Source: Shinella yambaruensis
GTDB taxonomy: Bacteria; Pseudomonadota; Alphaproteobacteria; Rhizobiales; Rhizobiaceae
Length of the DNA: 64,000 bases
NCBI RefSeq assembly: GCF_022899355.1
Contig: NZ_JALJCK010000005.1
Span: forward strand, 62,001 to 126,000
Reading direction: 5' to 3'
Part shown: piece after piece, positions 1 through 64,000 of the stretch
Layout: each line of letters starts with the position of its first letter
Numbering within the stretch: the first letter of the stretch is position 1
The notes under the pieces: model-generated
The model's input: only the letters and a program-made list of their open reading frames with translations
Databases searched by the model: none
What the model was told of the DNA's origin: nothing
Program-made: the position numbers and the translations under genes

Positions 1-191
1 CACGACACCTTGAGGCCGTTCCGCTCCACCAGTTCCTTCAGCCGCCGGATTTCGCCGGCGTCGAGATCGCCGATCTCCTTGTCCCAGACATATTGGAACT
101 CCGCATAGTCGAGCCCCGCCTCCGCAGCGACCCGCAACGCATATTCGGGATCCCGGCTGATGCCGTCGGTGATAACGCCCAGTTTGGCCAT
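1..191 (-). CDS. Sugar phosphate isomerase/epimerase, TIM-barrel type (partial, 3' end outside window)
   Basis: Only the first 63 codons are visible; the gene runs off the left edge. The protein begins MAKLGVITDGISRDPEYALR and continues with AAEAGLDYAEFQYVWDKEIG. This is the first beta strand and helix of the xylose-isomerase-like TIM-barrel family (AP endonuclease 2 superfamily). It lies 34 bp downstream of the hydroxyacid dehydrogenase gene on the same strand and is probably co-transcribed. In threonate/erythronate pathways a barrel isomerase (OtnI type) accompanies an LtnD-type dehydrogenase, so that role is possible but cannot be tested on this fragment. A GGAG element lies 11 nt before the chosen ATG. 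Confidence 0.75.
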   Translation of the reverse strand, partial: MAKLGVITDGISRDPEYALRVAAEAGLDYAEFQYVWDKEIGDLDAGEIRRLKELVERNGLKVS

Positions 192-225
192 GGTGATGTT
201 TGCTCCGGTGTCTTTCGTCTGTTGG

Positions 226-1116
226 CTAGCGGGTTACCGTCGCGCCGACGATCTCCTCGAGGATCTTCGTCACGGCCCAGTTGTCTTCGCCGGGAAAGCG
301 GGTGATGCCCGACTGGAAGAGCTGCATGGCGGCGGCCGTGGTGAACATCGGCACGCCGAACTCCCGGGCATGATCCATGGTGATCGTCAGGTCCTTGTAC
401 ATCGTGCCGATATGGCTGCCCGTGCCGACGAAAGCCCGGTCGAGGATCTTGCCGTAGGCGTTGCGGGTGATGTTGTTGCCCGCCCCCGAAGCGCTGAATA
501 CGTCGTAGAGGACCTGGCCGGAAATGCCGGATTTCGCGCCGAGCACCGCGGCCTCGAAGGTCGCCGTGAAGATCGAACCGATCAGCGCCTGCAGGCATGC
601 CTTGACCGTCTGCCCATCGCCCGCGTTCGCGCCGACCCGGAAGATCTTTTCGCCCACCGCTTCCAGAATGGGCTGATGCACGTCCAGCACCTCCGGCGCG
701 CCCGCGGCCATCATCGTCAACGTGCCGGCCTGCGCGCCCGGATAGCCGCCGCTGACCGGTGCATCGATGAGGTGGATGTCGTGCTTCTTGAGACCGTCGG
801 CGATCTCCCGCGCCTCGGACGGCTTGATGGTCGCGGTGAGGATTACGGTCGATCCCGGTTTGAAACCGCTGACGAGGCCATCCGCGCCGAACACCACGTC
901 CTTCGCCTGCTGACCGTTGAGGACCATTACGAAGACGGCGTCCGATGTCTTCGCCACCGTCGCGGGACTGGCCGCAGGCCTGCCGCCCATCTCCGACAGT
1001 GCTGCCAGCCGATCTTCCCTAAGGTCGAACCCTGCGGTTTCAAAGCCGGCTTTGACAAGGTTGCGCGCAAGACCACTTCCCATGTCGCCAAGACCGATCA
1101 CGCCGACTTTCTTCAT
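226..1116 (-). CDS. NAD(P)-dependent 3-hydroxyisobutyrate/L-threonate dehydrogenase family protein
   Basis: 296-residue beta-hydroxyacid dehydrogenase. The N terminus MKKVGVIGLGDMGSGLARNL carries the Rossmann GxGxMG motif (residues 7-12). The substrate signature DAPVSGG lies near residue 117, and the catalytic lysine region is in the all-alpha C-terminal domain (GDGQTVKACLQ). Length and motifs fit the HIBADH/LtnD family, which oxidises C3-C6 beta-hydroxyacids such as L-threonate, hydroxyisobutyrate or tartronate. The start is the second methionine of a longer frame because GGAGGAGG lies just upstream of it. The neighbouring TIM-barrel isomerase favours a sugar-acid substrate; this is inference. 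Transcription probably starts in the region with twin CATCATATGATG palindromes. Confidence 0.85.
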   Translation of the reverse strand: MKKVGVIGLGDMGSGLARNLVKAGFETAGFDLREDRLAALSEMGGRPAASPATVAKTSDAVFVMVLNGQQAKDVVFGADGLVSGFKPGSTVILTATIKPSEAREIADGLKKHDIHLIDAPVSGGYPGAQAGTLTMMAAGAPEVLDVHQPILEAVGEKIFRVGANAGDGQTVKACLQALIGSIFTATFEAAVLGAKSGISGQVLYDVFSASGAGNNITRNAYGKILDRAFVGTGSHIGTMYKDLTITMDHAREFGVPMFTTAAAMQLFQSGITRFPGEDNWAVTKILEEIVGATVTR

Positions 1117-1149
1117 CCCGACCTCCTCCCGTCGCATGATGGCATCTTC

Positions 1150-1241
1150 TGATGCGATCTATCGACATCACTACATACAATATTACCTCAAGTCAACATC
1201 ATATGATGTTTCTGTTTTAAATCGATCAACATCATATGATG
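1150..1241. promoter_or_regulatory. Operator region: two CATCATATGATG palindromes
   Basis: The 16-mer TCAACATCATATGATG occurs at 1193-1208 and again at 1226-1241. The copies are exactly 33 bp apart, about three helical turns. The core CATCATATGATG is a perfect palindrome. A looser inverted repeat, TGATG-N11-CATCA, lies at 1150-1170, nearer the dehydrogenase start (1116). Phasing, symmetry and location upstream of a sugar-acid operon suggest sites for a dimeric repressor. The ATCATATGAT core resembles those of FCD-type GntR regulators, but no such regulator gene is in the window. Confidence 0.5.
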
Positions 1242-1482
1242 CTCTATGCTTTCCGCGCTCCTTGACTTGGCGCGCAACCGCTCCATCTACCGAGCACCCG
1301 CAAGGCCAACGAATTTCCCAAAGAGGCAATCGGACCATTCTGATGTTTCTCTGATGCGGTAGAGATGGGCAAACCCATCATTCTCACGACAGCGGAATGA
1401 AGAGGTGATTATGCGTTCTGAAGACATTTCCGGCACTGCTTCGTTAAAACATCGACAGGCTCCCTGAACCGATGCGCTCCTA

Positions 1483-1870
1483 AAGGCGCGCGATGTGAAA
1501 GCCTGCTGCACCCCTGATCACGGTCCATTCTTCCTCGCTCTCGGCCACCGCCAAGGCTTCCTCCACACCCTTGCGGCTCAGCAAGCCCGCGTCTTCCAGC
1601 GTCTCAATGTCGGGCAGGCTGCCCAGCGTCTGCAGGGAGAAGGCCAACAGGAAGATGCTTCGTCGGGAGCGCCCGGCGTCGGGCTGCGCGGGCCGGAGAC
1701 GAGAACGTTGGCGTTGCAAAGGCTAGCGATCGTGTCACGGCTGACCTCCTTCCCGAAATTCTTCGACGTGTCGCCGCGGGTGGTCGGCTGGAAATAGGCG
1801 ACGGTCATCAGCACCATGGCCCCGAAGTCGGACAGCCCGTCGCCGGGCCGCGCATCGGATCCTGCGACGC
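1483..1870 (-). pseudogene. scpB-like (SMC-Scp complex subunit) remnant, frameshifted
   Basis: Read on the minus strand, one frame gives MVLMTVAYFQPTTRGDTSKN followed by FGKEVSRDTIASL and GPRSPTPGAP. This is the second winged-helix part of ScpB as found on rhizobial plasmids. The frame then breaks near 1660 and the continuation is in another frame as LGSLPDIETLEDAGLLSRKG. The YTYVTTKHF-type stretch normally between the two halves is missing, which fits a small deletion plus frameshift. The N-terminal half of ScpB is absent. It sits immediately downstream of a DUF1403-like remnant, the usual partner order. The product is certainly non-functional. Assignment is from remembered family motifs, not a search. 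Confidence 0.6.
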
Positions 1871-2223
1871 TCTGATGATATAGGCATAGACCGGTCGGCT
1901 TTGGTGCTGCCAGCCACCGACAAAAAGACGTTTCGTAGGGCCGCTCGAAGAGCCGCGTCACACTCCCGGCGGGAGACGATGCCGTGCGCCGAAGCCGGCA
2001 TGGCATCTTCCTCGAGCAATTTTTCAATGGCCGCTCCTGCCCCTTCGTCCATGGCGAGGCAGACGGCCCGCGTAACGAGGGTCGCCCGCGGCACAGAGCC
2101 GTGGCGTTCCGCCATCAGGAACCGCACGGGACGGTGCCATTTCAGCATCACGGCGATCAGCAGGTCAGTGAGCGCCCACAGTAAGGACGGATAGGGATAT
2201 CGCCTGCTCAGGCGGTACTCCAC
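1871..2223 (-). pseudogene. DUF1403-like remnant
   Basis: A minus-strand frame contains PSLLWALTDLLIAVMLKWHR and EGAGAAIEKLLEEDAMPASA, resembling the C-terminal half of DUF1403 proteins (a KGAGxVVExLLxDDAV pattern). The frame then shifts near 1970. The expected RRLFERL...FRLYGL ending is seen in the adjacent frame as SVTRLFERPY ... PTGLCLY. The N-terminal half is absent, so the gene is 5' truncated as well as frameshifted. DUF1403 genes often precede an scpB-like gene in Rhizobiales, and the scpB remnant follows here. Function unknown; not expected to be expressed. Confidence 0.5.
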
Positions 2224-2356
2224 AAGTTAACGGGGCAATTCGTATTGGATGTCCTCGATGAGCGCTACCAGTTCAGAGTCCTCGATCTTCAGAACTCCTG
2301 CTGTGGACGGTGACAAAGCATGCTTTCCGAGGATCGACCGCCCTTCCGTCCCTCGG

Positions 2357-3577
2357 CTATGCGAGTATTTGCGCCCCAAGCAGCCTCTTGACATCCTCGT
2401 CACTGAGACCATGACGCGTTGCAAGTTCATGCGTGTGCTCTCCGAGAGCCGGCGGCTGCATGCGTATGCCCAACGCCAGCTCATCGATGAACATCGGCAA
2501 TCTAGGAAGCTTCGCAGTGCCGCCGCGCACCAGGCTAGTCTCCACCAGCCAGTTGTTGGCGTTCAGGTGCGGATCTTCGAAGAGGTCGCCGGGCGTGGCA
2601 ACCGGTGCGGCGGGAATGGCATTGGCGACCAGAATGTCCATGAAGGCCTGCCGGCTGTATCCGGCGGCGATCCCCGCGATGATGGCCTGCAACGCCCCGT
2701 GCTCGGTAAGGCGCTTTTCATTTGTCGTATAACGGGGATCGGTGAGAAGCGCCTCCTGGCCGAACGCCTTGCAGAATGCCGCCCAATGCCGGTCGCTTGT
2801 TATGCCGACAAAGACGATTTCATCGTCTCCAGTGCGAAACGTCTCGTAGATGGCCCACGATCGGCCGCGCACGGGCATGGGCTTGGCCGGTATGCCGGTC
2901 GCCGCCTCGCCCGCCATATGCTGGCCCACCAGGAACGCGGCGGTTTCGAACAGGGCGCTTCCGACCTTCGCGCCGAGACCGGTCCTGTCGCGTTGCCTGA
3001 GGGCGGTGAGAATGGCCATTGCGCCGAAGACGCCACCGAGGATATCGACGATCGAAGCGCCCGCACGCATGGGTTTTCCGGGCTCGCCGGTCATATAGGC
3101 CAGGCCGGCCATGTACTGGACAACCTCGTCGAGAGCGGGGCGGGTCTCGTAGGGGCCGGGCAGGAAGCCCTTGAGCGTGCAGTAGATCAGGCGGGGATTC
3201 AGTTTCGAGACCTCCTCATAGCCCAGTCCGATGCGCTCGGCCGTGCCCGGAGCATAGTTCTCGACAAGGACATCGGCATCGCGGATCATCGCGTGCGCGA
3301 AAGCACGCCCCTCTTCCGACTTGAGATCGATGCCGATGGATTTCTTGTTCCTGTTGAAATAGGCGAAGGTGCCCGCGACGAACCCTTTCAGGTTTCGCGT
3401 CCGGTCTCCCAGGGGCGCAGGCTCGACCTTGATGACTTCGGCCCCGAGGTCAGCCAGGACCAGTCCGCAGGACGGCCCCATGATCGTATGACAAAACTCC
3501 AGAACCCTGATGCCCGAGAGTGGCAAATCCACCGTCGTCGCATCGGCGTCTGTCGGGGACTGAGATTGGTCCGACAT
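2357..3577 (-). CDS. CaiB/BaiF family (class III) CoA-transferase
   Basis: 406-residue class III CoA-transferase, which moves CoA between an acyl-CoA and a carboxylic acid. N-terminal LSGIRVLEFCHTIMGPSCG and LADLGAEVIKVEP form the CoA-binding Rossmann-like fold. The acyl-carrying Asp is present as D150 in RPALDEVVQYMAGL, and GEPGKPMRAG follows. The start at MSDQ was chosen because AAGGA lies 7 nt upstream; the longer frame has no better ribosome site. It is the last gene of an operon with an Fbp-type ABC importer, so the imported acid is probably activated as a CoA thioester. Its 21 kb paralogue lacks the catalytic Asp. Confidence 0.9.
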   Translation of the reverse strand: MSDQSQSPTDADATTVDLPLSGIRVLEFCHTIMGPSCGLVLADLGAEVIKVEPAPLGDRTRNLKGFVAGTFAYFNRNKKSIGIDLKSEEGRAFAHAMIRDADVLVENYAPGTAERIGLGYEEVSKLNPRLIYCTLKGFLPGPYETRPALDEVVQYMAGLAYMTGEPGKPMRAGASIVDILGGVFGAMAILTALRQRDRTGLGAKVGSALFETAAFLVGQHMAGEAATGIPAKPMPVRGRSWAIYETFRTGDDEIVFVGITSDRHWAAFCKAFGQEALLTDPRYTTNEKRLTEHGALQAIIAGIAAGYSRQAFMDILVANAIPAAPVATPGDLFEDPHLNANNWLVETSLVRGGTAKLPRLPMFIDELALGIRMQPPALGEHTHELATRHGLSDEDVKRLLGAQILA

Positions 3578-3649
3578 TTTCATTTCCTTCTGTCTGCGCA
3601 GTATGTCTTGCGTCATGGTCTCTTCGTTGGTCCGGGCGACCGCACCCGC

Positions 3650-4738
3650 CTAGCTAGCGGCCTCGGGGGCATCAAAGATCCAGAGGTGTTCCGGCTGTAT
3701 TTCCAGCCAGTGATCGTCGCCGGAAATCTGCCGTTCGCCGTAGACACGCAGCAGCGAGGGTCCGAACCGGAAGAAATGCTCCCACCGGCTGCCGCCGAAC
3801 ATGGAATGAGCGAGGGGAAGCGGGAACCGGTTGGGGCCGCTACCGGCGCCGGCGACCTGAATGCGTTCGGCGCGGACGACCGCCACGACGGCACTTCCGA
3901 CACGGTAATTTCCGCGCGTCTCGCCGACCAGCTCGATATCGGAGGCCTCGCAGCGAATACGGGTGCGCCCGCCTTCCAGGATTTCGACGACCGTACCGAG
4001 GATCCGGTTGTTCGTGCCGAAGAACTCCGCGGAAAAGATGTTGGCGGGATTGTTGTATATGCCGACCGGCGTATCCTCCTGCACCACGTTCCCGTCGGAC
4101 AGCAGGATGATCCGGTCGGCGAGCGCCATGGCCTCCGCCTGGTCGTGGGTCACCATGACCGCCGACAGCTGCAGATCGACGATCAGGCTGCGCAGCCACG
4201 CCTTGGCTTCGTCCCTGAGCTTGGCGTCGAGGTTGGACAGCGGCTCGTCGAGGAGGAGAACCGGCGGCTTGTAAACGAGCGCGCGCGCGATCGCGACCCG
4301 CTGCTGCTGGCCGCCGGAAAGCTGGTGCGGGAAACGTTCGGCAAGGCCGGAAAGGCCGAGTTCCTTGAGCGCGTCATGAGTGCGCGTCGCTATCTCCAGC
4401 TTGTCCACCCCGCGCAGCTTCAGACCGTAGGCGACATTGTCGAACACACTGCGATGCGGCCAGAGGGCATAAGACTGGAAAACCAGGCCGAGGTCGCGTT
4501 TCTCCGCGGGAACATCGAGCCGGCGATCGCCCTGGAACAGGACTTTCTCGTCGATCCGGATGGAGCCGAGCTGCGGGGCTTCAAGGCCGGCGATCGCCCG
4601 CAGCAGCGTAGTCTTGCCGCTTCCCGAAGGACCGAGCAGGACCACGACCTCGCCGCGCCCCACCTCAAGCGAGACGCCCTTCAATATCTTGAATGCGCCG
4701 AAGCTGACGTGAAGATCTGTGATAACCAGATTACCCAT
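3650..4738 (-). CDS. ABC transporter ATP-binding protein, Fbp/Pot type
   Basis: 362-residue ATPase powering uptake through the adjacent double permease. Walker [10 protein letters not shown] (about residue 37), Q-loop VFQSYALWP, signature [15 protein letters not shown], Walker [14 protein letters not shown] and the switch histidine in [10 protein letters not shown] are intact. A C-terminal TOBE-like domain of about 110 residues is typical of FbpC/PotA/ThiQ-class importers. The chosen start overlaps the permease stop (ATGGGTAA), indicating translational coupling. Such transporters carry Fe(III), polyamines, phosphonates or organic acids. With CoA-transferase and dehydratase neighbours, an organic or sugar acid is more likely than iron; that is inference. 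Confidence 0.9.
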
Positions 4739-6401
4739 GCAAGCGAACTCCAAAACGGAATGCAGTAATCACGCCGATGCCGATCAGGACGAGATTGATG
4801 ACGGCGAGCGCCGCCACCTGGTTCATCGAGCCCGTCTCCGAAAGCGTGACAAGAAGAGCGCCGATCACCTCGGTGCCGGATGTGAGCAGATAGACGCCGG
4901 TCGAGTATTCCCGTTCGAACATCAGGAACACGAGAAGCCAGCTCGTCAGCAGCCCCACACGGATGAGGGGCAGGGTCACGTCGAACATCGCCCGCCGGCG
5001 GGTCGCGCCGATGCTGACCGCCGCCTCCTCCAACTCCTTGCCGACCTGGACCAGCGAACTCGAAACCAGACGCGCACCATAGGGAAGCCAGACCACCGTA
5101 TAGGCCAGCCAGATGCTGAAAAGCGTCGCGCGAAGCGGTGCCAGGGGGCTGATGAATAGGAACACCCACAGGAAGGCGAGGCCGGCCAGAAGCCCCGGAA
5201 TGGCGCGCGGAACCAGGATCAGATAATCCATTAGATGGGTCCACTCGTCATTGCGCCGGTGCGCGGCAAAGGCGATCGCTGCATAACAAGCGACGGCAAG
5301 GCCGCCGCCGACCACGCCAATGAGCACGCTGTTGCGAATGCCGCGAACCAGCACGGGCTCGCTGAAGACGAAGCGGAACTGGTCCAGCGTCAGCACGTCG
5401 AAGAGATTGACGTTCGGCCCCCAATACGTGACGAATGCGCGCAGCGTGATGCCGGAGATCGGCACGATGACGGTCACGGCAAGCCAGGCGAGCGCCAGCA
5501 TCAGGGCGGGATAACGCCAGGCGCCAAGCGTGAGCGGCCTCTGGCGCGCCGCCTTGCCCCGCACCGTCACGAACTTGTCCGCCACCTTAAGATAATGCCG
5601 CTGCAGCATCACCAGCGGGAAGGTCAGGAGGACGATCAGCACGGCGACCGTCGCCATGAGGTGATAGGCGGGGACGCCGAGGCGGGTGGTCAGCTTATAG
5701 AGATAGACCGCGAGCATGCTGAAATTGTTCGAGTTGCCCAGAACGAGGGCGAGGCCGAACATCTCCACGCCGGCAAAGAAGACCAGCACCGCGCTGAACA
5801 TCAGGGCCGGCGCCACGAGAGGCAGGTTGACGTCGAGGGCGACCCGCAACGGGCCGGCGCCGGTGGTCCGCGCGGCCTCCTCGACATCCGAGCCCACGCC
5901 CTTGAGGGCGGTCGAGACATACAGGAAGACGTAGGGAACATGGCTCAGCCCGCCGATCACGGCAATGGCGACCGGCGAATAGATGTTCCAGGGCGCGACG
6001 CCGAAGAGCTGCTTCGACCAGACGGTGTAAAAGCCCACCGGGCCGGCCGCGACGACGTAGCCGAGCGCGAGAACCACGGGGGACACGAGAATAGGCACGA
6101 GGATGAGCGGCTCCAGAACGCCGCGTCCCGGTATGTCGGTGCGAGCGACGAGGAGCGCCAGCAAGGCGCCCAGCGGCAGGGCCACCACCAGCATGCCCGT
6201 CGCCACGAGCAGCGAGTTCCGCAAGGCAACCCAGAACTCCGGATCCCTCAGGACGAAGCCGAAGGCGTCGAGCGTGAAATGCGAATCCGCATGGAAGAAC
6301 GGGCCGGACAGAACACTCTGGTAGAAGAGAATTCCAAGGGGCAGACAGACAGCGCCTGCCGTCACCAGGATGACCACCGCCCGCGATGGGTTCATTACCA
6401 T
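4731..6401 (-). CDS. ABC transporter permease, fused double-domain (FbpB-like)
   Basis: 556-residue inner-membrane permease made of two tandem binding-protein-dependent permease domains with about twelve membrane spans. Coupling-loop (EAA) motifs appear twice: VEEAARTTGAGPLRVALDV in the N half and LEEAAVSIGATRRRAMFDV in the C half. This fused arrangement is that of FbpB/ThiP/AfuB permeases. The start is one of two close ATGs (6401 or 6395) with AGGA 8 nt upstream; the long upstream extension of the frame is unlikely. It follows the SBP gene and overlaps the ATPase gene by 8 nt, so the three form one importer. Confidence 0.9.
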   Translation of the reverse strand: MVMNPSRAVVILVTAGAVCLPLGILFYQSVLSGPFFHADSHFTLDAFGFVLRDPEFWVALRNSLLVATGMLVVALPLGALLALLVARTDIPGRGVLEPLILVPILVSPVVLALGYVVAAGPVGFYTVWSKQLFGVAPWNIYSPVAIAVIGGLSHVPYVFLYVSTALKGVGSDVEEAARTTGAGPLRVALDVNLPLVAPALMFSAVLVFFAGVEMFGLALVLGNSNNFSMLAVYLYKLTTRLGVPAYHLMATVAVLIVLLTFPLVMLQRHYLKVADKFVTVRGKAARQRPLTLGAWRYPALMLALAWLAVTVIVPISGITLRAFVTYWGPNVNLFDVLTLDQFRFVFSEPVLVRGIRNSVLIGVVGGGLAVACYAAIAFAAHRRNDEWTHLMDYLILVPRAIPGLLAGLAFLWVFLFISPLAPLRATLFSIWLAYTVVWLPYGARLVSSSLVQVGKELEEAAVSIGATRRRAMFDVTLPLIRVGLLTSWLLVFLMFEREYSTGVYLLTSGTEVIGALLVTLSETGSMNQVAALAVINLVLIGIGVITAFRFGVRLHG

Positions 6402-6573
6402 GAAAAATTTTCCTGTTTGTATTGCACCGAAGACCTTTTGCCCTGCGCGCGTCTTGAAAGCGGCGTTCCGAACGCCAGCGGTCGGCACATCGCCGAGGTC
6501 CCGTTCCGGCGATACCGGGACGGGACTGGTTCCATCCGCATGAATGTGAGGTCTCATGCGGCGCGCCGAATCC

Positions 6574-7665
6574 TCACTGGCCCGCGCTCAGCGAGCTCTT
6601 CCAGGTGTTGAGGAATTCGAGCCGCTTGTCCTGGTCGAGAAATTCCAGCAATCCCGGACCCATGACCGGCGGCTTCAGCCGGTCGCCATAGGTCTTGGTC
6701 AGGTCTTCCCGGGTCATCGGTCCGGTCACGTCGTCGCGGAGCGAGTGGAATCCCATCCCGTCGATGATCTGCTGACCGCGCTGCGAGAGCATGTAGTCGA
6801 GGAAGAGCTTTCCGGCATTGGGATTCTGCGCCTTGGCGGTGACGAAGGCCATTCGGGACGCGATGACGAGATAATCCTGCGGGAAGACGATGCCGAGGCT
6901 CGGATTATCGCGGCCGTAGGATGACGCATGGCTCGGCTGATTGTAGCCGAACACGTTCTCGCCCGACGCGATGCTCTCGATCATTTCGCCGGTGCTGGAA
7001 TAGAACCGGGAGGACGCCGCGCCGAGCGCCCTTGCGAGCGTCCAGAATTCGGGAAAGATCTTGCTGTCCTGCGTGATGGCGAAAAAGCCGAGGCCGGCCG
7101 TCTCGATATTGTAGGAGGCGATGCGCCCGCTGAACGTATCGAGGTTCTCGGTGATCAGCCGGGCGATGTCGGCATGCGTCTGCGGCACCTGCTCAGGCTT
7201 CAGCGCATCCTTGTTGTAGGCGAAGATCATCGGTTCGAATGTCGTCCCGTATGCGCCCTTGCCCTGCCAGACGGCCCAGTCGGGAAGATGCGCGCTTTCG
7301 GGAGACGCATAATCCAGCGAGTGGCCGTCCGTGACGAGCTTGGCCTGGAGATCCAGCGCCGAGCTCCAGAGCACATCCGCCGATTGCGCCCCGCCGGCGG
7401 CCTCGCTGATGAAGCGATTGTAAATGACCACGGTGTTGAGGTCGTTGAGCTCCACCGTAATACCCGGATACTCCGCCTGGAAGCCCTCGATGAGCGGACG
7501 CAGCGTCGTCGTGCTCAGCGGCGCGTAGAGGACGACCTTGCCCTCGGCGGTCGCCGCATCGACGATGGCCTGATAGTCCGGCGGATAATAGTCGGGAAAT
7601 GCCGAAAACGCGGAGGCCGGCATGAGAGCCAGACCCGTCGCGATCATTGCCGAATACCACTTCAT
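6574..7665 (-). CDS. Extracellular solute-binding protein (family 1/Fe(III)-type)
   Basis: 363-residue periplasmic binding protein. A Sec signal peptide (MKWYSAMIATGLALMPASAF) is followed by EGKVVLYAPLSTTTLRPLIE and a two-lobed fold typical of the AfuA/FbpA/PotD-like SBP_bac_8 group. No paired tyrosines that would mark a ferric-binding site are obvious, so the ligand is open. It is the first gene of the minus-strand operon (SBP, permease, ATPase, CoA-transferase) and diverges from the dehydratase operon across a 430-bp region holding two LysR-type boxes. A second importer with the same layout lies at 14.8-19.0 kb. Confidence 0.88.
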   Translation of the reverse strand: MKWYSAMIATGLALMPASAFSAFPDYYPPDYQAIVDAATAEGKVVLYAPLSTTTLRPLIEGFQAEYPGITVELNDLNTVVIYNRFISEAAGGAQSADVLWSSALDLQAKLVTDGHSLDYASPESAHLPDWAVWQGKGAYGTTFEPMIFAYNKDALKPEQVPQTHADIARLITENLDTFSGRIASYNIETAGLGFFAITQDSKIFPEFWTLARALGAASSRFYSSTGEMIESIASGENVFGYNQPSHASSYGRDNPSLGIVFPQDYLVIASRMAFVTAKAQNPNAGKLFLDYMLSQRGQQIIDGMGFHSLRDDVTGPMTREDLTKTYGDRLKPPVMGPGLLEFLDQDKRLEFLNTWKSSLSAGQ

Positions 7666-8095
7666 ATATTCCTCCCAGAAAATGTTCTATGTGCCGGACC
7701 GAGCGACCTGCCTGTGCTTTGAACGGCGTCCCTCCGCATACGTCCGTCTTCTGCGCGCATCGTGCCTTCAGTTCGCAGAAGACACAAACACAGACGGGCA
7801 ATCCGGCACGGTCGCTTCGCCACCGGATGACCGTATGGGATGAGCAAATAGGCAGCAAATGCGATAATCGCGGCGCGGTCATAGCTAGGCGTTATGACCT
7901 CTCGCAGGATAGCGCCGCCCGCCGCAGGATCGAGGGAGCGGAGCCGGGACAGGCGCGGCCATACCCTGGCGTTATGACCGCGCCATAAATATTTAATTTG
8001 AAGCACAATCACGCGTCTTGTTAGGTCCCATCACCTCACGATCCGCTTGCAGGCCCCAGCGGCCGGGCTCGTGACAAGGAGGAGGAGAGACTGAC
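7666..8095. promoter_or_regulatory. Divergent regulatory region with two LysR-type boxes
   Basis: This 430-bp gene-free stretch separates the SBP operon (minus) from the dehydratase operon (plus). It contains GGTCATAGCTAGGCGTTATG at 7877-7896, continuing ACC to 7899, and GGCCATACCCTGGCGTTATG at 7957-7976, continuing ACC to 7979. The two copies lie exactly 80 bp apart. Each is an ATA-N9-TAT inverted repeat, which meets the T-N11-A rule of LysR-type regulators. A third match lies at 21295-21309. No coding remnant was recognised in the rest. Confidence 0.65.
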
Positions 8096-9217
8096 ATGAG
8101 CGTGATAGCGGCGATCGAAGCCTGTACCGTCAATCTGCCGCTTGCCAAGCCGGTCCAGTTGTCGACACGCCGCATCGAGAAGCGCTGGTATACTCTCGTG
8201 CGGGTGCGGTGCACGGATGGCAGCATCGGCATCGGCATCTGCCATGGCGGCACGCGCTATGGAGGGCTGGCCACGACGGCGGTCAGGGAACTGTTCAGCC
8301 CCCTCCTGGCCGGCGAGGATCCGCACCGCACGGAAGGCCTGTGGCAGGCCATGTACCAGGACTCCCTTCTCAACGGGCGGACCGGCGCGGTGATGCGGGC
8401 GCTGAGCGCGGTGGACATCGCCCTTTGGGACCGGAACGCGAGGAAAAGCGGCCTCCCACTCTGGCGTTATCTCGGCGCAGTGTCGAAGGGCACGATCCCG
8501 ACCTATGCGAGCGGCGGCTATTATGCGGAAGGCAAGACCCCCCAGGATCTTGGCGACGAGGTCGCAGGCTATGTGGCGGCGGGGTTCAAGGCCATAAAGA
8601 TCAAGATCGGCGCGGCTTCCCCCTCGGTCGACCTCGCGCGGGTCGCCGCGGCACGCGCCGCCCTCGGCGACGACGGGCTGCTGCTGCTCGACGCCAACAA
8701 TGCATGGAACAACCTCGCATCGGCGCTCGAGGCGTTGAGGCCCATGCTCGACTATCGTCCGTTTCTCATCGAGGAGCCGTTCGGTCCGGACGACAACGAC
8801 AATCACGCCCGGCTGGCTGCGGCCTTGCCCGTATCTATCGCGACCGGAGAGCTGGTCGCCGGACGCTGGGGGCACCGGGAACTGATGGAGCGCGCGCGCA
8901 TCACCGTTCTCCAGCCCGACGTGGCGGTTTGCGGCGGCGTCACCGAGTTCCGCAGGATCGCCGCGACGGCGGCAAGTTCGGGCGTCGCGATCGCCCCGCA
9001 TTCGCTTCAGGACATTCACGCGCATCTTGTCGCCTCCACACAAAACGCCCTGTTCCTCGAATATTTCCCGGACGATTCCATCGTGCCGGTCGGAAAGCTT
9101 TTCGACAGGCGCCTGCATCTGCACGGCGGAAACGTCGACCTGCCACAGCAGCCGGGTCTCGGCTTCGATTTCGACGAGGATGCCGTGTCGCACTTCCAGG
9201 TTGACCCCTGGTCATAG
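8096..9217 (+). CDS. Mandelate racemase/muconate lactonizing enzyme family protein (MR-like)
   Basis: 373-residue enolase-superfamily enzyme that abstracts the alpha proton of a carboxylate, giving racemisation or dehydration. Residues line up with mandelate racemase at a steady offset: K168-x-K170 (KIK), metal ligands D199 (LLDANNAW), E226/E227 (EEPF) and E252 (TGE), and the Asp-His dyad D275 (QPD) and H302 (APHSLQD). All acid-base residues are therefore present. It is the first gene of a four-gene operon (second enolase-family enzyme, hydroxyacid dehydrogenase, lyase). AGGAGGAGAG precedes the ATG. Substrate unknown; a hydroxy acid or aldonate/aldarate fits the neighbours. Confidence 0.88.
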   Translation: MSVIAAIEACTVNLPLAKPVQLSTRRIEKRWYTLVRVRCTDGSIGIGICHGGTRYGGLATTAVRELFSPLLAGEDPHRTEGLWQAMYQDSLLNGRTGAVMRALSAVDIALWDRNARKSGLPLWRYLGAVSKGTIPTYASGGYYAEGKTPQDLGDEVAGYVAAGFKAIKIKIGAASPSVDLARVAAARAALGDDGLLLLDANNAWNNLASALEALRPMLDYRPFLIEEPFGPDDNDNHARLAAALPVSIATGELVAGRWGHRELMERARITVLQPDVAVCGGVTEFRRIAATAASSGVAIAPHSLQDIHAHLVASTQNALFLEYFPDDSIVPVGKLFDRRLHLHGGNVDLPQQPGLGFDFDEDAVSHFQVDPWS

Positions 9218-9259
9218 CGTATCAAACGTCGGCGCTGCGTTTTTCAGGGAAGAGAAAAC

Positions 9260-10429
9260 ATGAAAATCAAAGACATATCTTCGATCACCGTCGATAATTT
9301 CCGCACCAACTGGGTTTTCGTCGTCGTGACGCTGGAGGATGGCACGCGCGGCTATGGAGAATCGACGCTGATCGGCACGGAAACGGCTGTCGCCGCCATC
9401 ATCGCCCTGTGGAGCGAACGGCTCATCGGACACTCGGTCCTCGACGCCGCGGTCATCCAGGCAAACCTGCAACGGGAAAGCTACTGGCTGACGGGACCGG
9501 TCATGTCGGCTGCCCTTAGCGCACTCGATATCGCCATATGGGATGCGAAGGCGCGAGCGCTCGACGTCCCGCTCTATGCCCTTCTCGGCGGGCGCGTCAG
9601 AAACCGCATCCCCGTCTATGCGAACGGCTGGTATGTCGGCGCGAAAACACCGGCCGAGTTTGCCGCAAAGGCCGTCTCGATCGTCGATCGCGGCTTCCGC
9701 GCCCTCAAGTGGGACCCTTTCGGCAAGGCCTACCAGACGATGAACCGTGGGGATATCAACGCCTCGATGGAATATGTCGCTGCGGTTCGCGCCGCCGTCG
9801 GGCCGGATATCGACCTGATGATCGAGGGGCATGGCCGTTTCAACGTCAATACCGCGATCGAGATCGGCCGCGCGCTGGAGGACTTCAGGGTCAGCTGGTT
9901 CGAGGAGCCGATACCGCCCGGCCGGCCGTTCGAGATGGCCGAGGTGCGCCGAGCGGTCAATGTTCCGATTGCCGCCGGCGAACGATGCTACTCACGGTTC
10001 GACGTCGCCAGTCTCGTGCAGGCGCGGGCCGTCGACGTCCTGCAGCCCGATATCGTCCATATCGGCGGGTTCAGCGAGATGGTGCTCGTCAACGGACTGG
10101 CCGACAGCCTCAGCCTGCCGATGGTCCCGCACAATCCCAACGGCCCCGTCTGCCATGCCGCATCCATGCACATGGCGATGGCCTGGGACGCGATGGGCTC
10201 CCTGGAGATCATGGTGACGGACGTGCCCTGGCGCCGCCGCATCGCCGACGAGGGCTGCACGTTCCGGGACGGCTGCCTCGAACTGTCGGACCGGCCCGGG
10301 CTCGGTCTGAACCTCGATCTCGACGAGGCGAGAAAGTTCCCTTACCAGCCGCATGCGCTGCGCCATTTTTCCGGCAAGCTCACCAATATCCGTCCCTCGG
10401 ACGCGGAGGCTTGGTATGACGCCGCGTGA
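9260..10429 (+). CDS. Enolase-superfamily dehydratase (D-galactonate/gluconate dehydratase-like)
   Basis: 389-residue enolase-superfamily protein of a different subgroup from the preceding gene. It has K150-x-D152 (LKWDPFGKA), E189/H191 (MIEGHGRF), E215/E216 (WFEEPIPP), E241 (AGERCY), D264 (QPDIVHIGG) and H291 (VPHNPNGPV). The PHNPxGP and EGHGRF motifs are typical of the galactonate/gluconate dehydratase-like branch, which removes water from acid sugars to give 2-keto-3-deoxy acids. Reaction type is known for the family; the exact acid is not. The 42-nt gap to the upstream gene and AGGGAAGAG before the ATG support operon membership. Confidence 0.87.
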   Translation: MKIKDISSITVDNFRTNWVFVVVTLEDGTRGYGESTLIGTETAVAAIIALWSERLIGHSVLDAAVIQANLQRESYWLTGPVMSAALSALDIAIWDAKARALDVPLYALLGGRVRNRIPVYANGWYVGAKTPAEFAAKAVSIVDRGFRALKWDPFGKAYQTMNRGDINASMEYVAAVRAAVGPDIDLMIEGHGRFNVNTAIEIGRALEDFRVSWFEEPIPPGRPFEMAEVRRAVNVPIAAGERCYSRFDVASLVQARAVDVLQPDIVHIGGFSEMVLVNGLADSLSLPMVPHNPNGPVCHAASMHMAMAWDAMGSLEIMVTDVPWRRRIADEGCTFRDGCLELSDRPGLGLNLDLDEARKFPYQPHALRHFSGKLTNIRPSDAEAWYDAA

Positions 10430-10462
10430 CGCAAGGATGCCGCCGTTCCGGAGCCGTGCACG

Positions 10463-11455
10463 ATGAGCGGGATCACAGTCGGCCTGTTGATGCCGCACAA
10501 TCCGGAGGTCCAGGCCATCATCGCCGCGGCGACGCCGCAAACATGGACGCTGGTTTCGAGCGACGGGGCGGCCGGAAGCGGCCGCTTCCATGAAAGCGCT
10601 CCCCTCTTCGATTACCTGATCGTCTATGGCGAGAAGCTCGACAAGGCGCTTTTCGAGCGCGCCACCCGCCTGCGGATGATCCAGAAGTTCGGCGTCGGTT
10701 CCGATGACATCGATACGGCGGCCTGCGCCGCGCGGGGCATCGCACTGGCCGTATGCACGGTCGGAAGCGACAGCGCCGTCGCCGAACACGCCATCGCGCT
10801 GATCCTCGCGGCCCTCAAGCGCATTCCCGATCTCGATCACGGCGTGCGCCACGAACGGGCATGGCCGCGCTGGAAATATCGAGGCCGGATCCGCCAGCTG
10901 GCGGGAAGCACCGTGGGCGTCGTCGGCTACGGCGGCATAGGCCGGGCGACAGCATGGCGGCTGAGAACGCTCGGCGCCCATGTCCTGGTGCACACGCGGC
11001 GCGAGGTCGACCTTGCCGCGGACGCATTCGACAGTTCCGCCTGCGAATTCGGATCGCTGCGCCATACGCCGCATGTCGAGAGGCTGTTCGACGAGGCCTC
11101 GATCGTGAGCCTTCACTGCCCGCTCACCCCCCAGACCCGGGGCATGGTGACGGAAGACCTCCTGAACCGGCTCGGTCCGGAGGGGATTCTCATCAACACC
11201 GCGCGCGGCGCCGTCGTCGACGAGGACGCGCTGACGCGCGCCCTTGCCGAAGGGCGGCTCGGCTTTGCCGCGCTCGATGTCCTTGCCGCCGAGCCGCCGC
11301 CGGCGTCCCTGCCCCTCCTGTCGCTGCCCAACGTGATTGTGACGCCCCATGTGGGCGGCGGCGGCCTCGATGTGATCCGGGCCAAGGCGGCATTCGTGGT
11401 GGCCAATATCGAGGATCATCGCGCCGGGCGCCCTGTCCGGACGCGGATTTTATAA
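10463..11455 (+). CDS. D-isomer-specific 2-hydroxyacid dehydrogenase
   Basis: 330-residue NAD(P)-dependent reductase/dehydrogenase of the phosphoglycerate dehydrogenase/hydroxypyruvate reductase family. It shows VGVVGYGGIGRATAWRL (nucleotide-binding GxGGxG at 155-160), catalytic R248 in INTARGAVVDE, E277 (LAAEPPP) and H296 (TPHVGGGG). It probably interconverts a 2-oxo and a 2-hydroxy acid in the pathway started by the two enolase-family enzymes. Third gene of the plus-strand operon, 33 nt after the dehydratase. Substrate assignment cannot go beyond 2-hydroxy acid from sequence alone. Confidence 0.88.
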   Translation: MSGITVGLLMPHNPEVQAIIAAATPQTWTLVSSDGAAGSGRFHESAPLFDYLIVYGEKLDKALFERATRLRMIQKFGVGSDDIDTAACAARGIALAVCTVGSDSAVAEHAIALILAALKRIPDLDHGVRHERAWPRWKYRGRIRQLAGSTVGVVGYGGIGRATAWRLRTLGAHVLVHTRREVDLAADAFDSSACEFGSLRHTPHVERLFDEASIVSLHCPLTPQTRGMVTEDLLNRLGPEGILINTARGAVVDEDALTRALAEGRLGFAALDVLAAEPPPASLPLLSLPNVIVTPHVGGGGLDVIRAKAAFVVANIEDHRAGRPVRTRIL

Positions 11456-11501
11456 AACCGTACACGGCCGGCCGGGCCAGCCCGTGAAGATGGAGAGACC
11501 C

Positions 11502-12464
<963 letters not shown>

Positions 12465-12479
12465 CCTTCTTATGCTTGC

Positions 12480-13382
12480 CTACGACAGGCCGGCAAAGGC
12501 CTGTCTGTCGGCAAACTCATGAAGCTCCTTGATGAGCGCCGCGGTCAACCGGGAAATCGACGGCATCTTCCGATAGATCACCAGCGGCGTGATCGAGACC
12601 GCCGGGCGGAACGGGCGCACGACGACGTCCGGCAGAACATGGGAAAGGTGCAGCAGCGGCGGAACGATCGCCGTGCCCATTCCGGCATGCACCAATGACA
12701 GGGCGACGATGGAATGATCGCATTCCACATCGATGGTCTTGTCGGGAAGCACGGTCCGGAACAAGCTGCGGACCGCGCCGCCCGGAGGGGTCGTCCGGTG
12801 AAACGATATGATCCTTTCGTCTTCCAGATCGGCGGCATGAATTTCTGACTTCATCGCCAGCGGGTTGTCGGCTTTCATCAGGCAGATGAGATCCATGGCG
12901 CACAGATCCTCGGCGACGATCGAAGGATCCTTGACCGGGCCGTAGAGGATACCGACATCAGCCTGGTGCAGGGAGACGCGCGTGGTGACCTGGGTCGTCG
13001 TCAGAACCTTCACCGACAGTTCGACGCGCGGCCGGTCCTTCATGAAATGGGCGACGGGCAAGGGCAGGAACGTGGCGGCCAGATTGGGCGTCGCGGCGAT
13101 CTGCATGCGGCCCGACAGGCTGTCGCGGAAATCGAGAGCCGCCTGCCTGACCTTGCTGATGTTGTCGAAGATGGTCTCGGCGATGACAAAGAGATGGTTG
13201 GCCTCTTCCGTCGGATGGATTCTGCCGCTGCGCCTGATGAACAGCTTCATGCGCAGCTGGTCTTCCGTGTGGCGCAGGATGCGGCTCACCGCCGGCTGCG
13301 ATATGCCCAGCATCTGCGCGGCGCCGGTGACGCTGCCGGTGCGCATGATTGCCCAGAAGACCTCGAGCTGCCGTATGTTCAT
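12480..13382 (-). CDS. LysR-family transcriptional regulator of the catabolic island (inferred)
   Basis: 300-residue LysR regulator. The N-terminal winged helix is MNIRQLEVFWAIMRTGSVTG and AAQMLGISQPAVSRILRHTE, followed by an effector-binding domain with NPLAMKSEIHA-type core. GGAGGAACG precedes the ATG. It lies at the end of the minus-strand MFS/importer series and converges on the dehydratase operon. It is the only LysR gene within the 1-21 kb island, so it is the natural candidate for the ATA-N9-TAT boxes at 7.9 kb and 21.3 kb. Co-inducer unknown, presumably the imported acid or an intermediate. Confidence 0.88.
   Translation of the reverse strand: MNIRQLEVFWAIMRTGSVTGAAQMLGISQPAVSRILRHTEDQLRMKLFIRRSGRIHPTEEANHLFVIAETIFDNISKVRQAALDFRDSLSGRMQIAATPNLAATFLPLPVAHFMKDRPRVELSVKVLTTTQVTTRVSLHQADVGILYGPVKDPSIVAEDLCAMDLICLMKADNPLAMKSEIHAADLEDERIISFHRTTPPGGAVRSLFRTVLPDKTIDVECDHSIVALSLVHAGMGTAIVPPLLHLSHVLPDVVVRPFRPAVSITPLVIYRKMPSISRLTAALIKELHEFADRQAFAGLS
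12484..12505. terminator. Hairpin at convergent gene ends
   Basis: GACAGGCC-ggcaaa-GGCCTGTC is a perfect 8-bp stem with a 6-nt loop. It lies within the last codons of the LysR gene and about 20 nt after the HMGL-family stop. It could end transcription from either direction, although the U-run is poor. Confidence 0.4.
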
Positions 13383-13512
13383 CGTTCCTCCCGAACGGGT
13401 CGAGCCGTCGTTTTCCATGAGCCCGCCCCGTTTTCGCACGGATGGAAGCCGCTGTATTCCCGCAAATCGCTTGTGCCCGCAAACGAACCCCCGTCTCGCT
13501 CTCCTCGTGCGA

Positions 13513-14760
13513 CTACGCTCCGCCTTCCTCTTCCAGCGACGCAATGATGTGTTCGCGCTGGGGAAACGCCCAGCAACAGCCCCCCAGCAACAGCGCGGCC
13601 CCGGCGACGACCGGCCACCGCAATCCGAATTGCGCGGACGCCAGGCCCATGCCGAGCGCTCCCAGCGCCGGACCGCCACGGAAAATCAGGCCATAGATGG
13701 CGAGCACCCGACCGCGCATTTCCGCTTTGACGGAAAGCTGTATCGCGGTCTGGGCCGAGATCGACGCGCGGGCCATGCCAAAGCCCGCCACCACCAGTGC
13801 GGGCACGGCGATCCAGAGCGAGGACGTCGAGACGAAGACGAGGATGGCAACCGCAAGCAGCGCGGCGCTGGCGACGATCATGCCGACGAGCGCGCGCGGG
13901 GAGGCCTGGGCGTTGATGCTGAGGCCGGCGAGCATCGCCCCCACCCCCATGGACGCGGTCAGGATCGCCAGGCTCGTCGACCCCGATCGGAAGACATCGG
14001 CAGCAAAACCCGGCAGGAGCTCGACGATCGGCCGGCCGCCGACGCTGACCGCGATCAGTGTCACCAGCAGCACCCGCAGACCGGCATTGGTGACGAGATA
14101 CCGCAGCCCCTCCGCCATTCGCTGCATGAAATTGCCGGACCGGGCGGCCGGCAGATTATCGGACACGATATCCAGTTTCGACAGGATGACCAGGAACGCG
14201 ATGAACGACACGGCATTGGAGGCGAACACGATCGAGGGGCCGGACCAGTACAGCAGCAGGCCGGCGACTGCCGGGCCGATGAACCGGGCAAGATTGAAGA
14301 CGATGGAATTGATGGCGACCGCAACCGGAATATCGGCCCGCGGGACAAGGGAGGGAACAAGGGCAAGCCGCGCCGGCTGGTCGAAGGCCGATACCGTTCC
14401 GAGGAACAGCGTCAGCGCGAACAGCAGCCAGATATTGATGACGCCCGTCACAGTCGCACCGAAGAGCAGCAATGCATGCGCCATGGCCGCCCTCTGCGTG
14501 ACATTCAGAATGCGCAGGCGATCCCTTCTGTCCGCCAGCGTGCCGGCAAAGGGCGCCGCAACGACGGTCGGAAACAGGTCCGAGAATGCTATCAGCCCCA
14601 GCCAGACGCCCGATCCCGTCAGCTCCCAGGCAAGCCATCCGACGGTCAGGCGCTGCATCCAGGTTCCGACGAGCGATATCGCGTTGCCGGTCGCATAGAG
14701 CCGGTAGTTGGGATGCCGGAGCGCGGAAAGGATCGCAGAAAGGCTGGAGCGCACCGTCAT
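13513..14760 (-). CDS. MFS transporter (DHA3/EntS-like)
   Basis: 415-residue major facilitator with about twelve hydrophobic spans. RHPNYRLYATGNAISLVGTW and WLAWELTGSGVWLGLIAF match the MFS_3/EntS-like group. The cytoplasmic loop GTLADRRDRLRILNVTQRA is the conserved motif A region between TM2 and TM3. It follows the double permease by 27 nt on the same strand and so belongs to the importer operon. A carrier in a catabolic operon may export a dead-end intermediate or import a second form of the substrate. Direction of transport cannot be told from sequence. Confidence 0.85.
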   Translation of the reverse strand: MTVRSSLSAILSALRHPNYRLYATGNAISLVGTWMQRLTVGWLAWELTGSGVWLGLIAFSDLFPTVVAAPFAGTLADRRDRLRILNVTQRAAMAHALLLFGATVTGVINIWLLFALTLFLGTVSAFDQPARLALVPSLVPRADIPVAVAINSIVFNLARFIGPAVAGLLLYWSGPSIVFASNAVSFIAFLVILSKLDIVSDNLPAARSGNFMQRMAEGLRYLVTNAGLRVLLVTLIAVSVGGRPIVELLPGFAADVFRSGSTSLAILTASMGVGAMLAGLSINAQASPRALVGMIVASAALLAVAILVFVSTSSLWIAVPALVVAGFGMARASISAQTAIQLSVKAEMRGRVLAIYGLIFRGGPALGALGMGLASAQFGLRWPVVAGAALLLGGCCWAFPQREHIIASLEEEGGA

Positions 14761-14787
14761 CGCCCGCCGCCGCTCTGGAGAAAGACC

Positions 14788-16530
14788 TTAGCCACCGAAT
14801 TTCACCCCGAAGAGCGAGCGTGCGCCATATATGAAGAACATCGTGAGGATGATCTGCACAGTGGAGAGCATCGCGACCATTCCCATGTTGCCGTTTGCCC
14901 AATACAGCAGCAACGAGGCCCCCAGCACCTCGTTGCCCGGCGTGAACAGAAAGACGGCGGTCGTATATTCCTTCAGGCAGAAGACGAAGATCAGGGCGAA
15001 GCTGGAGAACATGGCCGGCTTCATCAGCGGCAGGACGATCGTCCTCGTCGTGCGCCACCAGTCCGCGCCGATCACCCGGGCGCTGCTGTCGAGCTCCTTG
15101 CCGATCTGCATGAGGCTTGGCGACAGGGCCCCGAAGGCGAGCGGAATGAAGCGCATGATATAGGCCAGCATCAGGATCCAGATGGTGCTGCGCAGCCAGC
15201 CCATCGGCGGGATGATCACCATGGCATAGAAGAACCCCATGCTGGCCACGAGCCCCGGAATAGCGCGCGGCAACAGCGCCACATATTCGAAGCTCCGGTG
15301 GAAGCGGAACTGCGAACGGTGAACCACGACGGTAATCATGGCGACGAAGAACGTCCCGATCGCCGCCCCGAGTGCGGCGATGACGAGCGTGTTGACGATG
15401 GCCCGGATGTTGGATTCGTACGAGAAGGCCGCGACGATGTGCCTCGACGTGAAATAATGCCAGAAAGGCGCGAGCGGCGTGAGGACGGACACGCTCGCCC
15501 GAAGGAACAGGATGCCGAGCGGAACGCCGATGAAAATCACCGCATAGGCGAAAAGCAGCAGGAATGCCGGCCAGCGGAACAGGCCGAGTTCCACGGTGCG
15601 CGGCCGGCTGGCCTTGCCGCCTACGGTGACGAAGCGGCGCGAATTGCGCAGCATCCGCCGCTGCAATGTCAGAAGCAGGAAGATGACGATGATGAGGAAC
15701 AGCGCCGCCGTCGAAACGATGCCGTAGTCCGGCCGCGCCGCGGCGAAGCCCTGGGTATAGAGCAGCGTCGCGAAGAGGTTGATGCCGGCCGGTTCGCCGA
15801 AGACGAGCGGAATGGCCAACATTTCCAGCGCGCCGGTGAAGTTCAGGATGATGCTGTAGAAGATCGCCGGCAGCAGCAACGGCAGGGTGACCGCCCAGAG
15901 CGTGCGGAACGGACCGGACCCGCAGGTCCGCGCGGCATCCTCGAGCGTCGCCTCGGAGAGCGCCGTCGACGCCGAGCAGTAGAGGAAGGTCAGCGGCGCG
16001 ATCGAGACGCCGGCGATGAGCGACATCCCGCCGAGCGAATAGAGGTTCCACGGCTCGACGCCGAGAACGGACTTTATCATCAGCGTGATGTATCCGGCCG
16101 GGCCGTAGACGATGAACCAGCCGAAGGCCATGACGAGATGCGAAATGAAGATCGGCCAGAGCAGCAGCCCGCTCAGGAACCGTCGCCCCGGCATGTTCGT
16201 CCGCCCGATCAGGATCGCGGCGATGACGCCGATCGACGTGCCGATAAGGGTGGACAGGAGCGCGAAAACGAGGGTGTTCCAGATGGCTTCCAGGAACACC
16301 GGGGACGAAAGAAGCCGGACATAGTTGTCGAGCGTGTATTGCTGGCCGGTGTCATAGAGGGGCCGGTCGACAAAGGACTGGTAGATGATCGGCGAAATCG
16401 GCCCCAGGACCAGGACGATCGTGAAGGCGTAAAGTGCATATTGGATCAGTGTGGACCGGTCGATCCCGAAGGAGCGCGGCCGGAACGATGCGTTTGCCTG
16501 ATCGGTGGTCCCGTCTGCGAACTGCGCCAT
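14788..16530 (-). CDS. ABC transporter permease, fused double-domain (second importer)
   Basis: 580-residue permease with two tandem permease domains and about twelve membrane spans. Coupling motifs are LEDAARTCGSGPFRTLWAV in the first half and LDSSARVIGADWWRTTRTI in the second. It is a paralogue of the 4.7-6.4 kb permease with the same FbpB/AfuB architecture. AGGA lies 9 nt before the ATG. Downstream of the second SBP, from which a strong hairpin at 16637-16666 separates it, and upstream of the MFS gene. Confidence 0.9.
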   Translation of the reverse strand: MAQFADGTTDQANASFRPRSFGIDRSTLIQYALYAFTIVLVLGPISPIIYQSFVDRPLYDTGQQYTLDNYVRLLSSPVFLEAIWNTLVFALLSTLIGTSIGVIAAILIGRTNMPGRRFLSGLLLWPIFISHLVMAFGWFIVYGPAGYITLMIKSVLGVEPWNLYSLGGMSLIAGVSIAPLTFLYCSASTALSEATLEDAARTCGSGPFRTLWAVTLPLLLPAIFYSIILNFTGALEMLAIPLVFGEPAGINLFATLLYTQGFAAARPDYGIVSTAALFLIIVIFLLLTLQRRMLRNSRRFVTVGGKASRPRTVELGLFRWPAFLLLFAYAVIFIGVPLGILFLRASVSVLTPLAPFWHYFTSRHIVAAFSYESNIRAIVNTLVIAALGAAIGTFFVAMITVVVHRSQFRFHRSFEYVALLPRAIPGLVASMGFFYAMVIIPPMGWLRSTIWILMLAYIMRFIPLAFGALSPSLMQIGKELDSSARVIGADWWRTTRTIVLPLMKPAMFSSFALIFVFCLKEYTTAVFLFTPGNEVLGASLLLYWANGNMGMVAMLSTVQIILTMFFIYGARSLFGVKFGG

Positions 16531-16636
16531 GTGCAGGAATCCTCAATTTCCGCCGCTGAACTGCGAAGAAGCCCAGCGGAAACAGAGTGTCGGTAAAGGG
16601 GGAGTACCGGCCACGCCGGAGGTCCTCGTCGAGGCG

Positions 16637-16666
16637 GACGCTCCGGGCTGTCAGGCCCGGAGCGTC
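16637..16666. terminator. 12-bp perfect intercistronic hairpin
   Basis: GACGCTCCGGGC-tgtcag-GCCCGGAGCGTC lies between the SBP stop (16702) and the permease start (16530). On the transcribed (minus) strand no U-run follows, so it is more likely an mRNA-stabilising or attenuating hairpin that lets the SBP be made in excess. On the plus strand it is followed by GCGCTTTT. Confidence 0.5.
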
Positions 16667-16701
16667 GCGCTTTTCGCAGCTGGCCGGCAACGGAATGCCG
16701 G

Positions 16702-17826
16702 TCAGGCGATGCCGTTGGCCGCCTTCCACTTCGCGACGAACGTCTCGTATTGCTTCGGCATCTCGGGATCGTAGCCGATGGGCAGGACGTTCGCCTCGCC
16801 GAGATGCTCGACGAACGAGGACCGGATGTCCGCACCGTCGAGCTCCTCCTGCCGGATGTCCATCCGCGCCGGTAGCTTGCCCGCGCTCGCATAGGCGATC
16901 TGACCGTCGCGCGAGAGCAGGTAGTCCAGCATGAGCCGCGCGGCGTTCGGGCTCTTGCCGCTCTTCGTGATGCCAAGGCCGCGGACCGAAATCGGGCAGC
17001 CGTCGAGCGTATAGGAAATGCCCAGGATATCCGCCACGGAAGGGTCCTGGACGGCCACGCGCGCACTCTGGTTGGCGGCGAGATAGGCGAGCGCATATTC
17101 CCCCGACAGGGTCTTCTCGATCATCGTGCCCATCGAGCGTTCATAGCGGGTCTGCGGTCCGACGACGCCATACCAGTCCCAGATCTTGTCGCCGTGGTGC
17201 TTTGCCAGCGTATAGTGCACGCTGTAGCCGAAGCCGGTGAGGTGCGCGCCGTAGCTGGTCAGCTTTCCGTTGAAGATCTCCGGATGGCTGCGCACGACCT
17301 CGACCATGTCCTCGAAGCGGGTCGGGCGCAGGTTTTCGGGCACCACCAGGCTGTTCCACATGAAGACCACCGGGTCGCCGCCACCGGTGTAAAGGCCCGG
17401 ATGGGGCGACGATGCGTGGTCCGCATAGGCCGGGGTTTCCGGCGATGCGTAGTCGAGCACCTCGTTGCGCGTAATCAGGTTGAGCCAGGCATCCGGAGCG
17501 GCGGCGAAGATGAGGCTCGCCGTCGGGCTGCCCGTGCCGACCTCGTTGAGATAGCGCTCGATGACGCCGTAGTTGTCGCCTTCGAGGTAATCGACGGAGA
17601 GCCAGGGATAGAGTTTCTTGAACCCGTCGAAGAGCCGCGTCATCTGGGCCGGCGCGACACCGCCATACATCAGCAGGTTGGGCTCCGAACGGGACGCCTC
17701 GACGATTTCCTGATAGCTCGCGGGATAACCGTTCGGCAGGGCCGCCTGGGCCCTCAGGATCGACGGGAACATGCCCGCCAGTGCACCGGCGCCGGTCAGC
17801 GCCAGGAATTGTCTTCTTTCAAACAT
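16702..17826 (-). CDS. Extracellular solute-binding protein (second importer)
   Basis: 374-residue periplasmic binding protein. The N terminus MFERRQFLALTGAGALAGMF has a near-Tat pattern (RRQFLAL) followed by a hydrophobic stretch and LRAQAALPNG as the cleavage area. Mature motifs EPNLLMYGGVAPAQMTRLFD and GFKKLYPWLSVDYLEGDNYG fit SBP_bac_8/ferric-type proteins. The twin arginine and SxxFL-like spacing hint at Tat export, unlike the Sec-type first SBP. It follows its ATPase gene by 31 nt, an inverted gene order compared with the first importer. Ligand unknown, probably an organic acid. Confidence 0.87.
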   Translation of the reverse strand: MFERRQFLALTGAGALAGMFPSILRAQAALPNGYPASYQEIVEASRSEPNLLMYGGVAPAQMTRLFDGFKKLYPWLSVDYLEGDNYGVIERYLNEVGTGSPTASLIFAAAPDAWLNLITRNEVLDYASPETPAYADHASSPHPGLYTGGGDPVVFMWNSLVVPENLRPTRFEDMVEVVRSHPEIFNGKLTSYGAHLTGFGYSVHYTLAKHHGDKIWDWYGVVGPQTRYERSMGTMIEKTLSGEYALAYLAANQSARVAVQDPSVADILGISYTLDGCPISVRGLGITKSGKSPNAARLMLDYLLSRDGQIAYASAGKLPARMDIRQEELDGADIRSSFVEHLGEANVLPIGYDPEMPKQYETFVAKWKAANGIA

Positions 17827-17857
17827 TGTGGTTCCTCCCTTGTTTTCATTTATACTG

Positions 17858-18976
17858 TCAGGCCGCCTCCTCGACCGCGGCCGCTTTGCCCGATGGCGCC
17901 GGTGCGTCGAAGAGGACGCAGGCTTCGGCGGGAATGTGGATGCTGGCGACCTGCGTGCCGGGCTCCCACTCGCATTCGATCCTCAGCGCGACAGCCCCCA
18001 GCCGCGCCAGCACCATGTGACGTGCGCCCAGGAACGAGCGCGCCTCGATGTCGACCTCGAAGACATTTTCCGTCCCGGCCCGGGCGGCGTCCCGGGCAAA
18101 CAGGATCTTCTCGGGCCGCACCGCGATCATCACCTTGCCGGACGTGCCCTCCGGCGGCGGCGAGGGTGTGACAAGCGTTCCCCCGCCATCGAGCTGCAGC
18201 CGCGTCGTCCCCTGCTCCACATGCAGGATCTCGCCGCTGAAAATGTTCGCGCTGCCGATGAAGTCGGCGACGAAGGGGCTTGCCGGCGCATGGTAGATGG
18301 CCGCCGGGCTGGCGAGCTGGACGATCCTGCCGCCGCTCATGACGGCGATCCGGTCGCTCAGCGCCAGCGCCTCGGTCTGGTCATGCGTCACGTAGACCGT
18401 GGTGACGCTGATCCGGCTTTGGATGTCACGCAGCCAGAGGCGCGCCCGCTCGCGCAGTTTCGCATCGAGATTCGAAAGCGGCTCGTCCAGCAGCAGCAGG
18501 CGTGGCCGGTAGACGAGGGTGCGGGCGAGAGCGACGCGCTGTTGCTGCCCGCCGGACAGGGCGAACGGGTAGCGGTCGGCGTAGTCGCCCATCTCGACGA
18601 GATCGAGCACTTCCTCGATGCGCCGGTTGCGCTCGGCGGCGGGCACCTTGCGCAAGGAGAGCGGGAATTCCAGGTTCTTGCGAACGGTCATGTGCGGCCA
18701 TAGCGCATAGGACTGGAAGACAAGCCCGATGTCGCGCCCTTCCGGCGGCACGAAAGTCGCGCTCGCACCGTCGAAGAAGACGTGGTCTCCAAGCGTTATC
18801 CTTCCGCCGTCAGGGCGGTCGAGGCCAGCGATGGCCCCAAGCGTGGTCGACTTCCCGCAACCGCTCGGCCCCAGCAGGGTCAGGAACTCGCCCTCCTCGA
18901 CGGTCAGATCGATATTATCGACGGCGCGCACGGTCCCGAAGGTCTTCGTGAGTCGCTCGATTTTCAGCTGGACCAT
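17858..18976 (-). CDS. ABC transporter ATP-binding protein (second importer)
   Basis: 372-residue ATPase with Walker A GPSGCGKST, Q-loop [12 protein letters not shown], signature [15 protein letters not shown], Walker [15 protein letters not shown]-loop VYVTHDQTEA, and a C-terminal TOBE/OB-like regulatory domain (IAVRPEKILFARD). GGAG lies 6 nt before ATG 18976; a GTG twelve nt further upstream is less likely. It precedes the SBP gene, and the permease follows further down. It sits downstream of the CitE-like and CoA-transferase genes in one long minus-strand operon, linking uptake and CoA-ester metabolism. Confidence 0.9.
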   Translation of the reverse strand: MVQLKIERLTKTFGTVRAVDNIDLTVEEGEFLTLLGPSGCGKSTTLGAIAGLDRPDGGRITLGDHVFFDGASATFVPPEGRDIGLVFQSYALWPHMTVRKNLEFPLSLRKVPAAERNRRIEEVLDLVEMGDYADRYPFALSGGQQQRVALARTLVYRPRLLLLDEPLSNLDAKLRERARLWLRDIQSRISVTTVYVTHDQTEALALSDRIAVMSGGRIVQLASPAAIYHAPASPFVADFIGSANIFSGEILHVEQGTTRLQLDGGGTLVTPSPPPEGTSGKVMIAVRPEKILFARDAARAGTENVFEVDIEARSFLGARHMVLARLGAVALRIECEWEPGTQVASIHIPAEACVLFDAPAPSGKAAAVEEAA

Positions 18977-19044
18977 CGTCCACTCCACTCTCTAACTCGC
19001 CGGAAATCCGCAGCCGGCGTGCTGCCCGCAAGGCAGCCGCGGCA

Positions 19045-19965
19045 TCATGCGGTCTTTGCAAGGGCCGCGATCGCGGCATGGTCCGCAAGCAGTCGCTCGG
19101 CGCGAAAGGCGACGGGATAGTCGACCATCTTGCCCTCGAAGCTCACGGACGCGGTTCCCGCCTCTATGCCGTCGCGAAAGGCCTGGACGAGCCTTTCGGC
19201 CCGCTCCACATCCGCCGGCGAGGGCGAAAACTCCTCGTTGAGGATCGGCACGATGGCCGGGTGGATGCAGGAGGCGCCCTGGAACCCGAAACGCCGCGAC
19301 TGGCGGACGACGTCCCTGATGGCATCGAGATTGGTGAAGTCGGCGCCGGAGCTGATCAGCCCGATCGGGCTGACGCCGGCGGCCCTCGCCGCGATGACAG
19401 CCTGCTGCTTGGGATAAAGCAGCGTGTCCACCGAAGGCTCGACGCCGATGGCGAGGCTGAAATCCTCCCCGCCGAGGCCGAAGAACGCGACGCGGGGATC
19501 GGCGGCGGCGATCTCGTGCATGTGAAAGAAGGCGTCAGCCGTCTCGACCCGCACGCCGAGCGCGATGGAGCCAGGTGCAAATCCCCGCTCGAGCTCCAGC
19601 GAAAGCATGATCTCCGAGATTGCCCGGACGTGGTCGGCAGACCGGCATTTCGGCAGAATTACCCCAGCGAGGGCCGGAACGACGACCGCTTCGAGGTCAT
19701 GCACGGTAAGCCGCGGCGAACTGTTGATCCGCACCAGGAGATTGCGCACCCCGTTGGCCGCAAGCCTTTCGAGCCCCGCCGGCGCTTTGCGCCGGGCCGC
19801 CGCCTTTTCGGAATCGGCGATGCTGTCTTCGAGGTCGAGGACGATGCCGTCGGCGCCCCGGATATGCGCCTTGTCGATATACCGGTCGTTGATGGCGGGC
19901 ACGAACAGCAGCGAGCGAAGCACGGACCCCAGCCGGGAGGGTGCGGGAGCGTTGAGCGTGGTCAT
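19045..19965 (-). CDS. HpcH/HpaI aldolase / citrate lyase beta-subunit (CitE-like) family protein
   Basis: 306-residue TIM-barrel CoA-ester lyase. LRSLLFVPAINDRYIDKA and GADGIVLDLEDSIA give the metal-binding E/D pair region. ILPKCRSADHV and FFGLGGEDFSLAIGVEPS are the conserved core, and GFQGASCIHPAIVPILNEEF closes the barrel. CitE-like proteins cleave malyl-, citramalyl- or 3-hydroxyacyl-CoA esters. Its ATG overlaps the stop of the CoA-transferase gene (ATGA), so the pair is translationally coupled: activation followed by C-C cleavage. The exact CoA ester is not determined. Confidence 0.87.
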   Translation of the reverse strand: MTTLNAPAPSRLGSVLRSLLFVPAINDRYIDKAHIRGADGIVLDLEDSIADSEKAAARRKAPAGLERLAANGVRNLLVRINSSPRLTVHDLEAVVVPALAGVILPKCRSADHVRAISEIMLSLELERGFAPGSIALGVRVETADAFFHMHEIAAADPRVAFFGLGGEDFSLAIGVEPSVDTLLYPKQQAVIAARAAGVSPIGLISSGADFTNLDAIRDVVRQSRRFGFQGASCIHPAIVPILNEEFSPSPADVERAERLVQAFRDGIEAGTASVSFEGKMVDYPVAFRAERLLADHAAIAALAKTA

Positions 19966-21200
19966 GAAGTGATCCCTTCCTCGCGCAATGCGCTGCGCGC
20001 GGTTTCGTCAAAACCCAGTTCTTCCAGGATTTCCGAATTGTGTTCGCCAAGCTTGGGCGCGGGACGATAGAAATCGCCCGGCGTCTTGGAGAAGCGCGGG
20101 AAGATGTTGTGCATGGGAAGCGAGCCGAGCTCCTCGTCCGGCACCTCCACCAGGATTTCGCGCTCGATGAAGTGCGGATCCTCGACGATCTGGCTGATGT
20201 TGTAGACCGGCCCGACGGTGATTTCATGCTTGCGGAAAAAGGCAAGGTTCTCGTCGAGGGTCCGCTCCCGGATCCATCCGCCGACGATCGCATCGACCTC
20301 ATGGCGGTGCTTGAAGCGCTCCGTGTTGGTGCTGTATCGAGGGTCGCTCAGCATGTCCTCGCGCCCGATCGCCCGGAACAGACGCGCGACCATGGTGGGC
20401 ATGGAGGCGGACATGGCCACCCACCGATCGTCGCTGGTCTTGTAGACGTTGCGCGGGGACGACGTGCTGGACGCGCTCCCGACCCGCTTCTTCACGGTCC
20501 CGGTCAATCTGTAGCGCGAAGCCTCCGGGCCGAGGATGGCATACATCGGCTCGAGCAGGGACAGGTCGATCACCTGGCCGGAGCCGCCTTTCACGTCCCG
20601 ATGATAAAGAGCCATCATCATGGCCATGGCGCCGGTCAGGCCCGTCACGTTGTCGGCAAGCGCCAAGGGCGGAAGCACGGGTTCGCGATCCTCGAAGCCG
20701 GACCGTTCGGCATAGCCGGACATCGCCTCGACGAGAGTTCCAAACCCGCCATAGGAGCGATACGGGCCGGTCTGGCCGAAGCCCGATATGCGCAGCACAA
20801 CAAGGCGCGGATTGCGCTCCAGCAGCAGGTCGGGGTGCAGCCCCATCTTCTCCAGAGTGCCTGGCCGGAAGTTCTCGACCAGGCCGTCCGCCGTCTCAAC
20901 AAGCTTGAACAATATCTCCCTGCCGCATTCGCTGCGCAGATCGAGCGTGAGACTCCGCTTGTTGCGGCTGTATTCCTTCCAGTGAAGCGCTACACCCGCT
21001 CCATGCCACTTCCGGAAAGGATCTCCATCCCGCGTATTCTCTATCTTTATTATATCTGCGCCAAAATCCGCCATTTTTAAAGTTATGAAGTTTCCGGCAA
21101 CAAGTCTTGATAGGTCAATTATCCTGACTCCCTCAAGCATACCCGAGCTCTTACCGGAGAATTCTTTTCTACAGAACTCCACATGTCCCTCCCGAAACAA
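19962..21200 (-). CDS. CaiB/BaiF family CoA-transferase paralogue lacking the catalytic Asp
   Basis: 412-residue class III CoA-transferase fold: LEGVRIIDLSRLVAGNF, ADFGADIIKIENTRDGDPFR, LVENFRPGTLEKMG. In the position of the acyl-carrying Asp the sequence is GPYRSYGGFGTLVEAM, with Gly154 instead. Some heteromeric class III transferases have one inactive subunit; whether this protein pairs with the Asp-bearing paralogue at 2.4 kb is open. ATG 21200 has GGGAGGG just upstream; ATG 21140 is a possible shorter start. First gene of the second importer operon, with a LysR-type box at 21295-21309 in front of it. Confidence 0.85.
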   Translation of the reverse strand: MFREGHVEFCRKEFSGKSSGMLEGVRIIDLSRLVAGNFITLKMADFGADIIKIENTRDGDPFRKWHGAGVALHWKEYSRNKRSLTLDLRSECGREILFKLVETADGLVENFRPGTLEKMGLHPDLLLERNPRLVVLRISGFGQTGPYRSYGGFGTLVEAMSGYAERSGFEDREPVLPPLALADNVTGLTGAMAMMMALYHRDVKGGSGQVIDLSLLEPMYAILGPEASRYRLTGTVKKRVGSASSTSSPRNVYKTSDDRWVAMSASMPTMVARLFRAIGREDMLSDPRYSTNTERFKHRHEVDAIVGGWIRERTLDENLAFFRKHEITVGPVYNISQIVEDPHFIEREILVEVPDEELGSLPMHNIFPRFSKTPGDFYRPAPKLGEHNSEILEELGFDETARSALREEGITS

Positions 21201-21715
21201 TTATCCTTTATTTATAGCTATAGGACAGCTATTTTTATCGTTTCATTCTAGGTCGGCACCGGAAGGCTTCAAATGAAATATAATGGGTTCGGGTATAATC
21301 TGGTGTTATGAGACCCCCCTGTCCGCCGACACAAGGAGGCCAGGCATCCCTTGCGTCTTGAAACAGCGTGCCGGACATCTACACGAACGCAGACGGGATG
21401 ATCGCTACTCTATCTGGGCTGTCTCAAGGAGCGGCACTGGAGGTAGTCGTCGATCCGAAATAGACAGGACGTGTCGTAAGCCACGAGACGAGCAAAGCTC
21501 TTGAAGGGGCACGAGCCTGAGCCCCGCCAGAACGCGGGCAGTTATCGAGGGATGTCAATAACATCCTGTAATTTGACTAGCTCAAAGTCGCCGGAAGTGA
21601 TGACGGCTACGTGACGGCGTTCATCGACAGATCATGGACGGAGATGTTCATCGGCTTTCGGGCAGGCGACCGAAGTTGCTCACCGTGTCGTACAACAACG
21701 GACGATGCAATTGGG
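21201..21715. promoter_or_regulatory. Upstream region with a third LysR-type box
   Basis: This 515-bp gene-free stretch lies between the CoA-transferase start and the MFS stop. At 21295-21309 ATAATCTGGTGTTAT is an ATA-N9-TAT repeat. Its right flank (CTGGTGTTATGA) matches the two boxes at 7.9 kb (CTGGCGTTATGA in one). It lies about 95 bp upstream of the operon's first ATG, a usual place for LysR activation. Base composition falls to lower GC near the gene start. In 21310-21715 I recognise no gene; short open stretches have no family likeness. Confidence 0.55.
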
Positions 21716-22981
21716 CTAGAGATGATCCCCGTGACCACCATGTTCGCCCGACGCGCCCCTCGCTGGAGAATGCCGCTTGGAAAAGGAACGTGCGGTTGGC
21801 GCAAGTGCTGCTGCTGCGGGGATGAACAGGCACGCCAGACCGACGCAGATGAGCAACACGTCTCGGCCAAGGACGGTCGCGAGCGGTGCGATCAGCGCCA
21901 AGCCTAGCGGCGCGAGGCCATAAGAAAAAAGGAAGTCGATCGACGATACCCGCGACAGTCGGTTCGGCGGTATTTCGTTCTGGACGGACGTGAACCATGG
22001 CACGTTGAAGATCTCGATACCGACACCCGCCACGAAATAGGCGAGGATCGGGATGATCCTGATGTCAGCGAACAGCAAGCTGAAGGGGACGAGCCCGTAT
22101 AGTGCGAGTCCAGCCAAGGCCACCCATCCTCGACGGCGAGGGTGCCATCGTGCCATAAGCAGGGCGCCGGCGAGGGCGCCGACCATGTAGGCGGTGGCCG
22201 TGCTCGTCATAAGTGCCGCGCTGCCGAACGCTTCCTGACTTATGCCCGGCAGCAACACCGAGGTGACGGAGTACCCTGCCGCAACGGTTACCGTGAGCGA
22301 CAAAAGACCGGCCATGAACCAGGGATGACCACGCGCCTCCCGCGCGCCCTCACAAAAATCCCGGACCAACCGCCCGAAGGTGAGCCCCTCGCCGCGGGGC
22401 AATCCTGTAGACCTGCCTGTCACATTCGGGGGCATCAGCGCACTTGCCAGCCAAAGAAGCGCGATAACACCAAAGGCAGCGACCGTTCCGCTCCAGAGCG
22501 CGACGAAGCTGATGGTCGCTGGACCAAGAATGCTTGTCACACGCACCGCGATGCTCATGACGGCGTTGGCAACCTGAAGTCGCTCTGATTTGACGATCTC
22601 CGGGATGATCGCCTGGTAGGCGGGTCGGCACGCCCCTTGCCCGACCCCGATCACAGACGCTCCTGCCAAAAGCAACAGAAGACCGCTGACCCCATGCGCA
22701 TAGAGGCCTGCGATCATGATCGGGATGCTGCCGGCGGCGACCACCCCCGATACAAATATAATCTGTCTTGGACCTCTTTCATCGGAGAGGACACCTGCGA
22801 TAGGGACAGCGGCAAGAAAGCCCATCGTGCGCGCCGCCAGAGCAAGGCCAAGGTCAGCGGCGGACAATCGGCCATCGAGCATGGCCAGTCCGAGAACGAA
22901 CGGCAGGGCCCAGGTGGCAAGACCGGAGGCGGTGCTGCCCAGCCAGACGCGCACGAAGGGCGGCGAGAAGAGCGCCTTCAT
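21716..22981 (-). CDS. MFS transporter
   Basis: 421-residue major facilitator with about eleven or twelve spans: MKALFSPPFVRVWLGSTAS start, VLSDERGPRQIIFVSGVVAA motif A region, GVGQGACRPAYQAIIPEIV, and a histidine-rich tail (GEHGGHGDHL). The start at 22981 lies 4 nt after the lyase stop, so the two genes are coupled; a longer in-frame extension upstream overlaps the lyase and is not needed. Last gene of the M20 peptidase/lyase operon. A role in exporting a product or toxic intermediate of the pathway is possible; specificity unknown. Confidence 0.85.
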   Translation of the reverse strand: MKALFSPPFVRVWLGSTASGLATWALPFVLGLAMLDGRLSAADLGLALAARTMGFLAAVPIAGVLSDERGPRQIIFVSGVVAAGSIPIMIAGLYAHGVSGLLLLLAGASVIGVGQGACRPAYQAIIPEIVKSERLQVANAVMSIAVRVTSILGPATISFVALWSGTVAAFGVIALLWLASALMPPNVTGRSTGLPRGEGLTFGRLVRDFCEGAREARGHPWFMAGLLSLTVTVAAGYSVTSVLLPGISQEAFGSAALMTSTATAYMVGALAGALLMARWHPRRRGWVALAGLALYGLVPFSLLFADIRIIPILAYFVAGVGIEIFNVPWFTSVQNEIPPNRLSRVSSIDFLFSYGLAPLGLALIAPLATVLGRDVLLICVGLACLFIPAAAALAPTARSFSKRHSPARGASGEHGGHGDHL

Positions 22982-22985
22982 GCCG

Positions 22986-24521
22986 TCATGGCCCGACACC
23001 AGCCGAGGGCCGCTGCATGGTTGAACCGGAAACCAGGCGTCTGAAGCTCGCGATAAGATTCGCGCACCGGTTCGGATCGGCAAACACCGAAATATCCGCA
23101 AACAGGTCGTCGGCCTCTCTCTCGTTCATAAGCCCGCAAGCGATTGCAGCGTGACGGACAGACAACCCTTGCAACGCCGCATGCTTCGCGACCGCTGAAG
23201 CAGCCGGATACCCGTAGATCGCTGCAAGCGCTGTCGATAGCGCTAAAGACCTGGATGCGTCGTCCTGGGTGCGATCAACGTTCACCTGGACGCCGGAGAG
23301 GCATCTATCGACGAATAGCGATATGCCTTGCCTCAGAAGGCGAATGGATTCGCTGATTGCCTCAAGGATGATCGATTCCCAGACATTGAGGTCGAGTTCA
23401 CCCTCCGCGGCACGCGTTACCGTCGCGTCATTTCCGATCACCCGAAATGCGACCTGCATGATCATCTCCGGCATTACCGGATTGACCTTGCCCGGCATGA
23501 TCGAAGAGCCGGGCTGGACGGCCGGCAACGAAATCTCGCCGAACCCGGCCCGCGGTCCCGAGGCCATCAACCGTAGATCGGCGGAAAGCTTCGAAAGCGT
23601 GATGGCGATCGCCTTCAGGACCGCGGAAACACGGATCCAATGATCTGCATTCTGCAGTGCATCGAACAGGTTCTCCTCTTGATGGTAATGCGTGTCAGTC
23701 AGCGCCTGCAGTTCCTCATACACCAAGCGTCGGTAGTCAGCAGAAGCGCCAAATCCCGTACCGACCGCGGTTGCACCGAGAGGAAGACCGCAGCATGCCA
23801 TCTCGCTGACTTCAAGCTCCCGCGCCTGGCGCTCGAAGGCTGCGCGATAGCCCGAGAACTGCTGTGCGAACGTGATCGGCAAGGCATCTTGCAGGCAAGT
23901 GCGTGCCAGCTTTACGGCGTCGGCCAGCTCGCGCTCCTTGTCGGCCAACACCCCGATAAGCCCGGTGAGAACATCCTTCAGCTTCGACAACTCGTTTCCA
24001 ACGGAAATCTTCATCGCGGCCGGGATGACGTCATTGGTCGACTGGCTCATGTTGACATGCGTGTTGGGATGGACCGGATCAAATCCTTTGCGTCCGGTCA
24101 GGATTTCGCTTGCACGGTTTGCCAGCACCTCGTTGACATTCATATTGGCAGCCGTCCCTCCCCCGCCATGATAGATGTCGACCGGGTAATCCTCCCGACG
24201 AATGCCGCGAAGCTGTTCGAGCGCAGCGACCTCGATCGCATCTGCGAGGCGACCATCAAGATCGCCTGCCTTATGGTTCGCCCTTGCCGCGGCCAGCTTG
24301 ATGGTGAGGATTGCAGGAACGAATCCTTCGATATCGGCAATCGTCCGACCGGAAATGGAAAAGTTCTCTGTCGCGCGCACGGTCTGGATACCATAGGCCA
24401 CGCTGTCCTGGATCAGGCGTGTGCCGATGGCGTCTTCTTCCAGCCGCAGTGGTGGCTGGACCGCAGCATCACGGGTTGCGATCGCTTCCTCCGGCATGGA
24501 CTGGCTATCCTGCTGCGGCAT
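22986..24521 (-). CDS. Aspartase/fumarase superfamily ammonia-lyase
   Basis: 511-residue member of the aspartase/fumarase superfamily. The flexible active-site loop GSSIMPGKVNP is present (catalytic Ser in SSIMPGK), along with NTHVNMSQSTNDVIPAAMK and GFGEISLPAVQ. AspA itself reads QGGAGTSxNMNxNEV; here it is HGGGGTAANMNVNEVLANRA, a departure in the substrate-facing region. It may thus act on aspartate or on an N- or C-substituted analogue. It overlaps the M20 gene by 17 nt and is 4 nt from the MFS gene. Start chosen at MPQQDSQS; the alternative upstream start is TTG. Confidence 0.82.
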   Translation of the reverse strand: MPQQDSQSMPEEAIATRDAAVQPPLRLEEDAIGTRLIQDSVAYGIQTVRATENFSISGRTIADIEGFVPAILTIKLAAARANHKAGDLDGRLADAIEVAALEQLRGIRREDYPVDIYHGGGGTAANMNVNEVLANRASEILTGRKGFDPVHPNTHVNMSQSTNDVIPAAMKISVGNELSKLKDVLTGLIGVLADKERELADAVKLARTCLQDALPITFAQQFSGYRAAFERQARELEVSEMACCGLPLGATAVGTGFGASADYRRLVYEELQALTDTHYHQEENLFDALQNADHWIRVSAVLKAIAITLSKLSADLRLMASGPRAGFGEISLPAVQPGSSIMPGKVNPVMPEMIMQVAFRVIGNDATVTRAAEGELDLNVWESIILEAISESIRLLRQGISLFVDRCLSGVQVNVDRTQDDASRSLALSTALAAIYGYPAASAVAKHAALQGLSVRHAAIACGLMNEREADDLFADISVFADPNRCANLIASFRRLVSGSTMQRPSAGVGP

Positions 24522-25905
24522 GGTTTTGGATCTCTCCAAAAATCCTGACCCAGCTTCGTGCGCCCTTCAGCAGCCGTTCAGTGTCGTATCGCTCATCAGG
24601 GGCATGGATGGCATCAGATGGCAGGATAAAGCCTATGACCACACATTCCGCGCCAAGAACGTCGCTGAACTGTTGCACGAGCGGGATCGCGCCACCGGTT
24701 CCGCGCAAGATCGCCGGCCTGCCCCACTCCTCCTGCAGACCGCGCGCCGCAGCAGCAAGAAAAGGACTGTGCTGCGAGAGAACGACGGCGGAACTGCCGC
24801 CGGAGCCTTCGAACTCCACGCTGCAGCCCGGCGGAAGCCTGAACCGAACATGGCGCTGAAACTGCTGCCTGATCTTCTCCGGAGATTGCCCGGCGACGAG
24901 GCGGAAGGAAAGCCGAGCTGTCGCGGAGCCGGGCAAGACCGAACGTTCGCCTGGTCCCTGGTTTCCGCCGGTGATGCCGTTGATGTCCACCGTCGGCCGC
25001 CCCCACATGGCTTCGAGCGCGGAGTATCCGGCCTCTGTTATGCCACCGGTCAGGTCTACGCCGCCATAGAGATCCGGCTCCTTTGCCAGTTCTCGCCACT
25101 GTTCCCGGACGACATTCGGAATCTCCTCTACGCCGTCGTAAAAGCCATCGATCGTCACCCGACCCTCTTCGTCATGAAGTCCGGCAAGGATCGTGCTCAG
25201 GATTCGGATGGGATTTGCGGCAACCGCCCCATAGTGACCGGAATGTAGATCAGGATTTGGCGCCGAAACCTTGACACGTTCATGCACCAGGCCCTTGAGC
25301 TGCGTGGTGATTGCCGGCTGGGCGGGGGACCACATCTCCGCATCGCAAATGAACGCGACGTCACAGTCGAGCCGATCGCGATGCTTTTCGATGAACTTCG
25401 GCAAGCTTGGAGACCCACATTCCTCCTCACCCTCGAGAAGGACGATGATATCGGCCGGAAACGCGCCATGTATATGTTTCCACGCGCGCAGAGCCTCGAT
25501 AAACGTCCAGAGCTGGCTTTTGCTATCGGAGGCTCCTCGCCCGTAGAAGCGATGAAGGCCTTCTTCCTCCCTGACACGCGGCTCGAAAGGAGCATGCGTC
25601 CACTGGCCGGGATCGCCAACGGGTTGGACATCGTAATGGCCATAGAAGAGCAATTTGGGCCGCGCCCCGTTTGGTGCCCCCGATGATCGCGCGAGCACGA
25701 GAGGATGGCCACTTGTCGGAACAATTTCCGCAGGCAGGCCGATCGACGACAACTCGTCCTTCAACCAGGATGCGGCGCGCTCTATGCCATCTCGGCCTTC
25801 CGGTTCGCTGGAGATCGAGGGTATTGCGATCAGTTCGAGCAGCTTTCGAACCGCCGTATCGAAATTGCCGTCTATATCGCGCAGCACTTCATCCATTCTT
25901 GACAT
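24505..25905 (-). CDS. M20 family metallo-dipeptidase/amidohydrolase
   Basis: 466-residue zinc peptidase of the M20/CNDP-like group. Zinc ligands and catalytic residues are seen in LLFYGHYDVQPVG (H and D), YGRGASDSKSQ (bridging D), LLEGEEECGS (catalytic E and ligand E), and FICDAEMW. The lid/dimerisation domain follows (LHSGHYGAVAANP), and the final histidine is in the PSDAIHAPDE region. It hydrolyses a dipeptide or N-acyl amino acid in the cytoplasm. AGGA 8 nt before ATG 25905 supports the start. Located between the PLP lyase and the aspartase-like gene, so it probably frees an amino acid that the lyases then degrade. Confidence 0.87.
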   Translation of the reverse strand: MSRMDEVLRDIDGNFDTAVRKLLELIAIPSISSEPEGRDGIERAASWLKDELSSIGLPAEIVPTSGHPLVLARSSGAPNGARPKLLFYGHYDVQPVGDPGQWTHAPFEPRVREEEGLHRFYGRGASDSKSQLWTFIEALRAWKHIHGAFPADIIVLLEGEEECGSPSLPKFIEKHRDRLDCDVAFICDAEMWSPAQPAITTQLKGLVHERVKVSAPNPDLHSGHYGAVAANPIRILSTILAGLHDEEGRVTIDGFYDGVEEIPNVVREQWRELAKEPDLYGGVDLTGGITEAGYSALEAMWGRPTVDINGITGGNQGPGERSVLPGSATARLSFRLVAGQSPEKIRQQFQRHVRFRLPPGCSVEFEGSGGSSAVVLSQHSPFLAAAARGLQEEWGRPAILRGTGGAIPLVQQFSDVLGAECVVIGFILPSDAIHAPDERYDTERLLKGARSWVRIFGEIQNHAAAG

Positions 25906-25948
25906 GGGATCTTTCCTTTCCAAACCTCGAAATGCAGGTCGGCTCAAG

Positions 25949-27163
25949 TCAACCGTGGCGAAGGGTGTGCCGCTCCGCGCGGGTTTCCGCGTTCGTCACC
26001 GCCTGATCGAGGCTCGCGAGCAATCCCTCGATATCGGCCCACAGCTCGTATTCGTCTTCCAGTCCAATGCTCAGGCGCAAGATCACGTCCGGGCCGGACC
26101 AGCTTGTGACGCTGCGAAAACCATCGATCGACATAGGTGCGGCGAGACTACGTGTCCCGCCCCAGGAGGCACCGATTGCAAACACCTTCAGCGTGTCGAG
26201 CGCCGCGGGGATATGCGCGATCGCCTCATTCTTGAACAGGATGCTGAAAACGCCGCTCGATCCGAGGAAGTCGCGCTTCCAAAGGGCATGGTCCGGCGAG
26301 GTTTCGAGCGCGGGGTGCAGAACATGCTCCACGAGCGGGTGCAGCTCGATCTTGCGCGCGAATTCGAGTGCCACCCGCTCCGAATGGCGTAGCCGAACGC
26401 CGAAGGTTTCAAAGCCGCGAAGGACAAGTGACGCATCATCGGGCGAGACACCAATGCCCATTCGCCCGATCAGGGACCGGATCGGTTTGAGAAGCGCCGT
26501 ATCCTTGATCGTGATCGATCCCATCAAGACATCAGAATGGCCGGAGACGAACTTGGTCAGCGCTTCCGTCACGATGTCGGCGCCATGCTCCAGGGGCTTG
26601 AAATTGAGCGGTGTCGCCCAGGTATTGTCGACGCCGACAAGCGCACCATGTTCATGGGCGATCCGGGCGATCGCCGGCAAATCGAGAATTTCCATCGTGG
26701 AGGAACCCGGACTTTCGCACCAGACGATCTTGGTCATCGCGCGCATCTTCGCACGAACGTCATCAGGGGATTTCGGATCGAAGAAGCCCACTTCGACACC
26801 CAGTCGGCGCAGATCTGTAGTGGTGAAGTCGCGCATGGGCGGATAGGCCGTATCGGCAATCAAAACATGGTCACCGGCCGACAAGAACGGCAGCACGGCA
26901 AATGCGTTTGCCGCCTGGCCGGAAGGCGCAAGAAACGTCCAGGTGCCTCCTTCCAGGCTCGTCAGCTTCGCCTCGAGGGTGCGCGTCGTCGGCGTGCCAT
27001 AGAGGCCGTAGGAATACCCCTCATGCCCGCGCTCGCCGCGAGAGGCGTAGGCGGCGGCATCCTCGAACACGATCGTCGAGGCGCGGTGCACCCCCACACC
27101 AAGCGGCGCAAAACCGTCCATCGATACGCTCGGCGTAAGAACGCATTGGGTGAGATCGTTCAT
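25949..27163 (-). CDS. Cystathionine beta-lyase-type PLP enzyme (Cys/Met metabolism family)
   Basis: 404-residue fold-type I PLP enzyme. SYGLYGTPTTRTLEAKLTSL, LAPSGQAANAFAVLPFLSAG, the cofactor-contacting VDNTWATPLNFKPLEHGADI, and the Schiff-base lysine in EALTKFVSGHSDVLMG mark the MetC/MetB family. It probably performs beta- or gamma-elimination on a sulfur amino acid or cystathionine-like thioether. It is the first gene of a four-gene operon (PLP lyase, M20, aspartase-like, MFS) and is divergent from a LysR regulator across 113 bp. Confidence 0.87.
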   Translation of the reverse strand: MNDLTQCVLTPSVSMDGFAPLGVGVHRASTIVFEDAAAYASRGERGHEGYSYGLYGTPTTRTLEAKLTSLEGGTWTFLAPSGQAANAFAVLPFLSAGDHVLIADTAYPPMRDFTTTDLRRLGVEVGFFDPKSPDDVRAKMRAMTKIVWCESPGSSTMEILDLPAIARIAHEHGALVGVDNTWATPLNFKPLEHGADIVTEALTKFVSGHSDVLMGSITIKDTALLKPIRSLIGRMGIGVSPDDASLVLRGFETFGVRLRHSERVALEFARKIELHPLVEHVLHPALETSPDHALWKRDFLGSSGVFSILFKNEAIAHIPAALDTLKVFAIGASWGGTRSLAAPMSIDGFRSVTSWSGPDVILRLSIGLEDEYELWADIEGLLASLDQAVTNAETRAERHTLRHG

Positions 27164-27276
27164 GGATGAACCTTTCTGAAGTCGCTCGGAACGCGCTCGG
27201 AAATCAATTCCGGAACGACACGCTTTGCGCTACTGCTATTCGCTGAAGTTATTGCTGGTCTGTAGAGGTGGCTACG

Positions 27277-28152
27277 ATGAACCTGAGGCAGGTCGAAGTG
27301 TTTCGTATGGTGATGACGAACGGCACGACCGCGCGGGCCGCGGATGTGTTGCACGTCTCGCAGCCCGCGGTCAGCAAGATGATCCAGGAACTGGAGCGGT
27401 CGCTCGGGTTCGATCTCTTCCAGCGGATCAAGGGGCGGTTGCAGCCGACGCAGGAAGGCCAGTTGTTCTTCCGCGAAGTGGAGCAGGCTTTTCTTGGTCT
27501 GACCCATCTTCGTGGTGCGGCGGCACGCATTCGGGATTACGGCTCCGGTGAGCTCAGAATTGCCTGCCTCTCGGCCTTGTCGACGAATGTGTTGCCCCGC
27601 GCCCTGCACGCCTTCATGCAAAGCAATCCCAATGTCGGCATCACCTTCCAGGCACGGATGTCCTCGAACGTCCGGGACCTTGTCGCATCCGGGCAATTCG
27701 ATCTCGGGATCGTGGCCGACGAGATCGATCGCACGGGCGTGGAGGTCGAGGAGTTCGCGCAGTTCCGGGTAGCGCTTGCCATGCCACAGGGACATCCGCT
27801 CGAAGCTCTGGATGTCATACATCCCAGCGACCTCGACGGACAAAAATTCATAGCGCTTGCTCCGGAGGATACGACCCGGCGCGAGGCGGAAGCCGTATTT
27901 GAGCGTGCTGGCGTCACGGTCCGCCCGGTAATTGAGACGCCCTACTCGACGACGATCTGCGCGATGGTTGCCGCAGGCATTGGTATTGGTCTCGTCAATC
28001 CTCTCACCGCGGAACCCTACGTGGACCACGGGCTGGTCCTGCGACCGTTCGAACCGGCACTGCATTTCCGCACCCTGCTGATTACGCCACCCAATCGCCT
28101 TCCTTCCAGAAACCTCGAGGAGTTCATAAAACAATTGCGCGGTGCAATCTGA
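27277..28152 (+). CDS. LysR-family transcriptional regulator
   Basis: 291-residue LysR regulator. MNLRQVEVFRMVMTNGTTAR, AADVLHVSQPAVSKMIQELE and RSLGFDLFQRIKGRLQPTQE form the winged helix; the C-terminal periplasmic-binding-like domain carries AGIGIGLVNPLTAEPYVD. GAGG lies 8 nt before the ATG. It is transcribed away from the PLP-lyase operon and towards the amino-acid ABC genes, so it probably controls both. The inducer is probably the imported amino acid or peptide. Confidence 0.88.
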   Translation: MNLRQVEVFRMVMTNGTTARAADVLHVSQPAVSKMIQELERSLGFDLFQRIKGRLQPTQEGQLFFREVEQAFLGLTHLRGAAARIRDYGSGELRIACLSALSTNVLPRALHAFMQSNPNVGITFQARMSSNVRDLVASGQFDLGIVADEIDRTGVEVEEFAQFRVALAMPQGHPLEALDVIHPSDLDGQKFIALAPEDTTRREAEAVFERAGVTVRPVIETPYSTTICAMVAAGIGIGLVNPLTAEPYVDHGLVLRPFEPALHFRTLLITPPNRLPSRNLEEFIKQLRGAI

Positions 28153-28182
28153 GCCCATTTCGCGTCTCTCTGACATGGCCGC

Positions 28183-28959
28183 TCACAGAACCTTGGATAG
28201 GAATGCGGCAGTCCGCGGATTCTGCGGACTGGCAAGCATGGTTCGTGGATGGCCTTCCTCGACCACCTGTCCCTGGTCCATGAACACGAGGTGATTGCCG
28301 ACCTCGCGGGCAAAGCCGATCTCGTGGGTTACGACAACCATTGTGATGCCGCTCATCGCCAGATCCTTGATCACGTCGAGGACCTCACCGACGAGTTCCG
28401 GATCAAGTGCAGAGGTCGGTTCGTCGAACAGCATAACCTCCGGCTCCATGGCGAGCGCCCGCGCGATCGCCACGCGCTGCTGCTGACCACCGGAAAGCTG
28501 TCCCGGATAGCGGCCGCCGAAACCATCCAGCCCCACCCTGTCCAGGAGCTCGTTGGCCTTTTTGCGCGCCTGCTCTTTCGGCCAACCTTTGACATGGGCC
28601 GGCCCTTCCATGACATTTTCGAGTGCCGTCATGTGCGGGAACAGATGAAAACGTTGAAAGACCATCCCTGTCATGCGCCGCTGGGCAGCGATTTGGCCGG
28701 ACGAAAGAGGATGAAACCGTCCGTCCCTCTCGACGTAACCCTGCAACTCGCCCTTCAGGAGGACACGACCGGCCGAGATGCTTTCAAGCTGGTTGATGCA
28801 CCGGAGCAGCGTCGACTTGCCAGAGCCCGAAGGGCCGATCGCAACGCACACTTCGCCCCGGCGCACGCGAAGATCGACGCCTTTGAGCGCATGGACCGGG
28901 CCGTAGAACTTATGGATGTTCTGCATCTCGACGCAGAATTCGGAAATATTTGCGTTCAT
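28183..28959 (-). CDS. Polar amino-acid ABC transporter ATP-binding protein (GlnQ/HisP type)
   Basis: 258-residue ATPase: Walker [20 protein letters not shown]-loop [18 protein letters not shown], signature [15 protein letters not shown], Walker [22 protein letters not shown]-loop [13 protein letters not shown]. These are the exact spellings of the polar amino-acid group. A start at MNANISEF has GGAG 7 nt upstream, 4 nt after the permease stop. Works with the permease and SBP directly upstream. Confidence 0.92.
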
Positions 28960-28963
28960 GGCT

Positions 28964-29875
28964 CTACTCCGCCCGTGTCGGATGAACGGAAACGCCCTTG
29001 CCAAAGTGACGTTCGAGAAAATGCTGGCCGACCATCAGCAGGCTGGTGATCGCAAGATACCAGGTACCCGCGACCAGCAGGAGCGGGATCGGCAGGTACA
29101 GCCTGTTGGAAATCGCGTTGGTCGCGAAGGTCAGGTCCAGCGTGAACGGTACCGCGAGCACGAGCGACGTCATCTTCAGCATGCCGATCGTTTCATTGCC
29201 TGTCGGCGGGATGATCACGCGCATCGCCTGCGGCATCAGGATCCGCATCCAGATTTTTCCGGGTTTCATCCCGAGTGCCTGGGCGGCCTCGGCCTGCCCT
29301 CTGTCGAGGGAGTTGAAGCCCGCGCGGAAGATTTCCGTGAGATAGGCGGACTCGTTGAAACCAAGGCCGAGGATCGCGGCCATGGCCGGCGTGAGGATGT
29401 ACTTCGTCTCGACACTGACGATCTCTGGCCCGAACGGAATTGCAAGGCTGAGATTGGGGAAGAGAACGGCAAAGAGGCCCCAGAATAGCAGCTGGGTGTA
29501 GATCGGTGTGCCCCGGAAGAACCACACCCAACCATAGGCGATGCCGCGAAGAACAGGGTTATCGCTGTCTCGCATGACAACGAGCAGGCCAGCGACAACG
29601 ATCGCTACGGTCATGGCAACAACCGTCAGCAGAAGTGTCCATCCCACGCCCCGAATGACCTGCGGCGAAAAAAGGTACGTCAAGTACACATCCCAATGGA
29701 AGTTGGGATTGACCGAAACCGCCTGGCCGATCTGCAGGGCGAGAATGGCAAAGACCGCGACCGCGAGCCAGCGGCCGGGATGACGGCGCGGAACCACGAT
29801 GTTTCGCGTGATCGCTGGCTTCTCTACGGCGACCGGCTTGAAGCCGGTCGCAATGTTTTCAACATCGGAAGCCAT
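28964..29875 (-). CDS. Amino-acid ABC transporter permease
   Basis: 303-residue HisM/GlnP-type permease. Its N-terminal tail of about 35 residues is followed by five or six spans and the coupling motif [39 protein letters not shown] is the usual opening of the transmembrane domain. Only one permease gene is present, so it probably forms a homodimer. It lies between the SBP and ATPase genes with 4-nt gaps on both sides, one tight operon. Confidence 0.9.
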
Positions 29876-29879
29876 GAGC

Positions 29880-30776
29880 TCAGATCTTGACTTCAGGGTT
29901 CACGAGCGCCTTGTCGACGATAACGGAGCCGACGCCCCAGGTGTCGAGCAGGGCCTTGTAGGTGCCGTCTGCAATCAGGGAATTGATGGTGTCTGCAATG
30001 AGTTGCGTCAGTTCCATGTCTGCCTTTGCAACGGCGATCCCGTTCGGACCGTGCTTGCTCAGCGCGCCGCCGGCCGGCTTGAGAGTTTCAAAGGCTCCGC
30101 TCGACTGTTTGGCAGCATAACCGATGCCGGCCTCACCAGAGACCGTTGCGTCCGCGCCGCCCGCAGCGACGCGGGTCAGCGCTTCAGGCTGCTTGGAGAA
30201 TGGCAAAATCTCGATTTCGGCTTTGCCAGCCTGCTTGCAAAGATCATTTTCGGCGATGACTGCCTTTTCGTGGTAGCTGCCGGACTGGATGGCAATCTTG
30301 CGGCCGCAAATATCGGCTGGGTCGAACTTAGTCGGGTTGCCGGCCTTGACGGCCCACATGCTGCCCGTGTCGGCATAACTGACGAAATTGACCGCTTTCA
30401 TACGCTCGTTCGTGATCGAAAAAGCAGAAACGCCGATGTCGAACTTGGTTCCGAGAGCGGGCAGAATGGCCTCGAAGGCCGAGGTCTGAAAGTCGATCTT
30501 GACGCCGAGCTTCTTGCCGATCGCGTTGGCAATATCGACGTCGATGCCTTCCGGCGTCTGCCCATCCTTCTCGCTCAGGAATTCCCAGGGTGCATAGGCG
30601 GTGTCCGACCCTATGGTCAGGACGCCGGCCGCCTTGATTTTTTCGGGCAAACGGGAGGCCAAGACCTCCTCGACCTTGATCGCCGAGGTGTCGAAACTCT
30701 GAGCAAAGCTTTGACCGCTCAAGGCAGTCAAAGCGAAGGCGGTGACAATTGAAACATGAGTCAGGATCTTGATCAT
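29880..30776 (-). CDS. Amino-acid ABC transporter substrate-binding protein
   Basis: 298-residue family-3 binding protein. A Sec signal peptide (MIKILTHVSIVTAFALTALS ... GQSFAQ) is followed by GVLTIGSDTAYAPWEFLSEK, DGQTPEGIDVDIANAIGKKL, FDIGVSAFSITNERMKAV and QSGSYHEKAV, the standard SBP_bac_3 core. GGGGAA precedes ATG 30776. It heads the importer operon. Two acidic or aromatic residues in the pocket would decide charge preference but cannot be read reliably without a model. Substrate presumably the compound degraded by the neighbouring M20/PLP/aspartase-like enzymes. Confidence 0.9.
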   Translation of the reverse strand: MIKILTHVSIVTAFALTALSGQSFAQSFDTSAIKVEEVLASRLPEKIKAAGVLTIGSDTAYAPWEFLSEKDGQTPEGIDVDIANAIGKKLGVKIDFQTSAFEAILPALGTKFDIGVSAFSITNERMKAVNFVSYADTGSMWAVKAGNPTKFDPADICGRKIAIQSGSYHEKAVIAENDLCKQAGKAEIEILPFSKQPEALTRVAAGGADATVSGEAGIGYAAKQSSGAFETLKPAGGALSKHGPNGIAVAKADMELTQLIADTINSLIADGTYKALLDTWGVGSVIVDKALVNPEVKI

Positions 30777-30941
30777 TTTTGTTCCCCATCTTGTTTGCGG
30801 CGGACCGGGTGACGCTTGGGAGGACCGACGTCTCCCTCGTCCGACACGCGCACTATGGGATGAGCGCAGCAGGTCGTCCAATAATAAGATCGGCCCACTC
30901 TATTCCAACAGGTTATTGGGTGACGCGCCGAAATCAGGCCG

Positions 30942-30969
30942 TTGACTTGCGCTGACTGTTGGCTACGGT
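30942..30969 (+). promoter_or_regulatory. Sigma70-type promoter for the cobalamin riboswitch RNA
   Basis: TTGACT at 30942-30947 and TACGGT at 30964-30969 are separated by 16 nt. The predicted start (about 30975) falls right at the P1 stem of the riboswitch, which supports the assignment. Confidence 0.5.
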
Positions 30970-30972
30970 GTC

Positions 30973-31172
30973 TTCGATGGTTCCTGACATGCCAAGCGAC
31001 GTCAGGTGAAAAGGGAACACGGTGAGGACTACCCATCAGGGGCCGAGACCGTGACTGCCCCCGCAACTGTGAGCGGCGAGCAACCTCCAAAGACCACTGG
31101 TGAACCTCATTCGGGGCGCTGGGAAGGTGGAGGACGCGACGACCCGCAAGTCAGGAGACCTGCCATCACGAA
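30973..31172 (+). ncRNA. Cobalamin (B12) riboswitch
   Basis: All class I cobalamin-riboswitch landmarks occur in order. GTGAAAAGGGAA lies at 31006-31017, then ACACGGTG, the B12-box core CCCGCAACTGTGAGC around 31059-31073, CCACTGG at 31094-31100, GGGAAGG at 31121-31127, and GACCCGCAAGTCAGGAGACC ending near 31160. P1 can form between TTCGATGG (30973-30980) and CCATCACGAA (31163-31172). A short ACCGG/CCGGT hairpin (31182-31200) lies just before the AGGAG ribosome site of the DUF1636 gene. No U-run terminator is seen, so control is probably of translation initiation. It should repress the downstream metal-binding protein/transporter operon when adenosylcobalamin is plentiful. Confidence 0.95.
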
Positions 31173-31211
31173 TGAAACCGAACCGGGCGGGGAGTCCGGT
31201 CAGGAGCAGTG

Positions 31212-31649
31212 ATGGCGAAAGCATCTTCCCGGCCGGTGGCGACACCTGCCTATTGCGTGGTTCAATCCGCGCCGCATCAGATCCTTGTTTGCAAAGGCTG
31301 CAAACGGACGGAGCGTTACCGCCGGCCCGGCGGAACCATGATCGCGAACCTGCGCGCGTCCATTGCCGAAACGAGCCTCTCCGACCAGTTCGAGGTTACG
31401 GGAACCGCCTGCATGGGCGGCTGTGACCAGCCGTGCTCGGTCGCCGTTCGTGCTCCCGAAAAGGCGAGCTGGCTCTTCTTCAACCTCGATCCAATCGAGG
31501 ACGTGGCCGACATCGTGCGCTTTGCGCAGATCTATGCCCAGCTCGATGACGGCTGGTGCCGCTCCGTCGATCGACCCGGCAAGCTCGCAAGCAACATCCT
31601 GGCGCGCCTGCCGGCGATGATCTATCGCCCGGCGCATTCCACGTCATGA
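31212..31649 (+). CDS. DUF1636 predicted metal-binding protein
   Basis: 145-residue thioredoxin/2Fe-2S-ferredoxin-like small protein. Cysteines occur as ILVCKGCKRTERYRRPGGT and GTACMGGCDQPCSVAVR, the DUF1636 pattern of a predicted metal-binding protein. SD AGGAG lies 5 nt before ATG 31212 (a GTG directly precedes it). It is the first gene under the cobalamin riboswitch, which ties it to cobalt or corrinoid metabolism. A metal chaperone or redox role is inferred. Confidence 0.88.
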   Translation: MAKASSRPVATPAYCVVQSAPHQILVCKGCKRTERYRRPGGTMIANLRASIAETSLSDQFEVTGTACMGGCDQPCSVAVRAPEKASWLFFNLDPIEDVADIVRFAQIYAQLDDGWCRSVDRPGKLASNILARLPAMIYRPAHSTS

Positions 31650-31689
31650 CCCACGCAGCAACCAGCCCCTGCTATCGAAGGACCCCACG

Positions 31690-32367
31690 ATGGAACGTGT
31701 TGCCCCGACGACTGCCACCGCCATGTCAGAGCATTGGAATGCTCGGGCATGGAAGTTTGACGCCGCGGCGTCCCATCGGCGCGACGCCTCGTCATGGCGG
31801 GCAGTGTTTGAAGCCGCACTCGGCAGCAGGCCTCAGGACGTCGTCGATCTAGGGTGCGGGACCGGAGCGTGCGCGCTCCTCGCGGCGAGCCTCGGCCATC
31901 GTGTCACGGCCGTCGATGGCTCTCTCGAAATGCTTTCTCATGGGAGAACCGCTGCTGCCGAGGCCGGCCTTGAGATCGACTTCATCCACTCGACCATGGA
32001 CGAAGCGAAGCTTCCGGCGTCGAGTACCGATATCGTCACGATACGCAATGTCCTGTGGACGCTCGAAAACCCGCCGGCCGCACTGGCCCTGGCGCGCGAA
32101 ATCCTCCGGCCAGGCGGCAAACTTCTGCTGTCGGATGGGCTTTGGTATCGCCAACGCGTCAACAACAGTCGCGAAATCTTCGGGACAAACCTGCCCTTCT
32201 ATAACGGTCTGACCGAGACCGATGCGCGTGCGCTGATCGCTGGCGCGGGCTTCCGCTCCGTTGAAAGCTGGCGCCACCTGATGCCCGGCGACCCTTACGG
32301 CTCCGTTTATGACGATCCGGATACCCCGATCACCTTCTTCGTTCTCACCGCAATCGCTCCGGAGTGA
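31690..32367 (+). CDS. Class I SAM-dependent methyltransferase
   Basis: 225-residue methyltransferase. Motif I DVVDLGCGTGACALLAAS (about residues 50-67), acidic VTAVDGSLEML and post-motif TRNVLWTLENPPAALALARE-like region fit the Methyltransf_11/UbiE-like fold. The methyl acceptor is unknown. It lies in a cobalamin-riboswitch operon between DUF1636 and a nickel/peptide-type SBP, where a methylated metal chelator or corrinoid fragment is conceivable. It is not one of the recognisable Cob precorrin methyltransferases. Confidence 0.85.
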   Translation: MERVAPTTATAMSEHWNARAWKFDAAASHRRDASSWRAVFEAALGSRPQDVVDLGCGTGACALLAASLGHRVTAVDGSLEMLSHGRTAAAEAGLEIDFIHSTMDEAKLPASSTDIVTIRNVLWTLENPPAALALAREILRPGGKLLLSDGLWYRQRVNNSREIFGTNLPFYNGLTETDARALIAGAGFRSVESWRHLMPGDPYGSVYDDPDTPITFFVLTAIAPE

Positions 32368-32372
32368 TTTTC

Positions 32373-33905
32373 ATGTCTCGCAATCTTTGGTTTTCCGCTT
32401 TCGTAACGGCGATGCTCGTCTCCCCCTTTTCCGTCTTTGCGCAGGAGGAGCTTCGCGTCGTGGAGCCGTTCCAGCTGCAACGGCTCGATACCCAGACCGG
32501 GGGGTTCCAGCTTCGCGCCAACGGCGTCACGGAGACGCTGGTACAGACGAATCCGGAGGCGGCGGTGCTGCCGGCGCTGGCCGAGCGCTGGGAGACATCG
32601 GCCGATGGCCTGAAATGGACTTTCTTCCTGCGCCCCAACGTCACCTTCCACGACGGAACCGCGATGACGCCGGAGGCCGTCGCGGCATCCTTCAAGGCGC
32701 TCCTTCCGACCGGCAACCTTATCAAGAACGCCAAGGTCAAGGATGTCAGCGCCGGTGACGGGACCGTGACATTCACGCTTGAGCAACCGTTCGCGCCATT
32801 CCTTGCCTACCTCCTGGACCCCGCCGTTCCGGTTCTTGCGCCCTCGTCGTTCGCTTCAAGCGGAGAACTCACGGCTATCGTGGCGACAGGACCGTACAGA
32901 ATCGAAAAAGCGGAACTCCCGCAGGGCCTCGATCTGGTTCGGCATGACAGCTATTGGGGTGACGTCGCGAAAATCGAGCGTGTCCGCGTGGATGGCATAC
33001 CGAACCCTGAGACCCGCGTGAACATCGCGCTGGCAGGTGAAGGCGATCTGGTGCTGGAAATCCCGACGACGGCCGTCTCGCGTATCGACCGCTCCGGAGA
33101 GACGCACATCGTCCGTGCACCGGTGCCTCGGGTCGTCATGATGCTGGTCAATGTCAAAAAACCGCAGTTCGCCGATGTCGAGATTCGCCGCGCGCTCAGC
33201 TTTGCCGTCGACAGACAAGCAATCGCCCGGACGATCATGGGCAACGAGGACCTTGCCGCGAACCAGTATTTCCCGCCCGCGATGAAGGGATGGCATTTTG
33301 AGGATTTCAAGCCGCAAACGCTCAACGTCGCCGAGGCGAACCGTATCCTCGACGAGCTCGGCTGGAAACCGGGGGCAGACGGGATCCGTGAAAAGGATGG
33401 CACGCGCTTCGCCGGCATGATGCGGACATTCCCGCAACGCGCATACCTGCCCGTGATTGCCGAGGCACTCCAGGCCCAGTTAAAGGCGATCGGCTTTGAC
33501 CTCTCCATCCAGGTCGGGGAATCCAGCCTTATCCCGGAAGCACAGAACGATGGGACGCTCGAGTTGGGACTAGGCATCCGCACCATGATCTACCAGGTGC
33601 CGGATCCGGTGGCGCGCCTCACCAGCGACTTTGCGACCGACGAACCCAGCACAGATGCGACCGGAGCCACCGGATGGAAGAGCGAGGAGATGCGGGCAGC
33701 CGTTGCCGCATACAATCTCACGACCGATCCGGAGGCTCGCCTGCCGCTTCAGCGCGAGATGGCTGAAATCCTGCAGAACGAACTTCCCGTCATCCCGATC
33801 ACGTTCACCGATGAGAAATACGCCGTCTCGGAGCGGCTGGAAGGCTTTGTTGCCGACCCGGTGATGCAGACGCGACCGCTCAATCATTTGTCGTTCAAGG
33901 ACTGA
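32373..33905 (+). CDS. ABC transporter substrate-binding protein, family 5 (NikA/DppA-like)
   Basis: 510-residue periplasmic binding protein. The Sec signal MSRNLWFSAFVTAMLVSPFS ends near VFAQEE. GVTETLVQTNPEAAVLPALA and ERWETSADGLKWTFFLRPNV, with FHDGTAMTPEAVAASF, are hallmarks of SBP_bac_5. No lipobox cysteine. It starts 5 nt after the methyltransferase stop, with CGGAG 8 nt before the ATG. Family members bind peptides, nickel, opine-type metallophores or haem; riboswitch control points to cobalt, a cobalt complex or a corrinoid precursor. Confidence 0.88.
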   Translation: MSRNLWFSAFVTAMLVSPFSVFAQEELRVVEPFQLQRLDTQTGGFQLRANGVTETLVQTNPEAAVLPALAERWETSADGLKWTFFLRPNVTFHDGTAMTPEAVAASFKALLPTGNLIKNAKVKDVSAGDGTVTFTLEQPFAPFLAYLLDPAVPVLAPSSFASSGELTAIVATGPYRIEKAELPQGLDLVRHDSYWGDVAKIERVRVDGIPNPETRVNIALAGEGDLVLEIPTTAVSRIDRSGETHIVRAPVPRVVMMLVNVKKPQFADVEIRRALSFAVDRQAIARTIMGNEDLAANQYFPPAMKGWHFEDFKPQTLNVAEANRILDELGWKPGADGIREKDGTRFAGMMRTFPQRAYLPVIAEALQAQLKAIGFDLSIQVGESSLIPEAQNDGTLELGLGIRTMIYQVPDPVARLTSDFATDEPSTDATGATGWKSEEMRAAVAAYNLTTDPEARLPLQREMAEILQNELPVIPITFTDEKYAVSERLEGFVADPVMQTRPLNHLSFKD

Positions 33906-33908
33906 TCC

Positions 33909-34883
33909 ATGCAGCGCGCGGTTCGTCACGCCGTTCCGCGCGCTGTTTTGCGCCGGGTTCTTGAGGCTCTCTCGGTCGCGTTGATCCTCGCGACGATCTG
34001 CTTTGCGCTTCTTCACGCCATTCCCGGCGACATGGCGCTGAGGATCGCCGTCGGCCAGTTGGGAACGGAAAATATGTCTCCAGCGGCGGTCGAGCAGATC
34101 CGCGACGCCGAGATGCTGTCTCGCCCTCTCCTCGTGCAGTATTTCGACTGGCTGAAGGCGGTCGCCACCGGTGATATCGGGCGCTCCTTCGTTTCCGGCC
34201 GGCCCGTGGCCGAGGAACTTCGGCAGGCTGGCGGATACACCCTGCGGCTCGCAGTTATCGCCTGGCTGCTCTCCTATGCATTGGCTTTGCCGCTTGGTAT
34301 CGCGGCCGGTCTCAAGCCCGATGGCGCGATCGATCGGGCAACGGCATTCGCCGCGGCGGCCTTTTCATCGTTGCCGACCTTCCTGATCGGGATCGCACTC
34401 ATCTCGATCTTCGTACTCGCACTCAACCTGCTTCCGCCAGCAGGGTATCGACGACCTGAGCATCTCGTCCTTCCAGCCATCACGCTGGCCCTGGGGCTGA
34501 TGGCGCCGTCTATGCGGGTCATACGCGATGCTGTCGCTGAAGTGCAGGCCTCAGCCTACATGACCTATGCTCATGTGAGAGGGTTTGGCAAAGCCAAAGC
34601 CTTCATACGGCATGGCCTGCGAAACGCGAGCGTTCCGATCGTCACCTTCGCGGCGCTTCAGTTTGCCTATCTCATGGACGGCTTTTTTGTCGTGGAGACC
34701 TTGTTCAATTTTCCGGGGATCGGGAACGCGATGGTATCGGCGCTGCTTGCACGCGATGTCCCAGTCGTCATGGGTTGTGCGCTTCTGATCGGCACCACCT
34801 TCGCGGCAATCAGCCTTGCCGCTGACCTCATTTGCATGTGGATGGATCCCCGGCTTGTGGATGAGGGCCATGGCAGCCGTTGA
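33909..34883 (+). CDS. ABC transporter permease (NikB/DppB-like)
   Basis: 324-residue permease with about six spans. The N-terminal domain motif FALLHAIPGDMA, the YFDWLKAVATGDIGRSFVSG signature, and the ETLFNFPGIGNAMVSAL C-terminal motif are diagnostic of the DppB/NikB subunit. It starts 3 nt after the SBP stop and overlaps the next permease by 14 nt. Confidence 0.9.
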   Translation: MQRAVRHAVPRAVLRRVLEALSVALILATICFALLHAIPGDMALRIAVGQLGTENMSPAAVEQIRDAEMLSRPLLVQYFDWLKAVATGDIGRSFVSGRPVAEELRQAGGYTLRLAVIAWLLSYALALPLGIAAGLKPDGAIDRATAFAAAAFSSLPTFLIGIALISIFVLALNLLPPAGYRRPEHLVLPAITLALGLMAPSMRVIRDAVAEVQASAYMTYAHVRGFGKAKAFIRHGLRNASVPIVTFAALQFAYLMDGFFVVETLFNFPGIGNAMVSALLARDVPVVMGCALLIGTTFAAISLAADLICMWMDPRLVDEGHGSR

Positions 34884-35658
34884 TCAGCGCCTTCTTTGGA
34901 CGATCGGGGCGGCTACGGCGGTGACGATTGTTACGATCGCCGTGATCATCGGCCGCGATCCTCTCCATCAGGACCTCGCGGTTGCCCTCGCGCCGCCATC
35001 CATGCTGTTTCCGCTCGGAACCGACCATCTGGGTCGCGACGTGTTCGCTCGCCTCTTCCATGCACTACCCCGCTCTATCGGCATCGCGACGTCAGCGATG
35101 GCAGCGGCGGTGACCATCGGGACCTTGGTCGGGCTAGCCGCCGCGGTCTCCAACCGCCTTGTCGATGCAGCGATGATGCGCCTCACCGACCTCGCGCTTG
35201 CGTTCCCTGGACTACTTCTCGCAATGGTACTGGCAGGGCTGATGGGTGGCGGAATGCTGCCGGTTCTCGTCGGTATTGCGCTGGGGCAGTGGCCCCAGTT
35301 CGCCAGGATGACGCGGAGTGTCGCAGCCGCCGCCATGACCGAGGCGCATGTCGAGGCGTCGCGTCTGGCTGGTCTCGCAGGATGGCGGATCCTCTTGCGA
35401 CAGGTCATGCCGCGGGTTCTGATCCATACAGCGTCACTTGCGGCGCTGGGCGTCGGTGGCGCGGTCTTGACGATCTCTTCACTGGGCTTCCTGGGACTTG
35501 GGTTGCAACCGCCCACGCCGGAATGGGGCGCGATGATCACGGAGCTCCTGCCCTATATGGACGTCGCGCCAGTACAGATCGCAGCCCCCTGTGTCGCGCT
35601 GTTCGTGACCGTGCTCACCTGCATGATCGCCGGGCGACGACTGGCCGAGGCAATATGA
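34870..35658 (+). CDS. ABC transporter permease (NikC/DppC-like)
   Basis: 262-residue permease. LFPLGTDHLGRDVFARLFHA is the conserved DppC/NikC motif. The coupling segment VEASRLAGLAGWRILLRQVM and SSLGFLGLGLQPPTPEWGAM are also typical. ATG 34870 lies inside the end of the preceding permease gene; ATG 34861 is nearly as likely. Its stop overlaps the ATPase start (ATGA). It forms the heterodimeric channel with the NikB-like protein. Confidence 0.9.
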   Translation: MAAVDQRLLWTIGAATAVTIVTIAVIIGRDPLHQDLAVALAPPSMLFPLGTDHLGRDVFARLFHALPRSIGIATSAMAAAVTIGTLVGLAAAVSNRLVDAAMMRLTDLALAFPGLLLAMVLAGLMGGGMLPVLVGIALGQWPQFARMTRSVAAAAMTEAHVEASRLAGLAGWRILLRQVMPRVLIHTASLAALGVGGAVLTISSLGFLGLGLQPPTPEWGAMITELLPYMDVAPVQIAAPCVALFVTVLTCMIAGRRLAEAI

Positions 35659-37058
35659 TGCGGGCGATATTACGAGTTTGTGATCTCTCGGTACGGGATC
35701 AAAAAGGCACGCTGCTGGTCGAAGCCGTCAGCTTCGCAATTCCGCAGGCAGGCGCCGTTGTTCTGATAGGCGAAACAGGTAGCGGCAAGAGCCTCGTCGC
35801 GCAGGCGGTGCTCGGCCTGGTCCCGGAGGGACTGAGCGTGCAAGGACGCATCGAGTTCGATGGACGTACCGTCGAACTATCGGATCGGGCGGCTTTGCGA
35901 CAGTATTGGGCAAACCACCTGGCGCTTGTGCCGCAAGAACCGCGAGCAGCACTCGATCCGACAATGCGCGTGCTGCCGCAGATCACTGGTTTGGCAAAAC
36001 AGGCACATGCGCATCAGGCGATGACGAGCCTGAGCCTCCGTGCCTCGGTTGGGCGGCAGTATCCGTTCATGTTGTCGGGCGGCATGGCTCAACGTGTTCT
36101 GGTTGCCGGGGCATTGACGACGCAGGCGCCTGTCGTCATCGCCGACGAGCCGACCAAAGGCCTGGATGATGATCGGGTCGAAGAGACTGTCTCACGCATC
36201 CGACAACTCCTCGACCATGGCCGGGCGGTGTTGGCAATCACACACGACATACGCGTCGCGCGTGGCCTTGGCGGCCATATAGGTGTGATGCGCGCCGGCC
36301 GGATGTTGGAACAGGGGCCTGTGGAAGAGGTGATACTGGCACCGCGCCACGCCTATACCCGGGCGTGGCTTGATGCAGATCCCGATCGGTGGCCCCGACG
36401 CACGGCGCAACGCATCGCCGAGCCGGTGCTCCACGCCCAAAAGCTCACCTATGCGGTCGGTGATCGCAGATTATTCCAGGACTTAAGTCTGACGCTCCTC
36501 CGGGGGAGCATCACAGCCATAACGGGTCCGAGCGGTTGCGGCAAAACGATGTTGGGCAATGTGCTCCTCGGCCTCGCGCGACCGCACGCAGGCACGGTGC
36601 GATGGTGCGACGGCACTGATCCGCACCGTGTCCGTCGACCTGCCTTACGCGCGCGTTTTCAGAAGTTACATCAGGATCCAGCTTCGGCGTTCATGCCGGG
36701 GCGTGTGTTGAGACGTCAGCTTGAGGACCTCAAACCTGTGCTACCGTTCGGATGCCTGGCACGCGACCTGCCACCCCTTCTCGATCGGTTGGCGGTTCAA
36801 CCATCGCTTCTCGAACGGCGACCGGACGAGGTTTCCGGTGGAGAACTGCAACGCATCGCAATCGCTCGCATCCTCCTGTTCAAACCGTATTGCCTGGTCG
36901 CCGATGAACCGACATCGCGGCTTGATCCACTGGTGCAGCGCGAAGTGACAGAGCTTCTGCGAACCCTGGTTGACGAGCAGGATATGAGCCTTGTTCTTAC
37001 AAGCCACGATAAACGATTGGTCCGGGCGGTTGCTCACGACGTCATTGATCTCCAGTAA
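35655..37058 (+). CDS. Fused dual-ATPase of nickel/peptide-type ABC importer (NikD-NikE/DppD-DppF fusion)
   Basis: 467-residue protein with two complete ABC cassettes in one chain. The first has GETGSGKSLVAQAVLGLVPE, LSGGMAQRVLVAGAL and VVIADEPTKGLDDD. The second has GPSGCGKTMLGNVLLGLARP, VSGGELQRIAIARIL and CLVADEPTSRLDP. Normally these are two separate genes. Each cassette is compact, and the C-terminal oligopeptide-binding tail usual after DppD/DppF is missing or very short. ATG overlaps the stop of the permease gene. Completes the riboswitch-controlled importer. Confidence 0.9.
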   Translation: MMRAILRVCDLSVRDQKGTLLVEAVSFAIPQAGAVVLIGETGSGKSLVAQAVLGLVPEGLSVQGRIEFDGRTVELSDRAALRQYWANHLALVPQEPRAALDPTMRVLPQITGLAKQAHAHQAMTSLSLRASVGRQYPFMLSGGMAQRVLVAGALTTQAPVVIADEPTKGLDDDRVEETVSRIRQLLDHGRAVLAITHDIRVARGLGGHIGVMRAGRMLEQGPVEEVILAPRHAYTRAWLDADPDRWPRRTAQRIAEPVLHAQKLTYAVGDRRLFQDLSLTLLRGSITAITGPSGCGKTMLGNVLLGLARPHAGTVRWCDGTDPHRVRRPALRARFQKLHQDPASAFMPGRVLRRQLEDLKPVLPFGCLARDLPPLLDRLAVQPSLLERRPDEVSGGELQRIAIARILLFKPYCLVADEPTSRLDPLVQREVTELLRTLVDEQDMSLVLTSHDKRLVRAVAHDVIDLQ

Positions 37059-37231
37059 AACTCGCGAAATGCGGCCTGCCCTCTGATCATGCGGGACGTT
37101 CATCACCGGACACGCTATTCGCTCTTGATGGGATACGAACCAAGCTCTCCGCCAATTCATCTGCTGGTGTTTCGCTTTTCCGAGATCAAATCGGGCCAGC
37201 CTCATCAAAGTCTAAGCAGGGAGAATCCGCC

Positions 37232-37477
37232 CTAAGCGGCCGCCTGCGCCAGGTGTAAACTCCGATACCGGCCGTTCTTGCGGGCGATCAGCTCGGCATG
37301 GCTGCCGCTCTCGACGATGCGGCCGTCGTCGACGACGAGGATGCGGTCGGCGTTCGCGATGGTGGCCAGGCGATGGGCGATGACCAGCGTGGTGCGGCCG
37401 GCCGAGAGCTCGGCGAGCGACTGCTGGATCGCCCGCTCCGTCTGCGTATCGAGCGCCGAGGTCGCCTCGTCGAGGAC
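37232..37477 (-). pseudogene. 3' remnant of an ABC exporter (MsbA-like permease/ATPase)
   Basis: Only the last 80 or so residues remain, from the Walker B aspartate onward: [20 protein letters not shown], then [18 protein letters not shown] and [20 protein letters not shown]. This is the C-terminal ATPase end of a fused exporter (MsbA or HlyB class). Everything upstream, including Walker A and the membrane domain, is missing. The break coincides with the edge of a tRNA 3'-end fragment, so an integration or deletion event probably cut the gene. No start codon or ribosome site accompanies the fragment. Confidence 0.75.
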
Positions 37478-37486
37478 GTGGGGGTC

Positions 37487-37514
37487 GAGTGTTCGAACCA
37501 CTCCACTCCAACCA
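37487..37514 (+). other. tRNA 3'-end fragment (T-arm plus acceptor 3' strand), candidate attachment site
   Basis: GAGTG-TTCGAAC-CACTC forms a canonical 5-bp T stem with a 7-nt T loop (T54 T55 C56, A58, G53-C61 pair). It is followed by CACTCCA as the acceptor 3' strand, A as discriminator, and CCA. No D or anticodon arm is found upstream, where the ABC exporter remnant begins instead. The ending resembles tRNA-Pro 3' ends (C-ACTCCG-ACCA) with one change. Integrative elements often use tRNA 3' ends, so this may be one att end of a lost or flanking element. Confidence 0.6.
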
Positions 37515-37624
37515 GCGAAAATCCTTTTAAGACAATGGTTTACAGCCATCCCGAGGGCTGGCAGAAATCTCCCCGCGCGAAAACTGGCAGAAACCCCTTG
37601 CGGGATGCGTGGCGGTTGAATCGA

Positions 37625-37648
37625 AAAGGCCCTCCGAAGAGGGCCTTT
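37625..37648. terminator. Strong bidirectional terminator hairpin
   Basis: AAAGGCCCTC-cgaa-GAGGGCCTTT is a perfect 10-bp stem with a tetraloop. On the minus strand it is followed by TTTTCG and on the plus strand by a CTTGTT tail. It lies about 90 bp after the end of the alpha/beta hydrolase gene. The rest of 37515-37737 shows no gene. Confidence 0.7.
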
Positions 37649-37737
37649 CTTGTTCAAACGGCCTGCCTTGAAGAACTCGCGCGGGGACGTTCCTGTCGCT
37701 TGGCAGTACGGCGAACCTCCCTGTCGGCGGCTGACGG

Positions 37738-38661
37738 TCAGAGGTTCTCGGCGTAGAACGCCTTGAGCCTGTCGACGGCCTGCTCGACGCATTCGGGCTT
37801 GTCGTAGAGGTCGTAGTGCGTGGCGTCGGGCACGACGTGGATGTTCTTCACCTTCGAGGCCGCCTTGTTGAACAGCTCGAACCCGTCGCGATAAGAGCCG
37901 AAGGCGCCCGCCTGCCCGCCACCAACGACGATCTGCAGCGGCTGGGTCAGCAGCTTCTCCGCCAGATGGAAGGCATCGAAGGTGAAGCCGGCGCCGGTGC
38001 TGGCGACGTTCAGCTTGTTGGGTGATCCCGGCTGCTGGCCGCGCGGCGTCGTGTAGTAGTCCACCGCCTCGACCACATCGACATCCGTGATGCCATAGGA
38101 GTCGAGCTGGGCCTTCGACTGCGGGATATAGGTGGCGATCGCGGTCTCCGCGCCGCGGGCCTCGGCCGTGCGCTGCGCGCCGATGCCTTCCAGCGCCTTG
38201 ATCGCCGCATCGGCGGAGAGGTCCCCCTCCCGGCACAGCCGGCCGTAATTGGCCCCGACGATGGTGCCGACCGCCTTGAAGCGGCGCTCGGTCATCGCCG
38301 CGTTCACCGCATAACCGCCGCCGCCGCAGATGCCGAGCACGCCGATGCGGTTCTCGTCGACATAGGGCAGCGTCACGAGGTAATCGGCCGCGCAGCGGAA
38401 ATCCTCGACGCGGGTCGCCGGGTCTTCCAGATAGCGGCCGGGACCGCCGCTGGCGCCCTGCGTGGAGGCGTCGAAGGCAAGGCAGACATAGCCGAGTTCG
38501 GCGAGCTTTGCGGCGTAGATCGCGGCCGTCTGCTCCTTGCAGGAGCTGATCGGGTGTGCGACCACGATGGCCGGATATTTTTTCGCCTCGTCGAAGCCGG
38601 CCGGCAGGTGCAGGTTGGCGGCGACGTCCCAGGTCTTGTTCTTGAAGGTCACGGATTTCAT
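37738..38661 (-). CDS. Alpha/beta hydrolase, dienelactone-hydrolase-like
   Basis: 307-residue alpha/beta hydrolase. The nucleophile elbow reads [13 protein letters not shown], with Cys rather than Ser in the GxCxG position, as in dienelactone hydrolases. [12 protein letters not shown] and a late [10 protein letters not shown] (putative catalytic His) complete the pattern. Close to the YcjY/DLH-like group of uncharacterised hydrolases. AAGGAG lies 7 nt before ATG 38661. It is divergent from a LysR gene 98 bp away, a common regulator-target pair. Substrate unknown. Confidence 0.85.
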
Positions 38662-38759
38662 GTTCGGTCTCCTTTCCATTCGATGCCCCGAAGATAGCGC
38701 GCCTTCCTGTTTTCGATTAGACAGTGCAATCGGGATGCCGTGATTAGCCAGGCTTATGA

Positions 38760-39662
38760 ATGTCGAACGAGAACCTTCGTGATCTGAACGCCTTCGTCAC
38801 CGTCGCGGAGGAAGGCAGTTTTACGCGCGCGGCGGCGCGGCTCGGCGTTTCGCAGTCCGCGCTCAGCCAGACCGTGCGCAATCTGGAGGAGCGGGTGGGG
38901 ATCCGCCTTCTCAATCGCACGACGCGCAACGTCTCGCCGACGGAGGCGGGGGAGAGGCTCCTGTCGGAGGTGGCGCCCGCTCTGGAGCAGATCGACCGCG
39001 GCTTCGCCCAGCTCGGCTCGTTGCGCGAGCGCCCTTCCGGCACGATCCGCCTGTCGGCCGACGAATATGCGATCCTCAGCCTGCTATGGCCGGCGCTGGA
39101 ACGGTTCCTCGCCCTCTATCCGGAGGTCAACATCGAGCTGGTGACGGACTACGGTCGCACCGATGTCGTCCGCGAGCGCTTCGATGCGGGCGTGCGCCGC
39201 GGAAAGCTCGTGTCGAAGGACATGATCGCGCTCAGCATCGGGCCGGATATCCCGATGGTCGTCGTGGGCGCACCGTCCTGCTTTTCGCAGCGGAAGAAAC
39301 CGAAACGGCCGCAGGATCTGTCCAACCACGATTGCATCAACCTTCGCCTGCCCACCCATGGCGAGTTCTTCGCCTGGACCTTCAGCAAGGGCGGCAAGGA
39401 CCTGCGCGTCACCACGCAAGGCAGGCTGGTCTTCACCAGCGTCGTGCAGGTGCGCCAGGCCTGCCTCGCCGGCTTCGGCCTCGCCTATCTGCCGCTCGAT
39501 TTTGTGGCCGGGCACATCGCGGGCGGGGCGCTTGTCGAGGTGCTGGCCGACTGGCGCAAGACCTTCGAGGGCTACCACCTCTACTACCCCAATCGGCGTC
39601 AGCATCCACCGGCACTGGCTGCGCTGATCGATGCACTGCGATACAACACAAAGAAGGCATAG
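38760..39662 (+). CDS. LysR-family transcriptional regulator, divergent from the hydrolase
   Basis: 300-residue LysR regulator. NLRDLNAFVTVAEEGSFTRA, AARLGVSQSALSQTVRNLEE and RVGIRLLNRTTRNVSPTEAG make a full winged helix. No clear Shine-Dalgarno precedes the ATG. The effector domain includes GFGLAYLPLDFVAGHIAGG. It probably controls the adjacent hydrolase from the shared 98-bp promoter. It resembles the truncated LysR pseudogene at 39.9-40.8 kb in the NRTTRN segment. Confidence 0.87.
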   Translation: MSNENLRDLNAFVTVAEEGSFTRAAARLGVSQSALSQTVRNLEERVGIRLLNRTTRNVSPTEAGERLLSEVAPALEQIDRGFAQLGSLRERPSGTIRLSADEYAILSLLWPALERFLALYPEVNIELVTDYGRTDVVRERFDAGVRRGKLVSKDMIALSIGPDIPMVVVGAPSCFSQRKKPKRPQDLSNHDCINLRLPTHGEFFAWTFSKGGKDLRVTTQGRLVFTSVVQVRQACLAGFGLAYLPLDFVAGHIAGGALVEVLADWRKTFEGYHLYYPNRRQHPPALAALIDALRYNTKKA

Positions 39663-39866
39663 CCTCGATAGCCGTGCATCGATAGGGCATTGGCCACGGC
39701 CGAACGCGTGCAAACCACGACGTAGCGTCCGTTCAACCAGTTCCGGGATTGGGCCGAAAGGGACTGGCCGCTCCTTGGGGGGTGAGGCAAGGAAGCAGTC
39801 CCTCCATACGTCCGGATCATACGGTTGCAGTACGACCTTCGTCAGGTGACGGATATCCGTGTCCCT

Positions 39867-40787
39867 CTATGTGCTCTCGCCGGCCGGGGCGATTGCCGGA
39901 ATGGCTTTGCGGGACTCCGCGACCAGGTGTTTGCGCCGCTCGACCAGGAAATCGATCAGCGCCCGGGTCTTGGCCGGCATCTGGTTGCGCGACGGCACAT
40001 AGAGATAGAAGCCCGGAAACGGCCGGCACCAGGGCGCCAGCACGCGCACCAGCCGCCCGTTGGCCAGATGTTGCCGGACGCAAAGGTCCAGATGCTTGAT
40101 CAGTCCCACGCCCTGCATGGCGGCGTTCAGCATGGCCTCGTCGTCGTTGAACACGGCGTTGCCTTTCGGCTCGAACTCTATCGTCCGCTCCTCGGCATCC
40201 GGTGACGTGAACGACCAGCGATCGATCGTGCCGCTGGAGGTGAAACGGAAGGCGAGACAATTGTGCCGCAAGAGGTCGTTCGGGGTTTCGGGCACGCCGT
40301 ACTTTTCAAAGTAGGCCGGCGATCCGACGACGGCCTCCTCGATCGGCGGCGTGACGGGCACCGCCACCATATGCTCGTCCAGGCTTTCGCCCAGCCGGAT
40401 GCCGGCATCCATGCCGTCGGCCACGATGTTCGAAAAGCCGTCGTCCGATACGATCTCCAGCCGCAGCTTCGGATAGCGCGCCAGAAATTCGCTCATGTAC
40501 GGCTCGATCAGGAGCCGGTTGACGGGGCGCGGGACGGTCATGCGGATCGAGCCCGACGGTTCCTTATGCGCCTCCCCCAGTTCCGATACCGCCCTCTCTA
40601 TGGCCACGAGCGCGGGCTGCAGGACGTCCAGCAGGCGTTGCCCCTCCTCCGTCAGCGACATGTTGCGCGTCGTGCGGTTGATGAGCCGGACGCTCAGCTG
40701 CTGTTCCAGCGCCTTGAGGTGCTGCGAGAGCGCGCCCCGCGTGACCAACTCCCCCCGCGTGACCAGCTCGAAGCCGTCGATAACCAC
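39867..40787 (-). pseudogene. LysR-family regulator lacking the first HTH helices (5'-truncated)
   Basis: The frame is open for 306 codons and includes a complete effector domain. However, the DNA-binding domain starts only at ALSQHLKALEQQLSVRLINR, inside the recognition helix. The N terminus MVIDGFELVTRGELVTRGAL is not LysR-like. It contains an 18-bp tandem repeat (CCCCGCGTGACCARCTC at 40735-40751 and 40753-40769 on the plus strand). About 25 residues forming the first two helices are missing. The protein, if made, should not bind DNA by itself. Divergence is low otherwise, so truncation appears recent. Confidence 0.65.
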
Positions 40788-40839
40788 CTCCGCTTTTCGA
40801 CCGGCCAGCCGGCCCGAAAATGGCCCCGTTCAGGATGCC

Positions 40840-41556
40840 TCAGGAAAGGCCGCTCATCAGGCGCCGGTATTCTGCTTCCGGCCTGCCATAGGCGTCGTGG
40901 GCGAACTCCTCCAGGGCGGGACGGTCGCGGATGACGACGCTGCCGCGCAGCGAGCGGATGAAGCCCTCGCCTTCCAGGACATGCAGCGCGGTCGTCACGC
41001 TCGGCCGCCTGACGCCCAGGAGCACCGACAGGAGTTCGTGCGTCAGCGCCATCTCGTCGCTGCGCGAGCGGTCGTGGCACATGAGAAGCCAGCGGGCGAG
41101 CCGCTCGTTGACCTCGTGGACCGCATTGGACACGGCCGTGTGGGCCAGTTGCACGGCAAAGCTCTCCATCGAGCGGTTCATGATCCGGACGAAGGGCTTG
41201 CTCTGGTCCATCCAGCGGCGAAAATCGTCGAAGCCCATGCTGTAACCCTCGGCGTCGAGCTGGACCGTCACGTCATAGGAGCTGACCCGGGCGCCCGTCA
41301 CCGCGGAGGTCGGGATGTAGCCGTCGAAGCCGAAGATGCCTGCTTCCGCGCGCCGGCCCTGCGGCGTCGTGATCACGACGGACCCGATGCCGTCGGTCAG
41401 GAAATACACCGCGTCGATCGGCCGGTCCCGATGCGCAAGGGACGTGCCCTTGGGAAGGACCTCGTGCTTCAGGTCGGGCGCCAGCATCTGGAAGTCGACA
41501 TCCGGCAGGAGCTGCAGGAGGTTGTTGGGGGGTGCAGAGCGCAACGGGGCGGCCAT
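40840..41556 (-). CDS. Crp/Fnr family transcriptional regulator (paralogue 1)
   Basis: 238-residue cNMP-fold/HTH regulator. The N-terminal jelly roll (PKGTSLAHRDRPIDAVYFLT and AGIFGFDGYIPTSAV) lacks the RxA signature of cAMP binding and the cysteine cluster of FNR. The HTH is LTHELLSVLLGVRRPSVTTA-LHVLEGEGFI. GGAGG lies 7 nt before ATG 41556. A close paralogue with the identical RRPSVTTALHVLEG recognition segment lies at 52.0 kb. Ligand unknown. Both sit in a block of stress genes with shared palindromes. Confidence 0.9.
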   Translation of the reverse strand: MAAPLRSAPPNNLLQLLPDVDFQMLAPDLKHEVLPKGTSLAHRDRPIDAVYFLTDGIGSVVITTPQGRRAEAGIFGFDGYIPTSAVTGARVSSYDVTVQLDAEGYSMGFDDFRRWMDQSKPFVRIMNRSMESFAVQLAHTAVSNAVHEVNERLARWLLMCHDRSRSDEMALTHELLSVLLGVRRPSVTTALHVLEGEGFIRSLRGSVVIRDRPALEEFAHDAYGRPEAEYRRLMSGLS

Positions 41557-41703
41557 GTCCACGCCTCCTGTTTCGGGCCGGCGCGCCTGTCAGCGCCTGG
41601 CGCCGGCAATTCGGGGAGATGACGGTGCGCCGTCGAGCTTACGCCATCCTGTCCAAGTCGCAAGAGCGGGACGGCGCGCCGCACGCGCGGCGACGGATGC
41701 AAA

Positions 41704-41733
41704 GCGGCCGGCCCGGAGGTCCGGGCCGGCCGC
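41704..41733. terminator. Long GC-rich palindromic hairpin
   Basis: GCGGCCGGCCCGGA-gg-TCCGGGCCGGCCGC is a perfect palindrome with GATGC/GCATC just outside it. It lies 36 bp after the YflT-like gene (minus strand), where it is followed by CTTTGC. It is probably a terminator or a 3' RNA-stabilising hairpin. Confidence 0.6.
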
Positions 41734-41768
41734 TGCATCACGAACCGAAAAATACGGCTGCCAAGCGA

Positions 41769-42365
41769 TCAGCGCCGGTAGCGCAGGCGCTCCTGCTCGA
41801 TTTCGGCGGGACCGTAGGGATCGAGCGTCTCGTCGAAGCGCGTCCAGCCCTGCTCGGCATAGGCCGCGCGCCGCTCGGCCGGATCGACCCAGTTCGACTG
41901 GCGCAGGATCGCCTCGGCCTCCGGATAGAGGCTTTCCTCGACGCGGGCGGTAACCAGCGTGCCGCCGCGGCGCACGCCTTCGGCATAGACATGGGCATGC
42001 TCTTCCGGCACGCCGGATTCCGTCATCGCGCCGATGAGGCCGCCCGCCGCGCCGCCGGCCACCGCGCCGGCGGCGGCACCGGCCGCCGTGGCGGCAAGCC
42101 AGCCGGCGGCGACCACGGGCCCGACGCCCGGAATGGCCATGATGCCGAGGCCGGTCAGGAGGCCGCCGACGCCGCCCACGGCCGCGCCGATGCCGGCCCC
42201 TGCTCCCGCGCCCTCCGCGGCGTTCGTATCGCCGGTCCGGCGCTCGTCCACATTGTTCGACACGATGCTGATGTCGTCCGAGGGGATGCCCCGCGCTTCG
42301 AGGGCGCTGACCGCGGCACGCGCGTCGGAATAGTCGTCAAAAAGTCCGGTTGCGGTTTTCTTCAT
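41769..42365 (-). CDS. General stress protein 17M/YflT-like glycine-rich protein
   Basis: 198-residue protein. The N-terminal ATGLFDDYSDARAAVSALEA is the YflT/heat-induced stress ferredoxin-like domain. It is followed by a long Gly/Ala-rich hydrophobic segment (residues ~52-115) and ESGVPEEHAHVYAEGVRRGG, a second copy of the domain edge. Such proteins are common stress-induced proteins of unknown biochemical role. It follows the PepSY-like gene by 22 nt and is probably expressed from the same sigma-EcfG-type promoter at 42744-42768. Confidence 0.8.
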   Translation of the reverse strand: MKKTATGLFDDYSDARAAVSALEARGIPSDDISIVSNNVDERRTGDTNAAEGAGAGAGIGAAVGGVGGLLTGLGIMAIPGVGPVVAAGWLAATAAGAAAGAVAGGAAGGLIGAMTESGVPEEHAHVYAEGVRRGGTLVTARVEESLYPEAEAILRQSNWVDPAERRAAYAEQGWTRFDETLDPYGPAEIEQERLRYRR

Positions 42366-42387
42366 GGGAGTATCCTCTCAGTTGGCG

Positions 42388-42705
42388 TCAGTTGGCGACG
42401 ATGTTGCCCTGGTAGTCGAGCGCGACACTGACGGACTTGCCGTCCTTCATCGCGGTGCCCCGCCAGACGCCCTTGTCGTCGAGCGCGAGCCCGGTGACGT
42501 CGGCATAGCCCGCTTCCGCGATGCGCTCCTTGGCCTGGTCCTCGGTGAAGCTGTTCGCGCCTTCGACCGGCGCGGTGGCGTTCTTGTCGTCCGGCGTCGC
42601 GACCGCCGGCGTATCGCCATCGGTGGTGGGCGTCGTGGAGGTCTGGGCGAAGGCGCCAAGGGTCGATGCGCCGACGAACGCGGCGGCGAGCAATAGCTTT
42701 TTCAT
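42388..42705 (-). CDS. PepSY-like small secreted protein
   Basis: 105-residue secreted protein. The Sec signal MKKLLLAAAFVGASTLGAFA is followed by a Thr/Pro/Asp-rich linker and one PepSY-like unit (FTEDQAKERIAEAGYADVTG and LALDDKGVWRGTA). Probably periplasmic. First gene of a two-gene operon with the YflT-like protein, with an EcfG-type promoter upstream. Confidence 0.8.
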   Translation of the reverse strand: MKKLLLAAAFVGASTLGAFAQTSTTPTTDGDTPAVATPDDKNATAPVEGANSFTEDQAKERIAEAGYADVTGLALDDKGVWRGTAMKDGKSVSVALDYQGNIVAN

Positions 42706-42743
42706 GATGTTTCCTCGTTGTCAGCCGTTGAAGGCAAGAAGCA

Positions 42744-42768
42744 AACCGAGATCGCGGCGTTTGGTTCC
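42744..42768 (-). promoter_or_regulatory. Sigma-EcfG-type promoter (GGAAC-N16-GGTT)
   Basis: Read on the minus strand, GGAAC (42768-42764), 16 nt and GGTT (42747-42744) lie about 40 nt before the PepSY-like start. The consensus for alphaproteobacterial general-stress sigma is GGAAC-N16/17-CGTT, so one base differs. Confidence 0.5.
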
Positions 42769-42832
42769 TCGCTAATTTTGCGGGAGGCGTAAAATAAGCG
42801 CGTCCTGATGCCGCATCTGCCGGCAGAGGCGG

Positions 42833-43576
42833 CTAGAACACCCGCACCGCGGCCGTCCCCGTGATGACCAGCGCGACCGCGATCATCAGCGGCTTGACCG
42901 GCAGCCGGCTGACGATGAGGGCGCCGAAGGGCGCGGCGAGCACCCCGCCGATGATGAGGCCCACCGCCGAGGAGAGCTCCGACCAGCCGAGCGCCAGGAT
43001 GAAGGTGACCGAGATGACCATGGTGACGGCGAATTCGGTGAGGTTGGTGGAGCCGATGACCTTCCTGAGGTTATGGCCGCGCCCGAGCAGGCTGCTCGTC
43101 ACGATCGGCCCCCATCCGCCGCCGCCCATGGCATCGAGCACGCCGCCGAGCCCGCCGACATAGGGCACGATCCAGTCGCGCACATCCCGCGGCCAGGACG
43201 GGTTGAAGGCCTTGTAGAGGATGAAGAGGCCGACGGCGACGAGATAGGCCGAAACGAAGGGCTCGATCACCTTTCCGTCGATGTTCGACAGGAGATAGGC
43301 GCCGATCGCCCCGCCCGCCATGCCGGCCGGCGCAAGCCGCGCCACCAGCCGCCAGTCGACATTGCGATGATAGGCATGCGAAAGCCCGGAAGCGGCGGTG
43401 GTGAAGCATTCCGTCACATGGGTCATGGCGCTTGCCGTTGCCGGCGGCACGCCGACGGCAAGCAGGCTCGTGGTCGTCAGCACGCCGAAGGCAAGGCCAA
43501 GGGCGCCGTCGACGATCTGGGCCAGGAAGCCGATGACGACGAAAAGCAGCAAATCCGCAGTGAGATAATCCAGCAC
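42833..43576 (-). CDS. TauE/SafE family sulfite/anion exporter-like membrane protein
   Basis: 247-residue membrane protein with about eight spans. VVIGFLAQIVDGALGLAFGV and TTSLLAVGVPPATASAMTHV are the DUF81/TauE first repeat. AMGGGGWGPIVTSSLLGRGH is the second. A GTG start (43576) with GGGAGCGG upstream avoids an unlikely 37-residue charged extension. Family members move sulfite, sulfoacetate or other C-S anions. The substrate here is not clear from context. Confidence 0.82.
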   Translation of the reverse strand: MLDYLTADLLLFVVIGFLAQIVDGALGLAFGVLTTTSLLAVGVPPATASAMTHVTECFTTAASGLSHAYHRNVDWRLVARLAPAGMAGGAIGAYLLSNIDGKVIEPFVSAYLVAVGLFILYKAFNPSWPRDVRDWIVPYVGGLGGVLDAMGGGGWGPIVTSSLLGRGHNLRKVIGSTNLTEFAVTMVISVTFILALGWSELSSAVGLIIGGVLAAPFGALIVSRLPVKPLMIAVALVITGTAAVRVF

Positions 43577-43704
43577 GATCCCGCTCCCGCCTTGTTCACG
43601 CGATCGTCTAGAAGTTCGCTCGGCCCCGTTGGTTCCGGGAGGCGGACGGAACAATTCTCGCCATTCCTGATTGTAGAAGGACATCAACAGCGCGGGGTTT
43701 CGAA

Positions 43705-43959
43705 ATGGAAAGCGCTCACAACTGGCAGATGCCCGTCGTCCTGGCCAATCGGGAGGCCGAAGCGTTCGTGGTGGTGCGCAACTCCCTCGAGGCCGCCGCC
43801 TATCTGATGGATTTCTGGCCGAAGCAGCACGGACCCGCTTTCTACAAGGCCATTCGCCTTTGCGCGGACGCGCTCGATGGCGAGGTGACCGACGAGGACG
43901 TGCGGGATGCGTTTCTGGCGGCGGCGCACGATGCGAACATCGCCATTACCGTGCACTGA
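43705..43959 (+). CDS. DUF982 family protein
   Basis: 84-residue protein of the DUF982 family, frequent in Rhizobiales: PVVLANREAEAFVVVRNSLE, AAAYLMDFWPKQHGPAFYKA and IRLCADALDGEVTDEDVRDA. Function unknown. AGAAGGACATCAACAGCGCGG-type sequence upstream has no sharp SD; the ATG at 43705 follows GGGGTTTCGAA. Confidence 0.85.
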   Translation: MESAHNWQMPVVLANREAEAFVVVRNSLEAAAYLMDFWPKQHGPAFYKAIRLCADALDGEVTDEDVRDAFLAAAHDANIAITVH

Positions 43960-44022
43960 CCCTTGCCGGCCCGGCCTTGCGGGCCATATCGCCCCTCAGG
44001 AACCACCGCCCGGAGCACCGCC

Positions 44023-45000
44023 ATTCATCGACGCGCCCTGCCTCTCCTGCTGATCCCGCTGAGCGGCTGTTCCGGCATACAGTCGGCGCTCGATCCCGCG
44101 GGCGACGAGGCGGCGGCGATCTATACGCTGTTCCTCGTCATGGTCGCCGGCGGTGCGCTCATCTGGCTCGCCGTCGTCGGGCTTCTCCTTCACGCGGCGC
44201 GGCGGCGCGAGGCCCCCTGGAGCGAGAAGACCGCCGGGCGGCTGATCGCCTGGGGCGGGGTCGCCTTTCCCGTCGCCGTGCTCCTGGCGCTGCTTGCCTA
44301 TGCGGTCTGGCTGATGCCGGCGATCCGGCCTTGGCTGGCGCATTCCGCGCCGGCGGCCCGGCCGATCGAGGTGACGGGCGAGCAGTTCTGGTGGCGCATC
44401 CGCTATCCCGCCGCCGAAGGCATGCCGGCCTTCGAGACCGCCAACGAACTGCGCCTTCCCGTCGGCGCGCGTGCCGTCTTCGCGCTCAAGGCGCAGGACG
44501 TCATCCATTCCTTCTGGATACCGGCGCTGGGCGGAAAGATGGACATGATCCCCGGCCGCACCAACACGCTCTCGCTGCTGCCGACACGGGCCGGCGTCTT
44601 TCGCGCGCCCTGCGCGGAGTTCTGCGGCGCCTCCCACACGCTGATGGCCTTTTCCGTCGTCGTGATGGAACCGGAGGACTATGCGGCCTGGCGCCGGGCG
44701 CAGGCGGGAGGGAACCCCGCAACGGGCAGCGAAGGCGAGCGGCTTTTCGCCGGTCACGGCTGCGCCGGCTGTCATGGCATCCGCGGCCTGACGGAGACCG
44801 CGAGCCTCGGACCGGACCTCACCTTCTTCGGGCAGCGCCAGACGGTCGGCGCCGGCACGCTTGCCAATACGGCCGAAAACGTCGCGCGCTTCATCCGCAA
44901 CCCGGACAAAGTCAAGCCCGGCGCGAAAATGCCGGCCTTCGACATGCTGCCGGACGGGGACATCGCCGCCATGGCCGATTATCTCGTGGGGCTCAAATGA
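44023..45000 (+). CDS. coxB: caa3-type cytochrome c oxidase subunit II with C-terminal cytochrome c domain
   Basis: 325-residue lipoprotein subunit II. A lipobox (LLLIPLSGC) and two spans precede the cupredoxin domain; EQFWWRIRYPA, the CuA site CAEFCGASHTLM and a C-terminal haem c motif (CAGCH) follow. Electrons enter through haem c and CuA. No ATG or GTG lies in a sensible place. The codon best placed for initiation is ATT 44023, with GGAG 7 nt before it, giving a signal peptide starting HRRALPLLL. A TTG at 43963 in frame lacks an SD and would add 20 residues. First gene of the oxidase operon. Confidence 0.85.
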   Translation: MHRRALPLLLIPLSGCSGIQSALDPAGDEAAAIYTLFLVMVAGGALIWLAVVGLLLHAARRREAPWSEKTAGRLIAWGGVAFPVAVLLALLAYAVWLMPAIRPWLAHSAPAARPIEVTGEQFWWRIRYPAAEGMPAFETANELRLPVGARAVFALKAQDVIHSFWIPALGGKMDMIPGRTNTLSLLPTRAGVFRAPCAEFCGASHTLMAFSVVVMEPEDYAAWRRAQAGGNPATGSEGERLFAGHGCAGCHGIRGLTETASLGPDLTFFGQRQTVGAGTLANTAENVARFIRNPDKVKPGAKMPAFDMLPDGDIAAMADYLVGLK

Positions 45001-47516
45001 CCGGTGCGGCCGAACCAGAGCTCTCGACGCAGGAGCGCAAAGCGCAGGAGGCGGAACTGCGCGCGGTCTGGCGCACGCCCTCCGGCTGGCGCTACTGGAC
45101 CTCCGTCAACAACACCGAAATCGGCCTCTGGTATGGCGCGGCCGCCTTCCTCTTCATGCTGTTTGCCGGCGTGCTCGCCCTCCTGGTGCGCGTGCAGCTC
45201 GCCGTGCCCGACAACGACTTCCTTTCCGCCGACACGTTCAACCAGGCCTTCACCCTGCACGGCACGGTGATGATGTTCCTCTTCGCCGTGCCGATCTTCG
45301 AGGCGGTGGCGATCTTCCTCCTGCCCTCGATGCTCGGCGCGCGGGAACTGCCCTTCCCCCGCCTCTCCGCCTTCGGCTTCTGGAGCTTCGCGCTCGGCGG
45401 CGTCTTCGTCTGCGGCTCGATCTTCTTCGGCGCGGCGCCGAATGCCGGCTGGTTCATGTATCCGCCGCTGGCAACGGACAAGGAATATTCCGGCATCGGC
45501 GCCGATATCTGGCTGCTCGGGCTCTCCTTCATCGAGGTCGCCTCGATCGCCGCCGCGGTGGAGCTGATCGTCGGCATCATGAAGTGCCGCGCGCCCGGCA
45601 TGCGCATCAACATGATGCCGCTCTTCGCCTGGTATCTCCTCATCGTCGCCGGCATGATCCTCTTCGCCTTCCCGCCGCTGATCGCCGGCGACATCCTGTT
45701 CGAGATGGAGCGGATGTTCGACTGGCCGTTCTTCGACACGGCGCGCGGCGGCGATCCCCTGCTCTGGCAGCACCTGTTCTGGATCTTCGGCCATCCGGAG
45801 GTCTATATCATCTTCCTGCCGGCCATCGCGCTGATGGCGATGATCGTGCCGACCTTCTCGCAACGCCCCATCGTCGGCTATTCGTGGATCGTGCTCGCCG
45901 CGGTCGGCACCGGCTTCCTGAGCTTCGGCCTGTGGGTGCACCACATGTTCACGACGGGCCTGCCGCAGATCTCGCTCGCCTTCTTCTCCGCCGCCTCGGA
46001 GGCGGTCGCGATCCCGACCGGCGTGCAGATCTTCGTCTTCATCGCCACCATGCTCGCCGGCCGCGTCATCTTCTCCGTGCCGATGCTGTTCGGCGCAGGG
46101 GGGCTTGCGATCTTCATCATCGGCGGGCTGACGGGCGTCATGGTGGCGCTCGTGCCCTTCGACTGGCAGGCGCACGACACCTATTTCATCGTCGCCCACC
46201 TGCACTACGTGCTGATCGGCGGCATGCTCTTCCCGGTCGTCGCCGGCATCTACTATTATTATCCGCTGCTCGACGCGCGAAAACTCTCCGACCGGCTCGG
46301 CAAGATCGCCTTCTGGCTGATGTTTTCCGGCTTCAACATCGCCTTCTTCCCGATGCATCTTTCCGGCCTGCGCGGCATGCCGCGGCGGGTCTTCACCTAT
46401 CCGGCCGATATCGGCTGGGACTGGTTCAACCTGGTCTCCACGATCGGCGCCTTCATCTTCGCCGCCGGCGTCGCCATCGTGGTGATCGACGTCGTGAGGC
46501 CCAAGCACCGCCAGCCGAAGGTGGAAGAGAACCCCTGGAACGCCGGCACGCTGGAATGGATCAGCGAGCCGGAGGAAAAGTGGGGCGTGCGCTCCATCCC
46601 CATCATCAGGAGCCGCTATCCGATCTGGGACCAGCCCGGCCTCATCGAGGACATCAAGGCCGGCCGCTTTTACCTGCCCGACGTGAAGGACGGCGCGCGC
46701 GAGACGCTCGTCACCTCGGTGCTGGACGCCGAGCCGATCCAGTGCCTGCGCGTCGGCGGCACCTCGATCCTCACCATCCTCGCCGCCTTCTCGCTCGGCG
46801 GCGTCTTCATCGCGCTCACCTTCCATTGGTGGATCGTGACGATCGTCTGCGCGCTGGTGACCCTTGCCGCCATCATCGCCTGGCTCTGGACGGGCACCGC
46901 CGTGATCCCCAGGCAGGAGATGCGCGACGTCGGCCTCGGCAAGAGCCTGCCGCTCTATACGTCCGGACCGCAATCGGTCGGCTGGTGGGCCATGTTCATC
47001 ACCATGGCGGGCGACGGCACCGCCTATGCCAGCCTGATGTTCGGCTACTTCTTCTACTGGACCATCCACGACGATTTCACGGGCGGCCATGCCGGGCCCG
47101 GCATGCTCTGGCCGCTCCTTGCCGCCGGCCTCTTCACGCTGGCCTGGCTCGCCATGCTGCTGGCGCGCAGGTTCAACGACGGCGACCGGCCGGCCGCCAC
47201 GCGCCTTTCGCTCCTCGCCGCCCTCCTTTTGACGCTTGCCGCAGGTGGCGCCGGCCTTGCCGGGCCCTATCTCACCGGCATGGACCCGACCGCCCATGTC
47301 TATCCGGCCATCGTCTGGGTCGTCGCCCTGTGGACCGTGGTGCATGGCGGCGTCGGCATCGTCATGCAGCTCTATTGCCTGGCGCGCAGCCTTACCGGCC
47401 GGATGGACGCGCGCCACGACATGGACCTCGTCAATGTCGTGCTCTACTGGCACTTCCTCGTCATCACGGCGGTCACGTCCTTCGGCGTCCTCGGCCTCTT
47501 TCCGGGATTGAGGTGA
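44997..47516 (+). CDS. ctaD: Cytochrome c oxidase subunit I+III fusion (CtaD-CtaE)
   Basis: 839-residue fused subunit. The subunit I part has the low-spin haem ligand in FTLHGTVMMF, the CuB/Tyr loop FWIFGHPEVYIIF, the CuB pair WVHHMFTTGL, and both haem ligands in HLHYVLIGG. The subunit III-like part (from about residue 630) contains FHWWIVTIV, GWWAMFITMAGDGTAYASLM and a C-terminal YWHFLVIT. It reduces O2 at haem a3-CuB and pumps protons. ATG overlaps the coxB stop (ATGA). CtaDE fusions are known in caa3-like oxidases of Rhizobiales; electrons probably come from cytochrome c. Confidence 0.93.
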   Translation: MTGAAEPELSTQERKAQEAELRAVWRTPSGWRYWTSVNNTEIGLWYGAAAFLFMLFAGVLALLVRVQLAVPDNDFLSADTFNQAFTLHGTVMMFLFAVPIFEAVAIFLLPSMLGARELPFPRLSAFGFWSFALGGVFVCGSIFFGAAPNAGWFMYPPLATDKEYSGIGADIWLLGLSFIEVASIAAAVELIVGIMKCRAPGMRINMMPLFAWYLLIVAGMILFAFPPLIAGDILFEMERMFDWPFFDTARGGDPLLWQHLFWIFGHPEVYIIFLPAIALMAMIVPTFSQRPIVGYSWIVLAAVGTGFLSFGLWVHHMFTTGLPQISLAFFSAASEAVAIPTGVQIFVFIATMLAGRVIFSVPMLFGAGGLAIFIIGGLTGVMVALVPFDWQAHDTYFIVAHLHYVLIGGMLFPVVAGIYYYYPLLDARKLSDRLGKIAFWLMFSGFNIAFFPMHLSGLRGMPRRVFTYPADIGWDWFNLVSTIGAFIFAAGVAIVVIDVVRPKHRQPKVEENPWNAGTLEWISEPEEKWGVRSIPIIRSRYPIWDQPGLIEDIKAGRFYLPDVKDGARETLVTSVLDAEPIQCLRVGGTSILTILAAFSLGGVFIALTFHWWIVTIVCALVTLAAIIAWLWTGTAVIPRQEMRDVGLGKSLPLYTSGPQSVGWWAMFITMAGDGTAYASLMFGYFFYWTIHDDFTGGHAGPGMLWPLLAAGLFTLAWLAMLLARRFNDGDRPAATRLSLLAALLLTLAAGGAGLAGPYLTGMDPTAHVYPAIVWVVALWTVVHGGVGIVMQLYCLARSLTGRMDARHDMDLVNVVLYWHFLVITAVTSFGVLGLFPGLR

Positions 47517-47519
47517 TCC

Positions 47520-47900
47520 ATGCGGCTGATCCCCAAGGAAATCGAAAGCCTCTGGACCCTCTTCACGGCGCCGACCATCTGGGCGCTGCATTTCCTCGCC
47601 TGCTACATCACCGCCGCCGTCACCTGCGCGAAGGCGGGCGCCGTTCCCTTCTCCTTCGACACGATGCGTCTCGCCCTCGGCCTGATCACCCTCGCCGCGC
47701 TTGCCGGCATCGTGCTTTCCGCCGTGCTCGCCTGGCGGCAGTGGGGTTTCGGGTCCGGCGATCCGCCGCACGACGAACCGACCCGCAAGGACCGCCTGCT
47801 CTTCCAGGGGTTCGCGACGCTGCTCCTCTCCGGCCTCAGCTTCGTGGCTGTGCTCTTCGTCGCCATGCCGCTGGTCTTCATCGGGGCGTGCCAGCCATGA
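47520..47900 (+). CDS. Small membrane protein of the oxidase operon
   Basis: 126-residue hydrophobic protein with three probable spans: TIWALHFLACYITAAVTCAK, LALGLITLAALAGIVLSAVL and FATLLLSGLSFVAVLFVAMP. No confident family name. It lies between ctaDE and ctaG with gaps of 3 nt and an ATGA overlap, so it is co-translated; an accessory or assembly role is inferred from position only. Confidence 0.8.
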   Translation: MRLIPKEIESLWTLFTAPTIWALHFLACYITAAVTCAKAGAVPFSFDTMRLALGLITLAALAGIVLSAVLAWRQWGFGSGDPPHDEPTRKDRLLFQGFATLLLSGLSFVAVLFVAMPLVFIGACQP

Positions 47901-48526
47901 AGAGCCTCGCGCGCCTCCTCGGCCTCGCCCTTCTCGCCGCGCTCGGCGCAATGCTCCTCGCCAGCTTCGGCAGCGGCTCGTTCACGGCCCATATGATCAT
48001 CCATATGGGCATCGTCGCGGTTGCCGCGCCGCTCGTCGCCTATGGCTTGCGCGACACGCGGCTCGATCCGCTGCCGGGCGTGATCCGCGCAAGCCCGATG
48101 CTCGCCTCGCTCGTCGAGCTCGTCGTCGTCTGGTTCTGGCATCTGCCTGCCCTGCGGAGGATCGCGGATGGAAGCCTCGCCCTGTCGCTTGTCGAACAGG
48201 CAAGCTTCCTGGTTGCCGGCGTCCTGCTCTGGCACGCCTGCTTCCGGCCGAAGGACGGCCGTCTCGCCGGCGCGGCCGGGCTATTGTTCACCTCCATGCA
48301 CATGACCCTGCTCGGCGTGCTGCTGGCGCTCGCCCCGCGCCCGCTCTATGGCGGCGGCGACGTCACCTGTTTCGGCATCCCCCTCTCGGCCGCCGCCGAC
48401 CAGCAGCTCGGCGGGGTCGTCATGCTGATGGTCGGGGCGCTCGCCTATCTCCTCGGCGGCATCCTGCTTCTTGCCGGCGTCCTGCGGGAGGACGAGGCGC
48501 TTCCGGCGAACAGGCCGCCATGCTGA
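47897..48526 (+). CDS. Cytochrome c oxidase assembly protein, caa3_CtaG family
   Basis: 209-residue membrane protein of the caa3-type CtaG/DUF1404-like family (distinct from Cox11). SGSFTAHMIIHMGIVAVAAP, VVVWFWHLPALRRIADGSLA, ACFRPKDGRL and TSMHMTLLGVLLALAPRPLY, with histidines in predicted spans, suggest copper handling for CuB insertion. ATG overlaps the stop of the small membrane protein gene. Confidence 0.87.
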   Translation: MKSLARLLGLALLAALGAMLLASFGSGSFTAHMIIHMGIVAVAAPLVAYGLRDTRLDPLPGVIRASPMLASLVELVVVWFWHLPALRRIADGSLALSLVEQASFLVAGVLLWHACFRPKDGRLAGAAGLLFTSMHMTLLGVLLALAPRPLYGGGDVTCFGIPLSAAADQQLGGVVMLMVGALAYLLGGILLLAGVLREDEALPANRPPC

Positions 48527-49569
48527 TCGGCTGGAGGCATATCCTCGGCCTCGTGCTGGCCGGCGCGCTCGGCGCGTTCCTTATCGCCTGGTCCGGCATC
48601 ATCGGCGTCGGCGCGAGCACGGGCCACTGGAAGGCGACCGACTGGTTCCTGCACTGGGTGATGCGATCCTCGGTCAGGACTGCGGCGATAGGAACGCCGG
48701 TCCCAGCCTTCACCGAGGGCATGCTGCCGATGGCGGCGGGCCATTTCGAGGGGGGCTGCGCCATCTGTCACGGCTCGCCGGCGCGGCCACGGCCGGACAG
48801 CGTCCGCAACATGCTGCCCGCCCCGCCGGATCTCAAGGACAAGATCGCCGGCTGGAGCGATGCCGAACTCTTCCAGATCGTGCAGCACGGCGTGCGCTTC
48901 ACCGGCATGCCGGCCTGGCCGGCCGCGGGGCGCGAGGACGAAGCCTGGGCCATGGTCGCCTTCCTGCGCCGCTATCCGGCGCTCGATGCCGAGGCCTATC
49001 GCAGCCTTGCCGGCCTTGCCGAAACGCGCCCGGCAGGAACCGGGGACGCCATCGGGACCTGCAACGGCTGCCACGCACCGGAACGGCTCGATGCGCAAAG
49101 CCTCATTCCGGACCTTTCCGGCCAGTCCGCCACCTATCTCGAACAGGCTCTTCTCGCCTATGCGGAGGGAAAGCGGGCGAGCGGCATCATGGCCGTCGCG
49201 ACGGAGAGATTGGACGATGAGGAACGCCGGACGCTCGCCCGCCATTTTGCCGCCCAGCCCGCACGCCTGCGCCAATCGACATCCGGGGAGGACGCGGCGC
49301 GCGGCGAGACGATCGCCCTGAACGGCGATCCGGCCCGGCGCATTCCCGCCTGCCTGTCATGCCACGACAAGGCCGGGGCCAATCCCGCCTTTCCGCGCCT
49401 TTCGGGCCAGCCGGCGGCCTATCTCGAAAGCCAGCTGAAGCTCTTTACCGGGAAGGGCCGCGGCGGCGGTCCGTTCAGGGACGTGATGGCGAAAGCCGTC
49501 GCCAACCTCGAAGCGGAGGACATGGCCCCTCTCGCCGCCTATTTCGCCGGACGGAAACCGGCGGATTGA
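48520..49569 (+). CDS. Membrane-anchored triheme cytochrome c
   Basis: 349-residue protein. One N-terminal span (ILGLVLAGALGAFLIAWSGI) is followed by three c-haem motifs: CAICH (about residue 87), CNGCH (about 183) and CLSCH (about 281). The layout resembles the alcohol/aldehyde-dehydrogenase-type and c4-like cytochromes. It overlaps the end of ctaG by 7 nt. It probably passes electrons from the bc1 complex or a periplasmic dehydrogenase to CoxB. Sixth-ligand Met residues are likely but not assigned. Confidence 0.87.
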   Translation: MLIGWRHILGLVLAGALGAFLIAWSGIIGVGASTGHWKATDWFLHWVMRSSVRTAAIGTPVPAFTEGMLPMAAGHFEGGCAICHGSPARPRPDSVRNMLPAPPDLKDKIAGWSDAELFQIVQHGVRFTGMPAWPAAGREDEAWAMVAFLRRYPALDAEAYRSLAGLAETRPAGTGDAIGTCNGCHAPERLDAQSLIPDLSGQSATYLEQALLAYAEGKRASGIMAVATERLDDEERRTLARHFAAQPARLRQSTSGEDAARGETIALNGDPARRIPACLSCHDKAGANPAFPRLSGQPAAYLESQLKLFTGKGRGGGPFRDVMAKAVANLEAEDMAPLAAYFAGRKPAD

Positions 49570-49572
49570 GGC

Positions 49573-49749
49573 CTACCGCCGGCCGACCTGCTTGGCCGGA
49601 TCGTCGTTCTCGTCCGGGTTCGGATTGGGCTCCTCGTCCGGCAGGCGGTCGGGCTCCGGCTCCTTGATCGGCGGCGTCGGCTCGCCGATCGGCGGAAGGT
49701 CGGGCACCGGGTTGGGGCCGGGATTGGGTTCGTTCGGAATGATAGCCAT
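49573..49749 (-). CDS. 58-residue proline-rich small protein
   Basis: A short frame with a strong ribosome site (AAGGAGG 5 nt before the ATG). It encodes MAIIPNEPNPGPNPVPDLPP and ends PDENDDPAKQVGRR. About one third of residues are proline. It includes repeats of P-x-P and DE/NPN motifs. Similar short proline/asparagine-rich proteins occur near stress genes in Rhizobiaceae, from memory. Function unknown; probably disordered. Confidence 0.7.
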   Translation of the reverse strand: MAIIPNEPNPGPNPVPDLPPIGEPTPPIKEPEPDRLPDEEPNPNPDENDDPAKQVGRR

Positions 49750-49776
49750 CGTGGCCTCCTTGCAGGTTTGACCGGT

Positions 49777-50070
49777 CTATTGCGCCATCACGCTGCGTGC
49801 ACCGGCCTGGCGAAAGGCCTGCTCGGCCTTGAGCAGATCGGTGCGCGCAATATCGACCGAGACGCGGATCTCACCATGAAGCGGCGCATCGGCGCGCACG
49901 GTATCGCCACCGGAGGCTTCCACGCCGGCCGTGTTGGCGTGCGTGTCCGGCTCGATGAAGACATCGGCACGGTCAATCCCGCATTGCTGCACGAGATGTT
50001 CGACGGCCCGGTCGGCGGTCTCCCGGGTCGCGAATATCGCCCACATGGTCTTCGTGCTGTCATCGGACAT
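49777..50070 (-). CDS. Small protein with ferredoxin-like (YflT-type) fold signature
   Basis: 97-residue protein starting MSDDSTKTMWAIFATRETAD, then RAVEHLVQQCGIDRADVFIE. GDTVRADAPLHGEIRVSVDI and TDLLKAEQAFRQAGARSV follow. The pattern of a short strand, helix and acidic loop recalls general stress protein YflT-like domains, but I cannot name a family with confidence. GGAGAAGG precedes the ATG. It probably shares an operon with the 58-residue protein. Confidence 0.75.
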   Translation of the reverse strand: MSDDSTKTMWAIFATRETADRAVEHLVQQCGIDRADVFIEPDTHANTAGVEASGGDTVRADAPLHGEIRVSVDIARTDLLKAEQAFRQAGARSVMAQ

Positions 50071-50140
50071 GGCACCTTCTCCTCTTCTTCGGGGATCAGG
50101 TTTGCAACGCAGAAGGAGAGCGATGGTTTCAGCCCGCGGG

Positions 50141-50371
50141 CTATATGTCGTCCCTGGTGTAGAACATGCGGGCGGACGCTTCGATGATCGAGCGGTGCCT
50201 GACGGGATCGAAGGTGACGGCGGGAAACGTCTCGAAGAGATATCTGGCGAAGCTCTCCCTGGCCTCCTGCGAGGCATCGAACCAGGGCTGCGAGGTCAAT
50301 TCGTCGAAGACCGACTTCAACGCGCCCAATTCTTCCGGCTCGAACGTTCCCTTGGAAGTGTAGCTGCCCAC
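50141..50371 (-). CDS. Conserved small hypothetical protein
   Basis: 76-residue protein with FEPEELGALKSVFDELTSQP and WFDASQEARESFARYLFETF, followed by DPVRHRSIIEASARMFYTRD. No family known to me. A GTACG-N4-CGTAC palindrome lies 69 bp upstream of its start. Composition is helical and soluble. Confidence 0.7.
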   Translation of the reverse strand: MGSYTSKGTFEPEELGALKSVFDELTSQPWFDASQEARESFARYLFETFPAVTFDPVRHRSIIEASARMFYTRDDI

Positions 50372-50439
50372 GCCCGCCTCCTCTCCGTGACAGCCGTGGA
50401 TTCTAGGACCGTCCTTGCGGGATTCAAAGCGGGAATGCG

Positions 50440-50453
50440 GTACGATATCGTAC
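50440..50453. promoter_or_regulatory. GTACG-N4-CGTAC palindrome, copy 1
   Basis: GTACGATATCGTAC, a perfect palindrome (N4 = ATAT), lies 69 bp upstream of the 76-residue gene and 14 bp beyond the BON gene stop. It is one of four copies of the motif in the window. Confidence 0.5.
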
Positions 50454-50466
50454 GAAGAAGCCCGGC

Positions 50467-50961
50467 CTATTCCGTCACGTCGCGGGGAACGTGGCTGTCG
50501 ACGCCCCGCGTCAAAAGCCCGTCCGCGCGCACATCGCGCACGCCCTTCACCCGGCGCAGGAAGCCGATCAGATGGCGACGGTCCTCCTCGCTGTCGACGG
50601 CGCCGTCGAGGATGGCGATGCCGTCGCGGATCGCAAGATCCAGCATGGCCAGATCGACCCGTTCATCCTCTTCAAGCGCCTCCAGGATCCGCGCTTCGAG
50701 ATCGTCGTCCGCGATGATGTCGTCCGTCTCCTCCGCAAACGGCAGCGGTGCGCCGTCGACATCCCGCGCCTCGGGATCGGCGGTGATCTCGATACCCCCG
50801 TTGTCGGCTTGGTCCGGATCGGCGCCGCGTGTTCCATAGGGCGCGTTCTGTCCGGCCCGGCGTGCGTCATCGTCGTCGGGATAGGGCCAACCATCCCGGA
50901 TGTCGCGCTCCTCGTGGTCACGGAAATCCTCTTCGCCGGAAGCTCGCTTGCGATCGGTCAT
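50467..50961 (-). CDS. BON-domain protein
   Basis: 164-residue acidic protein. The N-terminal 85 residues are low-complexity and charged (YPDDDDARR, EITADPEARDVD). The C-terminal BON domain has LEARILEALEEDERVDLAML, DGIAILDGAVDSEEDRRHLI and GFLRRVKGVRDVRADGL. BON domains bind lipid surfaces and occur in envelope-stress proteins, but no signal peptide is seen here. GGAG lies 6 nt before ATG 50961. An EcfG-type promoter lies at 51005-51029. Confidence 0.85.
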   Translation of the reverse strand: MTDRKRASGEEDFRDHEERDIRDGWPYPDDDDARRAGQNAPYGTRGADPDQADNGGIEITADPEARDVDGAPLPFAEETDDIIADDDLEARILEALEEDERVDLAMLDLAIRDGIAILDGAVDSEEDRRHLIGFLRRVKGVRDVRADGLLTRGVDSHVPRDVTE

Positions 50962-51004
50962 CGTCTTCTCCATTCGTTCAATGCTGCAGGGAGGGGACAG
51001 GTCC

Positions 51005-51029
51005 AACCGATCAGGCCGGCCATTGTTCC
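51005..51029 (-). promoter_or_regulatory. Sigma-EcfG-type promoter (GGAAC-N16-GGTT) of the BON gene
   Basis: On the minus strand GGAAC (51029-51025), 16 nt, GGTT (51008-51005), about 45 nt from the BON start. One mismatch to the CGTT consensus, the same as at 42744. Confidence 0.5.
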
Positions 51030-51094
51030 CGCGCGTGCCGCTCGGCGGAGCTCATCCGGAAAGGAAGGGGCGATCCTCCGCTGCGTCGTTCCCG

Positions 51095-51607
51095 TCAAAA
51101 CGCGTCGGGACGGCCGATCTCGTCCTCCAGCATCTTTCGCGCGCGGTTGACCCGGCTTTTCACCGTGCCGATCTCGCACGCGCACAGCCGCGCCGTGTCG
51201 ATGTAGCTGACCCCCATCGCGACGAGCAGCAATGTGCGGCGCGAGCGCGGCGGGATACGGCTGAGTGCGGAACGCAGCTCGCTGCGGCGAACCGCCCATT
51301 CCTGCGGCGCCGAAATGCTGGCACGCTCGAACAGCCCGTCGTCCAGCCCGACGGGTTCCCGGCAGCGGCGGCGATATTCCGTGTTGAAGGTGTTGCGCAT
51401 GATCGTGAAGAGCCACGAGCGCAGTCGCGTGTCCGGGCAAAACTGGTGAGAGGACCGGAGCGCGCGCATGACCGTCTCCTGCACGAGATCCTCCCGGTCG
51501 CTCGCCGAACGGGTGAACCGCTGGGAAAACCGCCTCAGCGCGGGCAACTGTGCTTCGATCGCGGCGTGAACCGTCTGCGCGGCGGGCTTGGAGACCAGGG
51601 CGTCCAT
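51095..51607 (-). CDS. ECF RNA polymerase sigma factor, EcfG-like
   Basis: 170-residue ECF sigma factor. Region 2 contains REDLVQETVMRALRSSHQF and the sigma2 core LRSWLFTIMRNTFNTEYRRR. Region 4 has LRSALSRIPPRSRRTLLLVA and CEIGTVKSRVNRARKMLEDE. These match the EcfG/RpoE2 group that directs the general stress response in alphaproteobacteria. NepR and PhyR partners are not next door, so it is probably an additional EcfG paralogue. It can be expected to read GGAAC-N16/17-CGTT promoters such as those listed here. Confidence 0.9.
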   Translation of the reverse strand: MDALVSKPAAQTVHAAIEAQLPALRRFSQRFTRSASDREDLVQETVMRALRSSHQFCPDTRLRSWLFTIMRNTFNTEYRRRCREPVGLDDGLFERASISAPQEWAVRRSELRSALSRIPPRSRRTLLLVAMGVSYIDTARLCACEIGTVKSRVNRARKMLEDEIGRPDAF

Positions 51608-51654
51608 TCATTCCTCCGTTTCCAAAGAAACGAAGCGGGCTCGCGGAGGTTGCC

Positions 51655-51668
51655 GTACGATAGCGTAC
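51655..51668. promoter_or_regulatory. GTACG-N4-CGTAC palindrome, copy 2
   Basis: GTACGATAGCGTAC lies between the divergent sigma-factor gene (start 51607) and the DUF6894 gene (start 51747), so it may act on both. Confidence 0.5.
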
Positions 51669-51746
51669 AGACGCCGGCAAAAAGAGAATGGAACACTTCG
51701 CGGCTTCACCAGTCAGTAGGAGAGCCAAAGCTGTCCCGAGGCGAAC

Positions 51747-51977
51747 ATGACCCGCTACTTCTTTCACATCTGCAGTCGAACGGAACGGATCGAGGATCGG
51801 GAAGGCGCGGATTTCGACACGGTGCAGGCGGCCTTGGCCGAGGCGCGGCTTGCAGCCCGCGAGATACTGGCCGAGGACGTCCGCAAGGGGCAGGTCGACG
51901 AGACGCGCTTCTGCGAGATTGCCGACGAACGGGGGCGGCTGGTGGCCCGCGTCCCCTTCAGCGAGGCGCTCAGATAA
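51747..51977 (+). CDS. DUF6894 family protein
   Basis: 76-residue protein MTRYFFHICSRTERIEDREG, then ADFDTVQAALAEARLAAREI, fitting the DUF6894 family (xxYFFxxxxxxxxxxDxxGxxFxxxxxAxxEA). Function unknown. A second member is at 52.9 kb. Its 3' end overlaps the convergent Crp/Fnr gene by 8 nt. Confidence 0.85.
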   Translation: MTRYFFHICSRTERIEDREGADFDTVQAALAEARLAAREILAEDVRKGQVDETRFCEIADERGRLVARVPFSEALR

Positions 51978-52701
51978 CGGATCGCGAGACGATGGTCCCG
52001 ATGAGCCGTTCATACTCCTTTTCGCATTCGCCATAGGCATCGCGCGCAAAGGCCTCGAGGCCGGCGCGGTTGCGCACGCTGACGACGCCGCGCTCGGAAT
52101 AGATGAGCTTCTTGCCCTCCAGCACATGGAGCGCCGTCGTCACGCTGGGGCGCCGCACGGCGAGCATGATCGACATGAATTCGTGCGTCAGGCTGATATC
52201 CGACCCGTCCGCCCGGTCGTGGCACATCAAGATCCACCGTGCGAGCCGCTCGTCGATATGGTGCACGGCATTGGACAGCGCCGTATAGGCCTGCTGGACG
52301 GCAAGCGCCTGGGTGTAGCGGGAAAGCAGCCTGTGAACCTCCCGATCCTCCGCGAGAACCGCCTTCAGGTCCGGAACGGGAATCCGGTATGCTTGCCCTT
52401 GCATCTGCATGTGGATGGAAAAGGGATCGGCATCGACATCGAGGACAGCCGAGGTCGGACACATGCCATCCCTTCCGATGATGCCGATCTCGCTATGCTG
52501 GCCCTCCGGCGACCGGACGACGACGGACGCGATCCCGTTCTCGAAGAAGTAGGCGTGCTCCATCGGCTGATGGGGAGAGGAAAGCTGGTACAAGCGGGGA
52601 AGCTCTATTCGTTCCAGCCGCCCGGCAAACCGCTCCAGGCTCGTTTCCGGTAAACGCCGAAGCAGGTTGTTCCGGAACCTGCCCTGCCAAACGTCTGCCA
52701 T
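51970..52701 (-). CDS. Crp/Fnr family transcriptional regulator (paralogue 2)
   Basis: 243-residue regulator closely related to the 40.8 kb one. IASVVVRSPEGQHSEIGIIG and GRDGMCPTSAVLDVDAD form the ligand domain, without cAMP-binding or Fe-S residues. ALSNAVHHIDERLARWILMC and DISLTHEFMSIMLAVRRPSV-TTALHVLEGKKLI form the linker and HTH. AGGA lies 7 nt before ATG 52701. A 22-bp palindrome (52712-52733) ends exactly at the ribosome site, so self-repression is plausible. Confidence 0.9.
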   Translation of the reverse strand: MADVWQGRFRNNLLRRLPETSLERFAGRLERIELPRLYQLSSPHQPMEHAYFFENGIASVVVRSPEGQHSEIGIIGRDGMCPTSAVLDVDADPFSIHMQMQGQAYRIPVPDLKAVLAEDREVHRLLSRYTQALAVQQAYTALSNAVHHIDERLARWILMCHDRADGSDISLTHEFMSIMLAVRRPSVTTALHVLEGKKLIYSERGVVSVRNRAGLEAFARDAYGECEKEYERLIGTIVSRSVI

Positions 52702-52711
52702 CCAACGATCC

Positions 52712-52733
52712 TATGCGGTTCAGCGACCGCATA
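52712..52733. promoter_or_regulatory. 22-bp palindrome at the Crp/Fnr paralogue 2 leader
   Basis: TATGCGGT-tcagcg-ACCGCATA has perfect 8-nt arms in the 5-6-5-like spacing of CRP sites. It ends 10 bp upstream of the start codon, touching the AGGA element. Binding here by the gene's own product would block transcription or initiation; an RNA hairpin with the same effect is the alternative. Confidence 0.5.
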
Positions 52734-52879
52734 TCTGCCAAAGGCTTCGGTCTCTCCTAAAGTCAATGGCCGTCCATCTATGATCATAAAATCGGCGAGA
52801 CAACCCGGCGCCGGGCGTCGGTACGGAAGCGGACAAAGGGGATGGAGCGTATCGTGTCCTTCCCGGTTGCGGCCCGGCG

Positions 52880-53128
52880 TCACAACTGCTGGGCGCCGTG
52901 CGGTATCGCCTCCAGAATCAGCCGGAACGTGATGATGGGAACGCGGTTGGCGTCCTGCAGCTCGACGGAAATGCTGTCGATCGGCTCGTTGGGCAGCCCG
53001 TCGATCGCCATTTCCGCCAGAAGCGTTTTTGCCTCTTCCCTGGCCTGCGCCAGATTCTCAAAATCGAAACCCCGATCGGGCTGGAGCACGCCGTCCTGAT
53101 CCTGGATTTTGAAGTAATAACGTCCCAT
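52880..53128 (-). CDS. DUF6894 family protein
   Basis: 82-residue protein MGRYYFKIQDQDGVLQPDRG, followed by FDFENLAQAREEAKTLLAEM, matching DUF6894. GGAGG precedes the ATG. A weak EcfG-type promoter (GGAAC-N16-CATT, 53177-53153 on the minus strand) lies about 25 nt before the start. Function unknown. Confidence 0.85.
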   Translation of the reverse strand: MGRYYFKIQDQDGVLQPDRGFDFENLAQAREEAKTLLAEMAIDGLPNEPIDSISVELQDANRVPIITFRLILEAIPHGAQQL

Positions 53129-53533
53129 TGCCACCTCCTGGATTGGCTGGACAATGTCGAAGGGAAGCAAACGTTCCTTGGATGTGCGCGGTCGCTGAAG
53201 CGAACGGGCGGCCAATGCTCGGGGGAGCCTTGGCAACGGAGCAGCTTGAGGCTCCGTCCAACTGCCGGATGGCGATTGCGCCCTCCCTTCCGGGAGCGCG
53301 GACTGTGGCACGGCAAGGGGGCAAGATGAAGCAGAGCGCCGGCTTATGCCGGCTCCGTACGGAATCGTACCGAGACGACGAGCCGTCGGTTTCGCGGCAC
53401 CTCGCTATGTGTGAGGCCGCGCATGAGGCAGGGCCGCCCCGCCACGGAACGTACGGTTCCGTACGATCACCGGCGCGACGGGAACATCCCCTCCCCGCGC
53501 ACATTTGACTGGCACGATAGCGGGGGAGAGAAC
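53129..53533. promoter_or_regulatory. Divergent 405-bp region with two GTACG-N4-CGTAC palindromes
   Basis: No gene is recognised. GTACGGAATCGTAC (copy 3, 53357-53370) and GTACGGTTCCGTAC (copy 4, 53451-53464) lie 94 bp apart, 70 and 164 bp before the small 53534 gene. Copy 4 overlaps a second palindrome, CGGAAC-gtacg-GTTCCG. A GGAAC next to copy 4 is not followed by a CGTT at the correct spacing. Confidence 0.5.
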
Positions 53534-53716
53534 ATGCAACATCTCGACAAGAAACGCTCGGTGCCGGCACGCAAGGTGTTCGACGTCGTGGCCTATTGCC
53601 GGTCTCAGCGCATCAGCGAGTGGGAAACCAGAAAGCTCGTGCGGCTGGTGGGCCGTTTCGCGAGCCGGCTCGAAATCCAGATGAACCTGACAAACCGGCC
53701 GGCCCGCTTCCGATAG
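53534..53716 (+). CDS. 60-residue small hypothetical protein
   Basis: Starts MQHLDKKRSVPARKVFDVVA and continues YCRSQRISEWETRKLVRLVG, RFASRLEIQMN. GGGGGAGAG lies 4 nt before the ATG, a strong initiation site. The protein is basic and probably helical. No family name known to me. Two GTACG palindromes lie upstream. The upstream extension of its frame is not supported. Confidence 0.6.
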   Translation: MQHLDKKRSVPARKVFDVVAYCRSQRISEWETRKLVRLVGRFASRLEIQMNLTNRPARFR

Positions 53717-53730
53717 AAGCCCGATCTTCA

Positions 53731-53755
53731 GGAACAATCGCCGGATTGCCTTGTT
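53731..53755 (+). promoter_or_regulatory. Sigma-EcfG-type promoter of the DUF892 gene (GGAAC-N16-TGTT)
   Basis: GGAAC (53731-53735), 16 nt, TGTT (53752-53755), about 45 nt before the ferritin-like gene. One mismatch to CGTT. N17 with GTT is an alternative reading. Confidence 0.55.
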
Positions 53756-53800
53756 CGATCCCAGGCCGATCAACGGCTCATTCCCAACGAGGAGACTGCA

Positions 53801-54301
53801 ATGCCCACGAAGACACTGGAAGACCTCTTCATCGACGGGGTCAAGGACATCTATTACGCCGAACGCAAGATCATCGCGGCGCTGAAGAAGATGGGACGCG
53901 GCGCCAAGGCCGAGGACCTGAAAGCCGCATTCGACAAGCACCTGCAGGAAACGGAAGGTCAGGTCGAACGGCTCGTCCAGGTGTTCGAGATCCTCGGCAA
54001 GCCCGCCCGCGGCAAGACCTGCCCCGCCATCGACGGCATTCTCGAGGAAGGCCAGGAGATCCTGGAGGAATTCAAGGAATCGCCGGCCCTCGACGCCGGA
54101 CTGCTGGCCGCCGCCCAGGCCGTCGAACACTACGAGATCGCCCGCTACGGCACGCTGAAGTCCTGGGCCCTGCAGCTCGGACACAAGGACGTGGCGCAGC
54201 TGCTCGACCAGACGCTTTCGGAGGAAAGCAAGACCGACCAGGCGCTGACCCGGCTGGCCGAAGCGAAGGTGAACCGCGAAGGCAAGTCGAAGGCAGCCTG
54301 A
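53801..54301 (+). CDS. Ferritin-like DUF892 (YciE/YciF-type) stress protein
   Basis: 166-residue all-alpha ferritin-like protein. KTLEDLFIDGVKDIYYAERK and ALKKMGRGAKAEDLKAAFDK begin the four-helix bundle. KHLQETEGQVERLVQVFEIL, EGQEILEEF and AQAVEHYEIARYGTLKSWAL supply Glu/His residues of a possible di-metal site. GGAG precedes the ATG. These proteins are stress-induced in many bacteria; biochemical role unknown. Preceded by an EcfG-type promoter. Confidence 0.9.
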   Translation: MPTKTLEDLFIDGVKDIYYAERKIIAALKKMGRGAKAEDLKAAFDKHLQETEGQVERLVQVFEILGKPARGKTCPAIDGILEEGQEILEEFKESPALDAGLLAAAQAVEHYEIARYGTLKSWALQLGHKDVAQLLDQTLSEESKTDQALTRLAEAKVNREGKSKAA

Positions 54302-54379
54302 GCACGCGGGGGGCCGGCCGCGCGCCGGCCCGTTGCCCGCGCCCTGCCATCGGGCGAGCCCCTTGCAACGAGTGCCGCC

Positions 54380-54970
54380 ATGTTCGGAAACTGGCGCCAT
54401 ATCTGCGTCGACATGCAGCGAATGTTCGCCGAGGACACGCCGTGGCGGGTCGCCTGGCTGGAAGCGGTGTCGCCGCAGGTCATCGAAGTGGCGTCGCGCC
54501 ACAGCGCCCGCACGATATTCTCACGGTTCTGCCCGCCGGCCCGCCCCTCCGATGCGCACGGCATGTGGCGGACCTATTACGAAAAATGGCGGATGATGAC
54601 GGGCGAGCATCTTCCCCCCGACATGCTCGCCCTCGTTCCCGAGCTTGCGCGCTACTGCCCGCCGGCGACACTCTTCGACAAGCAGACCTATTCGCCCTGG
54701 GTCGATGGCCGGCTACATGCCCGGCTGGCGATGCAGGCCGTCGATACGCTCGTCATCACGGGGGGCGAGACGGATGTCTGCGTGCTGGCGACGGCGCTCG
54801 GGGGCATCGATCTCGGCTATCGCGTCATCATCCTCAAGGACGCGGTGTGCAGCGGGGCCGACGAGACGCATGACGCTTCGCTCACGCTGCTCGGCCATCG
54901 CTTCTCCGCCCAGGTGGAATTGCTCCTTACCGAGGATTTTCTCTCGTCCGACCCGGAGCGGGACCGGTAG
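54380..54970 (+). CDS. Isochorismatase-fold cysteine hydrolase
   Basis: 196-residue cysteine hydrolase. The catalytic triad can be seen as D11 (ICVDMQRMF), K100 area (LFDKQTYSPW), and C136 area (GGETDVCVLATALGG), which is the isochorismatase pattern. Family members hydrolyse N-carbamoyl compounds, nicotinamide or isochorismate. Substrate not predictable. It is the last plus-strand gene before a terminator at 54970-54994. Confidence 0.87.
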   Translation: MFGNWRHICVDMQRMFAEDTPWRVAWLEAVSPQVIEVASRHSARTIFSRFCPPARPSDAHGMWRTYYEKWRMMTGEHLPPDMLALVPELARYCPPATLFDKQTYSPWVDGRLHARLAMQAVDTLVITGGETDVCVLATALGGIDLGYRVIILKDAVCSGADETHDASLTLLGHRFSAQVELLLTEDFLSSDPERDR

Positions 54971-54994
54971 CAGGGCTCCTTCATCGAGCCCTGC
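54970..54994. terminator. Terminator hairpin between convergent genes
   Basis: GCAGGGCTC-cttcatc-GAGCCCTGC is a 9-bp stem followed by TTC on the plus strand, located directly after the hydrolase stop. Confidence 0.6.
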
Positions 54995-55056
54995 TTCAGC
55001 CATGCCGCCAGTGCCGCAACGCGCCGCACGGCGTGGCATCCCTTGGGAGGATGCCC

Positions 55057-56022
55057 TCAGTATCCGCCGATGATCGGCAGCACCTCGCCGGTAATGTAGC
55101 TGGAGCATTGCGGCGAGGCGAGGAAGACATAGGCGGGCGCCAGCTCCTCCGGTTGGGCGGGGCGCTTCATGGGCGTGTTGGCGCCGAATTTCGCGACGTC
55201 CCCGGCCTCTTTGTCGGAGGTGTTGAGCGGCGTCCAGACCGGCCCCGGCGCCACCGCATTGACCCGGATGCCGCGCGGCACGAGCTGGCCGGCGAGCGAA
55301 CGCGTGAAGGCGTGGATGCCGCCCTTCGTCATCGAATAATCGAGAAGGTCCTTGGACCCCTCAAGACCGGTGACCGAGCCGGTGTTGATGATGGCCGAAC
55401 CCGGCTCCATGTGCGGCACCGCCGCCTGTGCCATGAAAAAGTAGCCGTAGAGATTGGTCTTCAGCGTCTCGTCGAAATGCTGCTCGGACAGGTCGAGAAT
55501 ATCCTTCGTGTGAACCTGGAAGGCCGCATTGTTCACGAGGATGTCGAGCCTGCCGAGATCCTTCACCACGCATTTCACCGTCCGCGTGCAGAAGGCCTTG
55601 TCCTTGACGTCGCCGGCAAAGGCGATGCAGCGCCGGCCCTCCGCCTCGACGGCGGCGATAGTGTCCTTCGCATCCTGCCCCTCGGCGAGATGGCAGATCG
55701 CCACGTCCGCGCCCTCGCGGGCAAAGAGCACGGCGACCGCCCGGCCGATACCGGAATCGCCGCCGGTGATGAGCGCGACCTTGCCCGCCAGCTTTTCCGA
55801 GCCCTTGTAGAAGGGCGCGTCGTACATCGGTTGCGGATCGAGCTTCGCCTCGTGGCCGGGCTTGGGCTGGTGCTGCTTCGGGAAAGGCGGCACGGGATAG
55901 AGGCGCGCGCCGGCCTGCATGGCCTTCGGCTCCTCGTCCCTGCCCTTGCGGTCGGCCTCGGCGACCTCTTCCTGGATATCTCGCTGTTTCGCGGCCGTGC
56001 GGGCGGACTGGCTCCGGGTCAT
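55057..56022 (-). CDS. SDR family oxidoreductase (YhxC/general-stress dehydrogenase type)
   Basis: 321-residue short-chain dehydrogenase with a 70-residue N-terminal extension (PPFPKQHQPKPGHEAKLDPQ is typical of the subgroup). Cofactor site ALITGGDSGIGRAVAVLFAR; NNAAFQVHTKDI; catalytic INTGSVTGLEGS and YSMTKGGIHAF (YxxxK). GEVLPIIGGY ends the protein. The group includes stress-induced glucose/ribitol dehydrogenase-like proteins. GGAGGTTGTC precedes the ATG. Third gene of the operon behind the EcfG promoter at 57081-57105. Confidence 0.9.
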   Translation of the reverse strand: MTRSQSARTAAKQRDIQEEVAEADRKGRDEEPKAMQAGARLYPVPPFPKQHQPKPGHEAKLDPQPMYDAPFYKGSEKLAGKVALITGGDSGIGRAVAVLFAREGADVAICHLAEGQDAKDTIAAVEAEGRRCIAFAGDVKDKAFCTRTVKCVVKDLGRLDILVNNAAFQVHTKDILDLSEQHFDETLKTNLYGYFFMAQAAVPHMEPGSAIINTGSVTGLEGSKDLLDYSMTKGGIHAFTRSLAGQLVPRGIRVNAVAPGPVWTPLNTSDKEAGDVAKFGANTPMKRPAQPEELAPAYVFLASPQCSSYITGEVLPIIGGY

Positions 56023-56032
56023 GACAACCTCC

Positions 56033-56782
56033 TCAAAGTTCGGTGGGACGGATATTGTCGACGCGGACCGTGCCGGCGACGACCTCGCGCGGCCCTTCGG
56101 CCGGATAGGCGGGATCGCTCTCGTCGACCACGGTATAGAGCTTCTCGTTGCGGAAGGCGCTCGACGAGGTCGTGGAATTGCCATCGCCCGGCAGGGCGTC
56201 GATTTCCATGTAGTCGAGCTCGGCTTCCGCGGCGACGACGCGGGCATCGCCGCTGGAACGGGCGCGCACCACCACCTCGCCCTGGTTGGGCGCGATGTCC
56301 CAGTTCGTGTCGCCGGCGGAGGCAATCGGCACCAGGCGGTAGAGTTTCAGCTGCTCGGTATCGGAATAGTCGGCAACGGGGGCCGGCATATCCTGCCGCG
56401 GCGCGTTTTCATCGAAGCCGGCGGACCAGTCGCGGCCCGGCGTTTCCATGCCGGGAGGCGTGCGGTGCGCCGTGGCATCGTCGCTTCCGGTGATGACGCG
56501 CGGCTTCGCACTGGAGACGCCGTCATTGGTCCGGCCGGCCTGGGAGACCGTAAATTGCGGAACGGCGTCGGCATGGATGACCTTTTCACGGCCGGTCTCC
56601 GCCGAGACGACGCTGCCCGCGCCCGGCACCGTGCGCGACGCGACGGGCACCACCTGCTCGTCTTCCTCGCGATAGCCGCCATCCGCCGCCTGGCGGCGGC
56701 CTTCGTCGTGCAGCGCCTGGCTGCCCGTGACCTCGCCGGCCAACTGCTTGAAGTATCCGGAGATCTTTTCAATCACTCCCAT
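56033..56782 (-). CDS. Hypothetical protein with CsbD-like N terminus
   Basis: 249-residue protein. MGVIEKISGYFKQLAGEVTG and SQALHDEGRRQAADGG resemble a short CsbD-like unit. The middle is Thr/Ser/Asp-rich, and the C-terminal ~100 residues (LKLYRLVPIASAGDTNWDIA, NQGEVVVRARSSGDARVVAA) repeat small-strand patterns. Family otherwise unknown. It lies 10 nt after the 87-residue gene and 10 nt before the SDR gene, a tight operon under the EcfG-type promoter. Confidence 0.75.
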   Translation of the reverse strand: MGVIEKISGYFKQLAGEVTGSQALHDEGRRQAADGGYREEDEQVVPVASRTVPGAGSVVSAETGREKVIHADAVPQFTVSQAGRTNDGVSSAKPRVITGSDDATAHRTPPGMETPGRDWSAGFDENAPRQDMPAPVADYSDTEQLKLYRLVPIASAGDTNWDIAPNQGEVVVRARSSGDARVVAAEAELDYMEIDALPGDGNSTTSSSAFRNEKLYTVVDESDPAYPAEGPREVVAGTVRVDNIRPTEL

Positions 56783-56792
56783 CGTTCTATCC

Positions 56793-57056
56793 TCATGGCT
56801 TGGTTTCGAGGCGGGCCATCGCGGCCTTCAGGATTCCCCTGATCTCGTCGTCGGCGATCTGCTGGGCGGCGAAGGCGGCATCGGGCTCGATGCCGGGGTC
56901 CTCCTCGTGGTCGATGACCGTTTCATTGTCGCGCGCCATGGCGACCAGCGCCTCGCGCGCTTCGGGAATGGCGGCCACAACCGAGACCAGCTCCACCAGC
57001 AGACGCCGGTGCGCATTGATCCTGCCTTCCAGATGAACCGAATTGTCGATGGCCAT
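56793..57056 (-). CDS. Small conserved hypothetical protein
   Basis: 87-residue helical protein: MAIDNSVHLEGRINAHRRLL, VELVSVVAAIPEAREALVAM, ARDNETVIDHEEDPGIEPDA and ILKAAMARLETKP. Starts of this type (SVHLEGRINAHRRLL) occur in small Rhizobiaceae proteins, from memory; function unknown. GGGAGGC lies 4 nt before the ATG. It heads an operon with the CsbD-like and SDR genes and has a perfect EcfG-type promoter 25 nt upstream. Confidence 0.75.
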   Translation of the reverse strand: MAIDNSVHLEGRINAHRRLLVELVSVVAAIPEAREALVAMARDNETVIDHEEDPGIEPDAAFAAQQIADDEIRGILKAAMARLETKP

Positions 57057-57080
57057 GCTTGCCTCCCGGGATATCAGGCA

Positions 57081-57105
57081 AACGGGAGGACCGGACGATT
57101 GTTCC
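57081..57105 (-). promoter_or_regulatory. Perfect sigma-EcfG promoter (GGAAC-N16-CGTT)
   Basis: On the minus strand GGAAC (57105-57101), exactly 16 nt, CGTT (57084-57081), then 24 nt to the start codon at 57056. It matches the general-stress consensus at every defined base. Confidence 0.75.
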
Positions 57106-57224
57106 GAACATCTCGCCGGCCGGGACGATAGTACGGTAGATGACCGGCCGTGTCCGGTTGACGAAAAGCCGGGACATGTTTCACCCTTCTGGTTAAGGTT
57201 GGCCGACGCACTTGGGGGATAGCG

Positions 57225-58763
57225 GTGCCGCGCGGGCTGAACATCCATTTCACGCTGGCAAGGGCGGCCGCGATGATCATCGTCGCGATGTTCGTCTCAT
57301 TGCTGCTCATGCTCGGCCTGTGGCTCAACACGAGCTATCACGACGCGGTTCGCCGCACCGAGGAGCGCGCCGTCGCCGCCTCCAAGATCGTCGCGAGCAA
57401 CGTGTCCCTCATCGATTCCCTGGCGCGGCAGGCCTTGCAGCGCATAGACGAGGCGCTCGGCGAGACCATCGCGCCGCCGGCATCCACCAGCGTCAGAAAC
57501 ATCGACGAGGCCGTCGCGGACCTTCCCGGCCAGGTGAAGGCCTATGTGGTCGATGGCGAAGGTCTGACCCTCTATTCGACCGATCCGATGGTGAAGCCGA
57601 TCAGCATCGTCGACCGGCCGTATTTCTCGGAACTGGCGAAGGGCGCGAAGCAGCACGTCTCAAGCCTACTGATCAGCCGCCTGAACGGCGAGCAGATCTT
57701 TGCCTTCAGCCGCAGGCTGGAGCGAAACGGCCGGTTCGCCGGCGCCGCCGTGGTTTCCTTCGAGGTCAGGGTCCTCGCCGATGTCTGGGAGGCCGTCGAT
57801 CTCGGCCCGAACTCCACCGTCAGCTTCGCCCGGTCCGACGGCCAGCTCGTCGCCCGCTATCCGCTCGCCGACGGGCCGCTCGACATGAGCAAATACGTGC
57901 TTTTCACGGATTACCTGCCCAAGGCGCCGACCGGCACCTACGACGCCATCTCGCCCGTCGACGGTGCCCACCGCATCGTCGCCTATCGGACCGTCGATGG
58001 CGCGAGGTTCATCGCGCTCGCTTCGGCCGACTACGATTTCGGCATCCAGCGCTTCCGGCGGGACGTGACGGTGGCGATCGCGGTGCTGATCCTCGCGAGC
58101 GTCAGCCTTCTGGCCGCGGGCCAGTGGATCCGCCATCTGCGGCAGCGCGATGCGGCACAGTCCCAGCTGCTCAGAAACGCCCTTGCCGACAACCAGCTGC
58201 TCCTTCGCGAGGTCCATCACCGCGTCAAGAACAACCTGCAGGCCGTCCAGAGCATCATCCAGCTCCAGCGCCTGCCGGACGAGGTTCAGCAATCGCTGGT
58301 CGACCGCATCTCCTCCATGGTCGCGGTGCACGAGAAGATCTACAGGCACGACGAGTTTTCCCGCCTGTCCGCGCGGGACCTGCTGACCTCGGTGGTCGAG
58401 AAGCTGATGGCAGCCTACGGCGCGCCCGTCACCGTGACCTACGAGATCGACGACCTCGCCGTCTCCACCGACAATGCGACCCCGCTCGCCCTGCTGGTGA
58501 ACGAGCTGCTGACCAACATCCTGAAATATGCCTTTCCGGACGGTCGCGCGGGCCGAATCTCCATCGTGCTCACGGCCATCGGGGGGCGGCGGGCCCGGCT
58601 CACCGTCCACGACGACGGCATCGGCTTCGATCCGCAAGCCGTGAAACAGGGCATGGGAAGCCGGCTGATCCGGGGCGTCGTCAACCAGCTCAACGGCACC
58701 CACACCTTCGACGGGAGCAATGGAACGACCTTCACCGCCGAGCTGGACATCGTGGAGCCTTAG
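57225..58763 (+). CDS. HWE/HisKA_2-type membrane sensor histidine kinase
   Basis: 512-residue sensor kinase. One span near residues 17-34, a periplasmic dCache-like sensor of about 240 residues (PISIVDRPYFSELAKGAKQH), and a second span near residue 280 (VTVAIAVLILASVSLLAAG) precede the kinase domain. The phospho-His is about residue 332 in LREVHHRVKNNLQAVQSII. ATP-binding motifs LLVNELLTNILKYAFPDGRA and LTVHDDGIGFDPQAVKQGMG-SRLIRG follow. No receiver domain. GTG start with GGGGGATAG upstream. HWE-type kinases often feed the PhyR general stress response, which fits this block. Confidence 0.9.
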   Translation: MPRGLNIHFTLARAAAMIIVAMFVSLLLMLGLWLNTSYHDAVRRTEERAVAASKIVASNVSLIDSLARQALQRIDEALGETIAPPASTSVRNIDEAVADLPGQVKAYVVDGEGLTLYSTDPMVKPISIVDRPYFSELAKGAKQHVSSLLISRLNGEQIFAFSRRLERNGRFAGAAVVSFEVRVLADVWEAVDLGPNSTVSFARSDGQLVARYPLADGPLDMSKYVLFTDYLPKAPTGTYDAISPVDGAHRIVAYRTVDGARFIALASADYDFGIQRFRRDVTVAIAVLILASVSLLAAGQWIRHLRQRDAAQSQLLRNALADNQLLLREVHHRVKNNLQAVQSIIQLQRLPDEVQQSLVDRISSMVAVHEKIYRHDEFSRLSARDLLTSVVEKLMAAYGAPVTVTYEIDDLAVSTDNATPLALLVNELLTNILKYAFPDGRAGRISIVLTAIGGRRARLTVHDDGIGFDPQAVKQGMGSRLIRGVVNQLNGTHTFDGSNGTTFTAELDIVEP

Positions 58764-58775
58764 GAGCGCCGTTGG

Positions 58776-59318
58776 TCAGATCGGCTTGCTGAGATAGGGC
58801 GATCCCTTTACCGCGAAGCGCCACGGGCGTTCGGCGGCCTTGCTGATGCCGATGCGGACACCGCTTGCCGAAACGGGCACCTCGAACGGCGGCTCCAGGG
58901 AAAAGGGCGCGTCGAGGACCGAAAGTCCGTTCATCTCGCCGGTTACGGCAAGCGCCCGGCACAGATTGCCCGGCCCATTGCACAGCTTGCGCGCAGCGGT
59001 GACCGCACGGCGCGCCATCATCGTCTCAAGCCCGTGCGTCGGCTCCAGCGCGCGGATCAGCACCGCGCTGCCCCGCTCGCAGACGACGTTGAGGCACCAG
59101 TGCAGGCCATAGGATCGATAGACATAGACCCGGCCCGGTTCGCCGAACATCGCGGCGTTCCCAGCCGTCTGCCCGCGAAAACTGTGCGACGCCTCGTCGT
59201 CCTGGCGGTAGGCCTCGGTTTCCACGACGAGCCCTCCGACACCATCGACCAGCAGGCAGGCCCCCAGAAGGTCGGCGGCGACGGCGACCACGTCACGCGC
59301 GAAGAAACGTTCATCCAT
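58776..59318 (-). CDS. DNA-3-methyladenine glycosylase (AAG/MPG family)
   Basis: 180-residue alkyladenine DNA glycosylase. LGACLLVDGVGGLVVETEAY, DDEASHSFRGQTAGNAAMFG (catalytic region with a Glu/His pair) and VYVYRSYGLHWCLNVVCERG are diagnostic. NGPGNLCRALAVTGEMNGLS completes the fold. It removes alkylated or deaminated purines. The start overlaps the DUF72 gene end. The 3' end converges on the sensor kinase gene with 12 bp between stops. Confidence 0.9.
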   Translation of the reverse strand: MDERFFARDVVAVAADLLGACLLVDGVGGLVVETEAYRQDDEASHSFRGQTAGNAAMFGEPGRVYVYRSYGLHWCLNVVCERGSAVLIRALEPTHGLETMMARRAVTAARKLCNGPGNLCRALAVTGEMNGLSVLDAPFSLEPPFEVPVSASGVRIGISKAAERPWRFAVKGSPYLSKPI

Positions 59319-59332
59319 CCCGTGGCCCGCCG

Positions 59333-60040
59333 TCAAACCATTTGATCGCGCATCGTCAGCGCATTCTCGATGGCGGCGCCGGAGGCCGTGTTGTCGAAGA
59401 CGCACCAGCTATCGGCGGCGAGGCGCTTCGCGAAGACACGGATCTCGGCATCGCCGTAGCTGGAGTAATAGATTTCGGGCACGCCGTGCAACCGGACATA
59501 TCTAGGCGCCTCGTGGAAATCGGACGCCGGCCAGACCGGCGCAGGATCGGCCAAAACGCGATCGATCGCATGGTGTTGCAGGAGCGCGCGCGCCGGCGGC
59601 GACGCCCAGCTTTTGTGGCGCGGCTCGAGCACGAGGGTGCCGGTAAAGACGCGGCGCATGGCCGCGAACGCGTTTTCGGTGTCTCCGGCATCGAACCGAA
59701 GGCTCGGCGGCAGCTGGCACAGCAGCGGCCCGAGCTTGCCACCCAGCGCCGAAACCTCGTCGACGAACGTCTCGAAGAGCTGGTCGACGTTCCGCAAGCG
59801 TGCGCCATGCGTGATTTCGCGCGGTATCTTCACCGCGAAACGGAAATGATCCGGCACCGACCTCGCCCAGCGTTCGAATGTCGTCTTCTGGTGGTGGCGA
59901 TAGAAGGTCGAGTTGACCTCCACGCCGTTGAAGACGGCGGCATATCTTTCGAGGCCGCTTCCGGTTTCGGGAAACCGGTCGGCAACCGCCTTCGGGATCG
60001 ACCATGCCGCCGTTGCGATAAAGGGCATCTTTTCCCGCAT
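59333..60040 (-). CDS. DUF72 family TIM-barrel protein
   Basis: 235-residue DUF72/YecE-like protein. NGVEVNSTFYRHHQKTTFER, FRFAVKIPREITHGARLRNV, LGPLLCQLPPSLRFDAGDTE and RYVRLHGVPEIYYSSYGDAE are family motifs. Stops and starts overlap with the neighbouring genes (TGATG), so it is translated with the nuclease and glycosylase. Repair role inferred from context only. Confidence 0.88.
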   Translation of the reverse strand: MREKMPFIATAAWSIPKAVADRFPETGSGLERYAAVFNGVEVNSTFYRHHQKTTFERWARSVPDHFRFAVKIPREITHGARLRNVDQLFETFVDEVSALGGKLGPLLCQLPPSLRFDAGDTENAFAAMRRVFTGTLVLEPRHKSWASPPARALLQHHAIDRVLADPAPVWPASDFHEAPRYVRLHGVPEIYYSSYGDAEIRVFAKRLAADSWCVFDNTASGAAIENALTMRDQMV

Positions 60041-60765
60041 CACGCGATCTCCAGGTCGGCGCAGAGCGGCAGGTGGTCGGACGCCCGGCGGGCGAGCGGC
60101 GTATCGTGCACGAGGGCCCTGCGGGCGGCGATCCCCTCGCCGATGAAGATGTGATCGATGCGCAGCAGCGGCAGGCGGGAGGGAAAGGTCGCGGCAAGCC
60201 GTCCGCCGGCTTCGACCTGCGCATCCTTGAGGCGGCGGACGAGCAGGCGATAGGACGGCGAGCGGGAGACCGCGTTGAGATCGCCGGCAAGGACGACGCG
60301 CGCATCGTCCGGCATCGGCGCACCGAGCCAAGCTGGCCCGATCAGGGCTTCGGTCTGCCGCACGCGCTCGGCGCCGAACAGGCCGAGATGGGTGACGAAG
60401 ACCTGCAGCTTCACGTCGTCGAAAGGCACCTCCACCCACAGCGCACCCCGCGGCTCGCCGCGCGAGGGAAGCCCGCCGGCCTTGACGAGGCGCGTCGGCA
60501 GCGCCGTCAGCAGCGCGTCGCCGTACCGTTCCTCTTCCAGGTGCAGCGCCGGATGGAAGTGCGAGGCCATGCTGAGGTGATTGGCGATGGCCTGCGCCTG
60601 GTCGATGCCGCCGCTGCGCGCCCGCGCGACGTCCACCTCCTGCAGCGCGACGATATCGGCTTCACATTCGGCGATCACCGCGGCGATGCGGCCGGGATCG
60701 AGCTTCCGGTCCGTGCCGAAGCAACTGTGCACATTGTAGGTCATGATCCTCAGCCGCCTGCCCAT
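60040..60765 (-). CDS. Endonuclease/exonuclease/phosphatase family protein
   Basis: 241-residue DNase I-like metal-dependent hydrolase. RIMTYNVHSCFGTDRKLDPG, ADIVALQEVDVARARSGGID (catalytic Glu), VTHLGLFGAERVRQTEAL, VLAGDLNAVSRSPSYRLL (GDxN) and the final SDHLPLCADL (SDH) complete the catalytic set. Substrate may be DNA, phospholipid or cyclic phosphodiester. GAGGACGGT precedes ATG 60765. First gene of the three-gene operon with an EcfG-type promoter upstream, divergent from ku. Confidence 0.88.
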   Translation of the reverse strand: MGRRLRIMTYNVHSCFGTDRKLDPGRIAAVIAECEADIVALQEVDVARARSGGIDQAQAIANHLSMASHFHPALHLEEERYGDALLTALPTRLVKAGGLPSRGEPRGALWVEVPFDDVKLQVFVTHLGLFGAERVRQTEALIGPAWLGAPMPDDARVVLAGDLNAVSRSPSYRLLVRRLKDAQVEAGGRLAATFPSRLPLLRIDHIFIGEGIAARRALVHDTPLARRASDHLPLCADLEIA

Positions 60766-60794
60766 ACCGTCCTCGCGTTGTTTCGGACGCCTCG

Positions 60795-60822
60795 GGAACA
60801 CGAAAAGCCCCGTTTTCGTTCC
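60795..60822. promoter_or_regulatory. Overlapping divergent sigma-EcfG promoters
   Basis: Plus strand: GGAAC (60795-60799), 17 nt, CGTT (60817-60820), a perfect match about 95 bp before ku. Minus strand: GGAAC (60822-60818), 17 nt, TGTT (60800-60797), 32 nt before the nuclease gene. The two promoters share the same 28 bp, with each -10 overlapping the other's -35. Confidence 0.6.
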
Positions 60823-60914
60823 GCGCCGGAATTGCCGCATGATGCCGCCGGCACGAGGCCGGGAACATTTGCGGCATGCCGGCATTGCTTCCGCTTTGAA
60901 GCGGGAGAACGGGC

Positions 60915-61763
60915 GTGGCGCCGAGAGCGAACTGGAAAGGCTTCCTGAAGGTGGGTGAACTGGTGTGCCCGGTCGCGCTCTACACGGCCGCCTCGACCAG
61001 CGAACGCATCGCCTTCCACATGCTGAACCGCAAGACCGGCCACCGGCTGCACCGGGAATTCGTCGACAGCGAGACGGGCAAGGTGGTGGAGCGCGAGGAT
61101 CAGGTGAAGGGCTACGAGGCGGGCGAGAACGACTATATCACGCTCGATCCCGAGGAAGTCGCCTCGGCGGTGCCCGAGAGCGACAAGACGATGGAGATCG
61201 AGGCGTTCATCGCCTGCGACGACATCGACGACCTCTATTTCGACAAACCCTATTATCTTGCGCCGTCCGACAGGCACGGCGAGGAGGCCTTCGCGCTGAT
61301 CCGCGAGGGCATGAAGACGAAGAAGGTGGCGGCGCTTGCCGAGACCGTGCTGTTCCGCCGGGTGCGTACCCTCCTCATCCGCCCCCACGGGGAAGGTCTC
61401 ATCGCGACGACGCTGAGCTACGACTACGAAGTGCGCTCCGCCGAGGAGGCCTTTTCGGATATCCCCGCCTTCAAGCTCAAGGGCGAGATGCTGGACCTGG
61501 CCGAGCACATCATCAAGACGAAGAGCGGCCGCTTCGATCCGAAGACCTTCGACGACCGTTACGACGCGGCGCTCGCCGAGGTGGTCAAGGCGAAGATCGA
61601 GGGCCGGAAGATCAAACGTGTCACGCCGAAGGCCGAGGGCAAGGTCATCGACCTCATGGAGGCCCTGCGGCGGAGCGCCGGCGAAAACGAGAAACCGGCA
61701 AAGGGCGGCAGGAAGAAGGCCGCCACAGGCAAGACGGCGGCAAGCCGACGCAAGGCAGGGTGA
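60915..61763 (+). CDS. ku: Ku protein, non-homologous end joining
   Basis: 282-residue bacterial Ku. ANWKGFLKVGELVCPVALYT, HMLNRKTGHRLHREFVDSET and KGYEAGENDYITLDPEEVAS are diagnostic of the Ku bridge domain. The homodimer ring binds double-strand ends and recruits LigD. The basic tail (KGGRKKAATGKTAASRRKAG) is typical for DNA threading. GTG start with GAACGG upstream. Followed directly by ligD (2-nt gap). Confidence 0.93.
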   Translation: MAPRANWKGFLKVGELVCPVALYTAASTSERIAFHMLNRKTGHRLHREFVDSETGKVVEREDQVKGYEAGENDYITLDPEEVASAVPESDKTMEIEAFIACDDIDDLYFDKPYYLAPSDRHGEEAFALIREGMKTKKVAALAETVLFRRVRTLLIRPHGEGLIATTLSYDYEVRSAEEAFSDIPAFKLKGEMLDLAEHIIKTKSGRFDPKTFDDRYDAALAEVVKAKIEGRKIKRVTPKAEGKVIDLMEALRRSAGENEKPAKGGRKKAATGKTAASRRKAG

Positions 61764-61765
61764 TC

Positions 61766-64000
61766 ATGGCGACGCTGGACGTCTACCGGCAAAAGCGGGA
61801 CTTCAAGACCACGTCCGAACCACGCGGCAGGAAGGCCCGCAAGGGCGGCCACAGTTTCGTCATCCAGAAGCACGACGCGACGCGCCTGCACTACGATTTC
61901 CGCATCGAAATGGACGGCGTGCTCAAGAGCTGGGCGGTGACGCGCGGCCCCAGCCTGGTGCCGAGCGAAAAGCGGCTGGCCGTGCATGTGGAGGACCACC
62001 CGCTCGCCTATGGCGATTTCGAAGGCACGATCCCCAAGGGCGAATATGGCGGCGGCACCGTCATCGTCTGGGATCGCGGCACCTGGGCACCGATCGGCGA
62101 CGCGCGGAAAGCCTATGCCAAGGGCCATCTGGAATTCACCCTCGACGGCGAGAAGCTGCACGGCCGCTGGCATCTCGTGCGCATGCACGGCAAGCCCGGC
62201 GAGAAGCGCGAGAACTGGCTGCTGATCAAGGGCGACGACGAATTCGCCATGCCCGACGGCGATGACGACCTGCTTGATGAGCGGCCGGAATCGGTGAAAA
62301 CGGGGCGGGACATCACCGACGTCGCGGGGGAGGAACCGGGCTGGTCCTCGAAGACCGGACGCATCCGCAAGTCTTCCGGAAGGAAGGCGAAGGCCGACCC
62401 CGTGAAGGCGGAACCGGAGACGGAGGCGCCCGATCCCTCGGGCCTCAAGGGCGCGCGCAAGGCGAGCCTGCCGGATTTCCTGCCGCCGATGCTGGCGACG
62501 CTCGCAGCCGCGCCGCCCCCCGGCGCGCGCTGGCTGCACGAGATCAAGTTCGACGGCTACAGGCTCCAGGCGCGCATCGAGGCGGGCCGGGTCAAGCTCC
62601 TCACCCGCAGCGGGCTGGACTGGACGAAGAAATTCGGCAAGCCGGTGGTCGCGGCGCTTGCCGCGCTGCCGGTCGGCAAGGCGCTGATCGACGGCGAGCT
62701 CGTCGTCGAGACGGGTGCCGGGGCGTCCGACTTCTCCGCCCTCCAGGCCGATCTCAGCGCGGGCCGGAACGACCGCTTCACCATCTACGTCTTCGACCTT
62801 CTCCATCTCGACGGTTACGACCTGACGCGCCTGCCGCTCGAGGCGCGCAAGGCCCTCCTCGAAAAGCTCGTGCCGGAAACCGGGGGCATCCTGCGTTACA
62901 GCGGCCATTTCGACGAGAACGGCGCGCTGGTGCTGCGCCATGCCTGCCGCCTCAGCCTCGAAGGCGTCGTCTCCAAGCTGCGCGACGCCCCCTATCGCGA
63001 AGGCCGCAGCAAGGGCTGGATCAAGTCGAAATGCTCGGCCCGGCAGGAATTCGTCATCGGCGGCTACGCCCCCTCCACCGTCTCGCGCCAGGCGATCGGC
63101 TCATTGCTGCTCGGCGTCTACAAGAACGGCAAGCTGGAGCCGGTCGGCCGGGTCGGCACCGGCTTCAGCACGCCCGTTGCCGCCGATCTCTTCAAACGCC
63201 TCTCGCGCATGCGAACGGACGAAAGCCCCTTCGGCCGGAAACTGACGGCCGAGGAGGCGCGACAGGCCCGCTATGTGCGGCCGGACCTGGTGGCCGAAGT
63301 GGAATTCCGCGCCTGGACGGCCGATGGGCATCTGCGTCATGCTTCGTTCCGGGGCCTGAGGGAAGACAAGCCGGCAAGGGAGGTCGTCGCCGAAATGCCG
63401 AAGTCCAAGACATCCGCCGCGCCGAAGGCGGAAAAGCCGCCGCGCCGCACCGTGCGCCTCACCCATCCCGACCGGGTCTATTGGCCCGGCGAAGGCGTCA
63501 CCAAGGAAGGGCTGGCGGACTACTATACCGAGGTCTGGCGCTATATCGCCCCGCATATCGTCGGCCGCCCGCTCGCCCTTCTGCGCGCGCCGAGCGGCAT
63601 CGACGGGCAGACCTTCTTCCAGAAGCACGCCTGGAAGGGCATCAACGCCCATATCGTCGAAGTGCAGGATCCGGCGGAAAAGGACGACGAACCCTATGTG
63701 GCGATCGAGGATCTCGACGGACTGATGGGCCTCGTTCAGTCCGCCGTGCTGGAAATCCACCCCTGGGGCTCGACGCTCGCCGACTGGGAGCGTCCGGACC
63801 GCATCATCATGGACCTCGATCCCGGCGAGGGCGTTGCATGGCAGGCGGTCATCGATGCCGCCGAGGAAACGCGCAAGCGCCTCGAAGCCGCCGGGCTCAA
63901 CGCCTTCGTCAAGACCTCCGGCGGCAAGGGCCTGCATGTCTGCGCCCCGCTCAAGCCGTCCGCCCGCTGGCCGGCGGTCAAGGCCTTCTGCAAGGGCATC
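61766..64000 (+). CDS. ligD: ATP-dependent DNA ligase LigD (partial, 3' end outside window)
   Basis: 745 visible codons. The order is phosphoesterase, ligase, polymerase. The phosphoesterase domain (FVIQKHDATRLHYDFRIEMD, WAVTRGPS, GEYGGGTVIVWDRG) takes up residues 1-180. The ligase domain has catalytic lysine K261 in LHEIKFDGYRLQ, followed by LIDGELVVETG and EGVVSKLRDAPYREGRS. The polymerase domain begins near residue 560 (VRLTHPDRVYWPGEGVTKEG) and includes DLDPGEGVAWQAVIDAA; the end is cut. It gap-fills, ligates and trims ends in NHEJ with the adjacent Ku. In other rhizobia some Ku/LigD copies are under EcfG control. Confidence 0.93.
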   Translation, partial: MATLDVYRQKRDFKTTSEPRGRKARKGGHSFVIQKHDATRLHYDFRIEMDGVLKSWAVTRGPSLVPSEKRLAVHVEDHPLAYGDFEGTIPKGEYGGGTVIVWDRGTWAPIGDARKAYAKGHLEFTLDGEKLHGRWHLVRMHGKPGEKRENWLLIKGDDEFAMPDGDDDLLDERPESVKTGRDITDVAGEEPGWSSKTGRIRKSSGRKAKADPVKAEPETEAPDPSGLKGARKASLPDFLPPMLATLAAAPPPGARWLHEIKFDGYRLQARIEAGRVKLLTRSGLDWTKKFGKPVVAALAALPVGKALIDGELVVETGAGASDFSALQADLSAGRNDRFTIYVFDLLHLDGYDLTRLPLEARKALLEKLVPETGGILRYSGHFDENGALVLRHACRLSLEGVVSKLRDAPYREGRSKGWIKSKCSARQEFVIGGYAPSTVSRQAIGSLLLGVYKNGKLEPVGRVGTGFSTPVAADLFKRLSRMRTDESPFGRKLTAEEARQARYVRPDLVAEVEFRAWTADGHLRHASFRGLREDKPAREVVAEMPKSKTSAAPKAEKPPRRTVRLTHPDRVYWPGEGVTKEGLADYYTEVWRYIAPHIVGRPLALLRAPSGIDGQTFFQKHAWKGINAHIVEVQDPAEKDDEPYVAIEDLDGLMGLVQSAVLEIHPWGSTLADWERPDRIIMDLDPGEGVAWQAVIDAAEETRKRLEAAGLNAFVKTSGGKGLHVCAPLKPSARWPAVKAFCKGI

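Follow-up and report, generated by a model that had tools for sequence, protein, structure and literature searches.

A cobalamin riboswitch-led operon in Shinella yambaruensis, a probable cobalt-acquisition cassette with a NikA-like importer, a DUF1636 protein and a methyltransferase

The operon and its leader

Six genes follow a cobalamin riboswitch on the forward strand of the window, the 64,000-nucleotide stretch of Shinella yambaruensis DNA that we analyzed. The first gene encodes a DUF1636 protein (31212..31649; PF07845, E 2.5e-26), with GTG at 31209 as a possible other start, and the second a class I SAM-dependent methyltransferase with the motif DLGCGTG (31690..32367; PF08241, E 2.5e-19, and PF13649). 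The third product is a periplasmic SBP of the SBP_bac_5 family, NikA/CntA-like (32373..33905; PF00496, E 6.2e-75), which has a signal peptide at about residues 1-23 and a possible other start at GTG 32364. Two PF00528 permeases come next, one of the NikB/OppB type (33909..34883; top NCBIfam model Opp2B, 256 bits, below the cut-off of 350) and one of the NikC/OppC type (34870..35658; Opp2C, 216 bits, below the cut-off of 300). The last gene (35655..37058) encodes a fused double ABC ATPase, a single chain of 467 amino acids that matches ABC_tran in two stretches; the Walker A, signature and DEPT motifs each occur twice, and both domains have Walker B.

The intergenic gaps are 40, 5 and 3 bases and the final two junctions overlap; therefore, we regard the six genes as one operon. 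The preliminary description had given the same gene order, which the domain matches and the tight spacing bear out, and had suggested a search for the DUF1636-methyltransferase-SBP block elsewhere. Two further genomes have the complete six-gene order after a riboswitch: Sinorhizobium medicae SU277, on plasmid pSU277_4 (SBP 85% identical), and Rhizobium sp. Root482 (SBP 86% identical). This recurrence places the operon beyond chance. A DMT exporter encoded downstream in S. medicae was considered as a metallophore exporter and rejected, as it has no counterpart directly downstream in locus L065 or in the window.

The riboswitch aptamer (30961..31181) matches the covariance model RF00174 over its full length (model positions 1-189; E 7.9e-31) and, at 124.5 bits, lies far above the gathering score of 31.5. 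No other Rfam match in the 64-kb window reaches its gathering threshold, and this riboswitch ranks sixth of 11 across the genome. The L5 loop (31057..31069) carries CCCCGC and the P13 hairpin (31182..31200) presents the complementary loop GCGGGG, so that both halves of the kissing-loop pairing are intact and the complete B12 riboswitch claimed earlier is confirmed. The P13 stem reads ACCGG/CCGGT in the window and ACCAG/CTGGT in L065, with both sides altered. GCGGGG is exact in 11 of the 13 leaders compared; the L120 leader preserves the L5-L13 pairing with both sides altered, and L205 has ACGGGG with no compensating change. A Shine-Dalgarno-like AGGAG (31202..31206) lies directly 3' of P13. 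The L5-L13 pairing and P13 just 5' of AGGAG, evident from the sequence and from two-sided changes in relatives, form an intact expression platform, and the adjoining AGGAG suggests that control would be exerted at the level of translation. The operon's own promoter, also part of the preliminary description, fared less well. The putative element TTGACT, 16 nucleotides, TACGGT (30942..30969) is a by-eye reading and is unsupported, because a consensus promoter scan found no site at 30942; between 30700 and 37400 the scan gave two sites against a shuffle mean of 1.5, which is no excess.

The importer family and its riboswitches

A scan of genome contigs with the single SBP sequence recovered no relatives. 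A scan with an SBP alignment yielded 80 loci, which are the best 80 of 260 and thus a non-random sample. Riboswitches were located with a pattern that recovers 18 of the 19 RF00174 matches in the window and the first 23 loci compared, with zero extras; the one match it does not recover is the BluB leader in L062. In loci L071, L075, L107, L109 and L126 a riboswitch is present but does not precede the SBP gene, and these five were excluded from the riboswitch-led count. For the SBP tree, the duplicates L047, L049 and L050 (of L067, L071 and L075, respectively) were removed beforehand.

The window SBP falls into a clade of six (window, L012 and L065-L068; SH-aLRT 99), all of which have the riboswitch. 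Across the tree the riboswitch label requires 3 changes, compared with 9.7 after shuffling, and none of 500 shuffles was as low. Riboswitch-led SBPs occur at three places, and the 3 changes may equal one gain and two losses. The pattern found no riboswitch in a control set of 20 loci with other NikA-like SBPs (86 kb). We also considered the fused ATPase as a special mark of the window operon and rejected this idea: by a score proxy, the fusion is a trait of the whole SBP family, present in 75 of the 80 loci (best 80 of 260). The remaining five are L074, L109, L113 and L144, where the contig runs out, and L121, where the contig continues.

Helper genes and the case for cobalt

The DUF1636 protein scores 92.8 bits on PF07845 (cut-off 31.6) and is a thioredoxin-like [2Fe-2S] relative, with a homologue in PDB entry 9jn8 ('ORF378'). 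Its cysteines at positions 27, 30, 67, 71 and 75 form a CxxC and a CxxxCxxxC motif. We fetched 30 DUF1636 loci among 49 matches. The pattern placed a cobalamin riboswitch within 1.5 kb in 21 of the 30, the window's own counted, and cmscan found one in 20 of the 29 others. CobW and CobN are encoded in 18 of the 21 riboswitch-bearing loci, and two loci (L220 and L225) have CbtL and CbtJ in place of CobW-CobN. These neighborhoods make DUF1636 point to cobalt independently of the window importer. The literature searched, including the accessible part of PMC4520260, yielded no link of DUF1636/COG5469 to B12. The operon places a family without an assigned function beside CobW-CobN, before cobalt importers and behind B12 riboswitches.

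The methyltransferase (PF08241, 70 bits; motif I at residue 53) stays below the cut-off of the model for CpaM, the corrinoid protein-associated methyltransferase (NF043040, 64 bits against 180). Its closest kin outside such operons are 59% (G056, L205) and 53% identical (Paracoccus denitrificans, L206), and both are encoded by the last gene of a riboswitch-CbtJKL-cupredoxin operon. A homologue 33% identical to the window's lies directly 3' of cbtL in the cbtJKL locus of S. meliloti 1021 (L207), and the host's own Cbt operon has one after the cupredoxin gene. Each of two subfamilies accompanies both importer types: the window type is found with the NikA-like importer (window) and with CbtJKL (L205, L206); that of S. 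meliloti occurs before a NikA-like SBP gene (L066, L068) and behind CbtJKL (L207, L060). Judged by this company, the methyltransferase, too, points to cobalt independently of the window importer. S. meliloti cbtJKL knock-outs require 1 to 10 µM cobalt, according to the part of PMC7689651 available to us. Our comparison flags a methyltransferase gene directly behind cbtL in this already studied cobalt locus.

Other family members suggest how the substrate might cross the outer membrane. L105 and L081 have the order riboswitch, TonB receptor, SBP, permeases and ATPase, and in the Methylobacteriaceae the TonB receptor within the riboswitch-led operon is of the siderophore type. The receptor of L105, a locus of Methylorubrum rhodesianum, scores 351 bits on the siderophore-type model TIGR01783 (cut-off 223.5) and 48 on the B12-receptor model. 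These operons are direct candidates for a complete cobalt-chelate route; a 2021 review (PMC7689651) states that an outer-membrane receptor specific for cobalt has yet to be confirmed.

Taken together, we consider the operon a B12-repressed cobalt-acquisition cassette, with a probability of roughly 0.7. The importer type comes from the family and the cobalt cargo is deduced from context; the cargo is probably chelated cobalt and not the bare ion. The preliminary description had proposed a route for cobalt, a cobalt-loaded chelator or a corrinoid precursor. Cobalt, possibly as a chelate, is retained on the basis of DUF1636 with CobW-CobN, the methyltransferase with CbtJKL and the riboswitch-TonB-SBP operons; the corrinoid precursor is not, for the reasons given below. 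A profile search of PDB sequences, in which nickel and metallophore binders came out on top (3t66, 243 bits; CntA, 235; NikA, 228-230), also speaks for the cobalt reading. Our literature search found no paper on cobalt metallophores, and PF10100 (opine dehydrogenase) had zero matches in the host genome in a search that had no positive control.

Could the cargo be zinc? Low B12 would shift cells to the zinc-dependent, MetE-type methionine synthase, and the riboswitch would stand before a member of a mostly zinc-linked family because B12 shortage raises the need for zinc. MetE is a zinc enzyme, and a riboswitch precedes the host's metE gene (named from sequence). On the S. medicae plasmid, a riboswitch-led unit of methionine synthase and DUF1852 adjoins the operon. 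ZnuABC, Zur, COG0523 or allied genes are present in 24 of the 80 family loci (best 80 of 260), and half of the riboswitch-led loci (5/10) lack both cobalt-linked helpers. Zur-box-like palindromes, counted with a hand-made pattern and suggestive only, number 1.22 per 10 kb in zinc-gene loci, against 0.35 where a riboswitch leads and 0.77 where the locus carries neither label. However, within the best 80 of 260, all 7 loci led by a riboswitch lack zinc genes, and the helpers, where present, both indicate cobalt. We therefore regard a zinc importer as unlikely.

The SBP might instead take up a corrinoid or a precursor, such as cobinamide, a B12 fragment or dimethylbenzimidazole. B12 riboswitches also regulate B12 uptake, and the host itself has a riboswitch-led operon for a BtuB-like receptor with a BtuFCD-like ABC set (names from sequence). 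This reading is disfavored because the host thereby already has its own separate B12 uptake set and because the SBP unit of L105 comes with the siderophore-type receptor. In L105 that unit is divergent from a BtuB-like unit (receptor top model TIGR01779, 222 bits, cut-off 600), both behind riboswitches. DUF1636, moreover, accompanies cobalt-insertion genes, and we consider corrinoid uptake improbable.

A NikABCDE-type nickel importer with incidental B12 control is less probable still. The top curated matches of the SBP are nickel models; yet both scores are far under the cut-offs (NF045468, 223 of 600 bits; TIGR02294, 185 of 393 bits). In the place of separate NikD and NikE, the window has one two-domain ATPase chain, and the operon lacks a nickel-enzyme gene. 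Arg97, Arg137, Tyr402 and His416 of NikA align to a gap, Ala, Pro and Glu, respectively (hand count in a phmmer alignment); these ligand residues are those given in the accessible part of PMC2667541, which calls the ligand set disputed. An ordinary peptide importer behind an accidentally placed riboswitch is hardly credible: the fold is common to DppA/OppA and fold comparison did not separate metal from peptide binders, but the profile search places metal binders over DppA (182 bits), and riboswitch-led members stand at three places on the tree, including every row of the window clade.

A possible mechanism and known systems

Cobalt is scarce, and B12 producers need it; to our knowledge, few cobalt importers have been tested experimentally. 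In our model of the cobalt cassette, low adenosylcobalamin would cause the riboswitch to free the ribosome site of the first gene. In the periplasm, the SBP would bind a cobalt complex and deliver it to the two permeases, powered by the double ATPase. The small, cysteine-rich DUF1636 protein, elsewhere encoded ahead of CobW-CobN, may take or reduce the metal for cobaltochelatase. The methyltransferase could act on the ligand once imported or on a cobalt carrier in the cytoplasm, which is the weakest step; the preliminary description had suggested the chelator or the delivered compound as its target. More speculatively, and with considerable doubt, we propose that Alphaproteobacteria assemble B12-switched cobalt cassettes from exchangeable parts: any of several unrelated ABC importers (NikA-like fused, BtuF-like CbtJKL or others) would be joined by a SAM methyltransferase and by a thioredoxin-like [2Fe-2S] protein, either DUF1636 or a CbiX-ferredoxin fusion. 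Ligand methylation by the methyltransferase and a redox change of the metal by the iron-sulfur protein might jointly release cobalt from the putative imported chelate. We know of no comparable release step for metal chelates.

The importer of CntABCDF of Staphylococcus aureus, which takes up staphylopine/metal and was solved with staphylopine and cobalt (5yhe), shares the SBP_bac_5 domain; however, the window SBP reaches only 147 bits on the CntA model NF047575 (cut-off 800), and the Cnt ATPases are separate. Fused-ATPase SBP_bac_5 loci near Znu, Zur or COG0523 genes (L051, L056, L072, L103 and others) have the same four-gene importer, with SBPs 34 to 41% identical, but their operons lack a leading riboswitch, DUF1636 and the methyltransferase, and zinc genes are close by.

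The preliminary description called the route little described, which is overstated: a B12-switched NikA-type importer is not new in kind, because such importers have already been predicted in Firmicutes. The accessible parts of PMC2667541 and PMC9600662 report NikABCDE-type transporters behind a B12 riboswitch in Clostridium tetani, Desulfitobacterium hafniense and Sporomusa ovata, the first two being exceptions to nickel specificity in PMC2667541. The window operon differs in that it is alphaproteobacterial, has fused ATPases, includes DUF1636 and the methyltransferase and does not keep the NikA ligand residues; the Firmicute proteins are absent from our SBP tree. The new part is the exchange of helpers between unrelated importers, some of whose genes may already be named in Rodionov 2003/2006 and Cheng 2011. 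S. meliloti CbtJKL (L207) shares with the window operon a B12 riboswitch in front and a homologous methyltransferase, which in L207 lies directly behind cbtL; its experimental cobalt role, described in PMC7689651, matches the one proposed for the window operon. L207 differs in having no DUF1636 match, and CbtJ is a BtuF-type SBP (PF01497 in the host's copy, as in the CbtJ-like L060 protein), whereas the window SBP belongs to PF00496.

The riboswitch and the operon behind it

A single strong cobalamin riboswitch (124.5 bits) lies in the window at 30961-31181 on the forward strand, and its aptamer is complete, so that the complete B12 riboswitch claimed in the preliminary description is borne out. 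In the P13 hairpin (31182-31200, forward strand), GCGGGG is complementary to the L5 loop; the hairpin stands directly 5' of AGGAG and the start codon. The exact GCGGGG loop occurs in 11 of the 13 leaders compared. In Rhizobium sp. Root482 both sides of the P13 stem are changed with pairing kept, and the same is true of the L5-P13 loop pairing in a Pseudoroseomonas locus (L120); L205, a riboswitch-CbtJKL locus, has one change without a matching one. The complete aptamer, the P13/L5 complement and the paired changes in relatives suggest, at the level of sequence, a regulator that is still alive, and the operon would be expected to respond to B12. The promoter scan gives no support to the claim that the operon has its own promoter.

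Six tightly packed genes follow 3' of the riboswitch on the same strand and end at 37058; their sequence, families and order agree with what was described before. The structure model of the solute-binding protein (SBP) is confident (pLDDT 90) and resembles NikA (TM 0.84 to 2noo) and also DppA (TM 0.79 to 1dpe). The protein does not reach the cut-offs of the curated NikA and CntA models and, counted along the alignment, does not keep the nickel-chelate ligand residues of NikA named in an earlier study (PMC2667541). Hence, it is not a NikA and probably works as a metal-complex binder of that fold.

SBP matches at E below 1e-85 were found in 9 of 200 relatives' genomes (best, 43% identical). Among the 20 other genomes of the genus, a single one (G018) holds such a match, and it is of the zinc-linked kind. 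Rhizobium sp. Root482 has a close copy (86% identical), and so has a 73.5-kb Sinorhizobium medicae plasmid (85%); of the 4166 plasmid records that matched, this one alone exceeds 60% identity. A search for the DUF1636-methyltransferase-SBP block in other genomes, proposed in the preliminary description, was successful: all six genes and the riboswitch recur in both. The plasmid operon neighbors a riboswitch-led methionine synthase-DUF1852 unit and a riboswitch-led nrdHIE unit. We infer that the operon is probably an accessory unit that moves horizontally. Genes for a Cys/Met PLP lyase, a LysR regulator and an amino-acid-type binding protein flank it in the window (25949-30776) and in Rhizobium sp. 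Root482 (L065, 10797-13528), on opposite sides, and possibly form a block that travels with it. At the downstream border, a short frame on the reverse strand (37232-37501) is similar to the C terminus of an exporter-type ABC ATPase and is likely a gene remnant.

The whole host genome (6.87 Mb, 34 contigs) has 11 cobalamin riboswitches. One leads a Rieske-type oxygenase, by eye similar to glycine betaine demethylase, with a reductase-like neighbor (L061, 4737-6279), and another leads a zinc-type alcohol/formaldehyde dehydrogenase (L063, 5627-7190); the two units possibly form a B12-switched one-carbon branch. A third precedes a 71-aa frame and a MetH-like gene of 1264 aa (L059, 5193-9606, contig C20), an odd position because MetH itself uses B12.

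The company kept by the helper genes

With the methyltransferase as query, 29 other loci were fetched, of which 17 carry CbtK/CbtL of the BtuF-type importer, 9 hold a more distant homologue without these genes and 3 look unrelated. Since 15 of the 17 Cbt-linked loci come from the host's genus and the nine others from eight other genera and one same-genus genome, the distant homologues, counted by genus, are found without Cbt genes more often than with them. The two nearest relatives (59% and 53% identical; L205 and L206) are the last genes of riboswitch-CbtJKL-cupredoxin operons. The S. meliloti 1021 locus reads riboswitch-CbtJ-CbtK-CbtL-methyltransferase, and its cbtJKL knockout needs 1-10 µM cobalt for growth, according to a review (PMC7689651). 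Each of two subfamilies of the methyltransferase is found with both kinds of importer: the window's with the NikA-like importer here and with CbtJKL in L205 and L206, and the S. meliloti type with NikA-like importers in L066 and L068 as well as behind CbtJKL. All nine homologues without Cbt genes (L190-L193, L195-L199) adjoin another periplasmic-binding-protein gene (PF01497 in both of the two scanned); the riboswitch pattern had no match in these short loci. By gene context, the family as a whole thus accompanies importers of the metal-chelate type, and its closest members accompany cobalt importers; it may also serve other metal-chelate importers.

DUF1636 (PF07845) gave 49 matches in 45 of 121 genomes. 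A cobalamin riboswitch lies within 1.5 kb in 21 of the 30 loci fetched, the window's included, and cmscan found one in 20 of the 29 others. CobW and CobN are also present in 18 of the 21, with genes named by similarity to the host's cob/cbt genes, themselves named from sequence. The usual order is riboswitch-DUF1636-CobW-CobN (L209 has an extra gene between riboswitch and DUF1636); two of the 21 (L220 and L225), and likewise L049, read riboswitch-DUF1636-CbtL-CbtJ. CobW is described as the cobalt chaperone for cobaltochelatase (PMC7689651), and a published analysis relates DUF1636 to thioredoxin-like [2Fe-2S] ferredoxins (PMC4520260). CxxC and CxxxCxxxC are kept in most of the seven members aligned, and L049 is without one. 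L226 has a second, weaker cobalamin riboswitch (759-972, 54 bits), divergent from the leader of DUF1636-CobW-CobN and located on the side where a CobU-like gene lies.

It is chiefly the associations of DUF1636 and the methyltransferase, taken together, that lead us to propose cobalt as the cargo. We put the probability that the operon encodes an importer for cobalt, probably chelated, at roughly 70%. The preliminary description is thus confirmed in what it observed and supported in part in how it read it, the reading being narrowed to cobalt. Sequence, families, gene order, riboswitch and the repeated associations are established here, and from them the response to B12, the cobalt cargo, its chelation and the jobs of the two helpers are predicted.

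Zinc and corrinoids as less likely cargoes

The SBP family was sampled by an alignment-based scan of the genome collection, taking the best 80 of 260 relatives. A fused ATPase, by the proxy of a single frame scoring above 200 bits against the window's double ATPase, is found in 75 of these 80 loci, and 4 of the other 5 run off contigs. Genes for zinc uptake (Znu, Zur, COG0523 and allied) are present in 24 of the 80, which brings up a zinc importer under B12 control. A riboswitch stands upstream of the SBP on the same strand in seven of the 80 loci, all confirmed by cmscan, and none of these seven contains zinc genes; five further loci have a riboswitch elsewhere. Among all 10 riboswitch-led SBP loci, both helpers occur in 3, the methyltransferase only in 2 and neither in 5. 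That half lack both helpers slightly weakens the cobalt reading and slightly strengthens the zinc one, which we still regard as improbable.

A quick tree of 94 SBPs, which has some long branches (L120, L048), places the window's SBP in a six-member clade whose members all have a riboswitch (SH-aLRT 99). The riboswitch label changes 3 times versus 9.7 in shuffles; a single gain plus two losses could also give this number. Two members of the clade, from Mesorhizobium zhangyense and Aureimonas fodinaquatilis, stand in the order riboswitch-methyltransferase-SBP-permeases-ATPase. In a Rhizobiaceae MAG (L067), an apparent decayed methyltransferase remnant was seen by eye between riboswitch and SBP (about 5430-5960). 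Cobalt and zinc clusters are neighbors in three genomes, where a zinc-linked or unlabeled SBP operon of this family is close to another, riboswitch-led unit; this unit has DUF1636 in G018 and G065 and Cbt genes in G065 and G119 (L051, 55-265, G018:C3:474054-474264; L049/L071; L050/L075).

The preliminary description had also considered a corrinoid precursor, which is disfavored. Two Methylobacteriaceae operons (L105 and L081) read riboswitch-TonB receptor-SBP-permeases-ATPase, with an L105 receptor above the siderophore-receptor and far below the B12-receptor cut-off (that of L081 classed solely through its phmmer match to L105) and a divergent BtuB-like unit behind its own riboswitch in L105, which favors a chelate as cargo and counts against corrinoids.

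A parallel cassette and known systems

The host has a second, distant NikA-like SBP in a riboswitch-led cassette (L057, 7387-12485; C4:102386-107484). The cassette includes a fusion of CbiX with a [2Fe-2S] ferredoxin, two permeases and a methyltransferase from another subfamily. An ATPase gene was not seen next to them, and the cassette may use that of another importer, perhaps the one in the window. Of 120 relatives, 5 have the fusion at 60-64% identity (L259-L263), each time behind a riboswitch, but the importers next to it are of three types. G027 (L261) has the same NikA-like set, again with neither an ATPase nor a methyltransferase adjacent; G010, G028 and G071 have another SBP_bac_5 set, and the set in G048 is of BtuF type. 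In L259 permease and ATPase form one chain, and the SBP of L263 is split over two frames. Here, too, the helper is constant while the pump varies, and this modular pattern around the operon is interesting and testable.

Among the matches listed in a literature search largely confined to open-access main texts, there was no description of the DUF1636-methyltransferase-SBP block, nor of DUF1636 or a window-type methyltransferase as cobalt genes. Related arrangements are on record: two Firmicutes were predicted to have NikA-type importers under B12 riboswitches (PMC2667541), the aptamer of the S. ovata nikA riboswitch was used in a reporter (PMC9600662), and a review cites a predicted cobalt route with a riboswitch-bearing TonB receptor, a NiCoT gene and CobW (PMC7689651). 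A NikA-fold protein has also been solved with a cobalt chelate, namely, CntA with staphylopine and cobalt (5yhe).
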